A program made the translations under genes and the position numbers. DNA of 64,000 nucleotides from Desulfacinum sp. GTDB lineage: Bacteria > Desulfobacterota > Syntrophobacteria > Syntrophobacterales > DSM-9756. Each line of letters opens with the position of its first letter. The stretch's first letter is position 1. The notes beneath the pieces are model-generated. The model was not told the DNA's origin. It saw only the letters and a program-made list of their open reading frames with translations, and did not search any database. The stretch is from NCBI GenBank assembly GCA_014359885.1, contig JACIYN010000019.1, positions 1 to 64,000 of the forward strand, given 5' to 3'. This document shows positions 1 through 64,000 of this stretch, in pieces.

Positions 1-347
1 CCCTGGGAGATCAGGAAGCATGGGCCGTGGGGGTACATCCCGAACGGGAAAAGGTCCTGATGCTCATTGCGGCGACCCTTTCGGCCTCGGCCTCGGTGGC
101 GGCCGCCGGCGTGATCGGCATGGTGGGATTGGTCGTCCCGCACATGGTGCGCATGCTTCTCGGTCCGGATAACCGCAGTGGTGTTCCCGCCTGTTTCGCC
201 TTCGGCGGCGCCTTCCTTCTTCTGGTGGACGACTTTTCCCGGTCCTTGACCGCTTTTGAATTGCCCATCGGAATCTTCACGACCCTGGTGGGCGGCCCCT
301 TTTTCATCTTTCTTCTCCGGCGCTCGCGTCTGGGTTGGGAGTCGTGA
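1..347 (+). CDS. FecCD-family ABC importer permease, C-terminal part (cut by window edge)
   Basis: Only the last 114 residues are visible, reading in frame from base 3; the start lies outside the window. The fragment carries the conserved FecCD/BtuC stretches LGDQEAWAVGV and GVIGMVGLVVPHMVR, then two hydrophobic helices and a basic tail. This family forms the inner-membrane channel for iron-siderophore, haem or cobalamin import. Its stop overlaps the start of the following ATPase gene by four bases, so the two are translationally coupled. The substrate cannot be told from what is visible. Confidence 0.88.
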   Translation, partial: LGDQEAWAVGVHPEREKVLMLIAATLSASASVAAAGVIGMVGLVVPHMVRMLLGPDNRSGVPACFAFGGAFLLLVDDFSRSLTAFELPIGIFTTLVGGPFFIFLLRRSRLGWES

Positions 348-1141
348 AAATGTTGCAGCAGACGCACATGGGTGCTTCGGAAAATGAAGCGCTGAAGGTT
401 TCGGGGGTGCACTTTTCCTATGGTGCCCGACCGGTCCTGCACAACGTGAACTTCTCCGTTCCGCCGGGTACGTTCACCGTGGTCCTGGGGCGGAACGGGA
501 GCGGGAAATCCACCTTGTTTCGGATCATCGTGGGCCTGCTTCGCCCTCACCAAGGCACCGTTTCGGTCTTCGGCCGACCGGTGCAGACCCTTTCTTTTCG
601 GGAGAGAACCCGGTTCCTGGGTTTCTTGCCTCAGCACCACCACCCTGTTTTTCCCTTTTCTGTGGAGGATGTGGTTCTTACGGGCCGGGCCGCGTGGGCC
701 GGATTGACGCCCAAGGAGGAAGATCGCGCCATGGCCGTGGAGGCCCTGGAACGCCTGGGGATCGGCCATCTCAAAGGAAAGCCGTACACGGAACTCTCCG
801 GCGGGGAGCAACAGTTGGTTCTCATCGCCCGCGTGCTGGCACAAAGCCCCCGAGTGCTCCTGCTCGATGAGCCCACATCCCATCTGGACTTCGTCAACGC
901 CAACCGCCTCTTGGCCTTGATCCGGGAATGCCTCTGCCCGCACATGACCGTGGTGGGGATCCTCCATGATCCCAACCTGGCGTTTCGCCACGGCTCGCAT
1001 TTTCTCTTCCTTTCGGATGGGGAAATGGTGCAGGCTTCGGAAGAATTGCGGCCGTGGGATCCGGATCTGCTTCACCGTGTGTACGGCATGTCGGTGGAAA
1101 CCGTGCCGTACGGGAACCGGGCGTTCGTGATTCCGTGCTGA
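344..1141 (+). CDS. ABC importer ATP-binding protein (FecE/BtuD type)
   Basis: A cytoplasmic ATPase of about 265 residues with Walker A GRNGSGKS, signature LSGGEQQ and Walker B LLLDEPTSHLD. It would power the permease encoded just upstream. The GTG at 344 overlaps the permease stop (GTGA). The ATG at 350 is an alternative start and lies better spaced behind GGGAG at 337-341. Family and gene order fit siderophore, haem or vitamin B12 uptake. The substrate-binding protein must lie outside the window. Confidence 0.9.
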   Translation: MKMLQQTHMGASENEALKVSGVHFSYGARPVLHNVNFSVPPGTFTVVLGRNGSGKSTLFRIIVGLLRPHQGTVSVFGRPVQTLSFRERTRFLGFLPQHHHPVFPFSVEDVVLTGRAAWAGLTPKEEDRAMAVEALERLGIGHLKGKPYTELSGGEQQLVLIARVLAQSPRVLLLDEPTSHLDFVNANRLLALIRECLCPHMTVVGILHDPNLAFRHGSHFLFLSDGEMVQASEELRPWDPDLLHRVYGMSVETVPYGNRAFVIPC

Positions 1142-1598
1142 ATGCTTGCGGGCTCTTCCTTTGCCGGGCGAGGAGGGTCTGTTCGTTGACAATTCTGCTC
1201 ATGGTGGGCATAACCCATTGCCATATGCGACGTGATCATGCCCGAAATGAACGACTGAGCATGGCGGGACCGTTTGAAGTAATTGCGCCCCGAAACCTGG
1301 TGCCTCTTCATATCCGGCCACACGGCCGACATGTTGGTACATCGGGGGGTTGGTTCTGGCATGGGGCATTTCGTTCGCAAACCGGTCACGGCGGGCGAGC
1401 TCTTGTGAAAGGTCCGCGGAAGCCTCCAGGGGGAGTTCCGCGAGGAGCTGTTTTCCACTGCCCACAAGGCAGGGTCGTGACTTCGCCGGAGCGCCTCCAT
1501 GACGGACCCGGACCGCGTTTTCAGGGAAGGCGTGCCCAACGGGGCACCCACACGTCGCCCGATGCCCGAAAGAACATTGCGATTCGGGGGATTGGCAA
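1142..1598. other. 457-bp spacer without a convincing gene
   Basis: Short open frames exist on both strands but none has a good ribosome binding site or recognisable protein. A sigma-70-like promoter lies at 1186-1214, which would leave a leader of nearly 400 nt before the methyltransferase. I looked for a cobalamin riboswitch because of the neighbouring importer and found only fragments resembling one. Confidence 0.5.
1186..1214 (+). promoter_or_regulatory. Candidate sigma-70 promoter
   Basis: A perfect TTGACA -35 box (1186-1191) is followed by a 17-bp spacer and CATAAC (1209-1214) as a moderate -10 box. It points towards the methyltransferase at 1599. Confidence 0.45.
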
Positions 1599-2216
1599 AT
1601 GCTGAAAGAGATCCGCAGGCACGTTTGGGACCTGAAGGAGCGTTTCGATCGAAGCCCCTGGAAGTTCCGGTGGCTTTACCGGAGGGGAAAGACCCCGTGG
1701 GACACCCAGATCACGCCTCCCGAGGTGATGGAGTTCATCGAGCGGACGCCGCCGGGACGGGCGTTGGATCTGGGCTGCGGGACCGGAACCAACGCCGTGA
1801 CGCTGGCCCGCCACGGCTGGGACGTGACCGGGGTGGATTTCGCCCCGGAAGCCATCGAGACCGCGCGGCGAAAGGCGGCGCGTGCAGGAGTTCAAGCCGC
1901 CTTTTACGTGGCCGACGTGACCGAACTGGACATGTTGCAGGGACCCTTCGACTACGTGCTGGATATCGGCTGCCTTTTCATCCTCGACCAGGAAAAGCGG
2001 CAAAAATACGCCCGCAACCTGGAGCGGCTCACCGCCCCGGGAGGCCGGTACATGCTCTACGCCTGGATGCCCCGGCCGTGGCGGGGAAGCGTCTGGGGGA
2101 TCAGCCCCGAGGAAGTGGAAGAGCTCATCGGCCGGTGGTTTCAAAAAGAGCGCGTGGTGGTGGGAGAAGAAAGAGGACATCCCTCGGCCTGGTACTGGTA
2201 CGGGAAACGTTCTTGA
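1599..2216 (+). CDS. Class I SAM-dependent methyltransferase
   Basis: A 205-residue cytoplasmic protein with a Rossmann methyltransferase fold. Motif I is LDLGCGTGTN at about residues 56-65. An acidic ribose-binding end of strand 2 (VTGVDF) and a motif IV-like FDYVLDIGC follow. The fold resembles TehB/UbiE-type small-molecule methyltransferases, but nothing identifies the acceptor. The N-terminus is rich in basic and aromatic residues. It stands alone between an importer operon and the reductase module, so context gives little help. Confidence 0.85.
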   Translation: MLKEIRRHVWDLKERFDRSPWKFRWLYRRGKTPWDTQITPPEVMEFIERTPPGRALDLGCGTGTNAVTLARHGWDVTGVDFAPEAIETARRKAARAGVQAAFYVADVTELDMLQGPFDYVLDIGCLFILDQEKRQKYARNLERLTAPGGRYMLYAWMPRPWRGSVWGISPEEVEELIGRWFQKERVVVGEERGHPSAWYWYGKRS

Positions 2217-2293
2217 GCGCTTAGCGGCCCGCTGAGGGTATGGGTCCGCAGTTATAGAAAATATCGATTCCTTCCATCCAAAATCCCCATTAT

Positions 2294-2303
2294 TTCCTAT
2301 TTG
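2294..2303 (+). promoter_or_regulatory. Upstream motif TTCCTATTTG, copy 1
   Basis: The 10-mer TTCCTATTTG lies 120 nt before the reductase start at 2414. Identical copies precede the genes at 4683 and 6299. The function is unknown; a shared regulator site is inferred. Confidence 0.35.
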
Positions 2304-2413
2304 CCCCTTCTGTCCTCATTTCCTAGAAACAGGCGGTGAGCCCCGTCCGCGCGGCGGATGGGCAGGAGCGTTTCCGTGCGATTTCGGCCACCGTGTGGCG
2401 AGGGAGGAGACCC

Positions 2414-3685
2414 ATGACGGCAAGTTACGAGGCCATGTGGGAGCGGCTGGGCTTGGACCTGGAGGCCCATGCGTCCCTGCTGGAGGTTTTGGGGAAATTC
2501 TACGGCGACATCTACCTGAGCCAGCAGGGGCGCCTGCGGGGCATGGAATACCTGGATTTCGTCCTGTCCGAGATCCACGGCCTTCGCATTCGTGAGTTGG
2601 AGGAAGCCCGGGCTCTGGGACGTAAAGTGATCGGAACCTTTTGTGTTTTTGTGCCCGAAGAGCTGGTCTGGGCGGCGGACGCCATCCAGGTGGGCCTTTG
2701 CGCCGGGGCGGAAGCCGGCACGGAGGCGGCGGAAAAGATTCTTCCCCGCAACACCTGCGCCCTTATCAAGTCCTTCGTGGGCTTCAAGCTGGCCCGTCTG
2801 TGTCCGTTCACCGAGTCGTGCGACCTGGTGGTGGGGGAGACCACGTGTGACGGCAAGAAGAAGGCCTACGAAATCTTTTCCGATTACGCTCCCGTTTATG
2901 TCATGGAAATCCCCCAGATGAAGCGGGCCGCAGACCGGGCGTTGTGGAAGGCGGAGGTGCTGCGCTTCCAACGGACCGTGGAAGATCTGACCGGACGGCC
3001 GATCACGGCCCAAAGGCTCCAAGAGGCCATCCGTCTCATCAACCGGCGCCGTCGGGCGCTTCAGCGCCTCAACCGGCTGCGGGCCGCCCATCCCGTACCC
3101 ATCTCCGGCCGCGATGTGCTGCTCATCAATCAGGTGAGTTTCTACGACGATCCGGACCGTTTTACCCGGAAGATCGAGGAGCTTTGCGGTGAGTTGGAGG
3201 AAAAGGTCCGCCGGGGTGAAGGGCTGGCGGACGGTGCCGCTCGGGTCCTGCTTTCCGGGTGCCCCATGGCGGTTCCCAACTGGAAGCTTCCGTACATCAT
3301 CGAATCTTCCGGGGCGGTGGTGGTGGGCGAGGAATCGTGCATCGGAACCCGCAACACGCGGGACCTGGTGGATGAAGGTGGCACGACCCTGGAGGAGATG
3401 CTGGATGCCATCGTGGACCGGTACATGAAGATCGACTGTGCCTGTTTTACGCCCAACACCGAGCGGCTTGAGCACATCGTGGACCTGGCGCGCGGGCTGG
3501 ATGTGAAAGGTGTGATCCACTACGGCCTGTCTTTTTGCCAGCCCTACGCCATGGAAAGCTTCAAGGTGGAAAGAGCGCTCCGGGACGCGGACATCCCCAT
3601 GCTGGCCATCGAAACGGACTACAGCATGGAAGACGTGGAACAGCTCAAGACCCGGGTGGAGGCCTTCGTGGAGATGATCCGTTAG
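2414..3685 (+). CDS. Double-cubane-cluster-type reductase (2-hydroxyacyl-CoA dehydratase D-component family)
   Basis: A 423-residue protein of the HgdB/BcrC/YjiM family. Proteins of this size that carry all cluster ligands on one chain, paired with an activase, are called double-cubane-cluster reductases; the studied example holds an [8Fe-9S] cluster and reduces small molecules with ATP. Cysteines visible here are C77, C96, C115, C130, C136, C145, C258, C283, C309, C342, C344 and C375. Several fall in family-typical settings such as SGCPM, GEESCIGTR and HYGLSFCQ. The ATG at 2414 sits behind AGGGAGGAG. The activase follows after 14 bp. It could instead be an acyl-CoA dehydratase subunit, but no second dehydratase subunit is present. 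Confidence 0.85.
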   Translation: MTASYEAMWERLGLDLEAHASLLEVLGKFYGDIYLSQQGRLRGMEYLDFVLSEIHGLRIRELEEARALGRKVIGTFCVFVPEELVWAADAIQVGLCAGAEAGTEAAEKILPRNTCALIKSFVGFKLARLCPFTESCDLVVGETTCDGKKKAYEIFSDYAPVYVMEIPQMKRAADRALWKAEVLRFQRTVEDLTGRPITAQRLQEAIRLINRRRRALQRLNRLRAAHPVPISGRDVLLINQVSFYDDPDRFTRKIEELCGELEEKVRRGEGLADGAARVLLSGCPMAVPNWKLPYIIESSGAVVVGEESCIGTRNTRDLVDEGGTTLEEMLDAIVDRYMKIDCACFTPNTERLEHIVDLARGLDVKGVIHYGLSFCQPYAMESFKVERALRDADIPMLAIETDYSMEDVEQLKTRVEAFVEMIR

Positions 3686-3699
3686 GAGCGCATGGCGCC

Positions 3700-4458
3700 A
3701 TGCCCGTTATCGGAATCGACATCGGGAGCCGTTCCATTGAGCGGGTCGTCTGGGATCCCGCCACCGGCCGCTGGAGTTGGGACAAGACCCCCACCACCTT
3801 CGACCCGGTGGCCCAGTGCCGGAGATTGCTGGCCGATGCCGACGGCTGCCCCGTGGTGGCCACGGGCTACGGCCGAAGACTGGTGGCGGAACACTTTCCG
3901 GGGCTTTCGGTCCGGACCATCACCGAAATCCAAGCCTACGCCCGCGGCGTGCACCACCTGGTGCCCGAGGCCCGGACCGTCCTGGACATCGGCGGCCAGG
4001 ACACCAAGGTCATCGCCCTGTCCCCGAACGGCCAGGTGGTGAAGTTTGAGATGAACGATCGATGCGCCGCGGGAACGGGGAAGTTCCTGGAATTCATGGC
4101 CGCATCCCTGCAGGTTCCGCTGGAAGCCTTCGGTGATTTTGCCCTGGAAGCCGACAAGCAGGTGACCATCAACAGCATGTGCACCGTATTCGCCGAGTCG
4201 GAAGCCACTTCGCTCATGGCGCGGGGGGAAAAGCCCCAGAACATCGCCAGGGCTCTCCATGAAGCCGTCATGCGGCGAACGCTGGCCATGCTGCGCCGTG
4301 TGGGCGGGGAGCGCCCCGTGGTGTTCGCCGGAGGTGTGGCCCACAACCGCTGCATCTGCCGGTTGTTGGAGGATTCGCTGGGGGAGGGGTTGAGGGTGGC
4401 CGACCCCCCCGATGTGATCGGCGCCCTGGGCGCCGCCCTGACAGGCGCCCTTTCCTGA
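3700..4458 (+). CDS. ASKHA-type ATPase activase of the double-cubane reductase
   Basis: A 252-residue activator of the HgdC/BcrA family. The N-terminal phosphate loop IGIDIGS and the second motif LDIGGQDTK are typical of acetate-kinase/Hsc70-fold ATPases. C122 (NDRCAAGTGKF) and C161 (NSMCTVFAESE) should jointly hold the [4Fe-4S] cluster bridging the homodimer; their 39-residue spacing matches the family. It would pass electrons to the upstream reductase by ATP-driven conformational change. The start is the ATG at 3700, with TAGGAG overlapping the stop of the reductase gene. Confidence 0.92.
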   Translation: MPVIGIDIGSRSIERVVWDPATGRWSWDKTPTTFDPVAQCRRLLADADGCPVVATGYGRRLVAEHFPGLSVRTITEIQAYARGVHHLVPEARTVLDIGGQDTKVIALSPNGQVVKFEMNDRCAAGTGKFLEFMAASLQVPLEAFGDFALEADKQVTINSMCTVFAESEATSLMARGEKPQNIARALHEAVMRRTLAMLRRVGGERPVVFAGGVAHNRCICRLLEDSLGEGLRVADPPDVIGALGAALTGALS

Positions 4459-4555
4459 ATCGCCTTGCGTTTCGCCCCGTGAACAAAGGGTCTTGTCCCT
4501 ATATGTCCTACGGATGTTAAGGTGACCGATCCTCGGAGTGTTTTATCATCGGAAC

Positions 4556-4565
4556 TTCCTATTTG
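4556..4565 (+). promoter_or_regulatory. Upstream motif TTCCTATTTG, copy 2
   Basis: Second identical copy of the 10-mer, 127 nt before the Fe-S protein start at 4683. The 224-bp gap it lies in suggests that gene has its own promoter. Confidence 0.35.
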
Positions 4566-4682
4566 CATTGGACGGGCAATCCCACTACACCGTTCTCGGA
4601 GCGGGGACATCGATTCCCGAAATCGTTCGGGCGGAAGCGCCACCCGGCACCGCGAGCCGCCGCATAGGAAGGAGGAGGGTCC

Positions 4683-6005
4683 ATGGAAGCCCTGACGCCG
4701 CGCAAGCTTCGAGACGATGTTCGCCATTACCTGAACCAGTTCGATCTGAACCTCTGCCTCACCTGCGGCACCTGTTCCAACGGGTGTCCCGTCACGGGCA
4801 CGCCGGGCCTGGAGGGCTGGGATACCCGCAAGGTGATCCGCATGTTGGCTCTGGGGATGCTGGATGAGGTGGTGGAGTCCAAATTCCCGTGGGTCTGCAC
4901 CGGGTGCGGGCGGTGTGCCCACGCGTGCCCCATGGGGATCGACATCGTGGCGATCCTGGCCCACATGAAGCATCTTCGGCCCCGGGACCAGGTCCCCGGG
5001 ATCCTGCACAAGGGTGTGGAAAACGTTCTGGCCACGGGCAACAACATGGCCATCCCCAAGGAAGATTACCTCTTCCTGATGGCGGACCTGGGGGCCGAGC
5101 TGGCCGAGGAGGAATGCCCCGGGTTCTATGTGCCCGTGGACAAGGAAGGGGCGGACATCCTCTTTTTCCCCAACAGCAAGGAAGTCTTTGCGGACAACGA
5201 AGACATGAAGTGGTGGTGGAAGATCTTCTACGCCGCCCGAGAAAACTGGACCATCCCCTCGGAAAACTGGGAAGCGGTGGATTGGGGGCTCTTCACGGGA
5301 AACTACGAAGCCACCAAGATTCTGGCGAAGCGCAAGATCGACCACATGAAGCGGCTGGGTGTGAAGCGCATGATCATGCCCGACTGCGGCGGCGGATCCT
5401 ACGGGTGCCGCAAGGGCATGAAGGTCTGCTCGTTGGAGGATCCCGATAACCGGGTCGATTACATTTATCTGTACGATTATCTGAAGGAAATCATAGAAAC
5501 GGGCCGGATCCGCCTGGACAAGAGCCGCCATGCGGGCAAGGTCTTCACCTGGCACGATTCGTGTAAACACGGGCGGGAGCTGGAACGCAACTTCGGCAAG
5601 GGCTATTATGAAGAGCCCCGCTGGATCATTCAGCAATGCGTGGACCGGTTCGTGGACATGGAGCCCAATCGGAGCGGCAATTATTGCTGCGGGGCCGGCG
5701 GCGGCATGTGGCCCATGCCCTATGAAGAGGAATCCGCCTACCACGGGCGCTACAAGGTGCGTCAGATCAAGAACACGGGAGCCCACGTGGTGGTGGTGGG
5801 CTGTTCCAACTGCCACGATCAGATGATGAAGCGCCTCCCGAAATTCTATCCCGACGACTGCCGCTACGAAGTGAAGTACATCTGGGAACTGGTGGCCGAT
5901 ACCCTGGTGCTGGAACCTTGGAGCGACGAGGAAGTGGCCCGGGCCCAAGAGGAGGCCAAGGCCCAGTGGGAACGGCTCGGCGTGGATCTGGACATGGAAT
6001 ACTGA
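4683..6005 (+). CDS. HdrD/GlpC-like Fe-S protein with two [4Fe-4S] motifs and a CCG domain
   Basis: A 440-residue cytoplasmic redox protein. Two ferredoxin-type clusters are visible near the N-terminus: C25-C28-C31-C35 and C72-C75-C78-C82. The C-terminal half has one complete CCG (cysteine-rich) site: HDSCKHG, then YCCGAGGG, then GCSNC. The first CCG repeat is degenerate, leaving PDCGGGSYGC. The arrangement is that of HdrD, DsrK and TmcB, which move electrons between ferredoxins, quinones and thiols. Its place after the reductase/activase pair suggests it supplies or drains their electrons; that is inference. GGAAGGAGGAGGG precedes the ATG. Confidence 0.88.
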   Translation: MEALTPRKLRDDVRHYLNQFDLNLCLTCGTCSNGCPVTGTPGLEGWDTRKVIRMLALGMLDEVVESKFPWVCTGCGRCAHACPMGIDIVAILAHMKHLRPRDQVPGILHKGVENVLATGNNMAIPKEDYLFLMADLGAELAEEECPGFYVPVDKEGADILFFPNSKEVFADNEDMKWWWKIFYAARENWTIPSENWEAVDWGLFTGNYEATKILAKRKIDHMKRLGVKRMIMPDCGGGSYGCRKGMKVCSLEDPDNRVDYIYLYDYLKEIIETGRIRLDKSRHAGKVFTWHDSCKHGRELERNFGKGYYEEPRWIIQQCVDRFVDMEPNRSGNYCCGAGGGMWPMPYEEESAYHGRYKVRQIKNTGAHVVVVGCSNCHDQMMKRLPKFYPDDCRYEVKYIWELVADTLVLEPWSDEEVARAQEEAKAQWERLGVDLDMEY

Positions 6006-6023
6006 CCCACAGGGATCCCCGGC

Positions 6024-6106
6024 GTGGACGGCCCGGATGGCTTCCCGGCCATATACGGAATGCGGGGCGGCTCCTCCGTGTTCTCTCCCCTGACCGGGCC
6101 GTCCAC
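6024..6106. repeat. 13-bp perfect inverted repeat with 57-nt loop
   Basis: GTGGACGGCCCGG (6024-6036) and CCGGGCCGTCCAC (6094-6106) are exact reverse complements just after the Fe-S gene stop. No T-run follows, so a simple Rho-independent terminator is not indicated. Confidence 0.7.
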
Positions 6107-6207
6107 CGTTTCATTCCCCAGCCCCCGACGCTCCGTCCGGGCCGTTGTGCGGGGAAAGCCGCGTCGGATCGGGATTTCCCATGGGGAGAGTCTGATTTGT
6201 TCGGGAT

Positions 6208-6217
6208 TTCCTATTTG
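6208..6217 (+). promoter_or_regulatory. Upstream motif TTCCTATTTG, copy 3
   Basis: Third identical copy, 91 nt before pstS. Copies 1 and 3 share the longer ATTTCCTATTTG. Confidence 0.35.
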
Positions 6218-6298
6218 TGTTTCCGGCGTCCGATCCCATAGAAATCGTCCCATGCGGACCCAGGAAGCCGAAAGACGAGACGATCAGGGAGGGAATGC

Positions 6299-7135
6299 AT
6301 GAGTCGTCCAAAAGGGGCTTTGTTTTTCCTTGTCATCTTCTGTGTTGCGGCCATGAGTCCGGGGGTTCGTGCGGACGGCTACGACGCGTTCAAGGGCCTG
6401 GAGGGGACTCTCAAGATTTCGGGCGGCACGGCCCACATTCCGGTCATGCAGGAGCTGGCCCGGGAGGTCATGACCCGCTACCCGGCCGTTCGCATCACCA
6501 TTGCCGGGGGTGGTTCCGGTGTGGGCATCAAGCAAGTGGGCGAAGGCCTGGTGGACATCGGAAATTCCGGGCGCAGGCCGACCGACGAGGAGATCGCCGC
6601 CTACGGGCTGAGGCTGCATCGATGGGCCGTGGACGGGGTGGCGGCAGTGGTCCATCCTCAAAACCCCGTGCGGGCGCTCACGAGTCGGCAGCTTCAGGAT
6701 GTTTTCGCGGGCCGGGTCAGGAACTGGAAGGAGCTGGGAGGGCCGGATCGGGCCATTCACGTCTTCACCCGGGATGAAGCCAGCGGGACCCGGGATGTCT
6801 TCTGGAAGAAGGCTCTCGGGAAGGCGGTGATCCGAAAGGACGCCGATGTGGTGCCGTCCAACGGAGCCATGAAGACGGCGGTGGCCACGGATCCCGCCGC
6901 CATCGGGTATATGTCCGTGGGGTACGTGGACGAGACGGTTCGGGCGGTGGCCCTGGACGGTGTGGAACCCAGCGTGGAAAACGTGCGGTCCGGACGGTAT
7001 CCGGTGGCCCGCGGTTTGTACAGCAACACCAAGGGGAAACCGTCGGCCCTGGCGCAAGCCTTCCTGGACCTCCTGTTCGCCCCGGAAGGCCGGGCGGTCA
7101 TCGCCGCCAAGGGATACATTCCCGCGGACAAATGA
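6299..7135 (+). CDS. pstS: Phosphate-type periplasmic substrate-binding protein
   Basis: A 278-residue exported binding protein. A signal peptide covers about residues 1-25. The PstS-type anion loop GGGSGVGI and the second ligand loop DEASGTRDVF are both present. First gene of a four-gene operon whose next two junctions are ATGA overlaps. GGGAGGGA precedes the ATG. The size and GGGSG loop fit phosphate binding, though related proteins bind other oxyanions. No PhoB box was recognised upstream; instead the region carries the TTCCTATTTG motif. Confidence 0.88.
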   Translation: MSRPKGALFFLVIFCVAAMSPGVRADGYDAFKGLEGTLKISGGTAHIPVMQELAREVMTRYPAVRITIAGGGSGVGIKQVGEGLVDIGNSGRRPTDEEIAAYGLRLHRWAVDGVAAVVHPQNPVRALTSRQLQDVFAGRVRNWKELGGPDRAIHVFTRDEASGTRDVFWKKALGKAVIRKDADVVPSNGAMKTAVATDPAAIGYMSVGYVDETVRAVALDGVEPSVENVRSGRYPVARGLYSNTKGKPSALAQAFLDLLFAPEGRAVIAAKGYIPADK

Positions 7136-7992
7136 CCCGCCGTGAACGTCTGACCCGAAAGATCCTGGGGGCGGCCACGCTGTGCGCGGCCGCCCTTCCG
7201 CTGTCCATTCTGATCTTCATGGTCGTCCTGGCCCGGCCCCTTTTCTCCTCTTTTTCCGTGACGGACCTTCTGACGGGAACGTGGGAGCCCCTCCAGGGGC
7301 GCTACGGCATCCTGCCCATGATGGCCGCGAGCCTTCTCCTGGCGCTTGGCAGTCTGGCGGTGGCCCTTCCGGTGAGCCTGGGTTGCGCCGGTTTGATCTT
7401 CGGGCTGGCTCCAGCCGTGGTCGCGGTCCCTTTACGGCGTCTGGTGCAAATCATGACGGGATTTCCCACGGTGGTCTACGGCTTCGTGGGTGTCTTCGTG
7501 CTGGTCCCCGCGGTCCGGGGCCTTTTCCAGGCGGGGTCCGGCCGGTGCCTGCTGAGTGCCCTGGTGCCCCTCTCCTTCATGATCACCCCGACCATGACCC
7601 TCTTCTTTTCCGATGCCTTCGCGGCCGTGCCCCGCCCGATCCTCTTGGCGGCGGCCGCTTCGGGCGCCGACCCCGTCCAGCGCTTCGTCCGGGTGGTGAT
7701 CCCGTGCGCGCGAAGGGGGCTGGCGGCGGGGATGGTTCTTTCCTTCGGACGGGCGGTGGGGGATACTCTCATTGCCTTGATGCTCGCCGGCAATGCCGCG
7801 CGAATGCCTTCCGGTTTCCTGGAATCGGCAAGGACACTCACGGCCCACATCGCCCTGGTGATCGCGGCGGACTTTCAAAGCCTGGAGTTCGCCTCCATCT
7901 TTGTTTGCGGTATGGTGCTCTATGTACTGACCAGCTGCGCGGCCCTGTGCGCTTGGAGGATGCGCGCCGCGGCGGAAAGGTATTCAGGATGA
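7132..7992 (+). CDS. pstC: Phosphate ABC transporter permease PstC
   Basis: A 286-residue inner-membrane protein with about six hydrophobic helices and the EAA-like loop AAAASGADPVQRFVRVVIPCARRG that contacts the ATPase. A PstC-typical segment (QIMTGFPTVVYGF) is present. It overlaps pstS and pstA by four bases each, so translation is coupled. Forms the membrane channel together with PstA. Confidence 0.88.
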   Translation: MTRRERLTRKILGAATLCAAALPLSILIFMVVLARPLFSSFSVTDLLTGTWEPLQGRYGILPMMAASLLLALGSLAVALPVSLGCAGLIFGLAPAVVAVPLRRLVQIMTGFPTVVYGFVGVFVLVPAVRGLFQAGSGRCLLSALVPLSFMITPTMTLFFSDAFAAVPRPILLAAAASGADPVQRFVRVVIPCARRGLAAGMVLSFGRAVGDTLIALMLAGNAARMPSGFLESARTLTAHIALVIAADFQSLEFASIFVCGMVLYVLTSCAALCAWRMRAAAERYSG

Positions 7993-8873
7993 AGAGAGGT
8001 TGTTGGGAAGGGGCCGTTCGCTGCGGGTGCTATGCTGCGGGGCTCTGGGTCGTTTCGGGGGCTGTGGCGGTGGTGGGTTTTGTTGTCCGGCGGGGAGCGC
8101 CCCACGTGACTCCGAAGCTCCTTTTCGGCGGTGTCTCGGCCCGGGAGGCTCTGTTCGGCGGAGCCCCGGTTTTCGACGGCCTGTGGCCGGCCGTCGTGGG
8201 GACTTTCTACCTGGTGGCGGGGGCCGTGGCTCTGGCTGCGCCTCTGGGTTTGGCCACCGGGATCTATCTGGCCGAATTTTCCAGAGGCCGCCTGAAGGAG
8301 GTGCTCACCGTCTTCTTCGACGTGCTGGCCGGCGTGCCGTCCGTGGTGGTGGGGCTTTTCGGTTTCAGCGTCTCCCTCCTTCTCCACCAGATGGTGTCGC
8401 CGCGGTTCGGACCTTGCCTGCTGGTGGCCGCCTCTTCTCTCATGATCCTGGTGCTTCCCTACGTGATTCGGGCCACCCAGTCGGCCCTGGAAGGGGTGCC
8501 GCAGGAGGTGCGCATCACGGCGTTGAGCCTGGGAGCCGATCCGGTCCAAAATCTCGCGTGGGTCCTCCTTCCCCAGAGCTTGCGCGGCATCGCCAGCGGA
8601 CTTCTCCTGGCCGTGGGGCGATGCGCCGAGGATACGGCCGTGATTCTCCTTACCGGCGTGGTGGTGACGGCCGGCGTGCCCCGATCCCTGCTGGACCCCT
8701 TCGAAGCGCTTCCTTTTTACATCTATTACGTATCGACCCAGTATGCCTCCCCGGAGGAACTGGAACGGGGATTCGGGGCGGCCCTGATTCTTCTCGGGGT
8801 GAGCGTATCTCTTTTCGCCGTGGCCTATGCCGTTCGCCGGGCTGTGGGCCATTGGGCTCTTTATCGAGCGTGA
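7989..8873 (+). CDS. pstA: Phosphate ABC transporter permease PstA
   Basis: A 294-residue inner-membrane permease with about six helices. Typical PstA segments are the DVLAGVPSVVVGLFGF region and the cytoplasmic loop ALSLGADPVQNLAWVLLPQS. The ATG overlaps the pstC stop. An open frame continues far upstream in the same phase, but the overlap, the family start position and the coding content of pstC argue against a longer protein. Confidence 0.88.
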   Translation: MKRGCWEGAVRCGCYAAGLWVVSGAVAVVGFVVRRGAPHVTPKLLFGGVSAREALFGGAPVFDGLWPAVVGTFYLVAGAVALAAPLGLATGIYLAEFSRGRLKEVLTVFFDVLAGVPSVVVGLFGFSVSLLLHQMVSPRFGPCLLVAASSLMILVLPYVIRATQSALEGVPQEVRITALSLGADPVQNLAWVLLPQSLRGIASGLLLAVGRCAEDTAVILLTGVVVTAGVPRSLLDPFEALPFYIYYVSTQYASPEELERGFGAALILLGVSVSLFAVAYAVRRAVGHWALYRA

Positions 8874-8879
8874 GGTGGT

Positions 8880-9635
8880 ATGGATCCTGTGATCAAGATT
8901 CGGGTGGAGGGGCTGACCTTCCGCTATGGGACCCGGACGGTGTTGCGCGATGTGAACGCCGTTTTTTTCGAGGGCGCTCTGACGGCCGTCGTGGGACCTT
9001 CGGGGCGGGGCAAGAGCACCCTTCTCCTGGCTCTCAACCGGCTTTGGGAGGAGGTGCCGGGGGCCGATGCCCGGGGGCGCGTTTGGGTCCGCTTGGACGG
9101 CAACGAACGGTTGGTCTCGGATCCCTCCTTTCCCGTAACGGAACTCCGTCGACGGGTGGCCATGGTGTTCCAGGTGCCCAATCCGCTTCCCATGAGTATT
9201 TTCAAGAACGTGGCTTTCCCCCTGAAAGTCATGGGCCGAAGGGATAAGGCGGTTCTGGCGGAAGTGGTGGAGGACGCCCTTCGCCGGGCTTTCTTGTGGG
9301 ACGAAGTGAAAGACCGCCTCCGCGAGGACGCGCGCCTCCTTTCCGGGGGACAGCAGCAGAGGTTGTGCATTGCCCGGGCCCTGGCCGCGCAACCCGATGT
9401 GCTGCTTTTGGATGAGCCCACATCTTCCCTGGACGCCCGTGCGGCGGGGATCATCGAAGAACTCCTGCTGACCCTCAAAGGGCGGTGCACCCTGGTGGTG
9501 GTGTCCCACTATCTGGAGCAGGTCGGGCGCCTGGCCGATCAGGTCTATGAAGTGGCCGATGAGGCGCTGCAGCTCGTATCCGGAAGGGGGTTCGGCTGCG
9601 GGGAGGTTCCCCGGGGCCGGACGGCTTTCCATTGA
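8880..9635 (+). CDS. pstB: Phosphate ABC transporter ATPase PstB
   Basis: A 251-residue cytoplasmic ATPase with Walker A GPSGRGKST (most PstB have GPSGCGKST), Q-loop VFQVPNPLPMS, signature LSGGQQQR and Walker B LLLDEPTSSLD. It starts six bases after the pstA stop. No phoU follows, so the usual negative regulator of the Pst/PhoR system must be elsewhere or absent. Confidence 0.9.
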   Translation: MDPVIKIRVEGLTFRYGTRTVLRDVNAVFFEGALTAVVGPSGRGKSTLLLALNRLWEEVPGADARGRVWVRLDGNERLVSDPSFPVTELRRRVAMVFQVPNPLPMSIFKNVAFPLKVMGRRDKAVLAEVVEDALRRAFLWDEVKDRLREDARLLSGGQQQRLCIARALAAQPDVLLLDEPTSSLDARAAGIIEELLLTLKGRCTLVVVSHYLEQVGRLADQVYEVADEALQLVSGRGFGCGEVPRGRTAFH

Positions 9636-9660
9636 CCTTTGCAGCGCCAGGCGTTAGAAG
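9632..9660 (+). promoter_or_regulatory. Candidate sigma-70 promoter
   Basis: TTGACC (9632-9637), a 17-bp spacer, then TAGAAG (9655-9660), ending 41 bp before the next start codon. It overlaps the pstB stop and would free the next gene from the pst operon. Confidence 0.35.
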
Positions 9661-9701
9661 GAAAACATCGCGAAAGACAATAGAATTTCAGACGGCAGAA
9701 T

Positions 9702-10586
9702 ATGGCGCAGACCACCGGACAGGGACTCACCAGCGAACTCTACAAGACGATCGTTGCGATCGTGGACGACCGGGTGCGCGAAATCCGCGTGACGCGAGAG
9801 GAGTTCGAGGATCTGAAGGAGGTGGTCCGCGAACTGGCTCAAGCCCAGGCCCGCACTGAACAGCGCCTCGACCGCCTGGCTGAGAAGGTGGAAGAGCTGG
9901 CGGAGGCTCAGGCCAGGACGGAAAAACGCCTCGATAGTCTGGCGGCCCGAGTCGAGGAACTGGCGGAGGCCCAGAAGCGCACGGAAGCCCGGGTGGAAGA
10001 GCTGGCGGAGGCTCAGGCCAGGACGGAAAGGCGCCTGGACAGCCTTACAGTGAAGGTGGAAGAACTGGCGGAAGCTCAGAAACGCACGGAAGCCCGGGTG
10101 GAGGAATTGGCGGAAGCGCAGAAGAAGACAGAGGTCAAGCTGGCCACCCTCACCGACGAGCACCGCAAGACGCGGGAAATGCTGGGCGGCTTGGCCCACA
10201 CGGTGGGCTACCGCCTGGAAGACGAAGCCATCTGGGCGTTGCCGCACCTTCTGGCCCGCGACTTCGGGATGGAGATCGAATCGCCGCTGGTGCGGACCTT
10301 CCTGGAGGCGGCCCCCAATCGCTACGTGGAAGTGAATATTTGGGGCCACGGCGTTGTGGACGGGCGGCGGGTGGCGATCCTCGGCGAAGCCAAGTCTCAG
10401 CTCAAGAAACGCGACGTGGACGGATTTCTCAAGACGATGGCGAAGGTCGGGGAGATTTCGGGCATGGAGGTCTTTCCGGTTCTCGTCACCTACCAGGCAT
10501 CCCCCAAGGTGAGACAGGCCGCCGCCGAAAAGGGTATCAAGGTCTATCTGTCCTACGAGCTTCGAATTCCCCACGGATCTTTGTGA
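9702..10586 (+). CDS. Long coiled-coil protein with PD-(D/E)XK nuclease-like C-terminus
   Basis: A 294-residue protein. Residues about 35-155 form an uninterrupted coiled coil built from near-identical units of the form VEELAEAQ(A/K)RTE(A/K)R. The last 130 residues contain VEVNIWGHG and ILGEAKSQLKK, resembling the E-x(n)-D-x(n)-(E)xK core of the PD-(D/E)XK superfamily, followed by a helical end. Such proteins occur in anaerobes in multiple copies and their role is unknown. DNA repeats inside the coiled-coil part could change its length by slippage. Confidence 0.75.
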   Translation: MAQTTGQGLTSELYKTIVAIVDDRVREIRVTREEFEDLKEVVRELAQAQARTEQRLDRLAEKVEELAEAQARTEKRLDSLAARVEELAEAQKRTEARVEELAEAQARTERRLDSLTVKVEELAEAQKRTEARVEELAEAQKKTEVKLATLTDEHRKTREMLGGLAHTVGYRLEDEAIWALPHLLARDFGMEIESPLVRTFLEAAPNRYVEVNIWGHGVVDGRRVAILGEAKSQLKKRDVDGFLKTMAKVGEISGMEVFPVLVTYQASPKVRQAAAEKGIKVYLSYELRIPHGSL

Positions 10587-10695
10587 CGGCCGCCGGCAGA
10601 TGGCAGCCTCTCGGCTTCGGTGATGTTTTACGGGATCCCCGAGCCGGGCGCAGGGGGTCTCTTCCGGGCCGGGCCCTTGCAGTAACCCCTTGCCT

Positions 10696-12660
10696 TTAAT
10701 GGCGTGGAGAATCGGTTCCCGCCGTCCTCCAGAATTCCCTGGCGTGGTCTTCCGCCAGGATGCGCCGGTCGTCGAGACGTATCGTAACCCCCAAGGCATC
10801 CAGATGTTCCAGGACCGCGAGGGCCCGGGTCCGGCCGTATCCCAGAGCCCTCGGACAGTCGCTCAAGCGCAGGGCTCCCTGGGTCCGGATCCAGGATCGC
10901 ACCCGCTGTTCCGTCTCAGCGAGGGCCTCCCGGGTGATGTACCGGCCGTCCTGGAGTCGGACCAGACGTTTCTGGGCAGCCAGATGGTCGAGGATTCGTT
11001 GAACCTCGGAGGGATCGAAACGTCCCTGGGTGTGGTCGCAGACGGTTCCGGCCGCGAAGCTGCTCAGCCCCGCCCGGCGGGCGAAGTGGAAAACGGCGTC
11101 CAGGATCTCTTTCTGGCGGGCCGTCCACTGACGTTTTCGTTGAGGCAGCCGGTAACCGCCTTCGTCATGATCCATGATTCCCCGGTGGCACAGATCCGCC
11201 AACAGCTGGCGTGTCCATTCGGGGTCCAGCTTCATGTCGACGCGGGCGCGCAGTTCTTCGGCGGAAGCGCACTCTTTCAAGGGGTTGGAGGAAAGGATGT
11301 CCACAAGGGCGTCGTGGAACTTGCGGCGTAGATTCCCATGGTCCCTTTTCCGCACGTAACGTCCGTCCTCAAGGACCACCAGCCGGTTTTCCTGCGACCA
11401 TCTCTGCAACACGCGCGACACGTCCCGCCGGCGGAAACCGCAGGCCAAGGCTGCTTGGGTTTCGGAAAGGGGGGTGTACGGCGAACGTGAAAAAAGGTGG
11501 TCGATGGCTCCCTCCAAATCGCCCCGTTGTAAACAGTGGAGATAGGGGAGAATCCGTCCGGCCTTGGATGTGCGGAGTTTTTCCCGGGTTGGTTCCAGGA
11601 TGCGGCCTCCGCCGGCAATGGCATAGTCGTCCAGGAAGCTCAGCACAAAGCGGTCGCCAGCCAGGCAGCCGATGGTCTCTTCCAGCCGGATCTGGGCGAT
11701 CGCTTCCTCGCCGGGTGCAAGCAAGGCCCTGTCGAGAAAATGAACCCGGCCCTGGACACAGGCCGTTCCCACATGGACGCGCACCCTTTGTTGATGGGAA
11801 AGCTTGCGCGGCGCGTGGCGCAACAACCGGACGTCCGCATTCAAATACGGGGCGGCCTCCACCGTGCCGGGCTGGGCCAGGAGCATCCCCGGACCAACCT
11901 CGCCCGTGCCCACGTGGTAAAGATTCACTCCCACCCGTTGTCCCGCCGCGGCCTCCTTCACCTTCCGGTGATGCACCTCCAGGGATCGCACTCGAGTGAG
12001 TCTGCCCGAGGGCAGGATCGCCAGGGGGTCGTTTTCCCTCAATACCCCGCTGAGAAGAGTGCCGCTGATGACCGTACCGTGACCCACCACGTTGCGAACC
12101 CGGTCGATCCATAGCCGGCAGGGACGGGCCTTGTCCCCCCCGTCGAGCCTCGACGCCATGCGCTCCAGCTCGTGGAGGATGAGGGGGGTGCCCCGCCCGT
12201 CCAGGGCCGAGAAGGGCACGATAGGACAATTCTGCAGAAAAGAGGCTTCCGTCAGATCTTCGATTTCAAGGCGGGCGTACTCCAGGGTCTCCTCATCCAC
12301 CCGATCCGCCTTGGAAAGGACTATCATTCCGGTGCGCGCGCCCAGCAGTTGCAGGATGTCCAAGTGGTCGCGGGTTTGGGCCATGACTCCGTCGTCGGCA
12401 GCCACCACGAGCACGGCCCCTTCCACGGCGCTCAGCCCCCGGACCGCGTTGCGCAGATAGTCCTTGTGTCCCGGCACATCCACGAGCGAAACGAGCCGGC
12501 CGGAGGCAAGACGCAGTGGGGCCACGCCGGGCTCTATGGTCAATCCGCGCCTTTTTTCCTCGGGCGTGCGGTCCGTGTCAATGCCTGTGAGCCGGCGCAC
12601 CAGGCTTGTCTTGCCGTGGTCCACGTGGCCGGCGATGCCGATGGTAACAGTCTTGATCAT
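10696..12660 (-). CDS. selB: Selenocysteine-specific elongation factor SelB
   Basis: A 654-residue translation factor that delivers Sec-tRNA(Sec) to UGA codons next to SECIS elements. The GTPase domain opens with IGIAGHVDHGKTS, then RRGLTIE and the DVPGHKDY box, then NKXD-like LSKADR. Beta-barrel domains follow, and a long C-terminus (from about residue 370) of winged helices for SECIS binding. The internal ATG at 12660 is preferred because GGAGGTGG lies eight bases upstream. An in-frame ATG at 12678 and a longer open frame to 12801 also exist. It is the last gene of the unit running from the SelC-like tRNA. Confidence 0.93.
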   Translation of the reverse strand: MIKTVTIGIAGHVDHGKTSLVRRLTGIDTDRTPEEKRRGLTIEPGVAPLRLASGRLVSLVDVPGHKDYLRNAVRGLSAVEGAVLVVAADDGVMAQTRDHLDILQLLGARTGMIVLSKADRVDEETLEYARLEIEDLTEASFLQNCPIVPFSALDGRGTPLILHELERMASRLDGGDKARPCRLWIDRVRNVVGHGTVISGTLLSGVLRENDPLAILPSGRLTRVRSLEVHHRKVKEAAAGQRVGVNLYHVGTGEVGPGMLLAQPGTVEAAPYLNADVRLLRHAPRKLSHQQRVRVHVGTACVQGRVHFLDRALLAPGEEAIAQIRLEETIGCLAGDRFVLSFLDDYAIAGGGRILEPTREKLRTSKAGRILPYLHCLQRGDLEGAIDHLFSRSPYTPLSETQAALACGFRRRDVSRVLQRWSQENRLVVLEDGRYVRKRDHGNLRRKFHDALVDILSSNPLKECASAEELRARVDMKLDPEWTRQLLADLCHRGIMDHDEGGYRLPQRKRQWTARQKEILDAVFHFARRAGLSSFAAGTVCDHTQGRFDPSEVQRILDHLAAQKRLVRLQDGRYITREALAETEQRVRSWIRTQGALRLSDCPRALGYGRTRALAVLEHLDALGVTIRLDDRRILAEDHAREFWRTAGTDSPRH

Positions 12661-13243
12661 GGGAAGGTCCACCTCCATGCAGGTTTTCTCCGTGCTTTCC
12701 GGATCCGGTTGCCCGTTGTCGGAACCGCTCCACCGCTTCAGGGAGCCATCGGCGCATGAGGATGGATCCATCCAGTCCGGAAGCGGTCTGGTAAGCTTCA
12801 TAAGCGGGGTGCTGTGGTGTGGGGGTGGGACACTGCATCAGATGGGGGTAGTCGTAGGTGGCAGGGTCGAGCACCTGGTCGATGAGCGGCCGTGTGGCCG
12901 AACCGGTGGGCTCGGTCCAGCCCATGCGCCGGCAGCACTCGAAGCGGGCCTGATCGGACAAGTAGAAGTAGGCGTTTAGAAGATCTCTTAGATCTCGGGG
13001 CGCCTGGTGCTCCAGTTCATGCCCTGAGCCCAATCCCAAGGCGCCCATGATGAAATCGTAGAGCGCGAACTTGCTTTCCGGTGTTTCCCGGCAAAGGAAA
13101 AGAAGGGCGGAATCGGGCAGATCGCTCCAGCACGTGCCGGCACCGAAGTCCACGTCCCGCCCGAACAGACGGCGCCAGCTCCGAAAAGCGCGTCCGGCCG
13201 CCCTTTCGTGCAGATGGTACCTGAGGTTCACCACCACGCCCAT
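12578..13243 (-). CDS. Unknown protein between MvhD-like and SelB genes
   Basis: A 221-residue open frame with an excellent start (AAGGAGG seven bases before the ATG). It lies 27 bp after the mvhD-like gene in what looks like one transcript. I do not recognise the family. The first 180 residues look like real protein (for example LLFLCRETPESKFALYDFIMG), whereas about the last 28 are the selB 5' end read in another frame. The 83-bp overlap with selB is long, so a frameshift or a natural C-terminal extension is possible. It has no signal peptide or membrane segment and only scattered cysteines. Confidence 0.7.
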   Translation of the reverse strand: MGVVVNLRYHLHERAAGRAFRSWRRLFGRDVDFGAGTCWSDLPDSALLFLCRETPESKFALYDFIMGALGLGSGHELEHQAPRDLRDLLNAYFYLSDQARFECCRRMGWTEPTGSATRPLIDQVLDPATYDYPHLMQCPTPTPQHPAYEAYQTASGLDGSILMRRWLPEAVERFRQRATGSGKHGENLHGGGPSHDQDCYHRHRRPRGPRQDKPGAPAHRH

Positions 13244-13270
13244 GATTCGCCTCCTTGCGCTGGGAGCACG

Positions 13271-13789
13271 TCACCGAACGGGCGAACAGCCGTTTCGATC
13301 CCGGTGCCGTCGGCCCGTCACACCCGTCGGTTCCCGGGGCGGGAAGATCGGCCCTAGGGTCCTGATGCGTTGGGTCATTTCGGAAAAACAGCGTGCCAGT
13401 TGGGGACCCATGGAGGCCGCGTTGTGAACCATGGCGATCCGCTCCGGGCTCACACCGATTTCCTTTAGGATGGCACGGGCCCGTTCCACCCGCTTGGCCG
13501 CCTTCCGGTTGCCGTCCACATAATGGCATTGACCGGGAAGACAGCCGGAGACCAGAACTCCGTCCACCCCGGCTTCCAGCGCCGCCAAAAGATGGCCCAC
13601 ATCCATGCGCCCCGTGCAAGGCACCAGGACAATCCGCACGTTGGCCGGGTAACTCACGCGCAGGGCCCCGGCCATGTCCGCCGCCGCATAGGAACACCAT
13701 TGGCAACAGAAGCAGACCACGAGAGGCTCGAACCTTCGCGGGGCCCTCTGTTCATCCGAACTTTCTGAAGAGCGTCGCCATGAGCCCAA
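13271..13789 (-). CDS. MvhD/FrhD-family hydrogenase iron-sulfur (delta) subunit
   Basis: About 172 residues. The core matches methyl-viologen-reducing hydrogenase delta subunits: CFCCQWCSYAAADMAG, then VPCTGRMD and SGCLPGQCHY, with cysteines for a [2Fe-2S] cluster. These subunits carry electrons between hydrogenase or formate dehydrogenase and heterodisulfide reductase HdrA. No in-frame ATG precedes the core; the best start is TTG at 13789 with GGAGG five bases upstream, or GTG at 13795. The gene lies about 50 bp after the SelC-like tRNA on the same strand. A charged tail (PTGVTGRRHRDR) ends the protein. No hdrA lies next to it, which is unusual. Confidence 0.78.
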   Translation of the reverse strand: MGSWRRSSESSDEQRAPRRFEPLVVCFCCQWCSYAAADMAGALRVSYPANVRIVLVPCTGRMDVGHLLAALEAGVDGVLVSGCLPGQCHYVDGNRKAAKRVERARAILKEIGVSPERIAMVHNAASMGPQLARCFSEMTQRIRTLGPIFPPREPTGVTGRRHRDRNGCSPVR

Positions 13790-13842
13790 GGACACCTCCC
13801 CCGGAGTTCCATTCACGGACGTCGGCCCGATCGGCGTGGGAA

Positions 13843-13934
13843 TGGAGGGGGCAAGGGGAATCGAACCTCCTCCCGGCTGGTGAGGCCGGGCCGACGGGTT
13901 TGCAGCCCGTGGGGCGCCCAGCGCCGTTGCCCCC
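13843..13934 (-). tRNA. SelC-like tRNA with GCA (Cys) anticodon, 8/4 form
   Basis: A 92-nt tRNA with encoded CCA. The acceptor stem is 8 bp (GGGGGCAA with TTGCCCCC) and the discriminator base is U73. The anticodon stem is ACGGG/CCCGT around the loop CTGCAAA, giving anticodon GCA (13901-13903). The long variable arm has the stem CCCGGC/GCCGGG. The T loop is TTCGATT on a 4-bp stem, GG(A)GG with CCCC, containing one bulged A. The D arm is compact (GGCGC TGG GCGCC). The extended acceptor and long variable arm are SelC features, whereas GCA and U73 are cysteine identity elements. Deltaproteobacterial tRNA-Cys species that mimic tRNA-Sec with an 8/4 fold have been reported. It is upstream of mvhD-like and selB on the same strand. 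Confidence 0.88.
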
Positions 13935-14459
13935 TCGGACACCCGCCAGGTATCCGGCCGCTGGTTGTGCGACATCCGGTTTGTCGAGAGACTAAAGAAA
14001 GGAGGGAAGACGCGCCTTCCAGATCGGCCCACTGCCTACCTGGCACGGGTGTGTGCGGGATCGCCGGGTCAGGTAAAGCCGAAAAGACGCGCCATGGGGA
14101 ACTCCTGATTCCGAGTGGGAAAACAAGACCTCTATAGCCCAAAGGAAACGATACGTCACATAGGAAATTTGGATGCATCAGGGCCCCCGCCATCGCCCCG
14201 GCCTTTCCAGCCGGGAGCCTCGAAGGGCAGCGCCTCCACGAAGGAGGCTCAACGCCCCGTCCGAATCGGCAGGGTACGGTCTTTTTTCCCCCAAGGTGAA
14301 GGGAGTTGACGGTGGGGGGACCGGATGGTATCGGCAAAAGTCTAGGCGTGTGGCACCACGCCGGGTTGTACGGGGAACCCTCCGGGTCCGAACCGAAGGC
14401 GTTTCAGGGGGCTGGGAAGGCGTTGGCCCGCTTCCGGCGGCCAAGGCAAAAGGAAGGTC
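13935..14459. other. 525-bp divergent spacer between SelC-like tRNA and DUF169 gene
   Basis: Holds a hairpin at 14197-14215 whose stem CCCGGC/GCCGGG equals the tRNA variable-arm stem, a second hairpin GCCTCC-acgaa-GGAGGC (14232-14248), a T-run at 14282-14287, a plus-strand promoter (14306-14334) and a structured leader before the DUF169 gene. On the minus strand ATTTCCTATGTG (about 14157-14168) resembles the TTCCTATTTG motif. No protein gene seen. Confidence 0.5.
14306..14334 (+). promoter_or_regulatory. Candidate sigma-70 promoter of the DUF169 gene
   Basis: TTGACG (14306-14311), 17-bp spacer, TATCGG (14329-14334). The implied leader of roughly 120 nt contains hairpins GGCGTG/CACGCC and, directly before the ribosome binding site, TTGGCC/GGCCAA. 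Confidence 0.4.
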
Positions 14460-15329
14460 ATGAATAGACTGGGGTCCCTTGTTCAAAGGCTTCAACAGGC
14501 TCTGGAAGTACCCGGCCTCCTGCTGCCGGCCGCGGGTGTCAGGGTCTTCGGGGCGGAGGAGACGGTCGCGGAGGAACTTTTTCGCTTCGAGCCCGACGGG
14601 GTCGCCGTCACTTCCTGCCACGCCCTTCGAGCGGCCATGCTTGATGATGCGGTTTTTCTGTCCGCGCGAAGCGTCGGCTGTGTGGCGGCGGCCGTCAGCC
14701 TGGGCTTCGAGGACATGAACCGGGAGGATCCCCTGGAGGGTCCACGGGAATACACGGAAATCATGCGCAGGAACAGCGGCGATCCCGAATCCTTCAGGCC
14801 GCCATCTCCCCGAGAGTTCAGCGACGGCACCGTCTACGCCTTCCGGGAAGCGGGAAAGAAGGAATACGCCCTTTTCGGCGAAGAAGATTCCGGCCGGTAT
14901 GCAAGCCGCGCCGTCGCCCTCCGGGCCCTTTCCGGCATGCTTGCCATCCAACCGCCCGCTACCCGGGGGGTATTCTATTTTTCACCCGGTTTTGACGATC
15001 TGGAACTGGATCCGGACGTGGTGGTCCTTTCCGTTCGGCCCGTGGAGCTGTGCCGGCTCATCCAGGGCTACCAGTACCTGACCGGCGAGCGCGTGGAGGC
15101 GAGCGTGGGAGGACTCAGAGCCGGATGCTCCGACTTGGTGGTGCGGCCTTACCTGACCGGGACCATCAACTTTTCCCCTTTCTGTCTGGGTGCGCGCCTT
15201 ATTGCTCGATTCGAGGGGGACCGGATGGGGCTGGGGATCCCCGGCCCCCTCTTCGAGACGCTGGTGCGGGGAGTGGAGGCATCCCGAACCGGCTTTCCGT
15301 TTCCTCAATACCCGGGAGCCGTGCACTGA
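14460..15329 (+). CDS. DUF169 family protein
   Basis: A 289-residue protein of unknown function. The C-terminal half has the family signature around residues 215-265: GGLRAGCSDLVVRPYLTG, then SPFCLGARL and EGDRMGLGIP. The cysteines in GCSDL and SPFCLG are the likely key residues. DUF169 proteins are common in strict anaerobes. AAAGGAAGG precedes the ATG. The next gene follows after 31 bp, so the two may share a transcript. Confidence 0.85.
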   Translation: MNRLGSLVQRLQQALEVPGLLLPAAGVRVFGAEETVAEELFRFEPDGVAVTSCHALRAAMLDDAVFLSARSVGCVAAAVSLGFEDMNREDPLEGPREYTEIMRRNSGDPESFRPPSPREFSDGTVYAFREAGKKEYALFGEEDSGRYASRAVALRALSGMLAIQPPATRGVFYFSPGFDDLELDPDVVVLSVRPVELCRLIQGYQYLTGERVEASVGGLRAGCSDLVVRPYLTGTINFSPFCLGARLIARFEGDRMGLGIPGPLFETLVRGVEASRTGFPFPQYPGAVH

Positions 15330-15360
15330 CCTGCAGGGTCGGCCGAAGGAGGTGGAACAC

Positions 15361-15777
15361 ATGGATCATCTCTTTGCCTATGGAACTCTCATGTGTGAGG
15401 ACATCATGGAAGAGGTGGCCGGGTGTCGGCTCACGTCCGAACCGGGGATTCTGAGAGGGTACCGACGTCGGCGGGTGAAAGGGCAACTCTATCCCGGGAT
15501 CGCCCCCGAAGCCGGGCAGGCGGTGGAGGGGGTCGTCTATCGCCATGTGCCCGATTCGGCCTGGCTGAGGCTGGATCGGTTCGAAGGGCCGATGTACGTG
15601 CGCAGGCTTGTGGAGGTCGAGTCGACGGACGGGCGAAGGGAGCGGGCCTTCACCTACGTGGTGCGCCATTCGTTCCTCGACCGGCTCGGAGAGGAGGACT
15701 GGGCCTTTGCCACGTTCCTCAGGGAGGGAAAGATGCGGTTCCGGGAGACCTATGAGGGCTATTCCCGGTGGGCTTGA
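15361..15777 (+). CDS. Gamma-glutamylcyclotransferase-like (AIG2/GGCT) protein
   Basis: A 138-residue single-domain protein. It opens with FAYGTLM, the substrate-binding YGS/T-L motif of the cyclotransferase fold. GVVYRHV and LDRFEGPMYVRR supply the conserved Asp-x-x-Glu region with the catalytic glutamate. Family members remove gamma-glutamyl groups from amines or peptides; the substrate here is unknown. AAGGAGGTGG gives a strong ribosome binding site. Confidence 0.85.
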   Translation: MDHLFAYGTLMCEDIMEEVAGCRLTSEPGILRGYRRRRVKGQLYPGIAPEAGQAVEGVVYRHVPDSAWLRLDRFEGPMYVRRLVEVESTDGRRERAFTYVVRHSFLDRLGEEDWAFATFLREGKMRFRETYEGYSRWA

Positions 15778-15799
15778 CGAAGGTCCCCCGGGTGACCTC

Positions 15800-17011
15800 T
15801 CATTCCCTGCGCAGAGCCTCGATGGGGTCCAGTCGGGCGGCTTGCTTGGCCGGGAAGAACCCGAAAGCGATTCCCACGGCGGCTGAGAAGAGGAAGGCGG
15901 TGCCCACGATACCGGCATTGAAGATGAAGGGAAGGCCGAGGACGGATGCGGCGATGGCGGCGGTGACGAGTCCGAGGGCGATGCCCGTGATGCCTCCGAA
16001 GATGGAAAGGACAACGGCTTCCACGAGGAACTGCGTCAGCACGTCGCGTTCCATGGCCCCGATGGCCAGGCGGATCCCGATCTCACGGGTGCGCTCCGTG
16101 ACGGAGACCAGCATGATATTCATGATCCCGATGCCGCCCACGATGAGGCTGACCGCCGCCACGGCGCCCAGCAGCGCCGTCATGACCTGGGTGGATCCGG
16201 TGAGGGCCTTCGTGATCTCCTGCATGTCCATGACATGGAAATCGTCCTCCTTGTCGGCGGAAATGCGCCGCCTTTCCCTCATCAGTTCCGTGATCTGTTC
16301 CTTCACCTTTTGGGTGGAGATCCCTTCTTTTACCGAGACGTAGATGGCCTGGACGTCGGTGTTGCCGGCCAGCCGCCGCTGGAAGGTGCGCAAGGGGATG
16401 AGGACCACGTCGTCCTGGTCGGCGCCGAAGCTCGACTGTCCCTTGGATTCCAGCACCCCGATCACCCGACAGGATAGCTTGCCCAATCGGATCCAGGCGC
16501 CGACGGCTTCCGAGGATCCGAAGAGCTCCTTTCTGACGGTGGTCCCCAGGAGACACACCGCCTTGCCCGACCTCTCTTCCGCCTCGGAAAAGGTGCGACC
16601 GTCCGCCAGAGGCCAGTTGCGCACCTGGAGAAACCCCCGGGTGGTTCCGGTGACCGTTGTGGAGCGGTTGCGGCTTCCGTGAATCGCCTGGGCGGACATG
16701 GAAGCAACGGGCGCCACCGCTTCCACGCCGCCCACCTCCCGCGCAATGGCCTGGGCGTCTTCCGCCTCCAGCGGATCGGCTTCCGAGCGCACGCCGCCCG
16801 GGCCCCGATGGGCCTGTCCGGGCCGCACGTCCAGTCTGTTGCTCCCCAGACTCGAGATCTCCGAAGCCACCTGTGCCGTGGCCCCTTCACCGAGGGTGAC
16901 CAGGGTGATGACGGCGGCCACTCCGATAACGATCCCCAGGATGGTGAGGGCGGATCGGAGGACGTTGCGCCGGATGGTTCGGATGGCCATGCGGATGTTT
17001 TGTCGGATCAC
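15800..17011 (-). CDS. MacB-type ABC exporter permease
   Basis: A 403-residue inner-membrane protein with one N-terminal helix (RSALTILGIVIGVAAVI), a large periplasmic domain at about residues 45-270, and three C-terminal helices preceded by VSVTERTREIGIRLAIGA. This is the FtsX/MacB permease layout without the fused ATPase. GTG at 17011 overlaps the ATPase stop; a longer frame to 17071 lacks support. Works with the ATPase, membrane-fusion and outer-membrane proteins encoded upstream, probably exporting a drug, peptide or lipid-like compound. Confidence 0.9.
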   Translation of the reverse strand: MIRQNIRMAIRTIRRNVLRSALTILGIVIGVAAVITLVTLGEGATAQVASEISSLGSNRLDVRPGQAHRGPGGVRSEADPLEAEDAQAIAREVGGVEAVAPVASMSAQAIHGSRNRSTTVTGTTRGFLQVRNWPLADGRTFSEAEERSGKAVCLLGTTVRKELFGSSEAVGAWIRLGKLSCRVIGVLESKGQSSFGADQDDVVLIPLRTFQRRLAGNTDVQAIYVSVKEGISTQKVKEQITELMRERRRISADKEDDFHVMDMQEITKALTGSTQVMTALLGAVAAVSLIVGGIGIMNIMLVSVTERTREIGIRLAIGAMERDVLTQFLVEAVVLSIFGGITGIALGLVTAAIAASVLGLPFIFNAGIVGTAFLFSAAVGIAFGFFPAKQAARLDPIEALRRE

Positions 17012-17739
17012 GACGGTTTCCTTTCCGGCGTTTGTCCGTCGACGATGAGACCGTCGCGGAAGCGGATGCATCTTCTTGCGAAGGCCGCCGTTTCCACGTC
17101 ATGGGTGACCATGACGATGGTGAGGCCGCGTTCTCTGTTGAGGGCCGTCAGCAGCTCCATGATCTCGCGGCTCGTGACGGAATCCAGGTTCCCCGTGGGT
17201 TCGTCGGCCAGCAACAATTTGGGGTGGGTCACGATGGCGCGCGCAATGGCCACCCGCTGCTGTTGGCCACCGGACAATTCTCCGGGGCTATGGGATTCGC
17301 GGCCCTCCAGGCCCACGGATTTCAGGGCCTCCGCCGCCAGGCGCCTTCTTGCGCCGCCAGGCATCGCTCGGTAGATGAGAGGCAGTTCCACGTTTTCCAG
17401 GGCCGTGGTTCGGTGCAGGAGGTTGAAACCCTGGAAGACGAAACCCAGAAAGTACCGACGCAGCAGAGCCCTTTGGTCTCTTGTCAGCGTCCCCACATCC
17501 ACTCCTTGGAGCAGGTAGCTGCCCGACGTGGGTGTGTCCAGGCAGCCCAGGATGTTCATGGTCGTGGATTTTCCGGATCCGCTGGAGCCCATGATGGCCA
17601 CGAATTCCCCCGCATGGATGGTGAGGTCGATGCCCTTCAAGGCGTGTACGGCCGCCTGGCCGGCGCCGTAAACCTTTCGAACCTTACGCAATTGGACGAG
17701 GGGAGGTCCGCTTTGCGATACGTGGGTGTTTCCGCTCAT
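17008..17739 (-). CDS. MacB/LolD-type ABC exporter ATPase
   Basis: A 243-residue ATPase with Walker A GSSGSGKST, signature LSGGQQQR, Walker B LLLADEPTGNLD and the H-loop VTHD. It overlaps both neighbours by four bases (ATGA, GTGA). A longer in-frame extension to 17874 is shadow coding of the membrane-fusion gene. Confidence 0.92.
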   Translation of the reverse strand: MSGNTHVSQSGPPLVQLRKVRKVYGAGQAAVHALKGIDLTIHAGEFVAIMGSSGSGKSTTMNILGCLDTPTSGSYLLQGVDVGTLTRDQRALLRRYFLGFVFQGFNLLHRTTALENVELPLIYRAMPGGARRRLAAEALKSVGLEGRESHSPGELSGGQQQRVAIARAIVTHPKLLLADEPTGNLDSVTSREIMELLTALNRERGLTIVMVTHDVETAAFARRCIRFRDGLIVDGQTPERKPS

Positions 17740-19022
17740 CCGCCAACCCTCACGGCGTCCACCACCACGAGCATCCCCGGTTCCAGTTCGCCTTCTTGGA
17801 TGACCGTCCTGGTCCCGTCCGTTTCTCCCGGGGTCACCGGGATTCGTCGGAGGCGTCCGTCCTCGAGAACCCACACGGCGGCCTCCCGGCCGTCCGTCGG
17901 GACCGCCGGTTTCTTCTTGCTTGTGGGGCGCGGCGGCCTGGGGATCAACCTGGAAATCAGGGACCCCGAGGACTCGTCCTCATGTCCTGCCGTGGTCTCG
18001 GGCGTGAAACGCAAGGCCTGATTGGGAACCAACAAGGCATCCCGCACCTCCTTCACCAGGATTTCCGCCGTGGCGGTCATTCCCGGCCGGAGGGACAAGT
18101 CCGAGTTGTTCACGATCAAAACCGTCTCATAAGTGACCACCCCGTCTTCCTCGTTGGCCCCGAATCGCACCTGGGCGATGGAGGCCGGAAAACGCCTGTC
18201 GGGATAGGCGTCCACCGTGAACTCCGCCCGTTGCCCCTCGCGCACGAGCCCCACATCGGCTTCGTCCACATCCACGATGAGCTTCATCTGGGTCAGGTCC
18301 TGGGCCAGCGTGAAGAGAACGGGCGCTTCCAGCGTGGCGGCCACGGTCTGTCCCGGTTCCACGGAACGGTCCAATACGATGCCGTCAATGGGGGAACGGA
18401 TCACCGCTTTGGCCAGATCCGATTCGATGGTGGCGATGGTCGCCTGCTTTTGGGCCACTTCCGCTTGGTACCTGGAAACGGCCGCCCGGGCTCGGGCCAG
18501 ATCCGCCTCGGCTGCGTCCAGATCCTGCCGGGAGACCGCCTGTCCGTCGGTCATGGCCCACAGACGCTTCTTGCGAGCCAGTTCGCTTTCGGTTTCCTTC
18601 AGGGTCGCCTGGGCATCCGCGAGTTGGGCCTGGACCGCTTGGAGCGCGGCCTGAGATTCCCGCAGTTCCGCTTCCAGTTTGCTGGTGTCCAGTCGGGCCA
18701 GGACCTGTCCCTTGCGAACGCGGTCGTTGTAATCCGCTTCCACGGACCGGACGGTTCCCGAAAGCTCGCTTCCGACCTCCACTTCGGTGGTGGGCTCCAG
18801 GTTTCCCGTGGCGCTCACCGTAACGGAAAGACTGCCTCGGAGCACTTCACGGGTTTCGTACCGAACGGCGCCGTCGGAGCGGCCTCTCCAATGGAGGGTC
18901 GCAAGGAGGATCGCCCCCACCAGAGCTCCTGCCAGCAACAGCAATCGGACATGCCGACCTCGGCCGCGGGCGGCATGGGTTTCCAGCAGTTCCTTCACAT
19001 GGAGATTCTGGTCTTGTGTCAC
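17736..19022 (-). CDS. Membrane-fusion (periplasmic adaptor) protein, MacA/HlyD family
   Basis: A 428-residue adaptor with one N-terminal transmembrane segment (about residues 25-43). A split lipoyl domain flanks a long alpha-helical hairpin rich in Ala, Gln and Glu (about 105-195), then beta-barrel and membrane-proximal domains follow. A Pro/Lys-rich insertion near residues 350-375 is unusual. GTG start with AAAGGAG upstream. It bridges the ABC permease and the outer-membrane channel. Confidence 0.9.
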   Translation of the reverse strand: MTQDQNLHVKELLETHAARGRGRHVRLLLLAGALVGAILLATLHWRGRSDGAVRYETREVLRGSLSVTVSATGNLEPTTEVEVGSELSGTVRSVEADYNDRVRKGQVLARLDTSKLEAELRESQAALQAVQAQLADAQATLKETESELARKKRLWAMTDGQAVSRQDLDAAEADLARARAAVSRYQAEVAQKQATIATIESDLAKAVIRSPIDGIVLDRSVEPGQTVAATLEAPVLFTLAQDLTQMKLIVDVDEADVGLVREGQRAEFTVDAYPDRRFPASIAQVRFGANEEDGVVTYETVLIVNNSDLSLRPGMTATAEILVKEVRDALLVPNQALRFTPETTAGHEDESSGSLISRLIPRPPRPTSKKKPAVPTDGREAAVWVLEDGRLRRIPVTPGETDGTRTVIQEGELEPGMLVVVDAVRVGG

Positions 19023-19030
19023 CGGTCCGT

Positions 19031-20482
19031 TTACTCCTTTCCCCGAGCCGCGTCGCGGGTGGCGGCCTCCGGATACTCCCAGCCTCCCCCCAGGGCCTTG
19101 AAGAGTCTCACCAGATTCGAAGCTTCCTCGCCCTCGCTCGCGGCCAGCTGATCTTGCAGGCTCAGAAGGGCCCGCCCGGCCTCGAGCACGTCGCTGTAGT
19201 CGTTTTGCCCCGCCGCATAGCCGGCCCGGGCGAGCTCGGCGGCATGACGTGCGGCGAGGACGCCGTTTTCCAGGAATCGTTTCCGCTTCTTCCCCTGGAC
19301 ATAGGCCGAAAGGGCCTCTTCCACCTCCTTCAACGCATTGAGCACGGTGGCTTCGTAGGTCGAAAGGGCCTGGCGTTGAAGCTCCGTTTGGACCTCCACG
19401 GCGGCGCGCAGCTCTCCGGCCCGGAAGACCGGCAGGGAAACGGAAGGACCGAGGCTGAAAATGCGGTTGCCCATATCCAGGAGATCGCCCGCCGTAAGGG
19501 ATTCCAGGCCCAGGCTTCCTTTCAGTGTGAGTTTCGGATAGAGATCGGCCACCGCCTCACCCACGCGGGCCGTCTGGGCCGCCAGTTCCCGCTCGGCGCG
19601 CCGGATGTCCGGCCGACGGCGGAGAAGGTCCGCGGGGATCCCCACGGCAACCTGCGCGGGGGCCCGGGGGATCGCCTCAAGACTCTCCAAGAGGGTGTGC
19701 AGGGATCCGGGAGGACGCCCCACGAGCACGGCCAGGCTGTCTTTTGCCGATTCCAGATCCGCCTTCAATTCGGGGATCTGTGCGCGCACCCCTTCCAGGT
19801 CGTACAAGCTCTGTTGCACCTCCAGTTCCGTGGCGAGGCCCGCCAGCCGGCGTTGGGTGGTCAATCGGTGGAGCGCCTCGCGCGTTTCCAGATCCCGTTC
19901 CAGGATGGCCAGCCTGTTTTGGAGGGTGCGCACTTCCATATAGGCCAGTGCCACCTCGGCGGCCATGGAGACCTGCACGTCACGCAAGTCTTCCTGTGCC
20001 GCCTGTTCGTCGGCTTCGGCGGCTTCCACCGACCTGCGGGCTCCCCCGAACAGATCCAGTTCCCATGAGGAATCCAACCCGGCGGTGAAAAGTTCGCTCA
20101 CCACCCCCGCCCTGGAACGGCTCCTGGCGTAAGATCCCGTGCCGTCCGCGGTGGGGAAGAGCGCCGCGCGGGACATCCTCCGGGCGGCACGGGCCTGGCG
20201 AACCTTGGACCGTGCCGTGTGCAAGTCCGGATGGGCCTCCAGGGACCACTTCACCAGCCGGGACAAAACGGGGTCCTGGAAGGCCTCCCACCAGGTGGAC
20301 AGGAAACGTTCGTCGGTCGTGGCGCACTGGATGCCTTCCTCCAGGGGGGATGTCCATGAATCGGGCACTTTCTTTTCGGGGGCGACATAGGAGGGACCGA
20401 CGGCGCACCCCGCAAGGCACAAAACGGCCATGGCGCAGGGGATGAAGAAGAGGTAAAAGGATCGTCCGGGATGTGTTGTCAT
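19031..20482 (-). CDS. Outer-membrane efflux lipoprotein (TolC/NodT family)
   Basis: A 483-residue protein with a lipoprotein signal ending LAGC (Cys26) and two repeats of the outer-membrane efflux fold. NodT-type hallmarks include GIPADLLRRRPDIRRAERE and the tail motif DYSDVLEAGRALL. First gene of the four-gene exporter operon; the gap to the adaptor gene is 8 bp. The start is placed at 20482 for the signal peptide; the open frame runs on to 20698. Confidence 0.92.
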   Translation of the reverse strand: MTTHPGRSFYLFFIPCAMAVLCLAGCAVGPSYVAPEKKVPDSWTSPLEEGIQCATTDERFLSTWWEAFQDPVLSRLVKWSLEAHPDLHTARSKVRQARAARRMSRAALFPTADGTGSYARSRSRAGVVSELFTAGLDSSWELDLFGGARRSVEAAEADEQAAQEDLRDVQVSMAAEVALAYMEVRTLQNRLAILERDLETREALHRLTTQRRLAGLATELEVQQSLYDLEGVRAQIPELKADLESAKDSLAVLVGRPPGSLHTLLESLEAIPRAPAQVAVGIPADLLRRRPDIRRAERELAAQTARVGEAVADLYPKLTLKGSLGLESLTAGDLLDMGNRIFSLGPSVSLPVFRAGELRAAVEVQTELQRQALSTYEATVLNALKEVEEALSAYVQGKKRKRFLENGVLAARHAAELARAGYAAGQNDYSDVLEAGRALLSLQDQLAASEGEEASNLVRLFKALGGGWEYPEAATRDAARGKE

Positions 20483-20627
20483 AGGGTATCCGTGTGAGTC
20501 TCCCTTCGGTTTCGGAGTCCCTTTCCGTGGACTCGCGGCTTGCGGGCTCCGTTGACGGTGCGGATCATAGCGGCCGAATGTGGAGAAAATATGGAGAAAA
20601 TCTGTGAAAGATGAGGACGGGTGAACC

Positions 20628-22046
20628 ATGAAACTCACCTTCCGATCCAAGGTGTTTCTGACCCTCCTGTTCAACAGCCTGGTCGTCGTCATCGGCATGC
20701 TGTTGATTGCCGGCTTTTACGCGGCCCGAAACTTCGAACGGTATGTGGTGAAGGTGGAAGAGAGAAAGGTGAACGGTTTGCTGGAGTTACTAAGCCGGGA
20801 ATACGAACTGGCGGGGGACTGGGCCCCCCTTCGGGAATCCGTGGGTCAATGGCTGCTCATTTTGGGCATGCGCCCCGGCCGTCCTCACGAGGAGACCGGC
20901 GGGGCGGAGGAGTCCGCCCGAAACGGCGCCGGCGTTTCGGAAACCGAGGGCGGCCGGCGCGCGAGGCCCCGTTATGTTCTCTTCGACCGGAACCGGCATG
21001 CTCTGAGTCCCACGGATTCCGTGTCTGCCGACGGCTATGACCTCAAGGCCGTTCGCGCCGGCGGAAAGGTGGTGGGATGGCTTGGGGTCCACGAGCGCCC
21101 CCGCCCTTCCCAGCCACTGGACGTGGAGTTTCTGAGGCACCAGGCCAGCACCTTCCGGGCGGTGGGCGGGGTGGCCGTTGTGGTGGCCATCGTCGTCACC
21201 TGGGCCCTGTCCAGGCATCTGTTGGCCCCCGTGCAGGAGTTGGTGAAAGGGACCCGGGCGCTCATGTCGCGCCGCTTCGAAACCCGGGTGGAAGTGGGCT
21301 CGGACGACGAATTCGGGCGGCTCGCTTCCGATTTCAACGAGATGGCGCGGACCCTGGAGCGTTACGAGCGGATGCGTCGGCAATGGCTGGCGGACATCGC
21401 CCATGAATTGAGAACCCCTCTGGCCGTGCTGCGGGGGGAGATCGAGGCCATGTTGGACGGTGTGCGGGATGTGAACCGGGAGGCATTGGAATCGCTCCAC
21501 GGCGAGGTCCTCCATCTGAGTCGGATCGTGCATGATCTGCACGACTTGTCCCTGATCGAATCGGGTCGGTTCCAGGCGGAGTTGAAGCCGGTGGATCCCT
21601 TGGGGGTCTTGGACGAGACGTTGAAGGCCTTTCGGACGCGCTTCGACCAGCGGGGAATGGAGATCCGGGCCCCGGACTTCGCCCGGGAGGCGCCTGTCCA
21701 CGTCCGGGCGGATCCGGACCGCCTCCGGCAGCTCTTTTCCAACATCTTGGAGAATACGCTTCGCTATGGTGAGGCTCCGGGCTGGATCGAGATCGGGGTC
21801 GAGACGGATCCCGGCCGGGTCGTCATCCACCTGGAGGATTCCGGGCCGGGTGTTCCCGAAGAGTGCCTGGATCGCCTCTTCGACAGGCTCTACCGAGTGG
21901 ATAGGGCCAGGAGTCGGGCGCAAGGGGGAAGCGGCCTCGGCCTTGCCATTTGCAGGAGTATAGTGGAATCTGTCGGGGGTAGGATCGGAGCCGCCCGCGG
22001 GACCTCCGGGGGTTTGCGCATCACGGTGGAGTTCCCCCGACTTTGA
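20628..22046 (+). CDS. Sensor histidine kinase (BaeS-like)
   Basis: A 472-residue inner-membrane kinase. It has two transmembrane helices (about 10-32 and 178-198), a periplasmic sensor between them with a Gly/Glu/Arg-rich stretch, a HAMP linker, and a phosphoacceptor helix with IAHELRTPLA (His259). The ATPase domain has an N-box (NILENTLRYG), DSGPGVP and GGSGLGLAI. Divergent from the exporter operon with 145 bp between starts, so it likely controls it, as BaeS controls efflux genes. Confidence 0.92.
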   Translation: MKLTFRSKVFLTLLFNSLVVVIGMLLIAGFYAARNFERYVVKVEERKVNGLLELLSREYELAGDWAPLRESVGQWLLILGMRPGRPHEETGGAEESARNGAGVSETEGGRRARPRYVLFDRNRHALSPTDSVSADGYDLKAVRAGGKVVGWLGVHERPRPSQPLDVEFLRHQASTFRAVGGVAVVVAIVVTWALSRHLLAPVQELVKGTRALMSRRFETRVEVGSDDEFGRLASDFNEMARTLERYERMRRQWLADIAHELRTPLAVLRGEIEAMLDGVRDVNREALESLHGEVLHLSRIVHDLHDLSLIESGRFQAELKPVDPLGVLDETLKAFRTRFDQRGMEIRAPDFAREAPVHVRADPDRLRQLFSNILENTLRYGEAPGWIEIGVETDPGRVVIHLEDSGPGVPEECLDRLFDRLYRVDRARSRAQGGSGLGLAICRSIVESVGGRIGAARGTSGGLRITVEFPRL

Positions 22047-22088
22047 TGCTTTTGGAAAGCCGGGGGCGCGCGCAGCTGGAGAGAAGTC

Positions 22089-22793
22089 ATGGCGGATCGG
22101 ATCACGGTGCTCGTGGTGGAGGACGAAGCCAAGATCGCCGGCATCCTGAAGGACTATCTGGAAAAGAGCGGCTACCGCGCGGTGGTGGTGGATCGAGGTG
22201 ATGCGGCACTGGATCATGTTCGGCGAAACCCGCCCGGCCTGATCCTGCTGGACATCATGTTGCCCGGGCTTGACGGGATGAGCGTGTGCCGTGAGATTCG
22301 AAGCTTTTCCAGCGTGCCCATCATCATGATCACGGCCAGGGTGGAGGAGCTGGACCGCCTTCTCGGGCTGGAGCTGGGTGCCGACGACTATATCTGCAAG
22401 CCCTTCAGCCCGCGGGAAGTGGTGGCCCGGGTCAGGGCCGTTTTGCGAAGATCCGTCGCGTCGTCGGCCGTCGAGACGGGCACGATCTTCCGGGTGGGGC
22501 ATATCACCTTGAACCCGGAAACCCGTCAGGTGGTGGTGCACGGCCGGGAGGTGCGGCTGACCCCGTCCGAATTCGGCCTGCTGAAGACGCTGATGAGCCG
22601 GCCCAACAGGGTCTTTTCCCGGGCGGAGCTCATTGGAGCCGTCCAGGGGTATGATTTCGACGGTTACGATCGCACCATCGATTCCCACGTGAAGAACCTG
22701 AGGAAGAAACTGGCACGTCATCTTCCGGATTGCGAAGTCATCAGCACCATCTACGGCGTGGGGTACCGCCTCAACGCCGCCGTTGAGAAATGA
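22089..22793 (+). CDS. OmpR/BaeR-family response regulator
   Basis: A 234-residue regulator. The receiver domain has the acidic pair at VVEDE, phosphoacceptor Asp55 in LILLDIMLPG and the Lys of CKPF. The C-terminal winged helix carries the typical RVFSRAELI and YRTIDSHVKNLRKKL-like segments (here YDRTIDSHVKNLRKK). It lies 42 bp after the kinase gene and is its evident partner. Confidence 0.93.
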   Translation: MADRITVLVVEDEAKIAGILKDYLEKSGYRAVVVDRGDAALDHVRRNPPGLILLDIMLPGLDGMSVCREIRSFSSVPIIMITARVEELDRLLGLELGADDYICKPFSPREVVARVRAVLRRSVASSAVETGTIFRVGHITLNPETRQVVVHGREVRLTPSEFGLLKTLMSRPNRVFSRAELIGAVQGYDFDGYDRTIDSHVKNLRKKLARHLPDCEVISTIYGVGYRLNAAVEK

Positions 22794-22874
22794 GCGTCCG
22801 CAGGTGCCGGCATGGTGCGCCTCGGAGATCGGAAGACGGGACTCCGGCAAGCGGGCGGGAAGGATGGAACGGAT

Positions 22875-23765
22875 ATGGAACGACGGCCCTGCGGGTCCGA
22901 CGATTGGAGGAGCCGCTGGAACTCCCCCTGGGGGCCTCCCCTGGTGGGGGCGCACCGCGGGGGGCGGGCTCTGGCTTCGGAAAACACCCTGGCGGCGGCC
23001 ATGCTCAGTTTCGCCGTGGGGGCCGATTTCTGGGAACTGGACGTGCATCTTTCAGAGGATGGCGTTCCGGTGGTGATCCACGATCCGACGCTGAAGCGCA
23101 CGTCCAACGCGGCCCGGGTGGACGTGCACAAGGCCCCGTGGCGGGTGAGGGATTACCTGCTGACCGATCTGGAAAAACTGGACGTGGATGTCCATCCGCC
23201 GAAGGTGGACGCTCCCGGCGATCCCCTCCAGCGGATCCTCTGGAGCCTGAAGGATTCCGGGGACGAAACGCATCATCGACTGTCCACCCTGCGCCAAGCC
23301 CTCCTGTTGACGCGGGCCCTGGGCTGGAGGGTCAACGTGGAGATCAAGGGCGACGGCAAGACCCGGAGCCGCCTCACGGAAGAGACGGTGCGGATCGTCA
23401 TGGAAACGGGCATGGGTCCATCGGTGCTCATCTCGTCTTTCCACGAAGATGCCCTCGTTCGGGTGAAGGCCCTGGAACCCTCCCTGGCCGCAGGGCTCCT
23501 GACCAGGAAGCCCTTCCAGGACCCGGTGGCGGCCGTGCGGCGCCTGGGAGTGGATGCGTACCACCCCAAGGCGAGTCTGGTGACGGAAGAGGACGTCCGA
23601 AGATGTGCCGAGGCGGGCATTCCGGTAATCGTCTGGACGGTCAACGAGCCGGAGGAGATGGAACGGTTCGCGGACCTGGGCGTGTTCGGCATCATCACCG
23701 ACCGGCCCCACGTGCTTGTGCATCTGAAAAAAAGAAGGGGGGCCCGGCAAGACAACCGCCCTTAG
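22875..23765 (+). CDS. Glycerophosphodiester phosphodiesterase
   Basis: A 296-residue TIM-barrel enzyme that hydrolyses glycerophosphodiesters to glycerol 3-phosphate and an alcohol. Motifs: AHRGG with ENT nearby, FWELDVHLSEDGVPVVIHDP (metal and catalytic residues), and the C-terminal VIVWTVNEPEEM. The ATG at 22875 is preferred because it leaves about 25 residues before the catalytic AHRGG; an in-frame ATG at 22812 would add 21 residues. The stop codon lies inside the border of the following repeat element. Confidence 0.88.
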   Translation: MERRPCGSDDWRSRWNSPWGPPLVGAHRGGRALASENTLAAAMLSFAVGADFWELDVHLSEDGVPVVIHDPTLKRTSNAARVDVHKAPWRVRDYLLTDLEKLDVDVHPPKVDAPGDPLQRILWSLKDSGDETHHRLSTLRQALLLTRALGWRVNVEIKGDGKTRSRLTEETVRIVMETGMGPSVLISSFHEDALVRVKALEPSLAAGLLTRKPFQDPVAAVRRLGVDAYHPKASLVTEEDVRRCAEAGIPVIVWTVNEPEEMERFADLGVFGIITDRPHVLVHLKKRRGARQDNRP

Positions 23766-23939
23766 GAGGCTGTCCGAGAACTCCGCAAACCGTCACTCCC
23801 GCGCAAGCGGGAGTCCATAGGTTCCCGGAAATCCTGGATCCCCGCTCCCCGTTCAAGCCGGGGACAAGCTTCGCGGGGATGACGGATGGAGACAAAACGA
23901 GGCAAAGAGCCCATTGCCGGACAGCCTCTTAGGAGGCTG
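23761..23939. mobile_element. MITE-like intergenic repeat element
   Basis: A segment of about 165 bp bounded by a 12-bp direct repeat CTTAGGAGGCTG (23761-23772 and 23928-23939). Just inside are inverted ends GGAGGCTGTCCG and CGGACAGCCTCT. The interior has the pattern CGTCACTCCCGCGCAAGCGG ... GCGGGGATGACGG, a common dispersed palindromic family in deltaproteobacteria (family membership from memory). It has no coding capacity. Confidence 0.55.
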
Positions 23940-24189
23940 GGCGGAAGCGGATTTCCGTTTCGGGAGCCGGGGATTTTCACCTCTTTTCCTGAAAATCGGT
24001 CATCCCCGGCGTTTCGGGACAGCTCCTGCGGGGTTCGCAGGAAAAAGGGGCCGTATCGCCTGGGTGGGGGAGAAACCCGGGGGGTTCCCGAAAACGCCAC
24101 GCCGCCAAGGATGGCGGAATACAGATTACGGGTCACAGATCACGGACCGCGGATCATGCGGTCTTACCGAAAGAGAGGAGAACCCATCC
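23940..24189. other. Leader region of the hisHF fusion gene
   Basis: Non-coding by eye. It contains short direct repeats (ATTACGGGTCACAGATCACG) and a GAGGAG ribosome binding site before 24190. The open frame of the fusion continues upstream to 23914 but shows no family similarity there. Confidence 0.4.
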
Positions 24190-25770
24190 ATGGTGACGGT
24201 GCTCGACTACGGCGCGGGAAATGTTCGAAGCGTGGTGAACGCCATTGGGAGCCTGGGCCGGGAGGTTCGGTTCGTGGAGCGCCCGGAGGACATCCTGCAG
24301 GCGGAAAGGCTGGTCTTTCCCGGAGTGGGGGCTTTCGGGGAGATGATGCGCGTGCTGAGGCATCGCGGCTACGTGGAACCCCTCCTGGCGTATTTGCGCT
24401 CCGACCGGCCGTTTCTGGGGATCTGCCTGGGCCTCCAGGCCCTCTTTGAGGGGAGCGAGGAGGCACCGGGGGAGGACGGCCTGGGGTTCTTTCCGGGGAT
24501 CGTCCGCCGGTTCCGGGTGGATCTGGCCGTGCCCCATATCGGCTGGAACGGCATCAAGGCGAGGAAACCGTCGGTGCTCTTCCGCGGCGTGGAAGGAAAC
24601 GAGAAGGTCTACTTCGTCCATTCCTACCACGTGGAGCCTCGGGATCCGTCCGTGGTGCTGACCGCCACCGATTACGGCGTGGAGTTCGTGAGCGCCGTGG
24701 AGAAGGGGCGGGTCGCGGCCGTCCAGTTCCACCCGGAAAAGAGCGGCCCGGTGGGCCTGAAGATCCTGAAAAACTTCCTGGAAGGAACGGGCGCCCCGGT
24801 GCTGCCGCGGGTGGTGGAACCCAAGACCCAACTGGCCAAGCGCATCATCGCCTGCCTGGACGTGCGGGCCAACGATCGGGGGGACCTGGTGGTCACCAAG
24901 GGTGACCAGTACGATGTGCGCGAAAAGGGCCAAGTGCGCAACCTGGGAAAACCCGTGGACCTCGCCCGCCGCTACTACGAAGAAGGCGCGGACGAGATCA
25001 CCTTTCTCAACATCACCGGCTTTCGTGATTTCCCCCTGAAGGACATGCCCATGCTGGAAGTCCTTCGGAGGACGTCGGAAAAGGTCTTCGTGCCGCTCAC
25101 CATCGGCGGGGGCATTCGCGACTACACCGACAAGGACGGCACCCGCTACGGGGCTCTCCAGGTGGCTTCCGAATACTTCCGGTCGGGAGCGGACAAGGTG
25201 TCCATCGGAAGCGACGCCGTGACCGTCGTGGAGGAGGTGCTGAAGACGGGCGCACCCACGGGACGGAGCGCCATCGAGGAGATTTCCCGGGTCTACGGCA
25301 GCCAGGCCGTGGTCATCTCCATCGACCCGCGGCGGGTGTACGTGCCGTCGCCGGACGCGGTGCCGCACCGGGTGATGGAGACGGCCTTTCCCGGTCCCGG
25401 CGGAGAACGCTATTGCTGGTACCAGTGCACGGTGAAGGGCGGCCGGGAAGGCCGGCCCGTGGACGCCGTGACCCTGGCCCGGGTGTGCGAGGATCTGGGG
25501 GCGGGGGAGATTCTCCTCAACTGCATCGACCGGGACGGCACGAACCTGGGCTTCGATCTGGAACTGATCCACGCCGTGCGGGAAGCGGTCACCATCCCGG
25601 TGATCGCCTCCAGCGGCGCGGGCTATGCCGAGCACTTCCTGGAGGTCTTCACCCGGACGCGGGCGGAAGCCGCCCTGGCCGCCGGGATCTTCCACCGCCG
25701 GGAGGTGGGCATCGGGGAGGTGAAGGAGCTTCTTCGGGGGAAGGTTCCGGTGCGCCTGCCCCTGGGATGA
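24190..25770 (+). CDS. hisHF: Fused imidazole glycerol phosphate synthase, HisH-HisF (HIS7-like)
   Basis: A 526-residue bifunctional enzyme of histidine biosynthesis that converts PRFAR plus glutamine to imidazole glycerol phosphate and AICAR. Residues 1-200 are the glutaminase with catalytic Cys79 (GICLGLQ), His181 and Glu183 (QFHPEKS). Residues 215-526 are the cyclase barrel with Asp224 (ACLDV) and Asp379 (VVISIDPRR). The barrel carries the extra loops seen in yeast and plant HIS7, such as LVVTKGDQYDVREK and TRYGALQVASEYFRSGADK, and CWYQCTVKGGRE. Bacteria normally have separate, shorter proteins. No other his gene is adjacent. Confidence 0.95.
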   Translation: MVTVLDYGAGNVRSVVNAIGSLGREVRFVERPEDILQAERLVFPGVGAFGEMMRVLRHRGYVEPLLAYLRSDRPFLGICLGLQALFEGSEEAPGEDGLGFFPGIVRRFRVDLAVPHIGWNGIKARKPSVLFRGVEGNEKVYFVHSYHVEPRDPSVVLTATDYGVEFVSAVEKGRVAAVQFHPEKSGPVGLKILKNFLEGTGAPVLPRVVEPKTQLAKRIIACLDVRANDRGDLVVTKGDQYDVREKGQVRNLGKPVDLARRYYEEGADEITFLNITGFRDFPLKDMPMLEVLRRTSEKVFVPLTIGGGIRDYTDKDGTRYGALQVASEYFRSGADKVSIGSDAVTVVEEVLKTGAPTGRSAIEEISRVYGSQAVVISIDPRRVYVPSPDAVPHRVMETAFPGPGGERYCWYQCTVKGGREGRPVDAVTLARVCEDLGAGEILLNCIDRDGTNLGFDLELIHAVREAVTIPVIASSGAGYAEHFLEVFTRTRAEAALAAGIFHRREVGIGEVKELLRGKVPVRLPLG

Positions 25771-26113
25771 ACTCACCGCAGAGACGCAGAGGGCGCAGAG
25801 GTTTACGGGGAGGATGCTTCGGGCCGGGGCGCTGAGACGCCGCCCCGGCCCGAGCCGCCGCCTGGCGGCACGGTCCGGACTCGTACCCGGATCGGGAGTG
25901 CTGGGTCCCCGCCTCCGCGGGGATGACGAAGAGACACCCAGAGGACCGAAGAAGAGGAACGCCGGGAGCCTTCAGCCCCGCGGGAATTTTTTCAAACGCC
26001 CGGATTTCCCTGGAACCACCGAGACAACCTCAGGCATCCCGACTCTAGGATCCGCAGCCCTGAAGGCGCTCGCTCCCTTCAGGGCTGCGGATTACAGTTC
26101 CAGCCGAGGAACA
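25771..26113. other. 343-bp spacer with repeat fragments
   Basis: Contains ACCGCAGAGACGCAGAGGG (from 25775), a dispersed repeat type of these genomes, a GGTCCCCGCCTCCGCGGGGA partial repeat (about 25895-25925), and an inverted repeat CCGCAGCCCTGAAGG / CCTTCAGGGCTGCGG (about 26052-26091) that could end transcription of either neighbour. No gene seen. Confidence 0.5.
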
Positions 26114-26902
26114 CTATGCCTGTGGCTTCTGCCCTTTGCGCCTCTTGGCCCATCCGGCGAGGCCCACCAGGCCCGTTCCCAGAAGCAGCATGCTCGCCGG
26201 CTCCGGCGTATGAACTCTTACCGTTTCATAGACCACGTCGTTGGCGCAGTTGACCGTAAAGCCGAGGGTGAGATCCGCGGGGAGCGTCAGCGCGATGGGC
26301 GAGGAGCTGAAATCGAAGGTGAGTTGGGTACTTCCCCACCCGCTGAAGTCCACAGTCCCGACAGATGTGAGGCCATCAGTGCTGGCAAGGCCGATGGGGT
26401 GGTCATCCCGGATGAGGTAACCGGCCCAGTAGTCCGCGCTGTCACCACCTGATTTTTGGTAATACGCTGGGACAGCACTTGCCGAGCCAAGAGGTAACCC
26501 CCCGCTGAGTTTGTAAAGCGACCATTGTGTCGGTGTAGTGTAATTTGTCACCAAGTTGTCGAGCTTGTCGTCGTCGGAATAGACCACATAATCCCAGGAT
26601 TTGTTGCTGTCCACGTCCAGGAAGAGATCCCCCGGGTGGAGCTTGCCCCACGTGGTACCGCTTTCCCATTCCTTAAAGGAGAAAGTGATCTGTTTCAGAA
26701 AGGCCCCTTCCACCGTGATGGTTCCGCCGGTAAAGTCCGGATCGCCGATAGTGTCCTGAGAGTCATCTCTGGAGCCGTTCCCCCAGCCCGGCCAGTAATT
26801 CCGGGTATCTTCGAAGGTAAGGGTGAGTGAAAACGCCGGGTACGGAAGGCACAGGGACAACAGTGCAACCGCAAGGGCAGATAACAGCACGTTTCGTTTC
26901 AT
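26114..26902 (-). CDS. PEP-CTERM sorting-domain protein
   Basis: A 262-residue exported protein. A signal peptide covers about residues 1-25. The middle is a beta-rich domain without cysteine clusters that resembles other PEP-CTERM proteins (Trp/Asp/Gly-rich). The C-terminus is the complete sorting signal: PEPASMLLLGTGLVGLAG followed by WAKRRKG. Such proteins are processed by exosortase and sent to the surface or biofilm matrix. No exosortase is in the window. A sigma-54 promoter lies about 140 bp upstream, which fits the known PrsR/sigma-54 control of PEP-CTERM genes. Confidence 0.93.
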   Translation of the reverse strand: MKRNVLLSALAVALLSLCLPYPAFSLTLTFEDTRNYWPGWGNGSRDDSQDTIGDPDFTGGTITVEGAFLKQITFSFKEWESGTTWGKLHPGDLFLDVDSNKSWDYVVYSDDDKLDNLVTNYTTPTQWSLYKLSGGLPLGSASAVPAYYQKSGGDSADYWAGYLIRDDHPIGLASTDGLTSVGTVDFSGWGSTQLTFDFSSSPIALTLPADLTLGFTVNCANDVVYETVRVHTPEPASMLLLGTGLVGLAGWAKRRKGQKPQA

Positions 26903-27326
26903 CGATGGCTCTCCTGATCCATGTCCGTTTCAACGGTTCCCCGGTCTTCCGCCGGGGACGCGAATTGCTGCCGCGCATCCTTCCTGACGGCTCCGCGCCG
27001 ATTTCCGGCGAGTGCCGTGTGGGGCTCGCCGTAACATTGAGCAAAAGGGGTGCCAAGGCGGGGATGGTGGATCCATGGAGCCATAAACACAAGGAATATG
27101 AGGAGATGCGGGGGGACCCCACGGGACGGAATTCCCGCCAGGGGGGCTCCCGTGCAGGGAGGTGTGCAAAGCATTACATCAATATAGGCAAGGCGGGTGC
27201 ATAGGGTGAAGAAAATTGCACATGCCTGGATGCCCTCCGGCCCCGCCCTTAATCCTCTAATCCTCTAATCCTCCAATCCTCTAATCCTTTAATCCTTAAT
27301 CCTTTAATCCTTAATCCTTTAATCCT
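26903..27326. other. Leader and spacer upstream of the PEP-CTERM gene
   Basis: Carries the sigma-54 promoter (27040-27056, minus) and an untranslated leader of about 125 nt with an inverted repeat around CCCCGG/CCGGGG (26940-26956). Tandem repeats at 27247-27329 lie at its far end. No protein gene seen. Confidence 0.5.
27040..27056 (-). promoter_or_regulatory. Sigma-54 (-24/-12) promoter of the PEP-CTERM gene
   Basis: On the minus strand TTGGCACCCCTTTTGCT matches the consensus YTGGCACGRNNNTTGCW at all key positions: GG and GC are ten bases apart. Transcription would start near 27028. Confidence 0.7.
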
Positions 27327-27329
27327 TCA
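27247..27329. repeat. Tandem repeat of CTAATCCT/TTAATCCT units
   Basis: About ten imperfect 7-8 bp units (TAATCCTC, TAATCCTT) directly after the aldo/keto reductase gene. A short related piece, TTAATCCTCTAATCCTTGAT, recurs at about 28698-28717. Confidence 0.8.
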
Positions 27330-28556
27330 CCCCTTTTTCTCCCCGGCCAGCTGGGAAACGAGGCGGTGGGCATCGTGGAAGAGTCTTCGAAGGGGCAGGC
27401 CCTGGGGGCAGCGTTGTTCGGCGGCCAGGAGGCGATGGACGGGCGGGGTGGGAAGCGGGCCCCGGGCCAGCAGGGTTCGGGCGGCGTCCCGTGCCGCCTC
27501 CATGTCTCCGTAGTCCCTGTGGTACATGAGGCATCGCATGAGATCGGCCACGGGGCCTCCGGTAGCCTCTTCGCAAAGCGAAGCGCAGCCGGCGCAGTAG
27601 GTGTGGGCCGTGGCCCGGGCGTGGCGGCGAAGCAGGTCCCGTTCCGTTCGGGTGAGGGACACCCGGTCCAGGGCGGCCGCCGTGTTGCTCATGAGAATGG
27701 TCATGTTGGGCATCTGGGAGCAGATGCTGGCGATCCGTTCGTCTTCCCAGACGATCTTGAGTTTCGCCTGCTTGTCCGTGAATCCCCTCCGGAGCAGGCG
27801 TTCGGCCAGCTCGGCTTCCTCCCCGGATTCCATGCGAAGGGGGCCGCCTCCCTGGGTCTTCATGGCCGTGAGCCCGATGCCCGCCTTCGTGCAGGCATCC
27901 AGGGCCCGGTTCAGGTCGGGATCGTTCATGAGGCGGAAGTTGTAGGTGAACATGATGCCGTCCACCCAGCCCAGTCGGGCGGCGTCCGAAAGGCACCGGG
28001 CCATGTTAGAATGGGTGCTGAAACCGAAAAGTCGGATCTTTCCCGATGCCTTGGCCGCATCCGCCCAGCGGCGGACGTCGTCGTCCAGTTCGTCCACGCT
28101 TCGCAAGGCGTGGAGGAAGTAGAGATCGATCACGTCCGTTTGCATCCGCTCCAGGCTGCGCTCCAAAAGGCGGGTCATGCCCTTGGGATCCCTGGAATCG
28201 GACTTGGTCACGAGAAAGATTTCCTTCCGAGCGTCCGGGAATCGGCTGAAAAACCGGCCGATGCCCTCCTCACTGCGCCCGCCGCCGTAGCAGTCCGCCG
28301 TATCCCAGTAGGTCACGCCCCAGCGAACGGCCTGGCGAAGCAGGATCTGGTTGGCGCCCGTGTCGAACATGCCCCCCAGGGACAGGATGGGCACCCGGAT
28401 GCCGCTCTTTCCGAACGGACGGGTGGGCACTTTCCCCTGCGGTTCCGGCGGGGCGCCAGCGGCCGTCTGCGACGTCGCCAGAGGCGCCGCGGCCGTACCC
28501 AACCCCAGGCAGGCTGCTTTCACAAAAGTCCGTCGGGTCACTCCGTCCTTTTTCAT
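27327..28556 (-). CDS. Tat-exported aldo/keto reductase with Fe-S-like tail
   Basis: A 409-residue protein. The N-terminus has a twin-arginine signal (VTRRTFVKAACLGLG), so it is probably exported folded with cofactor. The reductase barrel follows: YWDTADCYGGGRSEEG contains the catalytic Asp and Tyr, and LVTKSD and DLYFLHA are family motifs. The last 110 residues resemble the degenerate ferredoxin tail of AKR relatives, with YCAGCASLC and later RCPQGLP. NAD(P)H is not available outside the membrane, so the partner may be the polyferredoxin encoded upstream (inference). Last gene of the cluster starting at 33541. Confidence 0.88.
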   Translation of the reverse strand: MKKDGVTRRTFVKAACLGLGTAAAPLATSQTAAGAPPEPQGKVPTRPFGKSGIRVPILSLGGMFDTGANQILLRQAVRWGVTYWDTADCYGGGRSEEGIGRFFSRFPDARKEIFLVTKSDSRDPKGMTRLLERSLERMQTDVIDLYFLHALRSVDELDDDVRRWADAAKASGKIRLFGFSTHSNMARCLSDAARLGWVDGIMFTYNFRLMNDPDLNRALDACTKAGIGLTAMKTQGGGPLRMESGEEAELAERLLRRGFTDKQAKLKIVWEDERIASICSQMPNMTILMSNTAAALDRVSLTRTERDLLRRHARATAHTYCAGCASLCEEATGGPVADLMRCLMYHRDYGDMEAARDAARTLLARGPLPTPPVHRLLAAEQRCPQGLPLRRLFHDAHRLVSQLAGEKKG

Positions 28557-28572
28557 GGCCGTCTCCGTCGGT

Positions 28573-28707
28573 CGTCAAGCGTAAGGCGTAAGTCGTAAGG
28601 CGTAAGGCGTAAGTCGTAAGGCGTGAACCGCGGGTGTTGCGGACTCCCCTTATCCCATACCCCCTACCCCCTACCCCCTACCCCATACCCCATACCCCTT
28701 AATCCTC
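28573..28707. repeat. Simple tandem repeats between reductase and polyferredoxin genes
   Basis: Two adjoining tracts: GCGTAAGGCGTAAGTCGTAA-type units (28578-28622) and CCCCTACCCCCTACCCC / CCATACCCCATACCC units (about 28650-28700). They separate two genes of one cluster, so a break in transcription or a late insertion is possible. Confidence 0.8.
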
Positions 28708-28720
28708 TAATCCTTGATCC

Positions 28721-30667
28721 TCACAAGGCCAGTCGTCTGTCGGGATGCCGTGTTTCGTTTTCGGCCGAAACCCGAATGGCAGGAACGCCCCGCACGGGGC
28801 ATTCGTGCTGGCAGATGCCGCAGCCCACGCACCGCACCGGATCCACGACGGGCCGTTTCAACGCCCGGACCACCCGGATCGGCCCGGTCGGTCCGGGCTC
28901 CAAGGCTGCCGCCGTTTCCCCGTCCAGCCGAATCCAGCCGTCTCCCCAGTCGGTGATGGGGTCTCGGCGACCGATCCCATCCACTTCCCATTGAAGGTAA
29001 ACGTTTTCCGGCACGGCGGCATCCCCCGGAGGCGAAAAACCCGGAAGATCCAGTCGGTCGTCATCGCCGGCCGAAACGCCTTGAGCCATCTCAAAGATCG
29101 TCGCCCACCCGTCCCGGGTCCGGATGGCCTTGGGGCTCACGGGACAGTTCTCCTCGCAGACGATGCAGGGGCGGTCCAGGGCCCACGGCAGGCAGCGGTT
29201 CCGATCCACGAAGGCGAGGCCGATCCGGATCGGCCCGACACCCTCGAAAGGACCCTTGCCCTGCTTTTCTTCCAGGCTGAGGCGGCGGATGGCCGCCGTG
29301 GGGCAGATCCGGCTGCAGGCCGTGCAGTTCCACTGACATCCGCTGGAGCCGGCGCGGAAATCCAGGACGGGGGTCCAGAGCCCCTCCACCCCGGCTTCCC
29401 AGAGGGCAGGCTGGATCACGCCGGTGGGACAAATCCGGACGCATTGGCCGCACTTGATGCAGCGCTTGAGAAAGTCCCTTTCCGGGAGGGATCCCGGGGG
29501 GCGCACCACCAAGGGCGGAAACCGGCGGTGGGTGAGCCCCTGGAGTCCCAGCACGGGAGCGGCGGCCAGGCCCCCCACGACAGCGGCCACCGCGGCCCTC
29601 CGGGAAAGGTCGGGCCCTGCCGCGGATTTTCCCTCTTCCCGTGCGGCCGTGTAGGTAACGGCCTCTTCCGGGCAATGAATGAGGCAGTTGGAACACAAGG
29701 TGCAAGCGCTCAGGATGGGGGCCCGGGAAGGGGCACAGGCGCCGTCGCAGACCGCTTCGCACCGGAGGCACTCGGTGCAGCGTTCGGCGATTCTCGAAAA
29801 ACGCCACAGGGGCTTTCGTCCCAGCAGGCCCAGGAGCGCCCCCAACGGGCACACATACCGGCAGTAGAAACGGGGGGTGTGCCAATTGAGGAAGACCGCG
29901 GCGGCGAAGAGGGTTCCCAGGAGCCACGCTCCGTGGGTCCAGCGGGTTCCGGCCGTTCCCGCCGGTTGTCCCAGGCCCAGGACCGGAAGGATCACCAGGT
30001 TCAGGGATCGCTGGAAGAAGGGGATGGGGTCCAAGAGGCCCGTCTGCAGGAGTCCACGGGCGGTGGGAAACCGTGCCAGGACCAGGCCCGCGGCGAGGCA
30101 GGCCGCCAACAGTCCGGCCGTCTTCACGGGATCCTCTGCTGCTCTTGGACTCGGCCCGTTTCCGTGCGGCAGCGCGCCGACAAGGACCCATGCCAGGGCG
30201 GCCAGGAGAACGCCGGACTGGAGGATGGTCGTCGGCGAAGACCATCGTCCGGGGTCGGCCAGGGATCCCGCCGCCATGCCGAGGAAGACCAGCAGAAGGC
30301 CGAACTTGATCCCGTGCCTTGGGGACGGTTGGTTCCTTCGGATCTTTTCCTTGAAGGAGAGGTCTCGGTGCCGCACCCAGCCCATGGCCTGGTGGAGGGC
30401 GCCGAAGGGACAGACCCAGCCGCAGAAGAAGCGCCCGAACAGGACGGTGAAGGACAGGGTGACCAGGGCCCAGAGAAGGCCTGCAAAGAGGGTTCCGGTG
30501 GTGAGCACGGTGGCGAAGGCCGTCAGCGGATCCAGCTGCAGGAACCAGTTGACGGGCCAGCCGCGGATGTCCGTCACGCCCGCGCCCACCCGGGTGACGG
30601 CACAAAACCACAAGAAGAGGACGAAAAAGAAGACCTGACTGATTCTGCGAACGGTGACGATGCGCAT
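28721..30667 (-). CDS. Membrane polyferredoxin, NapH-like and NapG-like fusion
   Basis: A 648-residue protein. The first 300 residues hold about five membrane helices and NapH/CcoG-type motifs FFCGWVCPFGALHQ and YCRYVCPLGALLG, then CTECLRCEAVCDGAC and CTLCSNCLIHCP clusters. Near residue 375 LSRRAAVAAVVGGLAAAP looks like an internal twin-arginine/membrane anchor, as at the start of NapG. Further clusters follow: CIKCGQCVRICP, CTACSRICP, CIVCEENCP and CVGCGICQHECP. It should carry electrons from the quinone pool across or along the membrane. The start is uncertain; ATG 30667 is chosen, ATG 30715 is possible. Confidence 0.88.
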   Translation of the reverse strand: MRIVTVRRISQVFFFVLFLWFCAVTRVGAGVTDIRGWPVNWFLQLDPLTAFATVLTTGTLFAGLLWALVTLSFTVLFGRFFCGWVCPFGALHQAMGWVRHRDLSFKEKIRRNQPSPRHGIKFGLLLVFLGMAAGSLADPGRWSSPTTILQSGVLLAALAWVLVGALPHGNGPSPRAAEDPVKTAGLLAACLAAGLVLARFPTARGLLQTGLLDPIPFFQRSLNLVILPVLGLGQPAGTAGTRWTHGAWLLGTLFAAAVFLNWHTPRFYCRYVCPLGALLGLLGRKPLWRFSRIAERCTECLRCEAVCDGACAPSRAPILSACTLCSNCLIHCPEEAVTYTAAREEGKSAAGPDLSRRAAVAAVVGGLAAAPVLGLQGLTHRRFPPLVVRPPGSLPERDFLKRCIKCGQCVRICPTGVIQPALWEAGVEGLWTPVLDFRAGSSGCQWNCTACSRICPTAAIRRLSLEEKQGKGPFEGVGPIRIGLAFVDRNRCLPWALDRPCIVCEENCPVSPKAIRTRDGWATIFEMAQGVSAGDDDRLDLPGFSPPGDAAVPENVYLQWEVDGIGRRDPITDWGDGWIRLDGETAAALEPGPTGPIRVVRALKRPVVDPVRCVGCGICQHECPVRGVPAIRVSAENETRHPDRRLAL

Positions 30668-30711
30668 ATCGGTTCTCGCGTGCGGGTTGGCGCTGTGGTT
30701 TCGCTCCCACT

Positions 30712-31683
30712 TCATGCGGCCCGAACCCGGTGCAGGCGCCACCGGTCCGGGTTTCGGGTGCCCGCCCCCGCGGCTTCCGCCAGGGCCAGGTACGGCAGGC
30801 GGTCAGGGTCCATTCCCAGCAGCGCGGCGCCCAGCACGTCGGCCGCCACCGGATCCGTGCTCACAATGAGGGTCCGCGTGTCCTTGAGGTCGGCGAGGGA
30901 TCCGCCGGTGGGACCGTTGGTCACCATGGCGGTCACGCCGTCCAGCACCGCCAGGGTGGGCCGGAAGAGGGCCGCCAGTTCACCAATGACCGTGTGGACG
31001 TCCTGGTGGAAGACGTTGCGGGGACCTCCCAGCAGGCCGTACCAGTTCTTGAGGATCATGGAGGCGCCCGCCCGATGGTGGTGTTTGACGGGGGCCACGT
31101 TGATGACCTTGGTGGCCGGAGCGAAGGCTTTGGTGAGCATGGGCCAGCTTCTAAGGAGCCGCCCTTCGGGAAGGGATGCGTTCTGGAAGTCCCGCGCGCC
31201 CGGTACGAAGAGCTCCGCCCCGGCTTCCCGGACGGCCCCTTCGATACCGCTCAGACGAAAGCAGCTCACCGGGTCGTTGATGGGATTATCGGAGACCAGG
31301 ATCTTTCGCGCTCCGGCCAGGCGGCATTCCCGGATGAGTCCCTCCACAAGATCCGGGTGGGTGGTGGCCCCCAGCGCGGGAGGCGATGCGAAGGCGGCGT
31401 TCACCTTGATGAAGACGCGGTCTTCGTGCCCGACGAATCGTTTCATGCCGCCCAAGGCCGCCAGGGCCGCCGCCAGTGCCGCCCCCCGGTCGGTCCCTTG
31501 AGCCACGGCCACCTGGGGCGGATCCTCGTCCGGGGACCAATCGAAGGGGCCGGCGATTTCCTTTTCCACCGGGTCCGTGGCGCCGGGTCCGGAAAAATCC
31601 GCAAAGCTCCAGCCCAGCCCCCAGAGGGCGGCGATGCTGGCTCCGTATTTCAGGCCTTCCTTCAGGAAGCGTCGTCTTTCCAT
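30712..31683 (-). CDS. DUF362 family protein with Tat-like signal
   Basis: A 323-residue protein starting MERRRFLKEGLKYGASIAA, which looks like a twin-arginine signal. The DUF362 core follows: VFIKVNAAFA, LVSDNPINDP, NVAPVKHHHRAGASMILKN and VLDGVTAMVTNGPTGG. No ferredoxin motif is present in this member. The biochemical role of DUF362 is unsettled. AGGAGGGCG precedes the ATG. The polyferredoxin gene begins 44 bp after its stop, supporting one functional unit. Confidence 0.85.
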   Translation of the reverse strand: MERRRFLKEGLKYGASIAALWGLGWSFADFSGPGATDPVEKEIAGPFDWSPDEDPPQVAVAQGTDRGAALAAALAALGGMKRFVGHEDRVFIKVNAAFASPPALGATTHPDLVEGLIRECRLAGARKILVSDNPINDPVSCFRLSGIEGAVREAGAELFVPGARDFQNASLPEGRLLRSWPMLTKAFAPATKVINVAPVKHHHRAGASMILKNWYGLLGGPRNVFHQDVHTVIGELAALFRPTLAVLDGVTAMVTNGPTGGSLADLKDTRTLIVSTDPVAADVLGAALLGMDPDRLPYLALAEAAGAGTRNPDRWRLHRVRAA

Positions 31684-31976
31684 GGCGAACTCGCCCTCCT
31701 GGGAGAAGTCTAGCCGGGAACGCCATCCCCCTGGGGGGATCGGGGGTCCGCTGTGTAGGGGCGGTTCGCGAACCGCCCCCACATGAAACGGCTACCACCT
31801 GCAGGCACCTGCAGGCATCCCCGCTCCCCTTGGTAGGGGCGAAAGATTTTTCGCCCCTACAGCCTTCCGTTTGCCGAGGGTACCCTGCAAAGGGGGCGGG
31901 TCCATGCGGCCGAGCGTCAGAAGCAGCCGACAATAAACGCGAATGGACACCAATCTTTTTTGGAAACCTTCGGCCG
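31684..31976. repeat. Spacer with two palindromic GTAGGGGCG elements
   Basis: Palindromes at 31754-31783 (GTAGGGGCGGTTCGCGAACC then GCCCCCAC) and 31833-31860 (GTAGGGGCGAAAGA then TTTTTCGCCCCTAC). Also AAACGCGAATGGACACCAAT near 31937, related to the GCGTTCATTCGCGG repeat. No gene seen. Confidence 0.75.
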
Positions 31977-32981
31977 CTACTTTGCGGAAAGCCTTTCCTT
32001 GAGGGCGCGGGCCAGGGCCAATGCCGGATCCCGGGCTTCGGCTTCGTGCACGCCGGCCACGTAAGGCCCGTGGGAAAAGGCCACCTCGGTCCAGCCGAAG
32101 AGATCGAGCACCACGATCCCTTGGGCCGCGTCGGGGTCCGGCAGGCGCCGGGCACCGTTTTCTTCCAGGAACCGGATGTAGCCCCGGGCGGCTTCCGCTC
32201 CGTCCTTGCCCGCCTCCAGGGCCACGAAGGCGGTCATGGGGTTTCCTCCCGCATCGTAGGGCACGGCGTAGACCTTGGAAAAGCCGTCGTAGCCGAAGGC
32301 CCCGCCGATGTAGAGCACCGCCTGGTCGAGACGGGCGCCCTTTTCCGGGAAGAAGGCCAGTTCCGGTAGGGCGATCTCCCGTTCCGAGACCGATTCCCAC
32401 AAACGCCGAAAGAGGCTTTCCAGGTGCCGGGTCAAGTCGGGATCTTCCGAAGCGGCCACGGCTTCCAGGTAGTAGGAGCCGGCGACGGCGTAGAAGGCAT
32501 TGGCCGTGGCGTACCCCCGGGAGATCCCCGCCAGGGGCCGGGCCCTGGAACGACGTTGCTGGCTGTAGACCGCAAAGGCGCTCTCGGGATTTTCCATTTG
32601 ATAGAGGAAGATTTCCGCCCACCGGTCCGGAGCGTCCTTCAGGGCGACCCGCCGGGTGGTGAGGTTCCGGAATCCCGCGGTGAGGTAAAGGTCCGCCTTT
32701 CCATTGATCTTGTCCGACAGGGTGGCGCTGTCGAAGGATTCGGGCGGGCTCAGGGGCGTGAAGGGGTCGGTGACGGTCCCATTCAGCGCGGGAGGGGCCG
32801 GCGGGGGCGAAGCCTTCGGCCGGGAACGGGGTGCGGGAACGGCGGTTCCCGACAGGAGCGGGTCCGCATGAAACTGCCTCAAGAAGACGCCGGCGGCCGT
32901 CAGGGCGATGAGGCCCAGTACGCCCAGGGCCGTGAGGCGCTCCCGCTTGCCGGGTGTTTTCGGGTGGGCACGGGGATTCAT
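31977..32981 (-). CDS. Membrane-anchored unknown protein (DUF6599-like)
   Basis: A 334-residue protein with one N-terminal membrane helix (LTALGVLGLIALTAAGVFL), a Pro/Ala/Ser linker (about 45-75), and an exported domain containing KINGKADLYLTAGF, QMENPESAFAVYSQQRR and ANAFYAVAGSYYLE. These segments resemble a family I recall as DUF6599, found near DUF362 genes; function unknown. It is 14 bp after the Yip1 gene stop, in the same cluster. Confidence 0.75.
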   Translation of the reverse strand: MNPRAHPKTPGKRERLTALGVLGLIALTAAGVFLRQFHADPLLSGTAVPAPRSRPKASPPPAPPALNGTVTDPFTPLSPPESFDSATLSDKINGKADLYLTAGFRNLTTRRVALKDAPDRWAEIFLYQMENPESAFAVYSQQRRSRARPLAGISRGYATANAFYAVAGSYYLEAVAASEDPDLTRHLESLFRRLWESVSEREIALPELAFFPEKGARLDQAVLYIGGAFGYDGFSKVYAVPYDAGGNPMTAFVALEAGKDGAEAARGYIRFLEENGARRLPDPDAAQGIVVLDLFGWTEVAFSHGPYVAGVHEAEARDPALALARALKERLSAK

Positions 32982-32995
32982 GGGCACGGCCCGGT

Positions 32996-33541
32996 TCAGG
33001 GTCCGCCCTGGTGCATCATGGGCGGATGTCCCACCAGGGAAAAGAAGAAGGCCAGGAGAACGGTCTGCACCAGCCAGCCGATGAGGCACACGCCCACGGC
33101 CCGCCACGTGCTCCGGTAGTCCAGGGCCTGGCGCACGGCGATGACCATGGCCCAGAGCATCCAGAGGCCGGCCGCCAGAAAGACGATGTTTCGGAGAAAG
33201 GGGAGGACTCCCAGGATGCGGATGAGGCCCGGCGCGCTGGAAAAGCCGATGGTCCGGAGAAGTTCTCCCAGATCCGCCCGGGTCTGAGGTTCCGGGAGGA
33301 GCTTGGTGCCGATGAGATAGGTGAGGGACGCCCAAACGATCCAGCCTGCAAGGGCGATGAGGGTGAGCAGCACCAGTCCTTGGAGGCCTCCCTGGCTCAT
33401 GTTGCCCAGGCCGGCGGCCGCGCTGGAAAGAACCACCACGGTCAGGGCCTGGCCCGTGGCCGTCCTGTCCGCTTCCACCTCCTCGTAGAGGCTCACGTCC
33501 AATTTCGCCGCTCGAATCATCCGTTGGATCAACCCGTCCAT
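32996..33541 (-). CDS. Yip1-domain membrane protein
   Basis: A 181-residue integral membrane protein with about five helices. It begins MDGLIQRMIRAAKLD and has the Yip1-like features of an N-terminal amphipathic stretch and LPEPQTRADLGELLRTIGFS between helices. GGAGGAGGTGCC gives an excellent start at 33541. First gene of the cluster; likely scaffolds or assists the membrane partners downstream (inference). Confidence 0.8.
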   Translation of the reverse strand: MDGLIQRMIRAAKLDVSLYEEVEADRTATGQALTVVVLSSAAAGLGNMSQGGLQGLVLLTLIALAGWIVWASLTYLIGTKLLPEPQTRADLGELLRTIGFSSAPGLIRILGVLPFLRNIVFLAAGLWMLWAMVIAVRQALDYRSTWRAVGVCLIGWLVQTVLLAFFFSLVGHPPMMHQGGP

Positions 33542-33620
33542 GGCACCTCCTCCGCCCCCATCTCCTCGTCGGGCTCCGCCACCCATCACCCATCACTCTT
33601 CACTCATCACTCGTCACCCA

Positions 33621-35336
33621 TCACTTAATGTAGCCGGCCCGCTCCAGGAAGAGAAGCACCTCCTGGGCCGCCTCGTCGGGAGTCAGTTCCGTGGTGTCGA
33701 TGGTCACCTCCGGGGCTTCCGGGGGTTCGTAGGGGTCGTCGATGCCGGTGAAGCCCTTGATGAGTCCCGCGCGGGCCTTGGCGTAGAGCCCCTTGCGGTC
33801 CCGGCTTTCGCACACTTCCAGGGGGGTGGCCACATGGACTTCCACGAAGCCGCCGTAATTTTCGATGAGCTGGCGGATTTGTCGTCGGGTGGCCGCGTAG
33901 GGGGCGATGGGGGCGCAGATGGCGATTCCGCGGTTCTTGGTGATTTCACTGGCCACAAAGCCGATCCGCCGCACGTTGATGTCCCTGTGTTCCTTGGAAA
34001 AGCCCAGTTCGTTGGAGAGGTTGCGCCGCACGATGTCCCCGTCCAGGAGGGTGACGGGCCGCCCTCCCATTTCCAGAAACCGGGCGTAGAGGATCCGGGC
34101 GATGGTGGACTTTCCGGCTCCGGAAAGGCCGGTGCAGAAGATGGTGAACCCCTGCTTGTGCCGGGGGGGATAGCCCCGCTGGAGCTCTTCGATCACTTCC
34201 GGAAAGGTGAACCATTCCGGGACCCGTTTTCCTTCGCGCAGCCGCCTGTGGAAGTCGTCCAGGGCCAGCGAGCGCACGGTGGACTCGGGCGGCACCTCGC
34301 CGGCCGGCATGTAGGCGTCTTCTTCCATGACGTACACCATTTCTTCGAAGGGAATGATCCCGATGCCCAGTTCCTCCTGAAAGGCCGTGGCCAGTTCCAT
34401 GGCGGCTTCCGGGGGGTAGAACGGCGTTCCGTCGGGCCGTCGGCCCGGGCTCGCGTGGTCCCGGCCCACGATGAAGTGGGTGCATCCGTAGTTCTTCCGG
34501 ATGATGGCATGGAGCAGGGCCTCCCTGGGGCCCGCCATGCGCATGGCCAGGGGCAGGAGGCTCAGGAGCATCATGTTGGGCGGGTAGTAGCGGCTCACGG
34601 CCTGGTAACATCGGATACGGGTGTAGTAGTCGATGTCTCCCGGCCGGGCGCGCCGCGCCACGGGGTGGAGCAGCAGGTTGGCCTTGGCCTGATCCATGGC
34701 CCGGAGGGTCATTTCGAACTGGGCCCGGTGGAGCGGGTTTCGGGTCTGAAAACCCACGATCCGGCGCCATCCCAGCTTCCTGAAGAGCGCCCGCATTTCG
34801 GGGGGGGTGTGGCGCAGGCGCTTGAAGGCGAAGTGCAGGGGCAGTTGCACCCCTTCCAGGGTGCCTCCCACGTAATGGGTTCCCGCGTGGTGAAAGAGGG
34901 TGTCCACGCCGGGATGGGCCGTGTCCGTGGTGCCGTAGACGCATTGCGCTTCGCGGGCCTTGTCCATGGGCCAGATGTCTTCCACGTGCAAAACGGCCAC
35001 CATGAACCCTTCCGCGTCCCGAAGCGCCACGGATTGACCCGGTTCCAGTCCGCGGGCGTCGGCTTCCGTCACGTCCAGGCAGACCGGCAGGGGCCAGAGG
35101 GTGCCGTCCTGGAGGCGCATGCGGTCCAGGACCGATTCGTAGTCCGCGCTGGTCATGAAGCCGCGGAGCGGTGAGAAAGCCCCGTTGAGGATGAGCTCCA
35201 GATCCGCCAGATGCCGCCCGTTCAGGGTCAGGCTGGGAATGCCCCGGCTCAGGTCCTTGAGAACCTGGGCCCTGTCTTCATCCACCACCAGATCGACGAG
35301 TGAACCGCCGTGTGCGTCCCAGCTGAAATCGGTCAT
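33621..35336 (-). CDS. Bifunctional sulfate adenylyltransferase / APS kinase
   Basis: A 571-residue fusion. Residues 1-390 are ATP sulfurylase, with QTRNPLHRAQ and VGRDHASPG forming the nucleotide site. Residues about 395-571 are APS kinase with P-loop GLSGAGKST, LLDGD and a C-terminal KGLYAKARAG loop. Together they make APS and then PAPS from sulfate and ATP. Dissimilatory reducers need only APS, so this fusion points to an additional sulfation or assimilation role. GGGAGAAGGG precedes the ATG. The open frame extends upstream to 37007 only as a shadow of the kinase gene. Confidence 0.94.
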   Translation of the reverse strand: MTDFSWDAHGGSLVDLVVDEDRAQVLKDLSRGIPSLTLNGRHLADLELILNGAFSPLRGFMTSADYESVLDRMRLQDGTLWPLPVCLDVTEADARGLEPGQSVALRDAEGFMVAVLHVEDIWPMDKAREAQCVYGTTDTAHPGVDTLFHHAGTHYVGGTLEGVQLPLHFAFKRLRHTPPEMRALFRKLGWRRIVGFQTRNPLHRAQFEMTLRAMDQAKANLLLHPVARRARPGDIDYYTRIRCYQAVSRYYPPNMMLLSLLPLAMRMAGPREALLHAIIRKNYGCTHFIVGRDHASPGRRPDGTPFYPPEAAMELATAFQEELGIGIIPFEEMVYVMEEDAYMPAGEVPPESTVRSLALDDFHRRLREGKRVPEWFTFPEVIEELQRGYPPRHKQGFTIFCTGLSGAGKSTIARILYARFLEMGGRPVTLLDGDIVRRNLSNELGFSKEHRDINVRRIGFVASEITKNRGIAICAPIAPYAATRRQIRQLIENYGGFVEVHVATPLEVCESRDRKGLYAKARAGLIKGFTGIDDPYEPPEAPEVTIDTTELTPDEAAQEVLLFLERAGYIK

Positions 35337-35428
35337 GGGGTCCCTTCTCCCTTTTCTTGTGCTCAGATCAGGACGAGATGCCGGTATTCCGAATCCTTGG
35401 GGGAAGCCGTTGCGGCACGATGTGCATC

Positions 35429-38400
35429 CTACAATAGAGAAACGGCCGGCGGGTTGCAAGGCCGGGCGGCGGATTGGTCCATCACAGCGCGCAGCGTCTC
35501 GGCCAGTTCTCCCATGGTGGTGGGCTTGGCGAGCCAGGCGATGCCGCCTCGGCGCAGCATCTCGCGGGCCTGCCGATCCAGGGGATAACCGGTGACCACC
35601 ACGATGGGAAAGGCGGGGTCCTGCGCCCGCACGGCTTCGATGAGTTCCCGTCCCCCCATGTCGGGCATGACCATGTCGGTGACCAGGGCGTCCACGCGGG
35701 CTCCACCGCTGCGGAGAACCTCCAGGGCTTCCCGTCCGTTGGCGGCGGTGAGGACCGTGTAACCCAGGGCTTCCAGGATCTCCCGGGTGATGAGAAGCAC
35801 CTGGGGCTCGTCTTCCACCAAAAGAACCACTTCGCCCACCGCGCCGTGGTCTTCCACGGAATCGGCCGGTGAAGTCGTGGTTTCCTCCGACGGTCTCCTC
35901 AGGGCCGGCAGGTACACGGTAAAGAGCGTACCCTGCCCCTGGGAGCTTTCCACGGTCACATGGCCGCCGTGCTGCTTCACGATGCCGTAGACCTGGGACA
36001 GGCCGAGGCCCGTACCCTTGCCCACTTCCTTCGTGGTGAAGAAGGGCTCGAAGACGTGGGGCAGGTGCTCCTTGGCGATCCCCGTTCCCGTGTCCTGGAA
36101 AGAAATCCGGATCCAGCGGCCCGGCATCATGCCTTCCAAAGGCGCTTGTCCCGGTGCGCTCACTTCGATCCGCTCCAGGCCGACCCGGAACGTGCCGCCT
36201 TGCGGCATGGCGTCCCGGGCGTTCAGGGCCATGTTGGTCACGATCTGCTGGATCTGCGTGGGATCCGCCTCCACCATGTATTCGCTCCCGTCGTCCTGGA
36301 AGCGGATCGAAACGTTCTCTTCGATGGTGCGCTCCAGGATCTTCAGGGTTTCCTTGACGAGGGGCTTCAGGTCCAGGGGGCCTTTCCGGCTGATGGATTC
36401 GCGGCTGAAGTCGAGGATCTGCTGGATCAGGTGGGCGGCCCGCTGCCCCTGGTTCACGATGGTGTCCAGGCCATGGGCCACCTGGGGGGGGACGCCCTTC
36501 AGCTGGAGGACCTGGGCCTGCATCATGATCCCCATGAGCAGGTTGTTGAAGTCGTGGGCGATACCCGCGGCCAGCTGGCCCACGGCCGCCAGCCGATCCT
36601 GCTGGCGGATCTGGTTTTCCACGCGCCGCTCCTCGGTCACATCCTGGATGGTCAGGACATGCAGGGGCTGTTTGCGGCTGAAGAGATGGCGCACGTGGAT
36701 TTCGTAAACGGCTCCCGTGGAGGAAGAGATTTCCAGCGGCAGCCTCTCGTCGCACCGGTCCAGGAGGGCCTGGAGGGCCAGGGGGCCCGTGTCGGGAAGG
36801 GCCGAATCCGCGACTCCCATGTCTTCCAGGTAGGCCAGGCCGGTCTTGTTGGACAATCGGACCGATCCCGCCCCGTCGAAAAGAACCACTCCCTGGGGAA
36901 GGTTTTCCAGAAGATCCTGCAGGCGCTCTTCCTCGGCGTGCAGGAGGGAGTAGAGCCGGTGGAGGGACTCCCCGATCTGCCGGCCCATGAGGGAGACAAA
37001 ATGCCACTCCTCCCGGCTGAACGGCTGGGTGTTGCGCCTTCCCACCGCCAGATGGCCCAGCACCTGCCGGTCGGCCATGAGCGGAACGCGGCAGACGCTG
37101 TGGAGGGCGCAGATGGCTCCCTGCCGGTCCGGGTCCGCGGGGGCGGCCAGTTCCACGACGGATGTTTCCTGGCTTTCCTCAGGGTGCAGGCCGGGGAAGA
37201 TCTGTTCCAGGACCTCGGATCGAAATTCCGGCGCAAGGGGCTGTGTGTTCAGCAGATAAAGACAGCGGGTTCCGTTCTTTTCCAAGCTCAGGCCCGCCAC
37301 GTCCACCTGCAGCACGCGGCGAAGCATGGAAAAAACCAGGGAGGCGAAGGTTTCTTCGTCGGTCACGAAACCCATCTCCTTGGAGAAGGTGTAGAGGGTT
37401 TCCAGTTCCCGGGTGCGCTTTTGCACCTTCTTGTCCAAGGTTTCCGCCAGATTATGAAGCTCCCTGGTCCTGGCGTGCAGGTCCGCCTGGATGAGCGACC
37501 GGGTGAAAAGCTCCCCCGCCTGGGCGGCGAACACCATCTCATCCGGTTCCCACTTTCTTTCCGCGCGGCCGTCTTCCAGCATCAGGTAGCCGAAAAGGCC
37601 GCCGTCCTGGCGGATGGGTACCAGCACCAGGGTTTTGACGCCCCGGGGATGCATGTAGGCCTCCGGAAACGAACCGGGATCGGACGGGGCGGAAGCGTCC
37701 CCGAAATGGAAGATCCTGGAAAGAACCCGCCCTTCCCGGCGGATCAGGTCGGGTTGGGAGGAAAGATCCAGCGGGGCCTCTTCCGCGCACGCTTCCGTTT
37801 CACCGGATCCGCAAAGACACACCAGCCGGGAACCTTCCAGGCGCCAGACGAGGGCCCTGCTGACCTCCAAGGTCTTCGCCGTGACCCTGCAGATGAATTC
37901 CTGGGCCTCCAGGATGCGCCCTTCGATCAGGGCCGGATGGGTGGACATCTCGTAGATGGCCTGCTGGAACGCCTGGGATCTGTGGATCTGGCGGATCCGC
38001 CTTCGGCTCGTGGCCTTCTGCAAGGCCCGCATCTTGGTGTAGTAACGGACCAGATCGGCCAGTTCCTTGAAAGTGACGGCGGGCCCCGGCGATTCCCGCC
38101 CGCCTTCGCCATCCCGGGCGGCGCTGCGCATTTCCCCGATCAGGTACTCCAAGGGCTCGGCGATCCTGCGACGGATGCGCCCCAGGAGGGAGGAGCTCAT
38201 GAGCGCCAGGAACAAGACGGCCACGAGGGTCACGGCCGAGATCACAACCACGGGATAGTAGAGTTCGCGGACGGGACCGTAGACCATGACCTTCCAGCGG
38301 AAGGGGGGGACTTCCGCCAGAGCCCCCTGCATCAGGATCCCCTTGTCCTCGTAAATGCAGGTGGTCTTGTCTCGGGCGTCTCGGAGCAGGGGCTTCAGGA

Positions 38401-39052
38401 ACAGGAGGTTTGCCTGGTTGCGGCTCACCTTGGGATCCGGGTGGGCCAGGGGATTTCCCAATCGGTCCACCACGAAGGCCTTTTGCGAGGATGCCCGGTT
38501 GTTGAGAGCCGCCAGCGATTCTTCCAGCCCCTTGAGATCCAGATCCCCGGCCACGTATCCGCCCGCGGGGATCGGCCGAAGAAGCCGTACGGTCAAATGG
38601 CCGCTCCGGGGCGACAGAAAGGGCAGAGACACTTGCACTCCCTGGGATTTTTCGGAGCTGTCCCGGCCGGGAAAGGATTGGGCCTCAAGGAACGGAACAT
38701 AATGGGGCGTTGAAAAGACCAATCGGCCGGCGGGATCCAGGATGTAGAGGGCCTCAAAGCCGCCGAAATCCTTCCAGGACGTTTCCACATGGGGGATGAC
38801 CTGTTCCCAGGGGGACTGGGAAAGGATTTTCGACAGGCCCACGAGGCGGCGGGCGGCGGCATCCAGATAAGTGGCCGTGTCGGATGCCAGCGATTGAGCC
38901 AGGAGCCTCTGGTTTTCTTCGATCTGGTGCTTTTGAAAGACGGCCAGGCCGCCGCCGGCCACCAGCACCAGGAGGGCCGCCGGGAGAAAGAAGGCTCCGA
39001 AGAGAAGACGCCGAAAGAGCGCCCGAAGGGATGGAACGGATCGGGACGGCAT
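35429..39052 (-). CDS. Large hybrid sensor histidine kinase
   Basis: A 1207-residue inner-membrane kinase. Two helices (about 16-40 and 266-290) flank a periplasmic Cache-like sensor. Two GAF-like domains (about 395-540 and 575-730) are joined by a coiled coil, then a PAS-like domain (about 735-840), the phosphoacceptor helix GIAHDFNNL, the ATPase domain (DTGTGI, GKGTGLGLSQVYGI), and a C-terminal receiver with VTDMVMPDMGG. The lack of an output domain suggests signalling through another regulator. Sat-cysC starts 92 bp downstream on the same strand. Confidence 0.92.
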   Translation of the reverse strand: MPSRSVPSLRALFRRLLFGAFFLPAALLVLVAGGGLAVFQKHQIEENQRLLAQSLASDTATYLDAAARRLVGLSKILSQSPWEQVIPHVETSWKDFGGFEALYILDPAGRLVFSTPHYVPFLEAQSFPGRDSSEKSQGVQVSLPFLSPRSGHLTVRLLRPIPAGGYVAGDLDLKGLEESLAALNNRASSQKAFVVDRLGNPLAHPDPKVSRNQANLLFLKPLLRDARDKTTCIYEDKGILMQGALAEVPPFRWKVMVYGPVRELYYPVVVISAVTLVAVLFLALMSSSLLGRIRRRIAEPLEYLIGEMRSAARDGEGGRESPGPAVTFKELADLVRYYTKMRALQKATSRRRIRQIHRSQAFQQAIYEMSTHPALIEGRILEAQEFICRVTAKTLEVSRALVWRLEGSRLVCLCGSGETEACAEEAPLDLSSQPDLIRREGRVLSRIFHFGDASAPSDPGSFPEAYMHPRGVKTLVLVPIRQDGGLFGYLMLEDGRAERKWEPDEMVFAAQAGELFTRSLIQADLHARTRELHNLAETLDKKVQKRTRELETLYTFSKEMGFVTDEETFASLVFSMLRRVLQVDVAGLSLEKNGTRCLYLLNTQPLAPEFRSEVLEQIFPGLHPEESQETSVVELAAPADPDRQGAICALHSVCRVPLMADRQVLGHLAVGRRNTQPFSREEWHFVSLMGRQIGESLHRLYSLLHAEEERLQDLLENLPQGVVLFDGAGSVRLSNKTGLAYLEDMGVADSALPDTGPLALQALLDRCDERLPLEISSSTGAVYEIHVRHLFSRKQPLHVLTIQDVTEERRVENQIRQQDRLAAVGQLAAGIAHDFNNLLMGIMMQAQVLQLKGVPPQVAHGLDTIVNQGQRAAHLIQQILDFSRESISRKGPLDLKPLVKETLKILERTIEENVSIRFQDDGSEYMVEADPTQIQQIVTNMALNARDAMPQGGTFRVGLERIEVSAPGQAPLEGMMPGRWIRISFQDTGTGIAKEHLPHVFEPFFTTKEVGKGTGLGLSQVYGIVKQHGGHVTVESSQGQGTLFTVYLPALRRPSEETTTSPADSVEDHGAVGEVVLLVEDEPQVLLITREILEALGYTVLTAANGREALEVLRSGGARVDALVTDMVMPDMGGRELIEAVRAQDPAFPIVVVTGYPLDRQAREMLRRGGIAWLAKPTTMGELAETLRAVMDQSAARPCNPPAVSLL

Positions 39053-39183
39053 GATGGGCGAATGGACCTCCTCTTACGCAAACAAAAAGCCGATCCGCGG
39101 TCTTGTCGCCGACTGGGATCAGCCTCTTGGTTCTTCCCGAATCCCTACGGGGATCCGGGCGGACAAAAAAGTCTACCGCAACA

Positions 39184-40605
39184 CTATAGTTCGGTCGATG
39201 GGGCTTCGGACTTGAACGTTTTTTGGGCTTTCCTGAATTGGGCCCGGGCCGTCTGGGCCAGCCGCTTGAGATCCTGGAGGTCTTCCAGGGTGAAGTCCGG
39301 GCGGCGGCAGGCGAAAAAGGTGTTGTTGTGAGTCAGGGGTTCCGTTTCGATGGGGAAAGGGCTTTGCCGGACCGCCTGGTTCCAGGCCGCCGTTCCGGGA
39401 ATGGGGGAATACTCGGCCAGGTAGGGCAGAGCTCCCGCCCGGCGCACCGTCTCGACGGCTTCGGCCACCTCCTCCACCGTCTGATCCGGCAGACCACACA
39501 GAAGGTAGGCTCCGATCTGTTCACTTGCAAAGCCCGCCTGCAGGAGATTTTCCACCGCCAGCTGGAACATCTCCACTTCCAGCTTGCCTCCCCAGGCCTT
39601 CTGCTTGTCCGGCCGGGTGGTTTCCAGGCCCAGCCGCAGGGTGGTGAAGCCGCTCTCGTACAGGAAGCGGCAGAGGTCCGGGTCGGTGAGAGCGCGGATG
39701 TGCAGGGCGTTGGGGGTGTGGAAGCGGAAGGTGCGGCCTTCCCCTCGGAGCCGCTCCAGCGCCGGGCGGAGTCCCGGGTTTCCCAGCAGCAGCGCGTCGT
39801 CGTAGAAGGCGAAGTCCCGGACGCCGGTTCGCTCATGAACCTGCAGGATCTGGCCTGCCACGGTCTCGGCCGGAAACGCAATCCGTTGGGGTTGGAGGCG
39901 CGACGAGGCGCAGTAGGGGCAACGGTAGGGACAGCCGAGGCTTGCGATCACCGGTCCGTAGGTAAGCCGGGGGAGCAGGTCCAGGGCGGGAAGAGGAAAG
40001 TCCGCCGGGGAATCCCACCGGTGACGGTTGGATAGGCGGAAGTTGAGCACGGTTTCCGCCCGGGCGAGGGTCTCGGCCAAGGGTTCCGTGCACACACGAT
40101 CGGCCCCGCTGGTCCTTCGGGCATGTTCCGGGCACAATCGGGCGTAGATGCCCCCAAGCCACACGGGACTTTTCGGGAAGACGTCGTTCAAATGGGCGAT
40201 GGTTTCCGCCACCCCCGGGTACCAGTAGGTCATGGCACTGGTGACGCAGATGAGATCGGGGCGGGGAAGGGGCTGGAGCTTCTTCCGGAAGCTTTCCGGA
40301 TGGATCCCGTAGCGGTAGAAGGTGCGCGAAAGGCCTTGGAGCGGTTCCGGCGTGGGGATGGGCATCTTGGGATATTTCCCGGTTCCGTACTTCCGGTCGC
40401 CGCCGGGCAGCACGTCGGGGCGCTCCGCCGTTTCCGGGTCGTGCCGGTCCAGGCAGTCCACCAGGGCCACCCGGCAGCCGCCTTCCCGAAAGAGGGCGGC
40501 CAGGAAGAGAAGCCCCAGGGGCTTGGCCCACAGATCGTAGGCGGCAAAGTCCGTGATCCACGGATTGACGAAGAGCAGGAAGGGCGGTTCAAAACGGCGC
40601 GACAT
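39184..40605 (-). CDS. Radical SAM protein of the B12-binding-domain type
   Basis: A 473-residue enzyme. The first 190 residues resemble a degenerate B12-binding domain (FVNPWITDFAAYDLWAKPLG, then an HxxG-free region). The radical SAM core has the cluster motif CPYRCPYC after IASLG, then FYDDALL, LHIRALTDPDL and GLETTRP. The last part includes YLLCGLPDQTVEEV and SPIPGTAAW. Relatives modify lipids, RNA or natural products; substrate unknown. GAGGAGG lies about ten bases before the ATG. Stands alone between repeat-filled spacers. Confidence 0.88.
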   Translation of the reverse strand: MSRRFEPPFLLFVNPWITDFAAYDLWAKPLGLLFLAALFREGGCRVALVDCLDRHDPETAERPDVLPGGDRKYGTGKYPKMPIPTPEPLQGLSRTFYRYGIHPESFRKKLQPLPRPDLICVTSAMTYWYPGVAETIAHLNDVFPKSPVWLGGIYARLCPEHARRTSGADRVCTEPLAETLARAETVLNFRLSNRHRWDSPADFPLPALDLLPRLTYGPVIASLGCPYRCPYCASSRLQPQRIAFPAETVAGQILQVHERTGVRDFAFYDDALLLGNPGLRPALERLRGEGRTFRFHTPNALHIRALTDPDLCRFLYESGFTTLRLGLETTRPDKQKAWGGKLEVEMFQLAVENLLQAGFASEQIGAYLLCGLPDQTVEEVAEAVETVRRAGALPYLAEYSPIPGTAAWNQAVRQSPFPIETEPLTHNNTFFACRRPDFTLEDLQDLKRLAQTARAQFRKAQKTFKSEAPSTEL

Positions 40606-41382
40606 GAAGGGGGTGATCCTCCTCTCCAGGATCCTGTCCGGAAACGTTCCGGATGACCGCTTTTCCCGTAGCGCAGCCCTTCAGGGCTGCGGAAGAACCT
40701 CCGGGCGCTGGATGGATCCTCGCGTATTTTCTGTCGCTTCATGGGTTTACGACGGCCCTTTTCCGCGGGGCTAAAGCCCCGCGGCCACGAGGAGGACCCA
40801 AATCCCTCGGCCTTGTAAGTCGGAGAGCCATTGTGGGACAAGCCTTTAGGAGCTTGCCAACGGGCCGTAGGGGCGAATGATCATTCGCCCCTACAGGCCG
40901 CACGCGAACGCAACGAGGTCGCGTTTCACCGTAACGCTCATGGCGAGGCGCCCCACCCCGCACGGATGAGAGAGCCTGCAACGGTGGAGTGTCCGTCCTG
41001 TGGGAGCGCCGCAAGGCGCGATGGGCTCATGGCCGCACCGGCCATGGGCCGGCCATGCGTTTCGCGGCTTTCGCTCCTCCCACGTCTTGCTTATTTCCCT
41101 TGGCGTTCATTCGCATTCCTTGGCGGTTTTCTTTCCTATTCACGATCTTGGCCGTCCCTTTTCCGGTCCCTATCCTGCTGACTCCCATTGGCTGGGGTTC
41201 ATTCGCCCCGACGGGCTGGGCTACGATGTCAGCGGGCCCACGGCGCTTGGCAGCGCCTTTGCCGCCCCCTCGCACCGTAGCCGTTGGAAATTTTCCGGCA
41301 AAAGGAATTGCCAACCGAACCGTCGCTTCTATATCCTGACCGGCGATTCAGGTCAAAGCGGGCGCGGATGGAAGGAGGAAAA
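40606..41382. other. 777-bp repeat-rich spacer
   Basis: No convincing gene. Palindromes: GCAGCCCTTCAGGGCTGC (40673-40690), CCGCGGGGCTAAAGCCCCGC (from 40763) and GTAGGGGCGAATGA / TCATTCGCCCCTAC (40867-40894). After the last one CTACAGGCCG and AACGAGGTCGCGTTTCA recur almost unchanged after the palindrome at 42509. Open frames on both strands here have low-complexity, basic translations. Confidence 0.6.
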
Positions 41383-41832
41383 ATGCGGGCGGTGGTGCAA
41401 CGGGTCTCCCGGGCATCGGTGGAAGTGGACGGAGAAACCGTGGGGGCGATCCATGGGGGGCTTCTGGTGCTGGTGGGCGTGGGACGGGAAGACACCCATC
41501 AGGATGCCCTCTATCTGGCCGACAAGATCGTGAACCTTCGCATCTTTCCGGATGATGAGGGGAAACTCAACCGGTCCGTGCTGGATATCAGCGGCGGCGT
41601 TCTGGCCGTCTCCCAGTTCACCCTCTGGGGCGACTGCCGCAAGGGTCGGCGCCCGTCCTTCGTGGAGGCCGCACCTCCCGATCGGGCCCGGGAGCTGTTC
41701 GAAGCCTTCGTGGCGCGCCTGCGGACCCATCCCATCCCGGTGGCCACGGGCCGCTTCCAGGAAACCATGGCCGTGCACCTCACCAACGACGGCCCGGTGA
41801 CCCTTCTTGTGGACAGCGCCAAGAGGTTCTGA
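41383..41832 (+). CDS. dtd: D-aminoacyl-tRNA deacylase
   Basis: A 149-residue cytoplasmic enzyme that frees tRNA from D-amino acids and from glycine wrongly attached to tRNA-Ala. Starts [15 protein letters not shown]; the active-site motifs are [17 protein letters not shown] and the Gly-cis-Pro-like NDGPVTLL. Normal family length. AAGGAGG precedes the ATG. Followed after 16 bp by the DUF1285 gene. Confidence 0.96.
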
Positions 41833-41848
41833 CGAACGGGAGAAAACC

Positions 41849-42340
41849 ATGAACGCCGAAACCTTCGAGATTCCCCCCGAAGACGTGGGTATCCACGTGG
41901 ATGCGGAAGGCGACTGGTACTACGGAAATCGGCTCATCTTTCGCAAAGAGATCCTGCAGACCTTCTACGAGCATCTGGGCCGCGGAGACGACGGCGGCTA
42001 TTTCCTGGAGTGGCAGGGGAAGCTCCATCCGATCCGGGTGGACGATACGCCGTTTGTGATCACCCGCGTGGACATGGTGAACGATGACGCGGGAACCCAA
42101 CGGATCCGCCTCACCCTGAAACACCTGGATGAGCCGGAATGGCTGGATCCGGAGACGGTGTGGGTCGGCCGGGACAACGTGCTCTACTGCCGGGTTCGGG
42201 ACGGGGCCTTCCCGGCCCGGTTTTCCCGGCCCGCCTATTATCAGATCGCCCAGTGGATCGAGCCGGACGAGGCGGGCGAGGGGTTTTCCCTGCGCGTGGG
42301 GGATCGGACCTACCCCGTCCCCATGAAGGGTCCCGCCTGA
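41849..42340 (+). CDS. DUF1285-like protein
   Basis: A 163-residue soluble protein of unknown function. GDWYYGNRLIFRKEILQTFY, GGYFLEW and RVDDTPFVITRV are reminiscent of DUF1285. Its second half is beta-rich. No cysteine clusters or membrane segments. Probably co-transcribed with dtd. Confidence 0.72.
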   Translation: MNAETFEIPPEDVGIHVDAEGDWYYGNRLIFRKEILQTFYEHLGRGDDGGYFLEWQGKLHPIRVDDTPFVITRVDMVNDDAGTQRIRLTLKHLDEPEWLDPETVWVGRDNVLYCRVRDGAFPARFSRPAYYQIAQWIEPDEAGEGFSLRVGDRTYPVPMKGPA

Positions 42341-42640
42341 CGATCATGGCGAGGCCCGCCACCACGCACGGATGAAGGATTCTCGTCAACGGAAAAGAAT
42401 CATTTGCGTCTATTCGCGTTCATTCGCGGTTTTGTTTCGCGTTAAGCCCCCATCACGGACGGCCCGTGACAACGAAGGATGAATCGCATCTTTGGTAAGC
42501 AGGCCCCTGTAGGGGCGAATGATTATTCGCCCCTACAGGCCGTGCGCACGAGCGGAACGAGGCCGCGTTTCATACAAAACGTAAATCCCGGCGGGTGCGG
42601 CGCCCCGAGCCGCCGCCCCACCGAAAGAAATGGCCTGGTG
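42341..42640. repeat. 300-bp spacer with dispersed repeats
   Basis: Contains GCGTCTATTCGCGTTCATTC (continuing to GCGGTT; 42406-42431), identical over 26 bp to 60331-60356. Also the palindrome 42509-42536 (GTAGGGGCGAATGA / TTATTCGCCCCTAC) followed by CTACAGGCCGTGCGC. No gene seen. Confidence 0.75.
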
Positions 42641-43339
42641 ATGCTGCGAGTTCTCACCGTTTCCGATGTGATCGACCCGGACCTTTATCCCGTGGTGGAT
42701 ACGGACCGGTTCGGCCGGGTGGATCTCATCTTTTCCTGCGGGGATCTGCCGCCGGAGTATTTGTTGCACCTTTCCCGATCCTTCGGCATCCCGGTCCACT
42801 ACGTGCGCGGCAACCACGACATCCGCCCCACGGCCATGCTCCAGCCCGGCCTGGTGGACCTGCACGAACGGGTTCGGATCGTGGAGGGGCTCCGCGTTCT
42901 GGGCCTCGAGGGGTCCATGTGGTACAACGGGGGTCCGGTGCAGTACACGGAAAAGCAGATGCAACGCATTGTGCGCGGGCTCCGGGCGAGCCTGTGGTGG
43001 CACGGCGGGGTGGACGTGGTGATCACCCATGCGCCGCCCCGGGGCGTGGGCGACGAAGAGGACCTGTGCCACCGGGGCTTCGAGTGCTTCCTGGGGCTGA
43101 TTCAACGGTACCAGCCGGCCTATTTCATCCACGGACACATCCATCGACTCTTTGCCGATCCGTCCGAGCGCATCACCGTCCTGGGACGGACCATCGTAGT
43201 CAACACTTTCGGATCCCACCTGATGGAAATCGACCATGACATCCTGGCTCCGCAAACTGACCTTCTGGAAAAGAAAGGTGTCGGGCGACTCTGGCACCGT
43301 CTCCTTCGAAGACCTTCAGCGCGCCGACGAGGCCTTTGA
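42641..43339 (+). CDS. Calcineurin-like metallophosphoesterase
   Basis: A 232-residue enzyme with GDLPPE, GNHD, ITHAPP and HGHIH motifs; the usual first DxH is replaced by SDVID. Likely hydrolyses a phosphoester, substrate unknown. The C-terminus (LLEKKGVGRLWHRLLRRPS) is very basic. Its last 104 bases overlap the next gene in another frame. Confidence 0.87.
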   Translation: MLRVLTVSDVIDPDLYPVVDTDRFGRVDLIFSCGDLPPEYLLHLSRSFGIPVHYVRGNHDIRPTAMLQPGLVDLHERVRIVEGLRVLGLEGSMWYNGGPVQYTEKQMQRIVRGLRASLWWHGGVDVVITHAPPRGVGDEEDLCHRGFECFLGLIQRYQPAYFIHGHIHRLFADPSERITVLGRTIVVNTFGSHLMEIDHDILAPQTDLLEKKGVGRLWHRLLRRPSARRRGL

Positions 43340-44312
43340 ATGCCGGGACCGGGGGCTCCGGACCGTCCCCCTTTCCAGGATCGTCGGGAGCGTGGGGCGC
43401 TACCAGGACTTCGACGACAAGTTCCGGCTGAAAAACCAGGCTCCTTCCGAACGGCTCGAGGCGATCAAAAACGCCATGCGCCGCGGCAAGGTGCTCCCGC
43501 CCGTGCGCCTCTGGCAGATCCGGGACGCCTACTACGTGGAGGACGGCAACCATCGGGTGGCGGCGGCCAAGGCGCTGGGGCACGACGAGATCCTGGCCCA
43601 TATCGTGGAGTTCGTCCCTTCCGGAGACGACCTGGAAGATGTGCTCTACCGCCAGCGGGCCGACTTCCTGGACGCCACCCGGCTCCATGCCGACATCACC
43701 CTGTCCGAGCCCGGTCAGTACGAACATCTGCTGGAACAGATACGCCGCCATCAGGCCTTCCTGAAACAGTCCCGCAGCGCCCCCGTTTCCTTCCAGGAAG
43801 CCGCCGCCGACTGGTACCAGTACATCTATCGGCCCTTGTGCGCCATCATCAAGAAGGAACGGCTGGTGGACCAGTTCCCCGGAAGGACTGTGGCGGACCT
43901 CTATGCCTACATCTCCGTGCGGCTGTGGGAAAAGGGGGAGCGGCGCCACTACGGCATCGGCATCAACGAAATCCTGCCGGACGACATGGAGGCGTTTCGA
44001 GAGAAGATGGCGGAAGGCGACGGCATTCGGTATCCGGAAATGCAGCGCACCATCACGGCCTTCGTGCTCATGAGCGTGCAGGCCAAAAAGGAGCACAAGA
44101 TCGTGGAGCGGCTCTACGAGCTGGAGCCGGTGCGCGAGATCCACAGCGTCCACGGCGACGTGGACCTCCTGGTCAAAATTCAACTCACCCGGGATCTTCT
44201 GAGCTCCGACGCGGAGGTCATCTCCGACTTCGTGCACGAGAACATCCGTCAGCTTCCCGGCGTGCACTTCACCAAGACCCTCATCCCCGGCATGTCCAGG
44301 ATCAAGGACTGA
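43236..44312 (+). CDS. ParB-like domain fused to Lrp/AsnC-type sensing domain
   Basis: A 358-residue protein. Residues about 40-130 resemble the ParB/sulfiredoxin nuclease fold: PLSRIVGSVGRYQDF, LPPVRLWQIRD and VEDGNHRVAAAKALG, the last being the ParB-box-like catalytic segment. The middle is helical. The last 75 residues resemble the Lrp RAM domain: FVLMSVQAKKEHKIVERLYE, then HSVHGDVDLLVKIQ and PGVHFTKTLI. No helix-turn-helix was recognised. The start at 43236 overlaps the phosphoesterase by 104 bp; GTG 43278 is an alternative. Confidence 0.75.
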   Translation: MTSWLRKLTFWKRKVSGDSGTVSFEDLQRADEAFECRDRGLRTVPLSRIVGSVGRYQDFDDKFRLKNQAPSERLEAIKNAMRRGKVLPPVRLWQIRDAYYVEDGNHRVAAAKALGHDEILAHIVEFVPSGDDLEDVLYRQRADFLDATRLHADITLSEPGQYEHLLEQIRRHQAFLKQSRSAPVSFQEAAADWYQYIYRPLCAIIKKERLVDQFPGRTVADLYAYISVRLWEKGERRHYGIGINEILPDDMEAFREKMAEGDGIRYPEMQRTITAFVLMSVQAKKEHKIVERLYELEPVREIHSVHGDVDLLVKIQLTRDLLSSDAEVISDFVHENIRQLPGVHFTKTLIPGMSRIKD

Positions 44313-44904
44313 CGGCGGATTGGGGAAAGGACACATGCACCACGCCTCGGAAGTCCCCCACGCCGTAATTGCGGGCCTTGTCCTCGGGGTAGAGGGTGTC
44401 CAGGGTGGACCGCACGGTATCCGCCATCCGCTCTTCGGGGCCGTGGCACATGAGGCACAGCCCGGAAACCTTGATGGGCTGGTAGTAATGGTAAAAGCCG
44501 TCTTCCAGAACCAGCAGGGGCTCCAGCGGGTCTTTCCGGGCCGCCGTCTGCTCGTAGCGGCGTAAAACCTTTTCCTCCCGGTCGTCCGGCCGATTCCGCT
44601 CGTTTCTCCATCGCAAGGTGGTCCTCTTCAGTTCCATCCCGGGCACCTGCATCCGGTGCGGAATCTCCTGGGTGAGTAGAAGGGCGCGTTGGGAGCAGAC
44701 CCGGATCGCCCGGCCGGGCCCTCCCGACTTCATGGCGGCTCCCAGTTCCTTTTTGAGCGTGCTCATGAGCTCATCGGCGGCGCGGTTGCCCAATTGGCGC
44801 GCCTGCTCTTCCGCCGGGGGCTGCTGCGCCCAAAGGGAAGAAGCAAACAAGATCGCCGCAATGACCCCTCCCAGGCTCCTGCATCTTCGTCTTCCGCGTG
44901 CCAT
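44302..44904 (-). CDS. DUF3365 (Tll0287-like) monoheme cytochrome
   Basis: A 200-residue exported protein with a signal peptide (cleavage after about SLWAQ). The single c-type haem motif CLMCH lies in KVSGLCLMCHGPEE. The fold resembles Tll0287/DUF3365, a PAS-like haem sensor domain often fused to kinases; here it is free. AAAAGGAGAGG precedes the ATG. Its stop overlaps the converging ParB-like gene by 11 bp. A role in redox sensing or electron transfer outside the membrane is inferred. Confidence 0.85.
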   Translation of the reverse strand: MARGRRRCRSLGGVIAAILFASSLWAQQPPAEEQARQLGNRAADELMSTLKKELGAAMKSGGPGRAIRVCSQRALLLTQEIPHRMQVPGMELKRTTLRWRNERNRPDDREEKVLRRYEQTAARKDPLEPLLVLEDGFYHYYQPIKVSGLCLMCHGPEERMADTVRSTLDTLYPEDKARNYGVGDFRGVVHVSFPQSAVSP

Positions 44905-45050
44905 GGATCCTCTCCTTTTGTAGTATTTATGAGCATTTATGCCGCCGGTGGCCTGCACAAAACGATTGACAAAAGTTCGCGGGTTGTCGACCATCAATTG
45001 GTCTGTTTCCGGGAAAGATACCATGAAAGGAAGGGATGAAGGAGGGAGTC

Positions 45051-45626
45051 ATGAAACGACGCATGGTGATGTTCCTGTCGGCGGTTTTGGTGGTCTGCTT
45101 TGCGGTGGCGGCCGTGGCCTCGGATCCTCCTTCCGACGAAAGGAAGCGGACGAGCCTCGGCAAGTATGTCACGGCTCTGGAAGCCTATGAGATGTGGAAG
45201 GCCAACCAGGATGCCGTGAAGGTCCTGGACGTGCGGACGCCCCAGGAGTACGTTTTTGTGGGCCATGCGCCCATGGCGGTGAACATACCGTCCAAGGTGT
45301 GGTCGGGCAAGTGGAATGCGGAGAAGAAGAGTTTCGGCCTGGAGGACAATCCGGATTTCGAAGCCCAGGTCAAGGCCAAGTTCAAGACGGACGACGTGAT
45401 CCTGGTCATGTGCCGTTCGGGGCACCGCAGTGCCGCGGCCATTGAGCGGCTCGCCAAGGCTGGTTTCACCAATGTTTACAACATCGTGGACGGCTTTGAG
45501 GGCGACATGGTGAAGGATCCGGAAAGCTATTACGACGGAAAGAGGATGAAGAACGGCTGGAAGAATTCCGGAGCTCCTTGGACCTACGCTCTGGATCCCC
45601 AGCTGGTTTTTGCTCCGGCCCAGTAA
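45051..45626 (+). CDS. Exported rhodanese-like sulfurtransferase
   Basis: A 191-residue single-domain rhodanese with a signal peptide (about residues 1-22). DVRTPQEYVFVGH and the active-site loop VMCRSGHRSAA (Cys nucleophile) are intact. Likely moves sulfane sulfur in the periplasm. GGAGGGAG lies seven bases before the chosen ATG. TTGACA at 44966-44971 could be its -35 box, with only a weak -10. Transcription probably ends at the hairpin 45686-45712. Confidence 0.92.
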   Translation: MKRRMVMFLSAVLVVCFAVAAVASDPPSDERKRTSLGKYVTALEAYEMWKANQDAVKVLDVRTPQEYVFVGHAPMAVNIPSKVWSGKWNAEKKSFGLEDNPDFEAQVKAKFKTDDVILVMCRSGHRSAAAIERLAKAGFTNVYNIVDGFEGDMVKDPESYYDGKRMKNGWKNSGAPWTYALDPQLVFAPAQ

Positions 45627-45685
45627 TCCGAACGCATCTCCTTTGACGTGATAGGGCCTTTCCCGGAGGCAGTTCCTATCATGTG

Positions 45686-45712
45686 CGGCGGGAGCCCTCG
45701 GGGCCCCCGCCG
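45686..45712. terminator. Bidirectional hairpin terminator
   Basis: CGGCGGGAGCCC-tcg-GGGCCCCCGCCG forms an 11-12 bp stem with one A-C mismatch between the converging rhodanese and DUF362 genes. GTTTCC follows on the plus strand. Confidence 0.6.
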
Positions 45713-45719
45713 TGTTTCC

Positions 45720-47051
45720 TCATCCGATCCGGAAGAAGGCCTCGTCGAATCCTTCCACTCCCGCGTATTTTTTCAGGAACCGGCCGGGAAAGAGGGCCCA
45801 GGCTTCCAGGATGGACGCATCCACGGGGATGCCCGCTTCCCGGAAGGCCTCGGCGATCCGCGTCGGCCTGGGCGGACAGCCCGGCACCGGGATGGCATGG
45901 GCGATGCGCGGATCGTCCTTGTGCGCCCGGCTCATGCACTTTCCCAGAAGGATCGTGTGTTTCTTGCCCGGGGTGGGCTCCATGGCCTTTCCCGTGAGAA
46001 CCTCCACGTCGTCCCAGGGGGACCCCGACCAGGCGCGGGCCACGGCCGTGAGGATCAGGCCGTTCAGCATGGAACAATAGGTGCACAGGGTGTCGTCGTA
46101 CTTGCGGTAGCTCAGGCCCCGGATGCCCATCTTTTCCATGACGGCGGGAAGCGAGCCGTCTTGGGTGTAGGGAAAGGTGTGGGCGTGGGGGCGGGCCAGG
46201 TTTTCGAGGTCCTCCCCCACGATGCGGATGTCCGACAGATCCAGGGGCCGGCCGGCGGCCCGGGCGGCGTGCACCAGGTGGGGGACCTGGTCGGGGCGGT
46301 AGCCCAAGAGGCGGGCTCCCACCAGGTCCGCCGAAAGCAGGTCGCGGGACGCCGCCAGCACGTTCATCCGGTGGAGCGTCCCGTCGAAGGCCGGGCCCCT
46401 TTCGTTGCTGAAAATGCCGTCGATCACGGTGAAGACGGGCGGAAGCCCGGACGGCAGGGCCGCTACCATCCGGTGCAGGTCCCAGCGGGGATCGGGGCTG
46501 TGGCATCGCTTTCGGGACGCCATGTCGATGAGTCCCTTCAGGTTCTTGATGCCCAGGCTCACCACCGTCTGGGCGTGGGTCTTGAGGACCGGAAGATCCA
46601 CGATGAGGTCGGATTCCAGGGCGTCCCGGTTGAATTGGAGCGAGATTCCGTCGGCCACGGGCACTTCCCGGAAGGGCCGCTGAAAGACGTCCACCACCCG
46701 GACTCCGTACCGTTCGGCCAGGGTGAAGTAGCCAAGGGCGGAAAAGGCCGCCTCCGCCAGCCCCTTCTCCCGGGGATCCACCGTCACCAGGCCCTCCCCG
46801 ATGGTGATCCGCCTCGCCCCGGCGTCGCAGAGCGCCCGCACCACGTCCTCCACCACCCGGCTCGTGGTGATCACGCCCCACTTGGGAAAGTCGGTCGCCC
46901 GGGTCCAGGTGACCACGTTGGGCTTGATGAAGACCCGGGTGTCCGGCCCCAGGGGCGGAAAGCCTCCGGCCGCCTCGACGACCGCCGCCACGGACTCCAC
47001 CGGCTTTTCATAGGTTCGCAGAGCCACCGTGAAAGAGGGTGTCGTGCTCAT
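45720..47051 (-). CDS. DUF362 family protein
   Basis: A 443-residue protein without signal peptide. DUF362 features include RVFIKPNVVTW, RITIGEG, LPVLKTHAQTVVSLGIKNLKG and VIDGIFSNERGP. The C-terminal part has DDTLCTYCSMLNG and LLGKCM, a sparse cysteine set rather than two full ferredoxin motifs. The start overlaps the acyl-CoA ligase stop (ATGA), so both are made together; a link to acyl-CoA or aromatic metabolism is possible but unproven. Confidence 0.87.
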   Translation of the reverse strand: MSTTPSFTVALRTYEKPVESVAAVVEAAGGFPPLGPDTRVFIKPNVVTWTRATDFPKWGVITTSRVVEDVVRALCDAGARRITIGEGLVTVDPREKGLAEAAFSALGYFTLAERYGVRVVDVFQRPFREVPVADGISLQFNRDALESDLIVDLPVLKTHAQTVVSLGIKNLKGLIDMASRKRCHSPDPRWDLHRMVAALPSGLPPVFTVIDGIFSNERGPAFDGTLHRMNVLAASRDLLSADLVGARLLGYRPDQVPHLVHAARAAGRPLDLSDIRIVGEDLENLARPHAHTFPYTQDGSLPAVMEKMGIRGLSYRKYDDTLCTYCSMLNGLILTAVARAWSGSPWDDVEVLTGKAMEPTPGKKHTILLGKCMSRAHKDDPRIAHAIPVPGCPPRPTRIAEAFREAGIPVDASILEAWALFPGRFLKKYAGVEGFDEAFFRIG

Positions 47052-48859
47052 CCGTTTTTCCTCGCCTGGTCGATCTCCCGGTACATCTCCTCGATGAGGT
47101 GGCCGTAGCGCTCCAGGATGACCTTTCGCTTGAGCTTCAGCGTGGGGGTCATCTCGCCGTCTTCCAGGGAAAACTCCTTGGCGATGAGGGCAAACCGGAC
47201 GATCTTTTCATGGGGGGCGAGATCCCGGGTGAGGTCGTCGATCTTTTGCCGGAAGAATCCGGTCACGACCGGGTGTTGCACCAGTTCCTCGCGGGAAAGC
47301 CCCTGGAGGCCCTTTTCCGCCACGAACCCTTCCAGGTTTTCGAAGCTGGGGACAATGAGCGCCGTCACGCACTTTCGGCCTTCGCCCACCACGGCGATCT
47401 GCTCCACGGCCGGGTCGGCCCCCACCAGGGTTTCGATCATCTGGGGCGCGATGTATTTTCCGCCCGAGGTCTTGAAAAGGTCCTTGATGCGGTCGGTGAT
47501 CAGGAGTTCCCCGTAGGCGTCGAAGGCCCCCGCATCCCCGGTGCGGAAGAAGCCGTCGTCGGTGAAGACGGCGGCCGTCTCCTGCGGTTTGTTGTAGTAG
47601 CCCTTCATCACGTTGGGGCCTCGGACGAGGATCTCCTGGGTGCGCGGGTCGATTCGCACTTCCACGCCCGGCAGCGGCTTTCCCACCGTGCCGAAGGAAA
47701 AGCCTTGGGGTTCGTGGCAGGTGACAGTGGCCGTGGTTTCCGTCAGGCCGTAGCCGCACACGATGGGCACGCCCACGCCGCAGAAGAACCGCTCGATTTC
47801 CGCCGAAAGGGGCGCTCCGGCGCAGGGCATGAACCGGATCCGGCCCCCGAAAAGCCCCTTAAGCTTGGAAAGGACCATGGCATCGGCCACCCGATGCCGC
47901 AGGCCCAGGCCCATGGGGACGCCCAGGCCGTCCTTGCGGCGCCGGAAGACCTCGTCTCCTACGGCGAGAGCCCATTGGAAGAGGCGCCGGCGGGTCCCCG
48001 GGGCCGACTGCACCTTCTCCCGGATGGCCCCGTAGATCTTTTCCAGCAGCCGGGGGACCGTGCACATGACCGTGGGGCGCACCTGCTGCATGGCGTCCAG
48101 CACCTGCTTGGGATCGTCCAGGTAGGCGTTGGTCATGCCCCGGTGGAAGACGTAGTAGGTCCAGGTGCGTTCGAAGACGTGGGAAAGCGGAAGGAAGCAC
48201 AGAGACAGGTCCGACTCGTCGCACGGGAGGATCCGCCCGTCGTGGGAGGTCATCTGGAAGAGCACGTTGGACTGGGTGAGCATGACCCCCTTGGGTTCCC
48301 CGGTGGTCCCGGACGTGTAGATGAGGGTGAGAAGATCGTCCGGGTTGGCTTCTTCCAGGCGCCGGGACACCTGGTCGTCGTGGGACGCCTGGCCCAGGGC
48401 CAGAAAGGCGTCGAAGGTCAGGACCTTTTCCGAAGCCGCATCGGCGGCCGAATCGTCCAGACTCACCACGGCCTGGACGTGGGGAAGATCGCCCACCACT
48501 TCCAGGGCGCGGGAAAGCTGGTCGCCGGAACCCACGAAGACCACCTTGGCCTCCGAATCCTTCAGGATGTAGGCCGCCTGCTGGGCCGTGTTGGTGGGGT
48601 AGATGGGAACGGAGACCGCTCGAACCAGCTGGCAGCCCACGTCCGCCACCGTCCAGCGGGGCTGATTGTGGCTCCAGACGGCCACCCGGTCCTGGGCTTC
48701 CACGCCCAGGGCGATGAGGGCTCGGGCCGTTCGGCGGACGGCATCGTAGAAGGCGGGCCAGGTCATCTCCCGCCATTGGCCGTTGTCTCGGTACAGAAGG
48801 GCCCTCTTGTCGCCGCTCTTTTGCGCTCGCTGGATGAAAAGGTGGGAATAGGCTTTCAT
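47048..48859 (-). CDS. Long-chain acyl-CoA synthetase (AMP-forming)
   Basis: A 603-residue ligase that activates a fatty acid with ATP and CoA. Motifs: P-loop LIYTSGTTGEPKG, CGYGLTETTA, GFFRTGDAGAFD and ITDRIKDLFKTSGGKYIAP; near the end TPTLKLKRKVI supplies the acyl-AMP lysine. The length and FadD/FAA-like order suggest medium to long chain substrates. Upstream it has a repeat-rich spacer with palindromes. Confidence 0.92.
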   Translation of the reverse strand: MKAYSHLFIQRAQKSGDKRALLYRDNGQWREMTWPAFYDAVRRTARALIALGVEAQDRVAVWSHNQPRWTVADVGCQLVRAVSVPIYPTNTAQQAAYILKDSEAKVVFVGSGDQLSRALEVVGDLPHVQAVVSLDDSAADAASEKVLTFDAFLALGQASHDDQVSRRLEEANPDDLLTLIYTSGTTGEPKGVMLTQSNVLFQMTSHDGRILPCDESDLSLCFLPLSHVFERTWTYYVFHRGMTNAYLDDPKQVLDAMQQVRPTVMCTVPRLLEKIYGAIREKVQSAPGTRRRLFQWALAVGDEVFRRRKDGLGVPMGLGLRHRVADAMVLSKLKGLFGGRIRFMPCAGAPLSAEIERFFCGVGVPIVCGYGLTETTATVTCHEPQGFSFGTVGKPLPGVEVRIDPRTQEILVRGPNVMKGYYNKPQETAAVFTDDGFFRTGDAGAFDAYGELLITDRIKDLFKTSGGKYIAPQMIETLVGADPAVEQIAVVGEGRKCVTALIVPSFENLEGFVAEKGLQGLSREELVQHPVVTGFFRQKIDDLTRDLAPHEKIVRFALIAKEFSLEDGEMTPTLKLKRKVILERYGHLIEEMYREIDQARKNG

Positions 48860-49186
48860 GGCTGTGCTGCCTCTCCTTTGAAGGGTTGGGGGGTGTCCTG
48901 CGTGAAAAGGCCTCCAGTGGGACGATTCTTCTTCATGGTGCGTTCCCGGCGGGCGGTCCTGAAGGCCGCCCCGACCGGATCCACATCCCGGGTGGGGGCG
49001 GGGTTTATCCCCGCCCGCTGAACGCGCGCACTTAAAGAAACCCGGCGGTCAATCGCTCCGTTGGGGGAAGGCAAAATCACCCCTTGGGGCGAACTCCCGG
49101 CCGTGCCACGGGGGAAGGTGGATTGCACACAAACCAATTTAGGGGAAAGTGCTCCGGGGCGCAAGGCAAAGAAGAGCGGCTGTGCA
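48860..49186. repeat. 327-bp spacer with palindromic repeat
   Basis: GTGGGGGCGGGG-ttta-TCCCCGCCCGC (48992-49018) belongs to the same palindromic family as 60419-60447, with which it shares TTTATCCCCGCCCGCTGA. No gene seen. Confidence 0.65.
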
Positions 49187-50197
49187 TCAGGGTTCCAGGC
49201 GCCACTCCCGGTAGAAGGTGCGGGGGTGGAGTTCCCCGTAGGGGGCGTTCACTTCCAGGGCCAGGTGGCGGCGGATGTCCAGGCACAGGTCGCACTTGTT
49301 GAGAAAATCCCGGGCGGGCCGGTAGTCGTACCGTTCCGAAGCCAGCCGGAAAAGTCCCCGGATGCCTTCGCGGAAAAGGAGGGAAAGAAGCGGGTATTTG
49401 TCTTGATCCAGGGGGCGGCCCAGGTCGCGAAGGTCCACGGCCAGGCCGCTGCAAAGGCCGGGGATGTAGCGGCCGTAAAGGTCCACATGGAAGTGGCTGG
49501 TGTCGGCCGGTTCCGGACAGGGCCAATCGTTGGCGGCCAGGACGTCCCGGGCGGGCTTTCTTCCGAAGACCTCCCCGAAAAAGAGGGCCGCCCGTCCGCC
49601 GTAGTGGATCCAATACCGGCGGGGGATCCGGCGCAGGTAGTCTTTTCCGAAGGCTTCCGTAAACTCTTGCAGGTCGTGGGGTTTTTCGACGCCCAGGGCT
49701 TCCAGGTCCGGCCGAAACCCGTCCACCCACGGAAAGATCTGCAGCCCCGTCTCCCGGCAGGCCTCCATGAGGTTTCGGACCCTCCGGAAGGGGATGAATT
49801 CGTTGTGAAACGGACTGATGGAGATGAGCAGGGTCCGGAGCCCCGCCCTTAGGCATCGCTCAAGAAGGGCCGTCCCTTTTTGATCGTACACGAACCATGA
49901 CCCGTTGGTTTCCACGTAGTCCACGGCCATGCCCGTTTCCCGGGCCGTGTCCAGGACGGCCAGCAGTCCTTCCGGGTTCAGGAAGGGCTCGCCCCCTCCG
50001 ATGTGCACCGAACCGCATCCCAGTCGGAGGATGGTTTCCATGGCCTTTCGGGCCGTGTCCCGGTCCATGAAGTCCTTGGGCCAACGGGGGCCGGAGCAGT
50101 AGAGGCAATGGCGGCACCGGGACGTGCAGTGGTAGTTGGTGATGAGGCCTCCGGACTGGAGGGAACGGATGGTGAGGTTTCGGGAAAAGAGGGGCAC
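49187..50197 (-). CDS. Radical SAM protein with C-terminal cysteine motif (SPASM-like)
   Basis: A 336-residue enzyme. The cluster motif is CTSRCRHCLYC near residue 24. GSVHIGGGEPFLNP is the SAM-binding GGEP loop, followed by VETNGSW. The tail has GLCSGL and NKCDLCLDIRRHL, which could hold an auxiliary cluster. GTG start with CGGAGG upstream. Substrate unknown; anaerobic sulfatase-maturase and peptide-modifying enzymes are related. Confidence 0.87.
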   Translation of the reverse strand: MPLFSRNLTIRSLQSGGLITNYHCTSRCRHCLYCSGPRWPKDFMDRDTARKAMETILRLGCGSVHIGGGEPFLNPEGLLAVLDTARETGMAVDYVETNGSWFVYDQKGTALLERCLRAGLRTLLISISPFHNEFIPFRRVRNLMEACRETGLQIFPWVDGFRPDLEALGVEKPHDLQEFTEAFGKDYLRRIPRRYWIHYGGRAALFFGEVFGRKPARDVLAANDWPCPEPADTSHFHVDLYGRYIPGLCSGLAVDLRDLGRPLDQDKYPLLSLLFREGIRGLFRLASERYDYRPARDFLNKCDLCLDIRRHLALEVNAPYGELHPRTFYREWRLEP

Positions 50198-50670
50198 GGG
50201 AGCCTCCGGGAGTCAAAGTCTGCGAGGCTGACAAAACCGCGAATGAACGCGGATGAACGCCAATAGGCGTTGCCCTGTGGGAGCGGTCTTGGTCGTGATC
50301 CGGTCCGCCAGGTCCTACGGGAAGGCCCTGGACCGGCGGCAACCGCAGACGGGTCCGCCTTGGCGGCCGCCTGTAGGGGCGAAAGATTTTTCGCCCCTGT
50401 CTCCCAGGGGTCTTTTACCGGGACGACGCGATTTTTTCATCCGGTTTTTTTGCAGGACTGCGCACCCAACGGGTGGGGATGCCCCCCCTTCTCAGGATGT
50501 CCCTCGGCATCTGTACGGGCGGGCTTTACGCCCGCCCGTCCGAAAAGGCCCATGGGAAAAACGTCCGACCTGGATGTGAAAGAGAACCGCGAATGAACGC
50601 AAATGGACGCAAATGGAAAGAACGGGTCTGTGGGAGCGGCCCCGCCGGGCCGTCCCCGGAAGCACCTTGG
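50198..50670. repeat. 473-bp spacer with several dispersed repeats
   Basis: Two ACCGCGAATGAACGC copies (about 50233 and 50587), the palindrome 50373-50400 (GTAGGGGCGAAAGA / TTTTTCGCCCCTGT), a second palindrome 50512-50540 (ACGGGCGGGC-ttta-CGCCCGCCCGT) and two CTGTGGGAGCGG copies. No gene seen. Confidence 0.7.
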
Positions 50671-52056
50671 TCAGCCCTTGGCGTGGGCAGGCTTGGACGC
50701 CGGGGCATAGGCCTTGCCGCCCGCAGGGCCCTTGGGCACCGCACCCGCCGGCACACCGGCCACCAGGGCGAAATCGGGATAGGCGCTTTCGCCGTGTTCT
50801 CCCAGATCCAGCCCGTCCATCTCCTCTTCGGGGCTCACCCGGAGGCCCACCGTGGCGTGGATGATGCGGAAGGTGAGGTAGGCCGTGGGAAAGGTCCACA
50901 GGAAGGCGGCCGCGGCTCCCAGGGCCTGCACGCCCAGCTGCCCGAGGGTGAACCCTTCGATGTTGAAGATGGCGGCGGCCAGGGTGCCCCACACGCCGCA
51001 CACGCCGTGGACCGAGATGGCGCCCACCGGGTCGTCCACCCGGATCCGATCGAAGAAGAGGACGGACAGCACCACCAGGACGCCCGCCACGAGGCCGATC
51101 ATGACGGCGCTGGCGGGACTCACGTTGTTGCACGGGGCCGTGATCCCCACCAGGCCCGCCAGGGCCCCGTTCAGGGTCATGGTGAGATCGGGCTTCTTGG
51201 CGATGGACCAGATGGTGACGAGGGCGCCCACCACGCCGGCGGCGGCGGCCAGGTTAGTGTTGACGAAGATCCAGGCGATGTCCTTGATCCCCGCGGTGGT
51301 GGAGCCGGGGTTGAAGCCGAACCAGCCGATCCATAGGATGAAGACCCCCAGGGCGGCCAGGGGAAGGTTGTGGCCGGGGATGGCCCGGGGGCGTCCCTGG
51401 GCGTCGTACTTCCCGATGCGGGGTCCCAGGACCAGGGTGCCGGCCAGGGCCGCCCACCCGCCCACGGAATGGACCACGGTGGAGCCGGCAAAGTCGATGA
51501 ACCCCAGCTTTTCCAGCCAGCCACTACCGTTGAAGAGGCTCCCCCACGCCCAGCTTCCGAAGATGGGGTAGATGAAGGCGCTGATGACGAAGGAATAGCA
51601 GAGATAGGCCACGAACTTGGTCCGTTCCGCCATGGCCCCGGAAACGATGGTGGCCGCCGTGGCGCAAAAGACCACCTGGAACATCCAGAAGGCCAGCACC
51701 CAGGGATCTCCGCCCGGCGAGTAGTCGGAAAGGAAGAAGCCGCTCGTGCCGATCCAGCCTCCCAGGCTCGCTCCGAACATGAGGCCGAAGCCGATGGCCC
51801 AGAAGCCCAGGGTGCCGATGGAAAAGTCCATGAGGTTCTTCATCATGATGTTCACGGCGTTCTTGGCCCGCGTAAAGCCCGCTTCCACCAGGGCGAAGCC
51901 CGCCTGCATGAAGAAGACCAGGGCCGCGGCGATGAGGGTCCACACGTAGTCCAGGTGGGTCTGGACGTCCGCGGCCGTGGGATCGTCGGCCAGGGCCGGT
52001 CCGACCGAAAAGAGGATCCCGATCCATAGGGCGAGGAACAAGGCTTTGACAAACAT
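50671..52056 (-). CDS. amt: Ammonium transporter
   Basis: A 461-residue membrane protein with a cleavable signal (residues 1-23, ending ALADD) and eleven helices. Amt signatures: YVWTLIAAALVFFMQAGFAL, then IDFAGSTVVHSVGG with the first pore histidine and ISVHGVCGVWGT with the second. The C-terminal tail is longer than usual and Ala/Lys/Pro-rich. AAGGAG precedes ATG 52056. It follows glnB by 65 bp, so the PII protein probably gates it in response to nitrogen. Confidence 0.95.
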   Translation of the reverse strand: MFVKALFLALWIGILFSVGPALADDPTAADVQTHLDYVWTLIAAALVFFMQAGFALVEAGFTRAKNAVNIMMKNLMDFSIGTLGFWAIGFGLMFGASLGGWIGTSGFFLSDYSPGGDPWVLAFWMFQVVFCATAATIVSGAMAERTKFVAYLCYSFVISAFIYPIFGSWAWGSLFNGSGWLEKLGFIDFAGSTVVHSVGGWAALAGTLVLGPRIGKYDAQGRPRAIPGHNLPLAALGVFILWIGWFGFNPGSTTAGIKDIAWIFVNTNLAAAAGVVGALVTIWSIAKKPDLTMTLNGALAGLVGITAPCNNVSPASAVMIGLVAGVLVVLSVLFFDRIRVDDPVGAISVHGVCGVWGTLAAAIFNIEGFTLGQLGVQALGAAAAFLWTFPTAYLTFRIIHATVGLRVSPEEEMDGLDLGEHGESAYPDFALVAGVPAGAVPKGPAGGKAYAPASKPAHAKG

Positions 52057-52121
52057 GGGGTTCTCCTTCTTTGGTGATGGGAAAGGTTCAAAAATGTAAA
52101 AGGACGCTGGAGACCCGGGGA

Positions 52122-52460
52122 TCAAAGGGCCTGGATGCCGTTTTCCCCCGTGCGGATGCGGATGGCATCGTTGATGGTACTGACGAAGATCTTGCCGTCT
52201 CCGATCTTTCCCGTGTACCCCGCTTCCCGGATGGCCTCCACCACGGACGGGGCCAGGTCGTCGGCGACCACCACGGTGAGGAGCAGCTTGGGGACGAAGT
52301 CCACGTGGTATTCGGCGCCCCGGTAGAGCTCCACGTGGCCCTTCTGGCGCCCGAATCCCTTGACTTCCATGAGGGTCATGCCCTGGACGCCCAGGCCCAC
52401 CAGGGCCTCCTGCACGTCGCCCAGCTTGAACGGCTTGATGATGGCTTCAATCTTGATCAT
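52122..52460 (-). CDS. glnB: Nitrogen regulatory protein PII
   Basis: A complete 112-residue PII protein. MIKIEAIIKPFKLGDVQEAL, the T-loop with Tyr51 (VELYRGAEYHVDF) and the ATP/2-oxoglutarate motif TGKIGDGKIFV are all present. It senses ATP/ADP and 2-oxoglutarate and binds Amt from the cytoplasm; being next to amt it acts as GlnK. AAGGAGGTT precedes ATG 52460, and a sigma-54 promoter lies 43 bp upstream. Confidence 0.95.
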   Translation of the reverse strand: MIKIEAIIKPFKLGDVQEALVGLGVQGMTLMEVKGFGRQKGHVELYRGAEYHVDFVPKLLLTVVVADDLAPSVVEAIREAGYTGKIGDGKIFVSTINDAIRIRTGENGIQAL

Positions 52461-52502
52461 GGCGGCAACCTCCTTTTCTGGATGAATGTTGCCCACCAGA
52501 GG

Positions 52503-52519
52503 GGCAAAACCCTTGCCAG
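52503..52519 (-). promoter_or_regulatory. Sigma-54 promoter of glnB-amt
   Basis: On the minus strand CTGGCAAGGGTTTTGCC has GG and GC ten bases apart and matches all but two positions of the -24/-12 consensus. Transcription would start near 52491, about 30 nt before glnB. An AT-rich tract lies upstream (52540-52625). Confidence 0.6.
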
Positions 52520-53021
52520 GATCGCCACACCTGCCATAAACTATTGTCTTTAAAGAACAAAAATTCCAGAAGCCCGATTTGGATCTCTATAGATCGACAA
52601 AAAACGAAACAAAATTGTTCCTTTTTCCGGACCGGGGCACCTTTTTGTGCAGGTGCGCCGGCGAGGGATCTTCCGGGTGTCAAACAGGGGATCCTCGCGG
52701 CGAACGCGTCGTTGTGGCCGCCGCCCAGGGGAGAGCCTCGGGGCACCGGGGTCGCAGGGGGCATCCCCACGCCCGGCAAGTGACGTCAGCTCACTTGCAA
52801 TGCAGCGTCCGATTTGTCATAAGTCAAGAAAAGCCGAAAGCATCCGCTCCATCGTGAAAAGGATAGAACCCCATCGGCGGGGGTTCCTATGCTCTCTATA
52901 CCTGCAAGCATGGACAGCCCGGCGGTGCAGGTCCTTGTGGGTTCCTGTCGCCCAAGGATGGCAGCCGAAGGGAGATTTTCCGGAATGGCGATTAGGCAAC
53001 ACTAATATTGGGGAGACAGTT
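52520..53021. other. AT-rich then repeat-bearing spacer between glnB and HicBA-like genes
   Basis: The first 100 bp are unusually AT-rich. GCATGGACAGCCCGGCGGTG (52908-52927) recurs at 55241 with one change, also upstream of a toxin-antitoxin-like pair. No gene seen. Confidence 0.5.
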
Positions 53022-53234
53022 ATGAAATATCGAGTTATTATTGAACGAGATGAAGATGGAATGTTTGTAGCAGAGGTTCCTGCCCTACCCGGCTGTATTT
53101 CTCAAGGTGAGACACGTGCGGAGGCTTTAAGAAATATTCAAGAAGCCATTGAAGTTTATATTGAAAGCCTGAAGGCTCACAATGAACCGATTCCACCATC
53201 CATAGACGAGGAATTTGTCGAGGTGGCAATGTGA
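53022..53234 (+). CDS. HicB-like antitoxin
   Basis: A 70-residue protein with the HicB partial RNase H-like fold: YRVIIERDEDGMFVAEVPAL, PGCISQGET and ALRNIQEAIEVYIESL. No C-terminal DNA-binding domain was recognised in this short form. GGGGAGAC precedes the ATG. Its AT content is clearly above that of the neighbours, a sign of transfer. The stop overlaps the toxin start (ATGTGA). Confidence 0.9.
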   Translation: MKYRVIIERDEDGMFVAEVPALPGCISQGETRAEALRNIQEAIEVYIESLKAHNEPIPPSIDEEFVEVAM

Positions 53235-53461
53235 GCGTCCTACCGCGGATATCAGGGCGTGAAGTAGTAGCAGCTCTGTTGAAGATAGGTTATGCAAAAG
53301 ATAGACAGAAAGGCAGTCACATAGTTTTGAGGCAGATCGCTTATCCTCACAGACGCATTGTTGTTCCAGACCATAGTGAAGTGGCAACAGGTACATTGCG
53401 AAAGATTATAAGACAAGCGGGATTGACCGTTAGAGAATTCAATAATCTTTTATCAAATTGA
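53231..53461 (+). CDS. HicA-like mRNA interferase toxin
   Basis: A 76-residue dsRBD-fold protein. RISGREVVAALLKIGY and the catalytic-histidine segment KGSHIVLRQ are typical of HicA/YcfA; VVPDHSEVATGTLRKIIRQA completes the fold. GTG start overlaps the antitoxin stop. The antitoxin-first order is common among short HicBA systems. Confidence 0.88.
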   Translation: MSVLPRISGREVVAALLKIGYAKDRQKGSHIVLRQIAYPHRRIVVPDHSEVATGTLRKIIRQAGLTVREFNNLLSN

Positions 53462-53661
53462 AGTACGACCTGCCTAAAAATCGCTCCTCTTGACCGCTAA
53501 TCTCCTGCGCTCCGCAGCAATCTCACAACAACCCAAAAACTTCAGGTTGATGTCCATGCGTGGTAAATGGGTGTCGGTTATCAATGCCATCGCCGTCGTG
53601 TTTGCCGGGGACGCAGCGTGAAGGGGACTCCGCCCCCGCGGACGGCATCTGATCTGGGGAG

Positions 53662-54801
53662 ATGACGGGATGGCACCGGCGAGCCCCGCCGGAATCGCCG
53701 GTGGAAAAGAAAACCGGGAAGCATGGGGAGAAAGCGTTGGTGGAAAAGGCGGGTTCCAAAGGCGCCTTCGGCCGGGACGGCGGGCGCCGCCTGGGCTTTT
53801 TGCACCAGGGGGCGCTGGGCGATTTCATCCTTTTTTTGCCGGTTCTGGATGCCCTGTACCGGCGGGAGGGCGTGTCGGTCTTCCATCTTTGGACCCGGCC
53901 GGCTTATGGCGGCCTTCTGGAAGGAAAACCCTACGAGGTCCGCGTTCATGCGCTGTCGTCCCCGTTTTGGGGCGCCCTCTATCATGAGGAGGCCTGGAAG
54001 ACGGTCCGGGTCCCGGAGGAACTGGCGGGGTTGGATGCCTTCTTTTGGGTGGGCCAGTCGGGGGCGCGAGATCTGGTGGCCCGGCTGGGGAAACGGCTTG
54101 CCATCCCCGTCCGTTGGATCCGCTCGTTTCCGGCCCAAGGGGACGGCGCCCTGCCCGTGACGGCCTTCCTCGCCAAGCAACTTTCCGCCGCCCTGGGCCG
54201 GCCCGTGGAACCGGGGCTGCCGGAAGTGACGCCGTCCCGAAAGGCGCGGGAAGCCGTGTGCCGCCTGCTGGCTTCCCAGGGGCTGGAGCCGAAGGGATAC
54301 GGGGTCGTGCACGTGGGAAGCGGGGGGCGGGCCAAGGTGTGGCCCTTTCCCCGCTGGGAGCGGCTGCTCTACCGGCTTCGGGAGGCGGCGGGAAGGCCTT
54401 TGGTCTTCACCACCGGGCCCGCCGACGAGCCCTATGAACCCTTCGTGGATCGGATGGCCGCGAGGTTCAACGGACGGCGCCTGTCGGGCCTGGGTCTGGA
54501 CGAACTGGCCGCCCTGCTGGCTTGGGCGCGCTTTTATGCCGGCTGCGATTCCGGGGTGAGCCATCTGGCGGCGGCCGTGGGAACGCCGTCTTTGGTCATC
54601 TTCGGCCCCACCGATCCCCGGGTGTGGGCCCCGCAAGGCCCGCACGTCCAGATCCTCCGGGACCATTGGGATCCCGAAGACGTGATGGAGTGGGATGCCC
54701 GTGACGAGTCACCGGCCCCCGCCGCCCTGCCCCAAGAGTGCCGTCGATTCCTCCGCAAGATCGCCTCCGCCCCGCACCGGCCTTCTGCGTTTTTACCTTA
54801 G
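53662..54801 (+). CDS. Glycosyltransferase family 9 (heptosyltransferase-like)
   Basis: A 379-residue GT-B enzyme. The N-terminal Rossmann half has LGFLHQGALGDFILFLPVL, close to the usual GxLGD motif. The C-terminal donor half has GVVHVGSGGRAKVWP and YAGCDSGVSHLAAAVGTPSLVIFGP, the family 9 signature. Likely adds heptose or a related sugar to lipopolysaccharide core. A basic N-terminal extension of about 40 residues precedes the domain; the ATG at 53662 is the best of several candidates. Confidence 0.88.
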   Translation: MTGWHRRAPPESPVEKKTGKHGEKALVEKAGSKGAFGRDGGRRLGFLHQGALGDFILFLPVLDALYRREGVSVFHLWTRPAYGGLLEGKPYEVRVHALSSPFWGALYHEEAWKTVRVPEELAGLDAFFWVGQSGARDLVARLGKRLAIPVRWIRSFPAQGDGALPVTAFLAKQLSAALGRPVEPGLPEVTPSRKAREAVCRLLASQGLEPKGYGVVHVGSGGRAKVWPFPRWERLLYRLREAAGRPLVFTTGPADEPYEPFVDRMAARFNGRRLSGLGLDELAALLAWARFYAGCDSGVSHLAAAVGTPSLVIFGPTDPRVWAPQGPHVQILRDHWDPEDVMEWDARDESPAPAALPQECRRFLRKIASAPHRPSAFLP

Positions 54802-55524
54802 ACGGCATGTTCACAGGTGACCTCATCCACGCCCCCGGCGGCCTGGCCGCCGGGTCTCTACCCATTTCCGACCCCACGCGCTGCTCCCGACCCGTTTTCA
54901 AGCGTCAGGGCCTCGCTCTTGAACCCTCCTATCCGGCATCCAAGGTTTCCCGATGAGAATCCCCAAATCCTTCCTTTTTTTGGGAGTTTCCAAAAGCAGT
55001 TTGAAGACGCTTGCAATACAGTGTGAAATTTGGCATGAACCGGGAAAAAGAAGCGACCCCGCCCCATCGGGAAACAGACGCTCGACTCCACCGGCTGTTG
55101 GAAAAATGCGAACGACGACTCCTCGGCCAAGCGAATCACTGATTATCTCCAATCTCCATAACAGGGGGATGGGTAGCCAAGGGTAATCGGATGGCTCCGG
55201 GTGCTGGTGCCCTCAGCACCCATGTTCTCAAAACCTCTAGGCATGAACAGCCCGGCGGTGCACGATCCGGGTGGTTTTCTCCCAAACAGAAATCGCGGCC
55301 TCATGGAGATTGTGTAGAATAACAAGTTCGTGGGACGCTACGCGTCCCACGAACGGGCGCCGAGGTATGGCATCCACGTGTTCGGGGACCGCTATGCGCG
55401 CCGTCGAACACGCGGCTGCAGCGGGCGGACGCTGCGGCGAAAAAACTCGCCTCCGCGTCCGCCGCTGATCCGCGGCGCCCGTTATGCTCTGAGAAATAGG
55501 CCGTATGATTCGGGAGAACAGCGT
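54802..55524. other. 723-bp spacer with nested inverted repeats
   Basis: Holds a hairpin GGGTGCTG/CAGCACCC (55199-55221), a copy of GCATGAACAGCCCGGCGGTG (55241), a palindrome GTTCGTGGGACGC-tac-GCGTCCCACGAAC (55326-55354), and a larger inverted repeat AACGGGCGCCG/CGGCGCCCGTT (55352-55362, 55473-55483) enclosing AGCGGGCGGACGC/GCGTCCGCCGCT. Base composition varies. No gene seen. Confidence 0.55.
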
Positions 55525-55845
55525 TTGAGTGACTTTGCCGAGAAAGTCCGCGATTTGGTAAGCGCCGGAGAAATCAGGATATCCGAGCATGGATATGATG
55601 AGTTGGCCGAAGATGGTTTGACCGCGAGAGAAGTACTCCAAGGAATTGAAAGTGCCGTGGTTGTCGAAGAATACCCGAACTACCCGAAGGGCCCTTGTAT
55701 TCTAATGCTGCAGAAGGATAAACTCGGGTCGCCGATCCATGTTGTCTGGGGTATCCCAAAAGGGCATAATAAACCTGCAGTTCTGGTTACGGCCTATCGG
55801 CCGGATCCGGATCAATGGGATGAATCGTTCACCAGAAGGCGATAA
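55525..55845 (+). CDS. DUF4258 protein, RelE-like toxin candidate
   Basis: A 106-residue protein with the DUF4258 pattern: RISEHGYDELAEDGLTAREV, then VVEEYPNYPKGPCILML and GIPKGHNKPAVLVTAYRPD. The fold resembles RelE-type toxins. TTG at 55525 with CGGGAG eight bases upstream is preferred to the longer frame from 55330, whose first part has no protein-like character. The small partner gene starts two bases after its stop. Confidence 0.82.
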   Translation: MSDFAEKVRDLVSAGEIRISEHGYDELAEDGLTAREVLQGIESAVVVEEYPNYPKGPCILMLQKDKLGSPIHVVWGIPKGHNKPAVLVTAYRPDPDQWDESFTRRR

Positions 55846-55847
55846 CG

Positions 55848-56066
55848 ATGAAAAAGAAGAAAAAAATTAAGTACGTACATGAAGGGCATTACGTGGCCGA
55901 GGTGCAGGTTGAACTATTGGAGGACGATACAGGTTGGTCGCCTTACCTAAGTATTGAAGATGCCAATAAGCTGGATGATGTAAGGGATGCTATTCGACAG
56001 GGAGATCTGAAGTCGGCAGGGAAGTACGGGCGTCTATATGAACTGCGTCCGGTAGCCCAGGAATGA
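55848..56066 (+). CDS. Small partner protein, antitoxin candidate
   Basis: A 72-residue protein starting MKKKKKIKYVHEGHYVAEV, with an acidic middle (LLEDDTGWSPYLSIEDA) and a helical end. No DNA-binding motif was recognised. Its tight linkage to the DUF4258 gene, small size and AT-richer codons suggest the antitoxin half of a mobile pair; this is inference. Confidence 0.75.
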   Translation: MKKKKKIKYVHEGHYVAEVQVELLEDDTGWSPYLSIEDANKLDDVRDAIRQGDLKSAGKYGRLYELRPVAQE

Positions 56067-56130
56067 TGGCAGAATGCGGCCAATGAGCTTTGTGGTTGGG
56101 CGGCACTCCCTCTGCGGAGAAAGTTATCCA

Positions 56131-56176
56131 AAGGGAACGGGCCCACGGCGGTGTGTGCCGGTGGGCCCGTTCCCTT
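56131..56176. terminator. Strong bidirectional terminator
   Basis: AAGGGAACGGGCCCAC and GTGGGCCCGTTCCCTT pair perfectly over 16 bp with a 14-nt loop. T-rich bases follow on both strands. It sits between the small partner gene and the converging HU gene. Confidence 0.85.
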
Positions 56177-56200
56177 TCGTGGACGGTGGCCGAAAGAGGA

Positions 56201-56485
56201 TCAGCGGGCGCCGCTGTCCACGCGCTCCTTGAGCTCCTTGCCCACCTTGAAGAAGGGCAGGCGCTTGGGCTTCACTTCGATGAGCTCCCCCGTCTTGGGG
56301 TTTCGGCCCTTGTAGCCCTCGTAGTCCTTCACCTTGAAGCTTCCGAAGCCGCGGATTTCCACCCGATCCCCCTGGATCAGGGCCTTTTCCATGCTTTCAA
56401 ACGCCACGTTCACGGCGAGTTCCGCCGCCTTGAGGGTGATGCCTTCCGCCTTGGCCAAGGCTTCGATGAGCTGGCTTTTGGTCAT
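56201..56485 (-). CDS. HU/IHF-family DNA-binding protein
   Basis: A 94-residue nucleoid protein: MTKSQLIEALAKAEG, FESMEKALIQGDRVEIRGFG SFKV-type core and the beta-arm GRNPKTGELIEV with the DNA-intercalating Asn-Pro. Bends or wraps DNA as a dimer. Lies 33 bp after serS on the same strand. Confidence 0.95.
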   Translation of the reverse strand: MTKSQLIEALAKAEGITLKAAELAVNVAFESMEKALIQGDRVEIRGFGSFKVKDYEGYKGRNPKTGELIEVKPKRLPFFKVGKELKERVDSGAR

Positions 56486-56518
56486 CGCGTTTGCTCCTTG
56501 TCTTCCGTTGAACGGTCT

Positions 56519-57814
<1,296 letters not shown>

Positions 57815-57960
57815 TTAGCGCTTTTCAGAACCTGTTTGCATGGGGTCGGATCGGTTTTCCATAAATGTATCAAGGTGTTGATTAATGCCTGGTTTACTCC
57901 CGGGCGGGCGGCTTGTCAAATCCTTTAGGAACCTCGGTCGGTTGGCGTCTGCGGGCCGCC

Positions 57961-58743
57961 TCATTGGTCCACCTGGGCGCTCACCACCTCCACGCTGTAG
58001 TCCTTGAGCAGGTCCAGGTCGGGAAGGTTGTGGAACACGATCATGAAGGGCACCTTGCCCATGGAGGGGATGTGCACGTTGGTCAGGTCCTTGCCTTCCC
58101 GGTTCATCATGGCGTTCTGGACGTCGGCCATGTCCATCTGCATCAGTTCTTCCTTGGAAAGGACGTTGCCGCAGTAGGCCCGCTGCACGAGAGCCGGCTG
58201 GCTGTCCCCGGTGTAGAGCTTTCCTTCCAGGAGCACGAAGCTCACGGGGCGGCTCTCCTCGTTGACCACCTTGCCTTCCACCACGAAGATCTGGCCCACG
58301 GTGGCGTTTTCCAGGAAATAGGCCTGGAGGTTCTCTTCGATGCTCACCTGGGGCACGGCCGCAGGGGCCGGGGCAGGCGGGGCGGCTTCTTCCGGCGGGG
58401 CCGCCTTCCAAGAGCCGGTGGATTGGAGGTAATGGGCTGCGGCGGCCAGGACGATAGCGAGCAACAGGAGCCCCAGCAGCAGGCGGCCGGCGCCTCTCTT
58501 CCTGGGGGTCGCCTGGGGGCGGAGCGGCTTCGGCGCGGGCTGTTGGTACGCGACGGTCTCCTCCTGGTCCACTTCCCGCCCCGATGGGGCCGCATCAGCG
58601 GGCACAGGCGCCTCGGACAAGTCGTCTTTTTTGACAACGAAGGTGTGACCGCACCGGGAGCAACGAACCTTGGCGCTGTCCTTGTGGATACGACTCGGAT
58701 CCAACCGATACTTGGTTCCGCACAACTCGCAACTGACGATCAT
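57961..58743 (-). CDS. Zinc-ribbon membrane protein (MJ0042 / DUF3426)
   Basis: A 260-residue protein. N-terminal zinc ribbon with CELCGTKYRLD and CSRCGHTFVV, a Pro/Ala linker, one membrane helix (LLLGLLLLAIVLAAAAHYL, about 88-106), a second Pro/Ala linker, then a DUF3426-type extracytoplasmic domain (FVVEGKVVNEESRP). Function unknown; similar proteins lie near housekeeping genes in deltaproteobacteria. It is 17 bp after hpt. Confidence 0.87.
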   Translation of the reverse strand: MIVSCELCGTKYRLDPSRIHKDSAKVRCSRCGHTFVVKKDDLSEAPVPADAAPSGREVDQEETVAYQQPAPKPLRPQATPRKRGAGRLLLGLLLLAIVLAAAAHYLQSTGSWKAAPPEEAAPPAPAPAAVPQVSIEENLQAYFLENATVGQIFVVEGKVVNEESRPVSFVLLEGKLYTGDSQPALVQRAYCGNVLSKEELMQMDMADVQNAMMNREGKDLTNVHIPSMGKVPFMIVFHNLPDLDLLKDYSVEVVSAQVDQ

Positions 58744-58760
58744 GGCCGACCCCGTCGCTT

Positions 58761-59309
58761 TCAGGAGGTGGAAGCCTCCTGGTCCACGAATTCCACTTCA
58801 TAGATGCCCTGGAGTTCCCTGTAGCGTTCGGCGAAATCCAGGCCATAGCCCACCACGAAGCCGCCCGGAATCCGGATGCCCGCATAATGGACCGGGACTT
58901 CCACCTCGCGGCGTTCGTATTTGTCGATCAGGGTGCACACCTTGAGCGACCGGGGCTTTCGCTCCTGAAGATGCCGGAGGAGCCAGGAAAGGGTGATGCC
59001 GGAGTCCACGATGTCTTCCACCACGATCACGTCCTTTCCTTCGATGCAGCACTCCACGTCCTTTTTCAACACCACGCGGCCGCTGCTTTGGGTGGCGTTG
59101 CCGTAACTGGCAACCCGGATAAAGTCCACTTCCGCGGGGATGCTGAGATGGCGAACCAGGTCCGCCATGAAGATGAAGGCCCCCTTCAGTACGCCCACCA
59201 GGACCACTTCCCGGCCCTGGTACTCGTCGCTGATCTGCTGTGCCAGCTCCCGGACCTTCTGCTGGATCTCGTCGTAGGAGATTTTGGGTACCAGCCTGTG
59301 TGGTTTCAT
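58761..59309 (-). CDS. hpt: Hypoxanthine phosphoribosyltransferase
   Basis: A 182-residue purine-salvage enzyme that transfers ribose phosphate from PRPP to hypoxanthine or guanine. The PRPP loop VIVVEDIVDSGITL, the flexible loop VASYGNATQSSG and the base-binding YGLDFAERYR are present. Normal length. Confidence 0.95.
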   Translation of the reverse strand: MKPHRLVPKISYDEIQQKVRELAQQISDEYQGREVVLVGVLKGAFIFMADLVRHLSIPAEVDFIRVASYGNATQSSGRVVLKKDVECCIEGKDVIVVEDIVDSGITLSWLLRHLQERKPRSLKVCTLIDKYERREVEVPVHYAGIRIPGGFVVGYGLDFAERYRELQGIYEVEFVDQEASTS

Positions 59310-59365
59310 CCGCTTCCTTTCTCACGGGGCCGCTCGGCGGCTTATTTCGGAGCAAAAACGGAATC

Positions 59366-59394
59366 AACTTAACGGAAACGGGTGCAAAGGTCAA
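59366..59394 (-). promoter_or_regulatory. Candidate promoter of hpt
   Basis: On the minus strand TTGACC, a 17-bp spacer and TAAGTT, about 50-80 bp before the hpt start. Confidence 0.3.
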
Positions 59395-59437
59395 TCGACT
59401 CCTTCGGTTAACTCTTCAAAACCATTCACAATAAGCA

Positions 59438-59465
59438 AAGCCCCCCGGGACGGGGGGCCGCTTTG
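59438..59465. other. GC hairpin between divergent hpt and nfu genes
   Basis: AAAGCCCCCC-gggac-GGGGGGC-cg-CTTT forms a 7-bp GC stem extended by AAAG/CTTT. It looks like a terminator yet lies between two divergent genes, so it may be an attenuator or a remnant. Confidence 0.4.
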
Positions 59466-59535
59466 GTCTTTGCATCGGCGTCCGATCGGGATTATATGAA
59501 CTGGGCAGGGCCCAAAAGAAAAAAGGAGAAGAACG

Positions 59536-59754
59536 ATGAGAGATCAGGTGGAAAAGGCGCTGGCGAAGATTCGCCCCATGTTGGAACGGGACGGCGGGAG
59601 CGTGGAACTGGTGGATATCGAGGGGTCCGTGGTGAAGGTGCGCCTGACCGGGGCGTGCCACGGGTGTCCCATGAGCCAGATGACGCTGAAGGCGGGCATC
59701 GAGCGGATCATCCGCCAGGAAGTGCCGTCGGTGACCGAAGTGGTGGCGGTGTAG
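59536..59754 (+). CDS. NifU-like (Nfu) iron-sulfur cluster carrier
   Basis: A 72-residue stand-alone Nfu domain with RDGGSVELVDIEG and the cluster-binding CHGCPMS motif. Carries [4Fe-4S] clusters to target proteins as a dimer, useful in a genome with many Fe-S enzymes. AAAAAGGAG precedes the ATG. Confidence 0.94.
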   Translation: MRDQVEKALAKIRPMLERDGGSVELVDIEGSVVKVRLTGACHGCPMSQMTLKAGIERIIRQEVPSVTEVVAV

Positions 59755-59772
59755 ATTCCTTTTGAGATTCAA

Positions 59773-60240
59773 TTACTTGTGATACGGCTGGCCTCGGAGG
59801 ATGGTGAAGGCCCGGTAGAGCTGTTCCGCCACCACGAGGCGGGCCAGATCATGGGGCAGGGTCATCTTGGATAGGGCCAGGACGTGGGTCGCCTGCTGAC
59901 GAACCTCTTCGGAAAGTCCCAGGGGGCCTCCCACGACCATCCACAGTTCCCGCGCCGATTCCTGGATCCGGCCCAGGAGGGCCGCAAAGGACGGGGAATC
60001 CAGTGGGCGGCCCCGCTCGTCCCAGGCGATGAGCACGTCCTGCGGGGCCGGGAGCTTGAGGATCCGTTGGCCCTCCCTGGTCTTCACGTCTTCCTCGTCC
60101 GCTCTTTTTCCTATCTTTTCGGGCTTCACCACGTGCACCTCCACCGATGCGTAATGCCGCAGCCGGTCCAGGTACCGCTGGATGCCCGCGTCCATTTCCG
60201 GAAAGACGGTCTTTCCCACGAAGATCAGGTGAATTTTCAT
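59773..60240 (-). CDS. rlmH: 23S rRNA pseudouridine-1915 N3-methyltransferase
   Basis: A 155-residue SPOUT-class methyltransferase. The knot region has DERGRPLDSPSFAALLG, the SAM-binding VVGGPLGLS and the C-terminal LAKMTLPHDLAR-like segment (here LSKMTLPHDLARLV). Normal family length, complete from ATG 60240 to the stop. Confidence 0.96.
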   Translation of the reverse strand: MKIHLIFVGKTVFPEMDAGIQRYLDRLRHYASVEVHVVKPEKIGKRADEEDVKTREGQRILKLPAPQDVLIAWDERGRPLDSPSFAALLGRIQESARELWMVVGGPLGLSEEVRQQATHVLALSKMTLPHDLARLVVAEQLYRAFTILRGQPYHK

Positions 60241-60626
60241 GCTCTTGGCGTTTCTTCGGGAGTCTTTTTAAAAATGTTTCTGTGTCCGAATCGAGGCCAA
60301 GGCCGCACCTACCGTTGAAAAGGCTTATTAGCGTCTATTCGCGTTCATTCGCGGTTCTCTGGCAGGTCCTGAAGGGCGGGCGTAAAGCCCTCCCCTACAA
60401 AAAGGCACGGACCCCTTGGGTAGGGGCGGGATTTATCCCCGCCCGCTGATCACTGCCGCCTCATCGGGCTACGATGGCCTGTTCCCGCGGGGCTGAGGCC
60501 CGCGGCTACGAAGAAGCCCTCACCGCGGAAGGTTGCGACGCCGGAGGAGAGAACGCGCCGTCCGGAGCACGCAATCGTAGGGGCGAATGATCATTCGCCC
60601 CTACATCCCGTGTTTCTTGAACCCCT
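60241..60626. repeat. 386-bp repeat-rich spacer
   Basis: Contains GCGTCTATTCGCGTTCATTC (60331, 26-bp identity with 42406), GGGCGGGCGTAAAGCCCTCC (60376), GTAGGGGCGGGA-ttta-TCCCCGCCC (60420-60444), CCCGCGGGGCTGAGGCCCGC (about 60484) and GTAGGGGCGAATGA / TCATTCGCCCCTAC (60577-60604). No gene seen. Confidence 0.75.
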
Positions 60627-61388
60627 TCAATCCTGCGACGAATCGGGGCCGCGGTGGCGGGCGGCCAGGAGAAACTCCCGGTTTCCCTTGGGACCCAGGA
60701 TGGGCGACGGGACGACCCCCAGCACCTCCAGCCCCAGGCCTTGGGCCGTCTCCACCACCGCCCGGCACACGGCCCGGTGCACGGCGGGGTCCTTCACCAC
60801 GCCGCCCTTTCCCACCTTGTCCCGGCCCGCCTCGAACTGGGGCTTGATGAGGGCCACCAGCCGGGCCTCCGGGGCCAGGAAGTCCACCACGCGGGGAAGG
60901 ACCAGCCTGAGGGAGATGAAGGAGGTGTCCACGGTGGCGAACTGAATGGGGTCGGGGATCTTGCTTCGCTCCAGGTAGCGGATGTTTTGGCGCTCCAGGA
61001 CCACGACCCGCGGGTCCTGGCGGAGCGTCCAGGCCAGCTGCCCGTAGCCCACGTCCACGGCGTACACCTTGGCCGCGCCCCGCTGGAGCAGGCAGTCGGT
61101 GAAGCCTCCCGTGGAGGCGCCCACGTCCATGGCGGTGAGCCCCCTCACATCCAGGGCGAAATGGTCCAGGGCGTGTTCCAGCTTGAGGCCCCCCCGGCTC
61201 ACGTAGGGGATGTCCTGACCCCGCAGTTCCAGGTGCGCGTCGGCGGCCACCTTGTGGCCGGCCTTGGTGACGGGGCGGCCGTCCACCAGGACCCGGCCTG
61301 CCATGATGAGGGCCTGGGCCCGGTCGCGGCTTGCCGCCAGGCCCCGATCCACCAGCAGCTTATCCAATCGCACGGATGTGGGCGCCAT
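60627..61388 (-). CDS. tlyA: TlyA-family rRNA methyltransferase
   Basis: A 253-residue protein. N-terminal S4 RNA-binding domain ([20 protein letters not shown], residues about 6-65) and an FtsJ-like methyltransferase with [16 protein letters not shown]. The family methylates 2'-O positions of 16S/23S rRNA; some members are called haemolysins for historical reasons. The start at 61388 overlaps the dxs end by 29 bp. Confidence 0.92.
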
Positions 61389-63336
61389 GGGGGTTGGAAA
61401 GGGCGGTCCGGACGGTTCGGGCGATGCTTTCCGCATCCAGCCCCACGTCTTTTCGGAGGATGTCCGGTTTGCCGTGCTGAACGAAGGCGTCCGGGATTCC
61501 GATCCTCACCGTCCGGCGCGGCAGTCGGCCTTCATCGGCCAGGCATTCCAGAACGGCGCTTCCGAAGCCTCCCTGCAGGGCGTTTTCCTCGATGGTGACC
61601 AGAAGACCGGTGCGCTGCACCCAGTCCAGGAGAAGGTCCTTGTCCAGCGGCTTGACGAAGCGGGCATTGATGACCGCCGCGTGGATCCCCTCTTCTTCCA
61701 GCAGCTCGGCGGCGCGGCAGGCGGCGGCCACGGGATGGCCGATGGCCACCAGGACGGCGTCTCTTCCTTCCCGCAGGAGTTCCCCTTGGCCCACGGGCAG
61801 GGTGCGGAGCGGCTCGTCCAGGGGCACGCCCAGTCCCCGGCCCCTGGGGTAGCGGACGGCGATGGGGCCCTTGTGGTGCAGGGCCGTTTTCAGCATGTGG
61901 CGCAGTTCGTTTTCGTCCTTGGGGGCCATGACCGTCATGTTGGGGATGTGCCTCAGGTAGGACAGATCGAACACCCCGTGGTGGGTGGGGCCGTCTTCAC
62001 CCACCAGGCCGCCCCGGTCCATGGCGAAGACCACGGGAAGATTCTGGAGGCACACGTCGTGGACGATCTGGTCGTAGGCCCGCTGCAGGAAGGTGGAATA
62101 GACCGCCACCACGGGCCGGTAGCCTTCGGCGGCCAGGCCCGCCGCAAAGGTGACGGCGTGCTGTTCGGCGATGCCCACGTCGAAGAACCGCGTGGGGTAG
62201 AGCTGCGAAAAGCGGACGAGCCCCGTCCCCTGGGGCATGGCGGCCGTGATGGCCACGACCCTGGGATCCTTTTCCGCCAGTTCCACCAGGCATCGGCCGA
62301 AGACGGACGTGTAGGACGGGGGAGCCTCCGTTTTTTCGGGGCTCTTGCCCGTTTGCACATCGAAGCAGCCCACGCCGTGGAAGCTGGCCGGATCGCATTC
62401 CGCCGGCTCATAGCCCTTGCCCTTCACGGTTCCCACGTGGATGAGCACCGGGCCGCGGATGTTCTTGGCCGTTTCGAAGGTCTCGATCAGCCGGTCCAGG
62501 CGGTGGCCCTTGATGGGGCCGATGTAGTGGAACCGCAGGGCCTGGAAGAGCATGCCGGGGGTGAAGAAGGCCAGGAAGGAATCCTCGCTCTTCTTGAGAA
62601 GCTGCAGGATGTTGTTGCCCACGCCCGGGATGGCCCGAAGGGTGCCCTCCAGCTCCTTCTTGAGGCTCATGACGGCCCGGCTGGAAAGCTTTCGGCTCAG
62701 GAGCGACGAGAAGGCCCCCACGTTGGGGGAGATGGACATCTCGTTGTCGTTCAGGACCACGATCAGGTCCTTTCCCAGGTCCCCGGCATGGTTCAGGGCC
62801 TCGAAGGCCATGCCGCCCGTGAGGCTGCCGTCGCCGATGACCGCCACGATCCGGCTGGAGCAGCCCTTCAGGTGCTTGGCGGCGCTCATGCCCAGGGCGG
62901 CGGAGATGGACGTGCTGGCGTGTCCCGCCCCGAACGCGTCGTGGCGGCTCTCTTCGCGCTTGGGAAACCCGCTGATCCCGCCGTACTGGCGCAGGGTGGG
63001 GAACCGGTCGCGCCGTCCCGTGACCAGCTTGTGGGTGTAGCACTGATGGCCCACGTCCCAGATGATGCGGTCGTTGGGGCTGTCGAAGGCGTAGTGCAGG
63101 GCCAGGGTGAGTTCCACCACGCCCAGGTTGGGAGCCAGGTGGCCGCCGGTGCAGGCCACCGTTTCGATGATGGTCCTTCGGATTTCCGCCGCCAGGCGTT
63201 CCAGTTCCCTCAGGGAAAGCCGTTTCAGGTCCTGAGGCGAATCGATGGTGGAAAGGAGCGAGGGGGCCGGCTCCTTTCCTTCGATCTTCTTTTCTTCCTG
63301 CCGGGTCAACGGTTGCCTTCTTTCCTTGCGATCCAT
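61360..63336 (-). CDS. dxs: 1-deoxy-D-xylulose-5-phosphate synthase
   Basis: A complete 658-residue thiamine-diphosphate enzyme, the entry step of the MEP isoprenoid pathway. The diphosphate motif [20 protein letters not shown], the NDNEMSI loop and transketolase-type [15 protein letters not shown] are present. It starts 25 bp after the prenyl synthase stop, giving a short isoprenoid operon ispA-dxs-tlyA as in many bacteria. Confidence 0.97.
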
Positions 63337-63361
63337 GGGTTCTTGGATGGAGCCGTTCCAA

Positions 63362-64000
63362 TCAAGCCTTGCGTTCCAGAAGGTAGCGGGCGATGGCCCT
63401 CAGCGGATCCGCCTTCCCATCGAAGGCGCCGAGAGCCTCCACCGCCTGTTCCACGTGGTTCCGGGCCATCTCGCGGGATCGGGCCAGGCCCAGCAACGCC
63501 GGGTAGGTCTTCTTGTTCTTCGCCTGGTCCGATCCGGCGGGCTTTCCCATGACCTGGGGGTCCCCTTCGATGTCCAGAAGGTCGTCGGTGATCTGGAAGG
63601 CCAGTCCCAGGTGGCGTCCGTAGCGGATGAGATCCTGGATCTGGCCGTCCGTTCCGCCGCCCAGGACCGCTCCCATTTCCAGCGATGCGCTGATGAGGGC
63701 TCCCGTCTTGTGGATGTGCATGTATTCCACGGTGGCCAGGTCCACCTCCCGGGTTTCCGATTCCAGGTCGATGACCTGACCGGCGATCATGCCCCGGCCT
63801 CCGGAAGCCCGTGCCAGGATGGCCAGGGCCCGAAGGCGCCGTTCGGGGGGGACGGCGGCGTTGGGTTCCAGTGCGTCGTCGGCCAGCACCCCGAAGGCCT
63901 CCGTGAGGAGCAAATCTCCCGCCAGGATGGCCACAGCCTCTCCGTAGACCTTGTGGTTGGTGGGCCGCCCCCGCCTCAGGTCGTCGTCGTCCATGGCCGG
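63362..64000 (-). CDS. ispA: Geranyl/farnesyl diphosphate synthase, C-terminal part
   Basis: The 5' end lies beyond the window. The visible 212 residues begin just before the first Asp-rich motif ([13 protein letters not shown]) and include [10 protein letters not shown] and the second motif [13 protein letters not shown], then [16 protein letters not shown]. This is the IspA group of short-chain prenyl synthases. ATGs inside the visible part are internal. Confidence 0.93.

Follow-up and report, generated by a model that had tools for sequence, protein, structure and literature searches.

A SelC-like tRNA with cysteine identity elements and a paired SelB gene in a Desulfacinum genome

The minus strand of a 64,000-nucleotide stretch of Desulfacinum DNA (the window) encodes, at positions 13843-13934, a genuine tRNA that is confirmed as SelC-like with a Cys anticodon and U73. 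It is a further selC* tRNA-Cys, a kind already published, since it shows every feature that PMC7609411 lists for that kind; it is accompanied by a gene for a second SelB (SelB*) and occurs in a genome with a complete ordinary Sec system. The pair probably inserts Cys: the tRNA would be charged by CysRS, delivered by SelB* and used at a codon marked by a hairpin, with UGA as the likeliest. The tRNA class, the gene arrangement and the proposed use of Cys for Sec at UGA are already published. The features of the window are as follows.

13843..13934, minus strand: selC* tRNA-Cys(GCA), identified by ARAGORN, Rfam RF01852, our own covariance model and pair counts over 71 relatives
13271..13816, minus strand: mvhD-like gene (FlpD / MvhD delta subunit), Pfam FlpD 159.9 bits
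12578..13243, minus strand: ORF2, family unassigned, its 3' end overlapping the selB* start
10696..12660, minus strand: selB* (second SelB elongation factor), TIGR00475 290.9 bits with a cut-off of 242.25

The only tRNA called by ARAGORN in the window is this one, as tRNA-Cys(gca), and the Rfam tRNA-Sec family matches it over its full length (54.9 bits, E = 2.3e-8) and above the gathering score of 47, so that the covariance check proposed in the earlier note came out in favour of a tRNA. Each of the two names is half right. By direct reading the acceptor stem has 8 pairs (strands GGGGGCAA / TTGCCCCC) and the T arm, GG-A-GG TTCGATT CCCC, comprises 4 G-C pairs and one bulged A (51a), the acceptor branch being 12 pairs plus the bulge (8/4). 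The D stem is of 5 bp with a 3-nt loop, the anticodon stem is long with the loop CTGCAAA and the anticodon GCA, the variable arm is long (6 bp), the discriminator is U73 and CCA is encoded in the gene. The 8-bp acceptor and the long variable arm constitute a tRNA-Sec-like body, and free RNA folding reproduces all helices but the last acceptor pair. The anatomy described in the earlier note (8-bp acceptor, long variable arm, encoded CCA, GCA, U73 and a four-pair T stem with bulged A) is thus borne out by direct reading, ARAGORN and Rfam. Our own covariance model, built from seven selC* copies, scores the tRNA at 117 bits, the window copy being among its seed sequences.

The host genome (4.3 Mb, 119 contigs, the window being contig C31) is that of a close relative of Desulfacinum infernum, the genus Desulfacinum being placed in the Syntrophobacterales. 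Two strains of that genus, D. hydrothermale DSM 13146 and D. infernum DSM 9756, carry the same cluster as the window. A separate tRNA-Sec with UCA anticodon, which the earlier note had proposed to look for, was found at C13:109891-109985 with G73, an 8/5 branch and a score of 74.5 bits. The genome also encodes SelA, a canonical SelB with 35% identity to the SelB* of the window, an ordinary tRNA-Cys of 75 nt (C98:44700-44774) and one full-length CysRS above cut-off. The selC* gene therefore coexists with a complete ordinary Sec system (tRNA-Sec, SelA and canonical SelB). A 799-residue open frame at C28:47738-49123 (L228 1501-2886, minus strand) is cysteine synthase-like in its first part. Its second part scores 242 bits against CysRS, where the cut-off is 340, and inspection by eye showed neither a HIGH nor a KMSKS motif; the protein may be a fusion whose CysRS-like domain is inactive.

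The order on the minus strand, going downstream, is selC*, mvhD, ORF2 and selB*, the last being the selB gene that had been reported near the tRNA. Its product contains GTPase, D2, beta-barrel and winged-helix domains and likely starts at the ATG at 12660, the open frame reaching 12801. The start codon of the mvhD-like gene is uncertain (GTG at 13816 or later); its product scores 127.7 bits with the VhuD model, under the curated cut-off, and it contains the motif CFCCQWCSY, in which the position homologous to Sec is encoded by a Cys codon and not by UGA according to the codon table. ORF2 gave no match in Pfam or NCBIfam; out of 56 genomes of the class, 50 contain homologs, which form part of a class-wide paralog family. 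Several genomes have a second ORF2 copy, located in the host genome at C40:46457-46954. Co-transcription of the four genes may be proposed from spacing and overlap alone, since a simple scan of the region, a weak kind of test, found no sigma-70-type promoter. This order is limited to the family of the window and one genome of a neighbouring family (G030).

When 395 genomes sampled from the phylum were searched with the covariance model, 39 strong matches appeared in 38 genomes (about 10%), the sample including MAGs of varying completeness. The selC* loci score at least 82.9 bits and everything else, including canonical tRNA-Sec genes, at most 64. Among the 39 copies the anticodon is GCA in 27 and UCA in 12, and position 73 is U in 37 and A in 2. 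The 4-bp T stem with bulged A is present in most of them and was there not imposed by the search. A tRNA-Sec-family match is found in 343 of the 395 genomes (87%), and for this reason the co-occurrence of selC* with the Sec system is uninformative on function. No canonical tRNA-Sec was seen in 16 of 49 named selC* genomes; a selC* without a Sec system, a setting in which UGA targets would be conspicuous, was nevertheless rejected for these, missing contigs being the likely reason, as nearly all 16 have SelA.

A pattern scan of named genomes identified 71 stretches (65 distinct), all scoring as selC*-class tRNAs except one at 64.7 bits. Here UCA is the more frequent anticodon (49, with GCA in 22), and CCA is encoded in 61. 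The pattern demanded A or T at position 73 and a fixed T arm, so the frequency of G73 or of other T arms is not readable from these loci. Over the 71 relatives 98.2% of the cells are paired, 14 pairs show double-sided changes (7.8 in shuffles, with 0 of 500 shuffles as high) and the covariation is 0.292 versus 0.127 in shuffles, which backs the helices of the acceptor, the anticodon and the variable arm. The T stem shows no variation, being conserved by sequence and also imposed by the pattern, and its pairs and bulge are for that reason outside the covariation support.

Several variants were identified along the way. Three relatives have A73 with UCA (L053 10861-10952, L093 7991-8082 and L170 3400-3491) and have thereby lost the main Cys identity base; the SelB* proteins of L053 and L093 are sisters in the tree described below. 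In five genomes of one genus the copies combine GCA and U73 with a T stem of the full 5 bp (GTGGG/CCCAC, 8/5 branch): L111 8046-8138, L112 8049-8141, L113 2607-2699, L114 155-247 and L116 8030-8122. No selB match was found near these five in the examined stretch, which extends at least 7 kb downstream in three of them and only about 0.5 kb in L113. The Eth-SRB1 record RPGP01000040 contains two selC* copies about 2.3 kb apart (L180 251-342 and L205 5925-6016), both adjoined by selB*-like sequence. The scan also reached one Thermodesulfovibrionales record and a few labelled Actinomycetota; in L164, L201 and L209 (labelled Actinobacteria, Actinomycetota and Candidatus Subteraquimicrobium) the GCA form adjoins selB-like genes, binning errors being possible.

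A decoding role is in keeping with the partner gene: in 28 of the 39 survey loci the start of a selB-like gene lies no more than about 1.4 kb downstream of selC*, and in most of these the gene directly follows selC*, the family of the window and G030 being those where mvhD and ORF2 intervene. From these features we infer a route in which CysRS would recognise U73 and the GCA anticodon and attach Cys. The tRNA would then be steered to SelB*, and not to EF-Tu, by its long acceptor stem and Sec-like fold, and SelB*, which keeps the winged-helix mRNA-binding end, would carry the charged tRNA to a codon that precedes a hairpin, UGA being the likeliest. Sec would thereby be replaced by Cys, for example under selenium shortage; the charging, the binding, the codon, the target genes and the condition are all deduced. 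PMC9437257 reports that selC* inserts Cys at the UGA codons for Sec, with selenium scarcity as the presumed occasion for its use. Charging with Cys fits the CysRS genes located directly downstream of selB* in several loci with UCA and A1:U72, which match the CysRS profile minus its last ~80 positions. No CysRS gene was identified beside the selB* of the window. As for the codon, the UCA anticodon of other lineages would pair with UGA, and its share of the loci (12 of 39 in the survey, 49 of 71 in the pattern scan) fits UGA; the GCA of the window, however, pairs better with UGC and UGU and would read UGA by a third-position mismatch.

SelB* is also where a different reading finds its support, namely a separate recoding channel in which SelB* recognises mRNA hairpins of a class distinct from the SECIS of selenoproteins and places Cys at UGC/UGU or UGA codons of dedicated genes. 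In a maximum-likelihood tree of 27 SelB* and 29 other SelB proteins (sequences delimited by BLAST matches and open frames, the label canonical resting on separate location and the tree), SelB* forms one group, split from the canonical proteins by a single branch with 100/100 support, and the two well-separated kinds coexist in the same genomes. Two differences are fixed between the 27 and the 29: R in place of A at residue 121 of the window protein and N in place of D at 321. In the last winged helix Ser656 and Lys658 are invariant in the canonical SelBs and mostly Gly and Thr in SelB*, a change in the RNA-binding end by which SelB* may read other hairpins than SelB. The residues D180, R181 and R236, which we take to be the Sec pocket of E. 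coli SelB (E. coli numbering, placed via alignment to chain 5lzb), are invariant in the 29 canonical proteins; Arg181 is replaced by Q, H or G in 12 of the 27 SelB*, with D180 and R236 kept. The functional effect of these changes is predicted from the sequences. Against a separate channel, the SelB* of the window retains all three pocket residues, and the search for in-frame UGA near selC* loci gave no target.

Among the genes close to selC* loci, that search for UGA aligned with Cys gave nothing believable, only antisense selB shadow frames and other noise, and the mvhD of the window contains no in-frame UGA. The best candidate was mvhD itself: at the Sec-homologous position, all 8 copies linked to selC* use the Cys codon TGT, whereas 3 copies without that link use TGC. 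It was rejected as a target because the genes are close kin, the position was picked post hoc and there is no hairpin signal, the 42 nt after this codon having no excess of structure (z between -1.8 and 0.8); moreover, one linked copy belongs to a UCA tRNA, which cannot read UGU. The earlier note had also drawn a link to hydrogenase/Hdr proteins, and this was not supported: in addition to the restricted placement of mvhD and its want of in-frame UGA or unusual hairpin, the mvhD-ORF2 pair is found also without selC*. A hydrogenase link of selC* is therefore weak. With the evidence on both sides, the separate channel is possible but rather unlikely, and delivery of Cys to a hairpin-marked codon, most likely UGA, is preferred.

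Two other explanations fare much worse. The first is a tRNA-Sec with altered anticodon that inserts Sec at the Cys codons UGC/UGU; such tRNA-Sec variants exist (PMC8124441), and the fold and Rfam score here are Sec-like. It was rejected on the U73 (not G73) of the window and of nearly all survey copies, the other two having A73, and on the separate canonical tRNA-Sec of the genome; the 12-pair acceptor branch, where 13 would be expected, and the CysRS genes adjoining several relatives also speak against it, making it very improbable. A decayed or regulatory tRNA-like RNA without decoding role, in whose favour stands the empty promoter scan, is hardly credible in view of how strongly 65 distinct sequences are conserved and covary, the encoded CCA in most copies and the linkage of selB* in most loci.

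The survey makes testable which codons and mRNAs are used by the native selC*/SelB* pair, on the basis that SelB* stands apart as a group, with changes that are fixed in the RNA-binding end and frequent in the Sec pocket. The named D. infernum and D. hydrothermale strains are deposited at the DSM and contain the same cluster. Should the separate channel be true, selC*/SelB* would no longer count as a spare for the Sec system: it would be a second kind of hairpin-guided decoding, with an mRNA signal and target genes of its own and a dedicated elongation factor that inserts Cys at chosen codons.

Among known systems, the closest is the selC*/SelB* pair described by Mukai et al. in 2017 and covered by the review PMC7609411. 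That review describes a tRNA-Cys whose body is Sec-like, whose modified 8/4 fold leaves the A at 51a unpaired and which has U73 and GCA or UCA, a second selB downstream of selC* in Syntrophobacterales and Desulfobacterales, and a CysRS gene (cysS*) beside selB* in the Desulfobacterales. The window agrees with it in the 8/4 fold, the A bulge at 51a, the long variable arm, U73, GCA, the second selB downstream and the additional presence of canonical selC and selB; the membership in the extra deltaproteobacterial tRNA-Cys suggested by the earlier note is accordingly upheld feature by feature. The window differs from the arrangement given there in having mvhD and ORF2 between selC* and selB* and in its lack of an adjoining cysS*, as reported also outside the Desulfobacterales. 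The canonical bacterial tRNA-Sec shares with the window tRNA the 8-bp acceptor, the long variable arm and the best Rfam family; that of the same genome has G73, UCA and an 8/5 branch of 13 pairs, whereas the window tRNA has U73, GCA and a bulged 8/4 branch of 12. The ordinary tRNA-Cys has a 7/5 branch and a short variable region, in contrast to the 8/4 branch and long variable arm found here. Finally, a non-canonical tRNA-Cys, called tRNA-ReC, reportedly recodes Sec UGA with Cys through SelB (Vargas-Rodriguez et al. 2018, cited in PMC8124441). It is said to share with the window tRNA the Cys identity elements, the tRNA-Sec-like body and the GCA anticodon; the former is reportedly clostridial, whereas the latter belongs to a thermodesulfobacterial pair with its own SelB*, known here from sequence.
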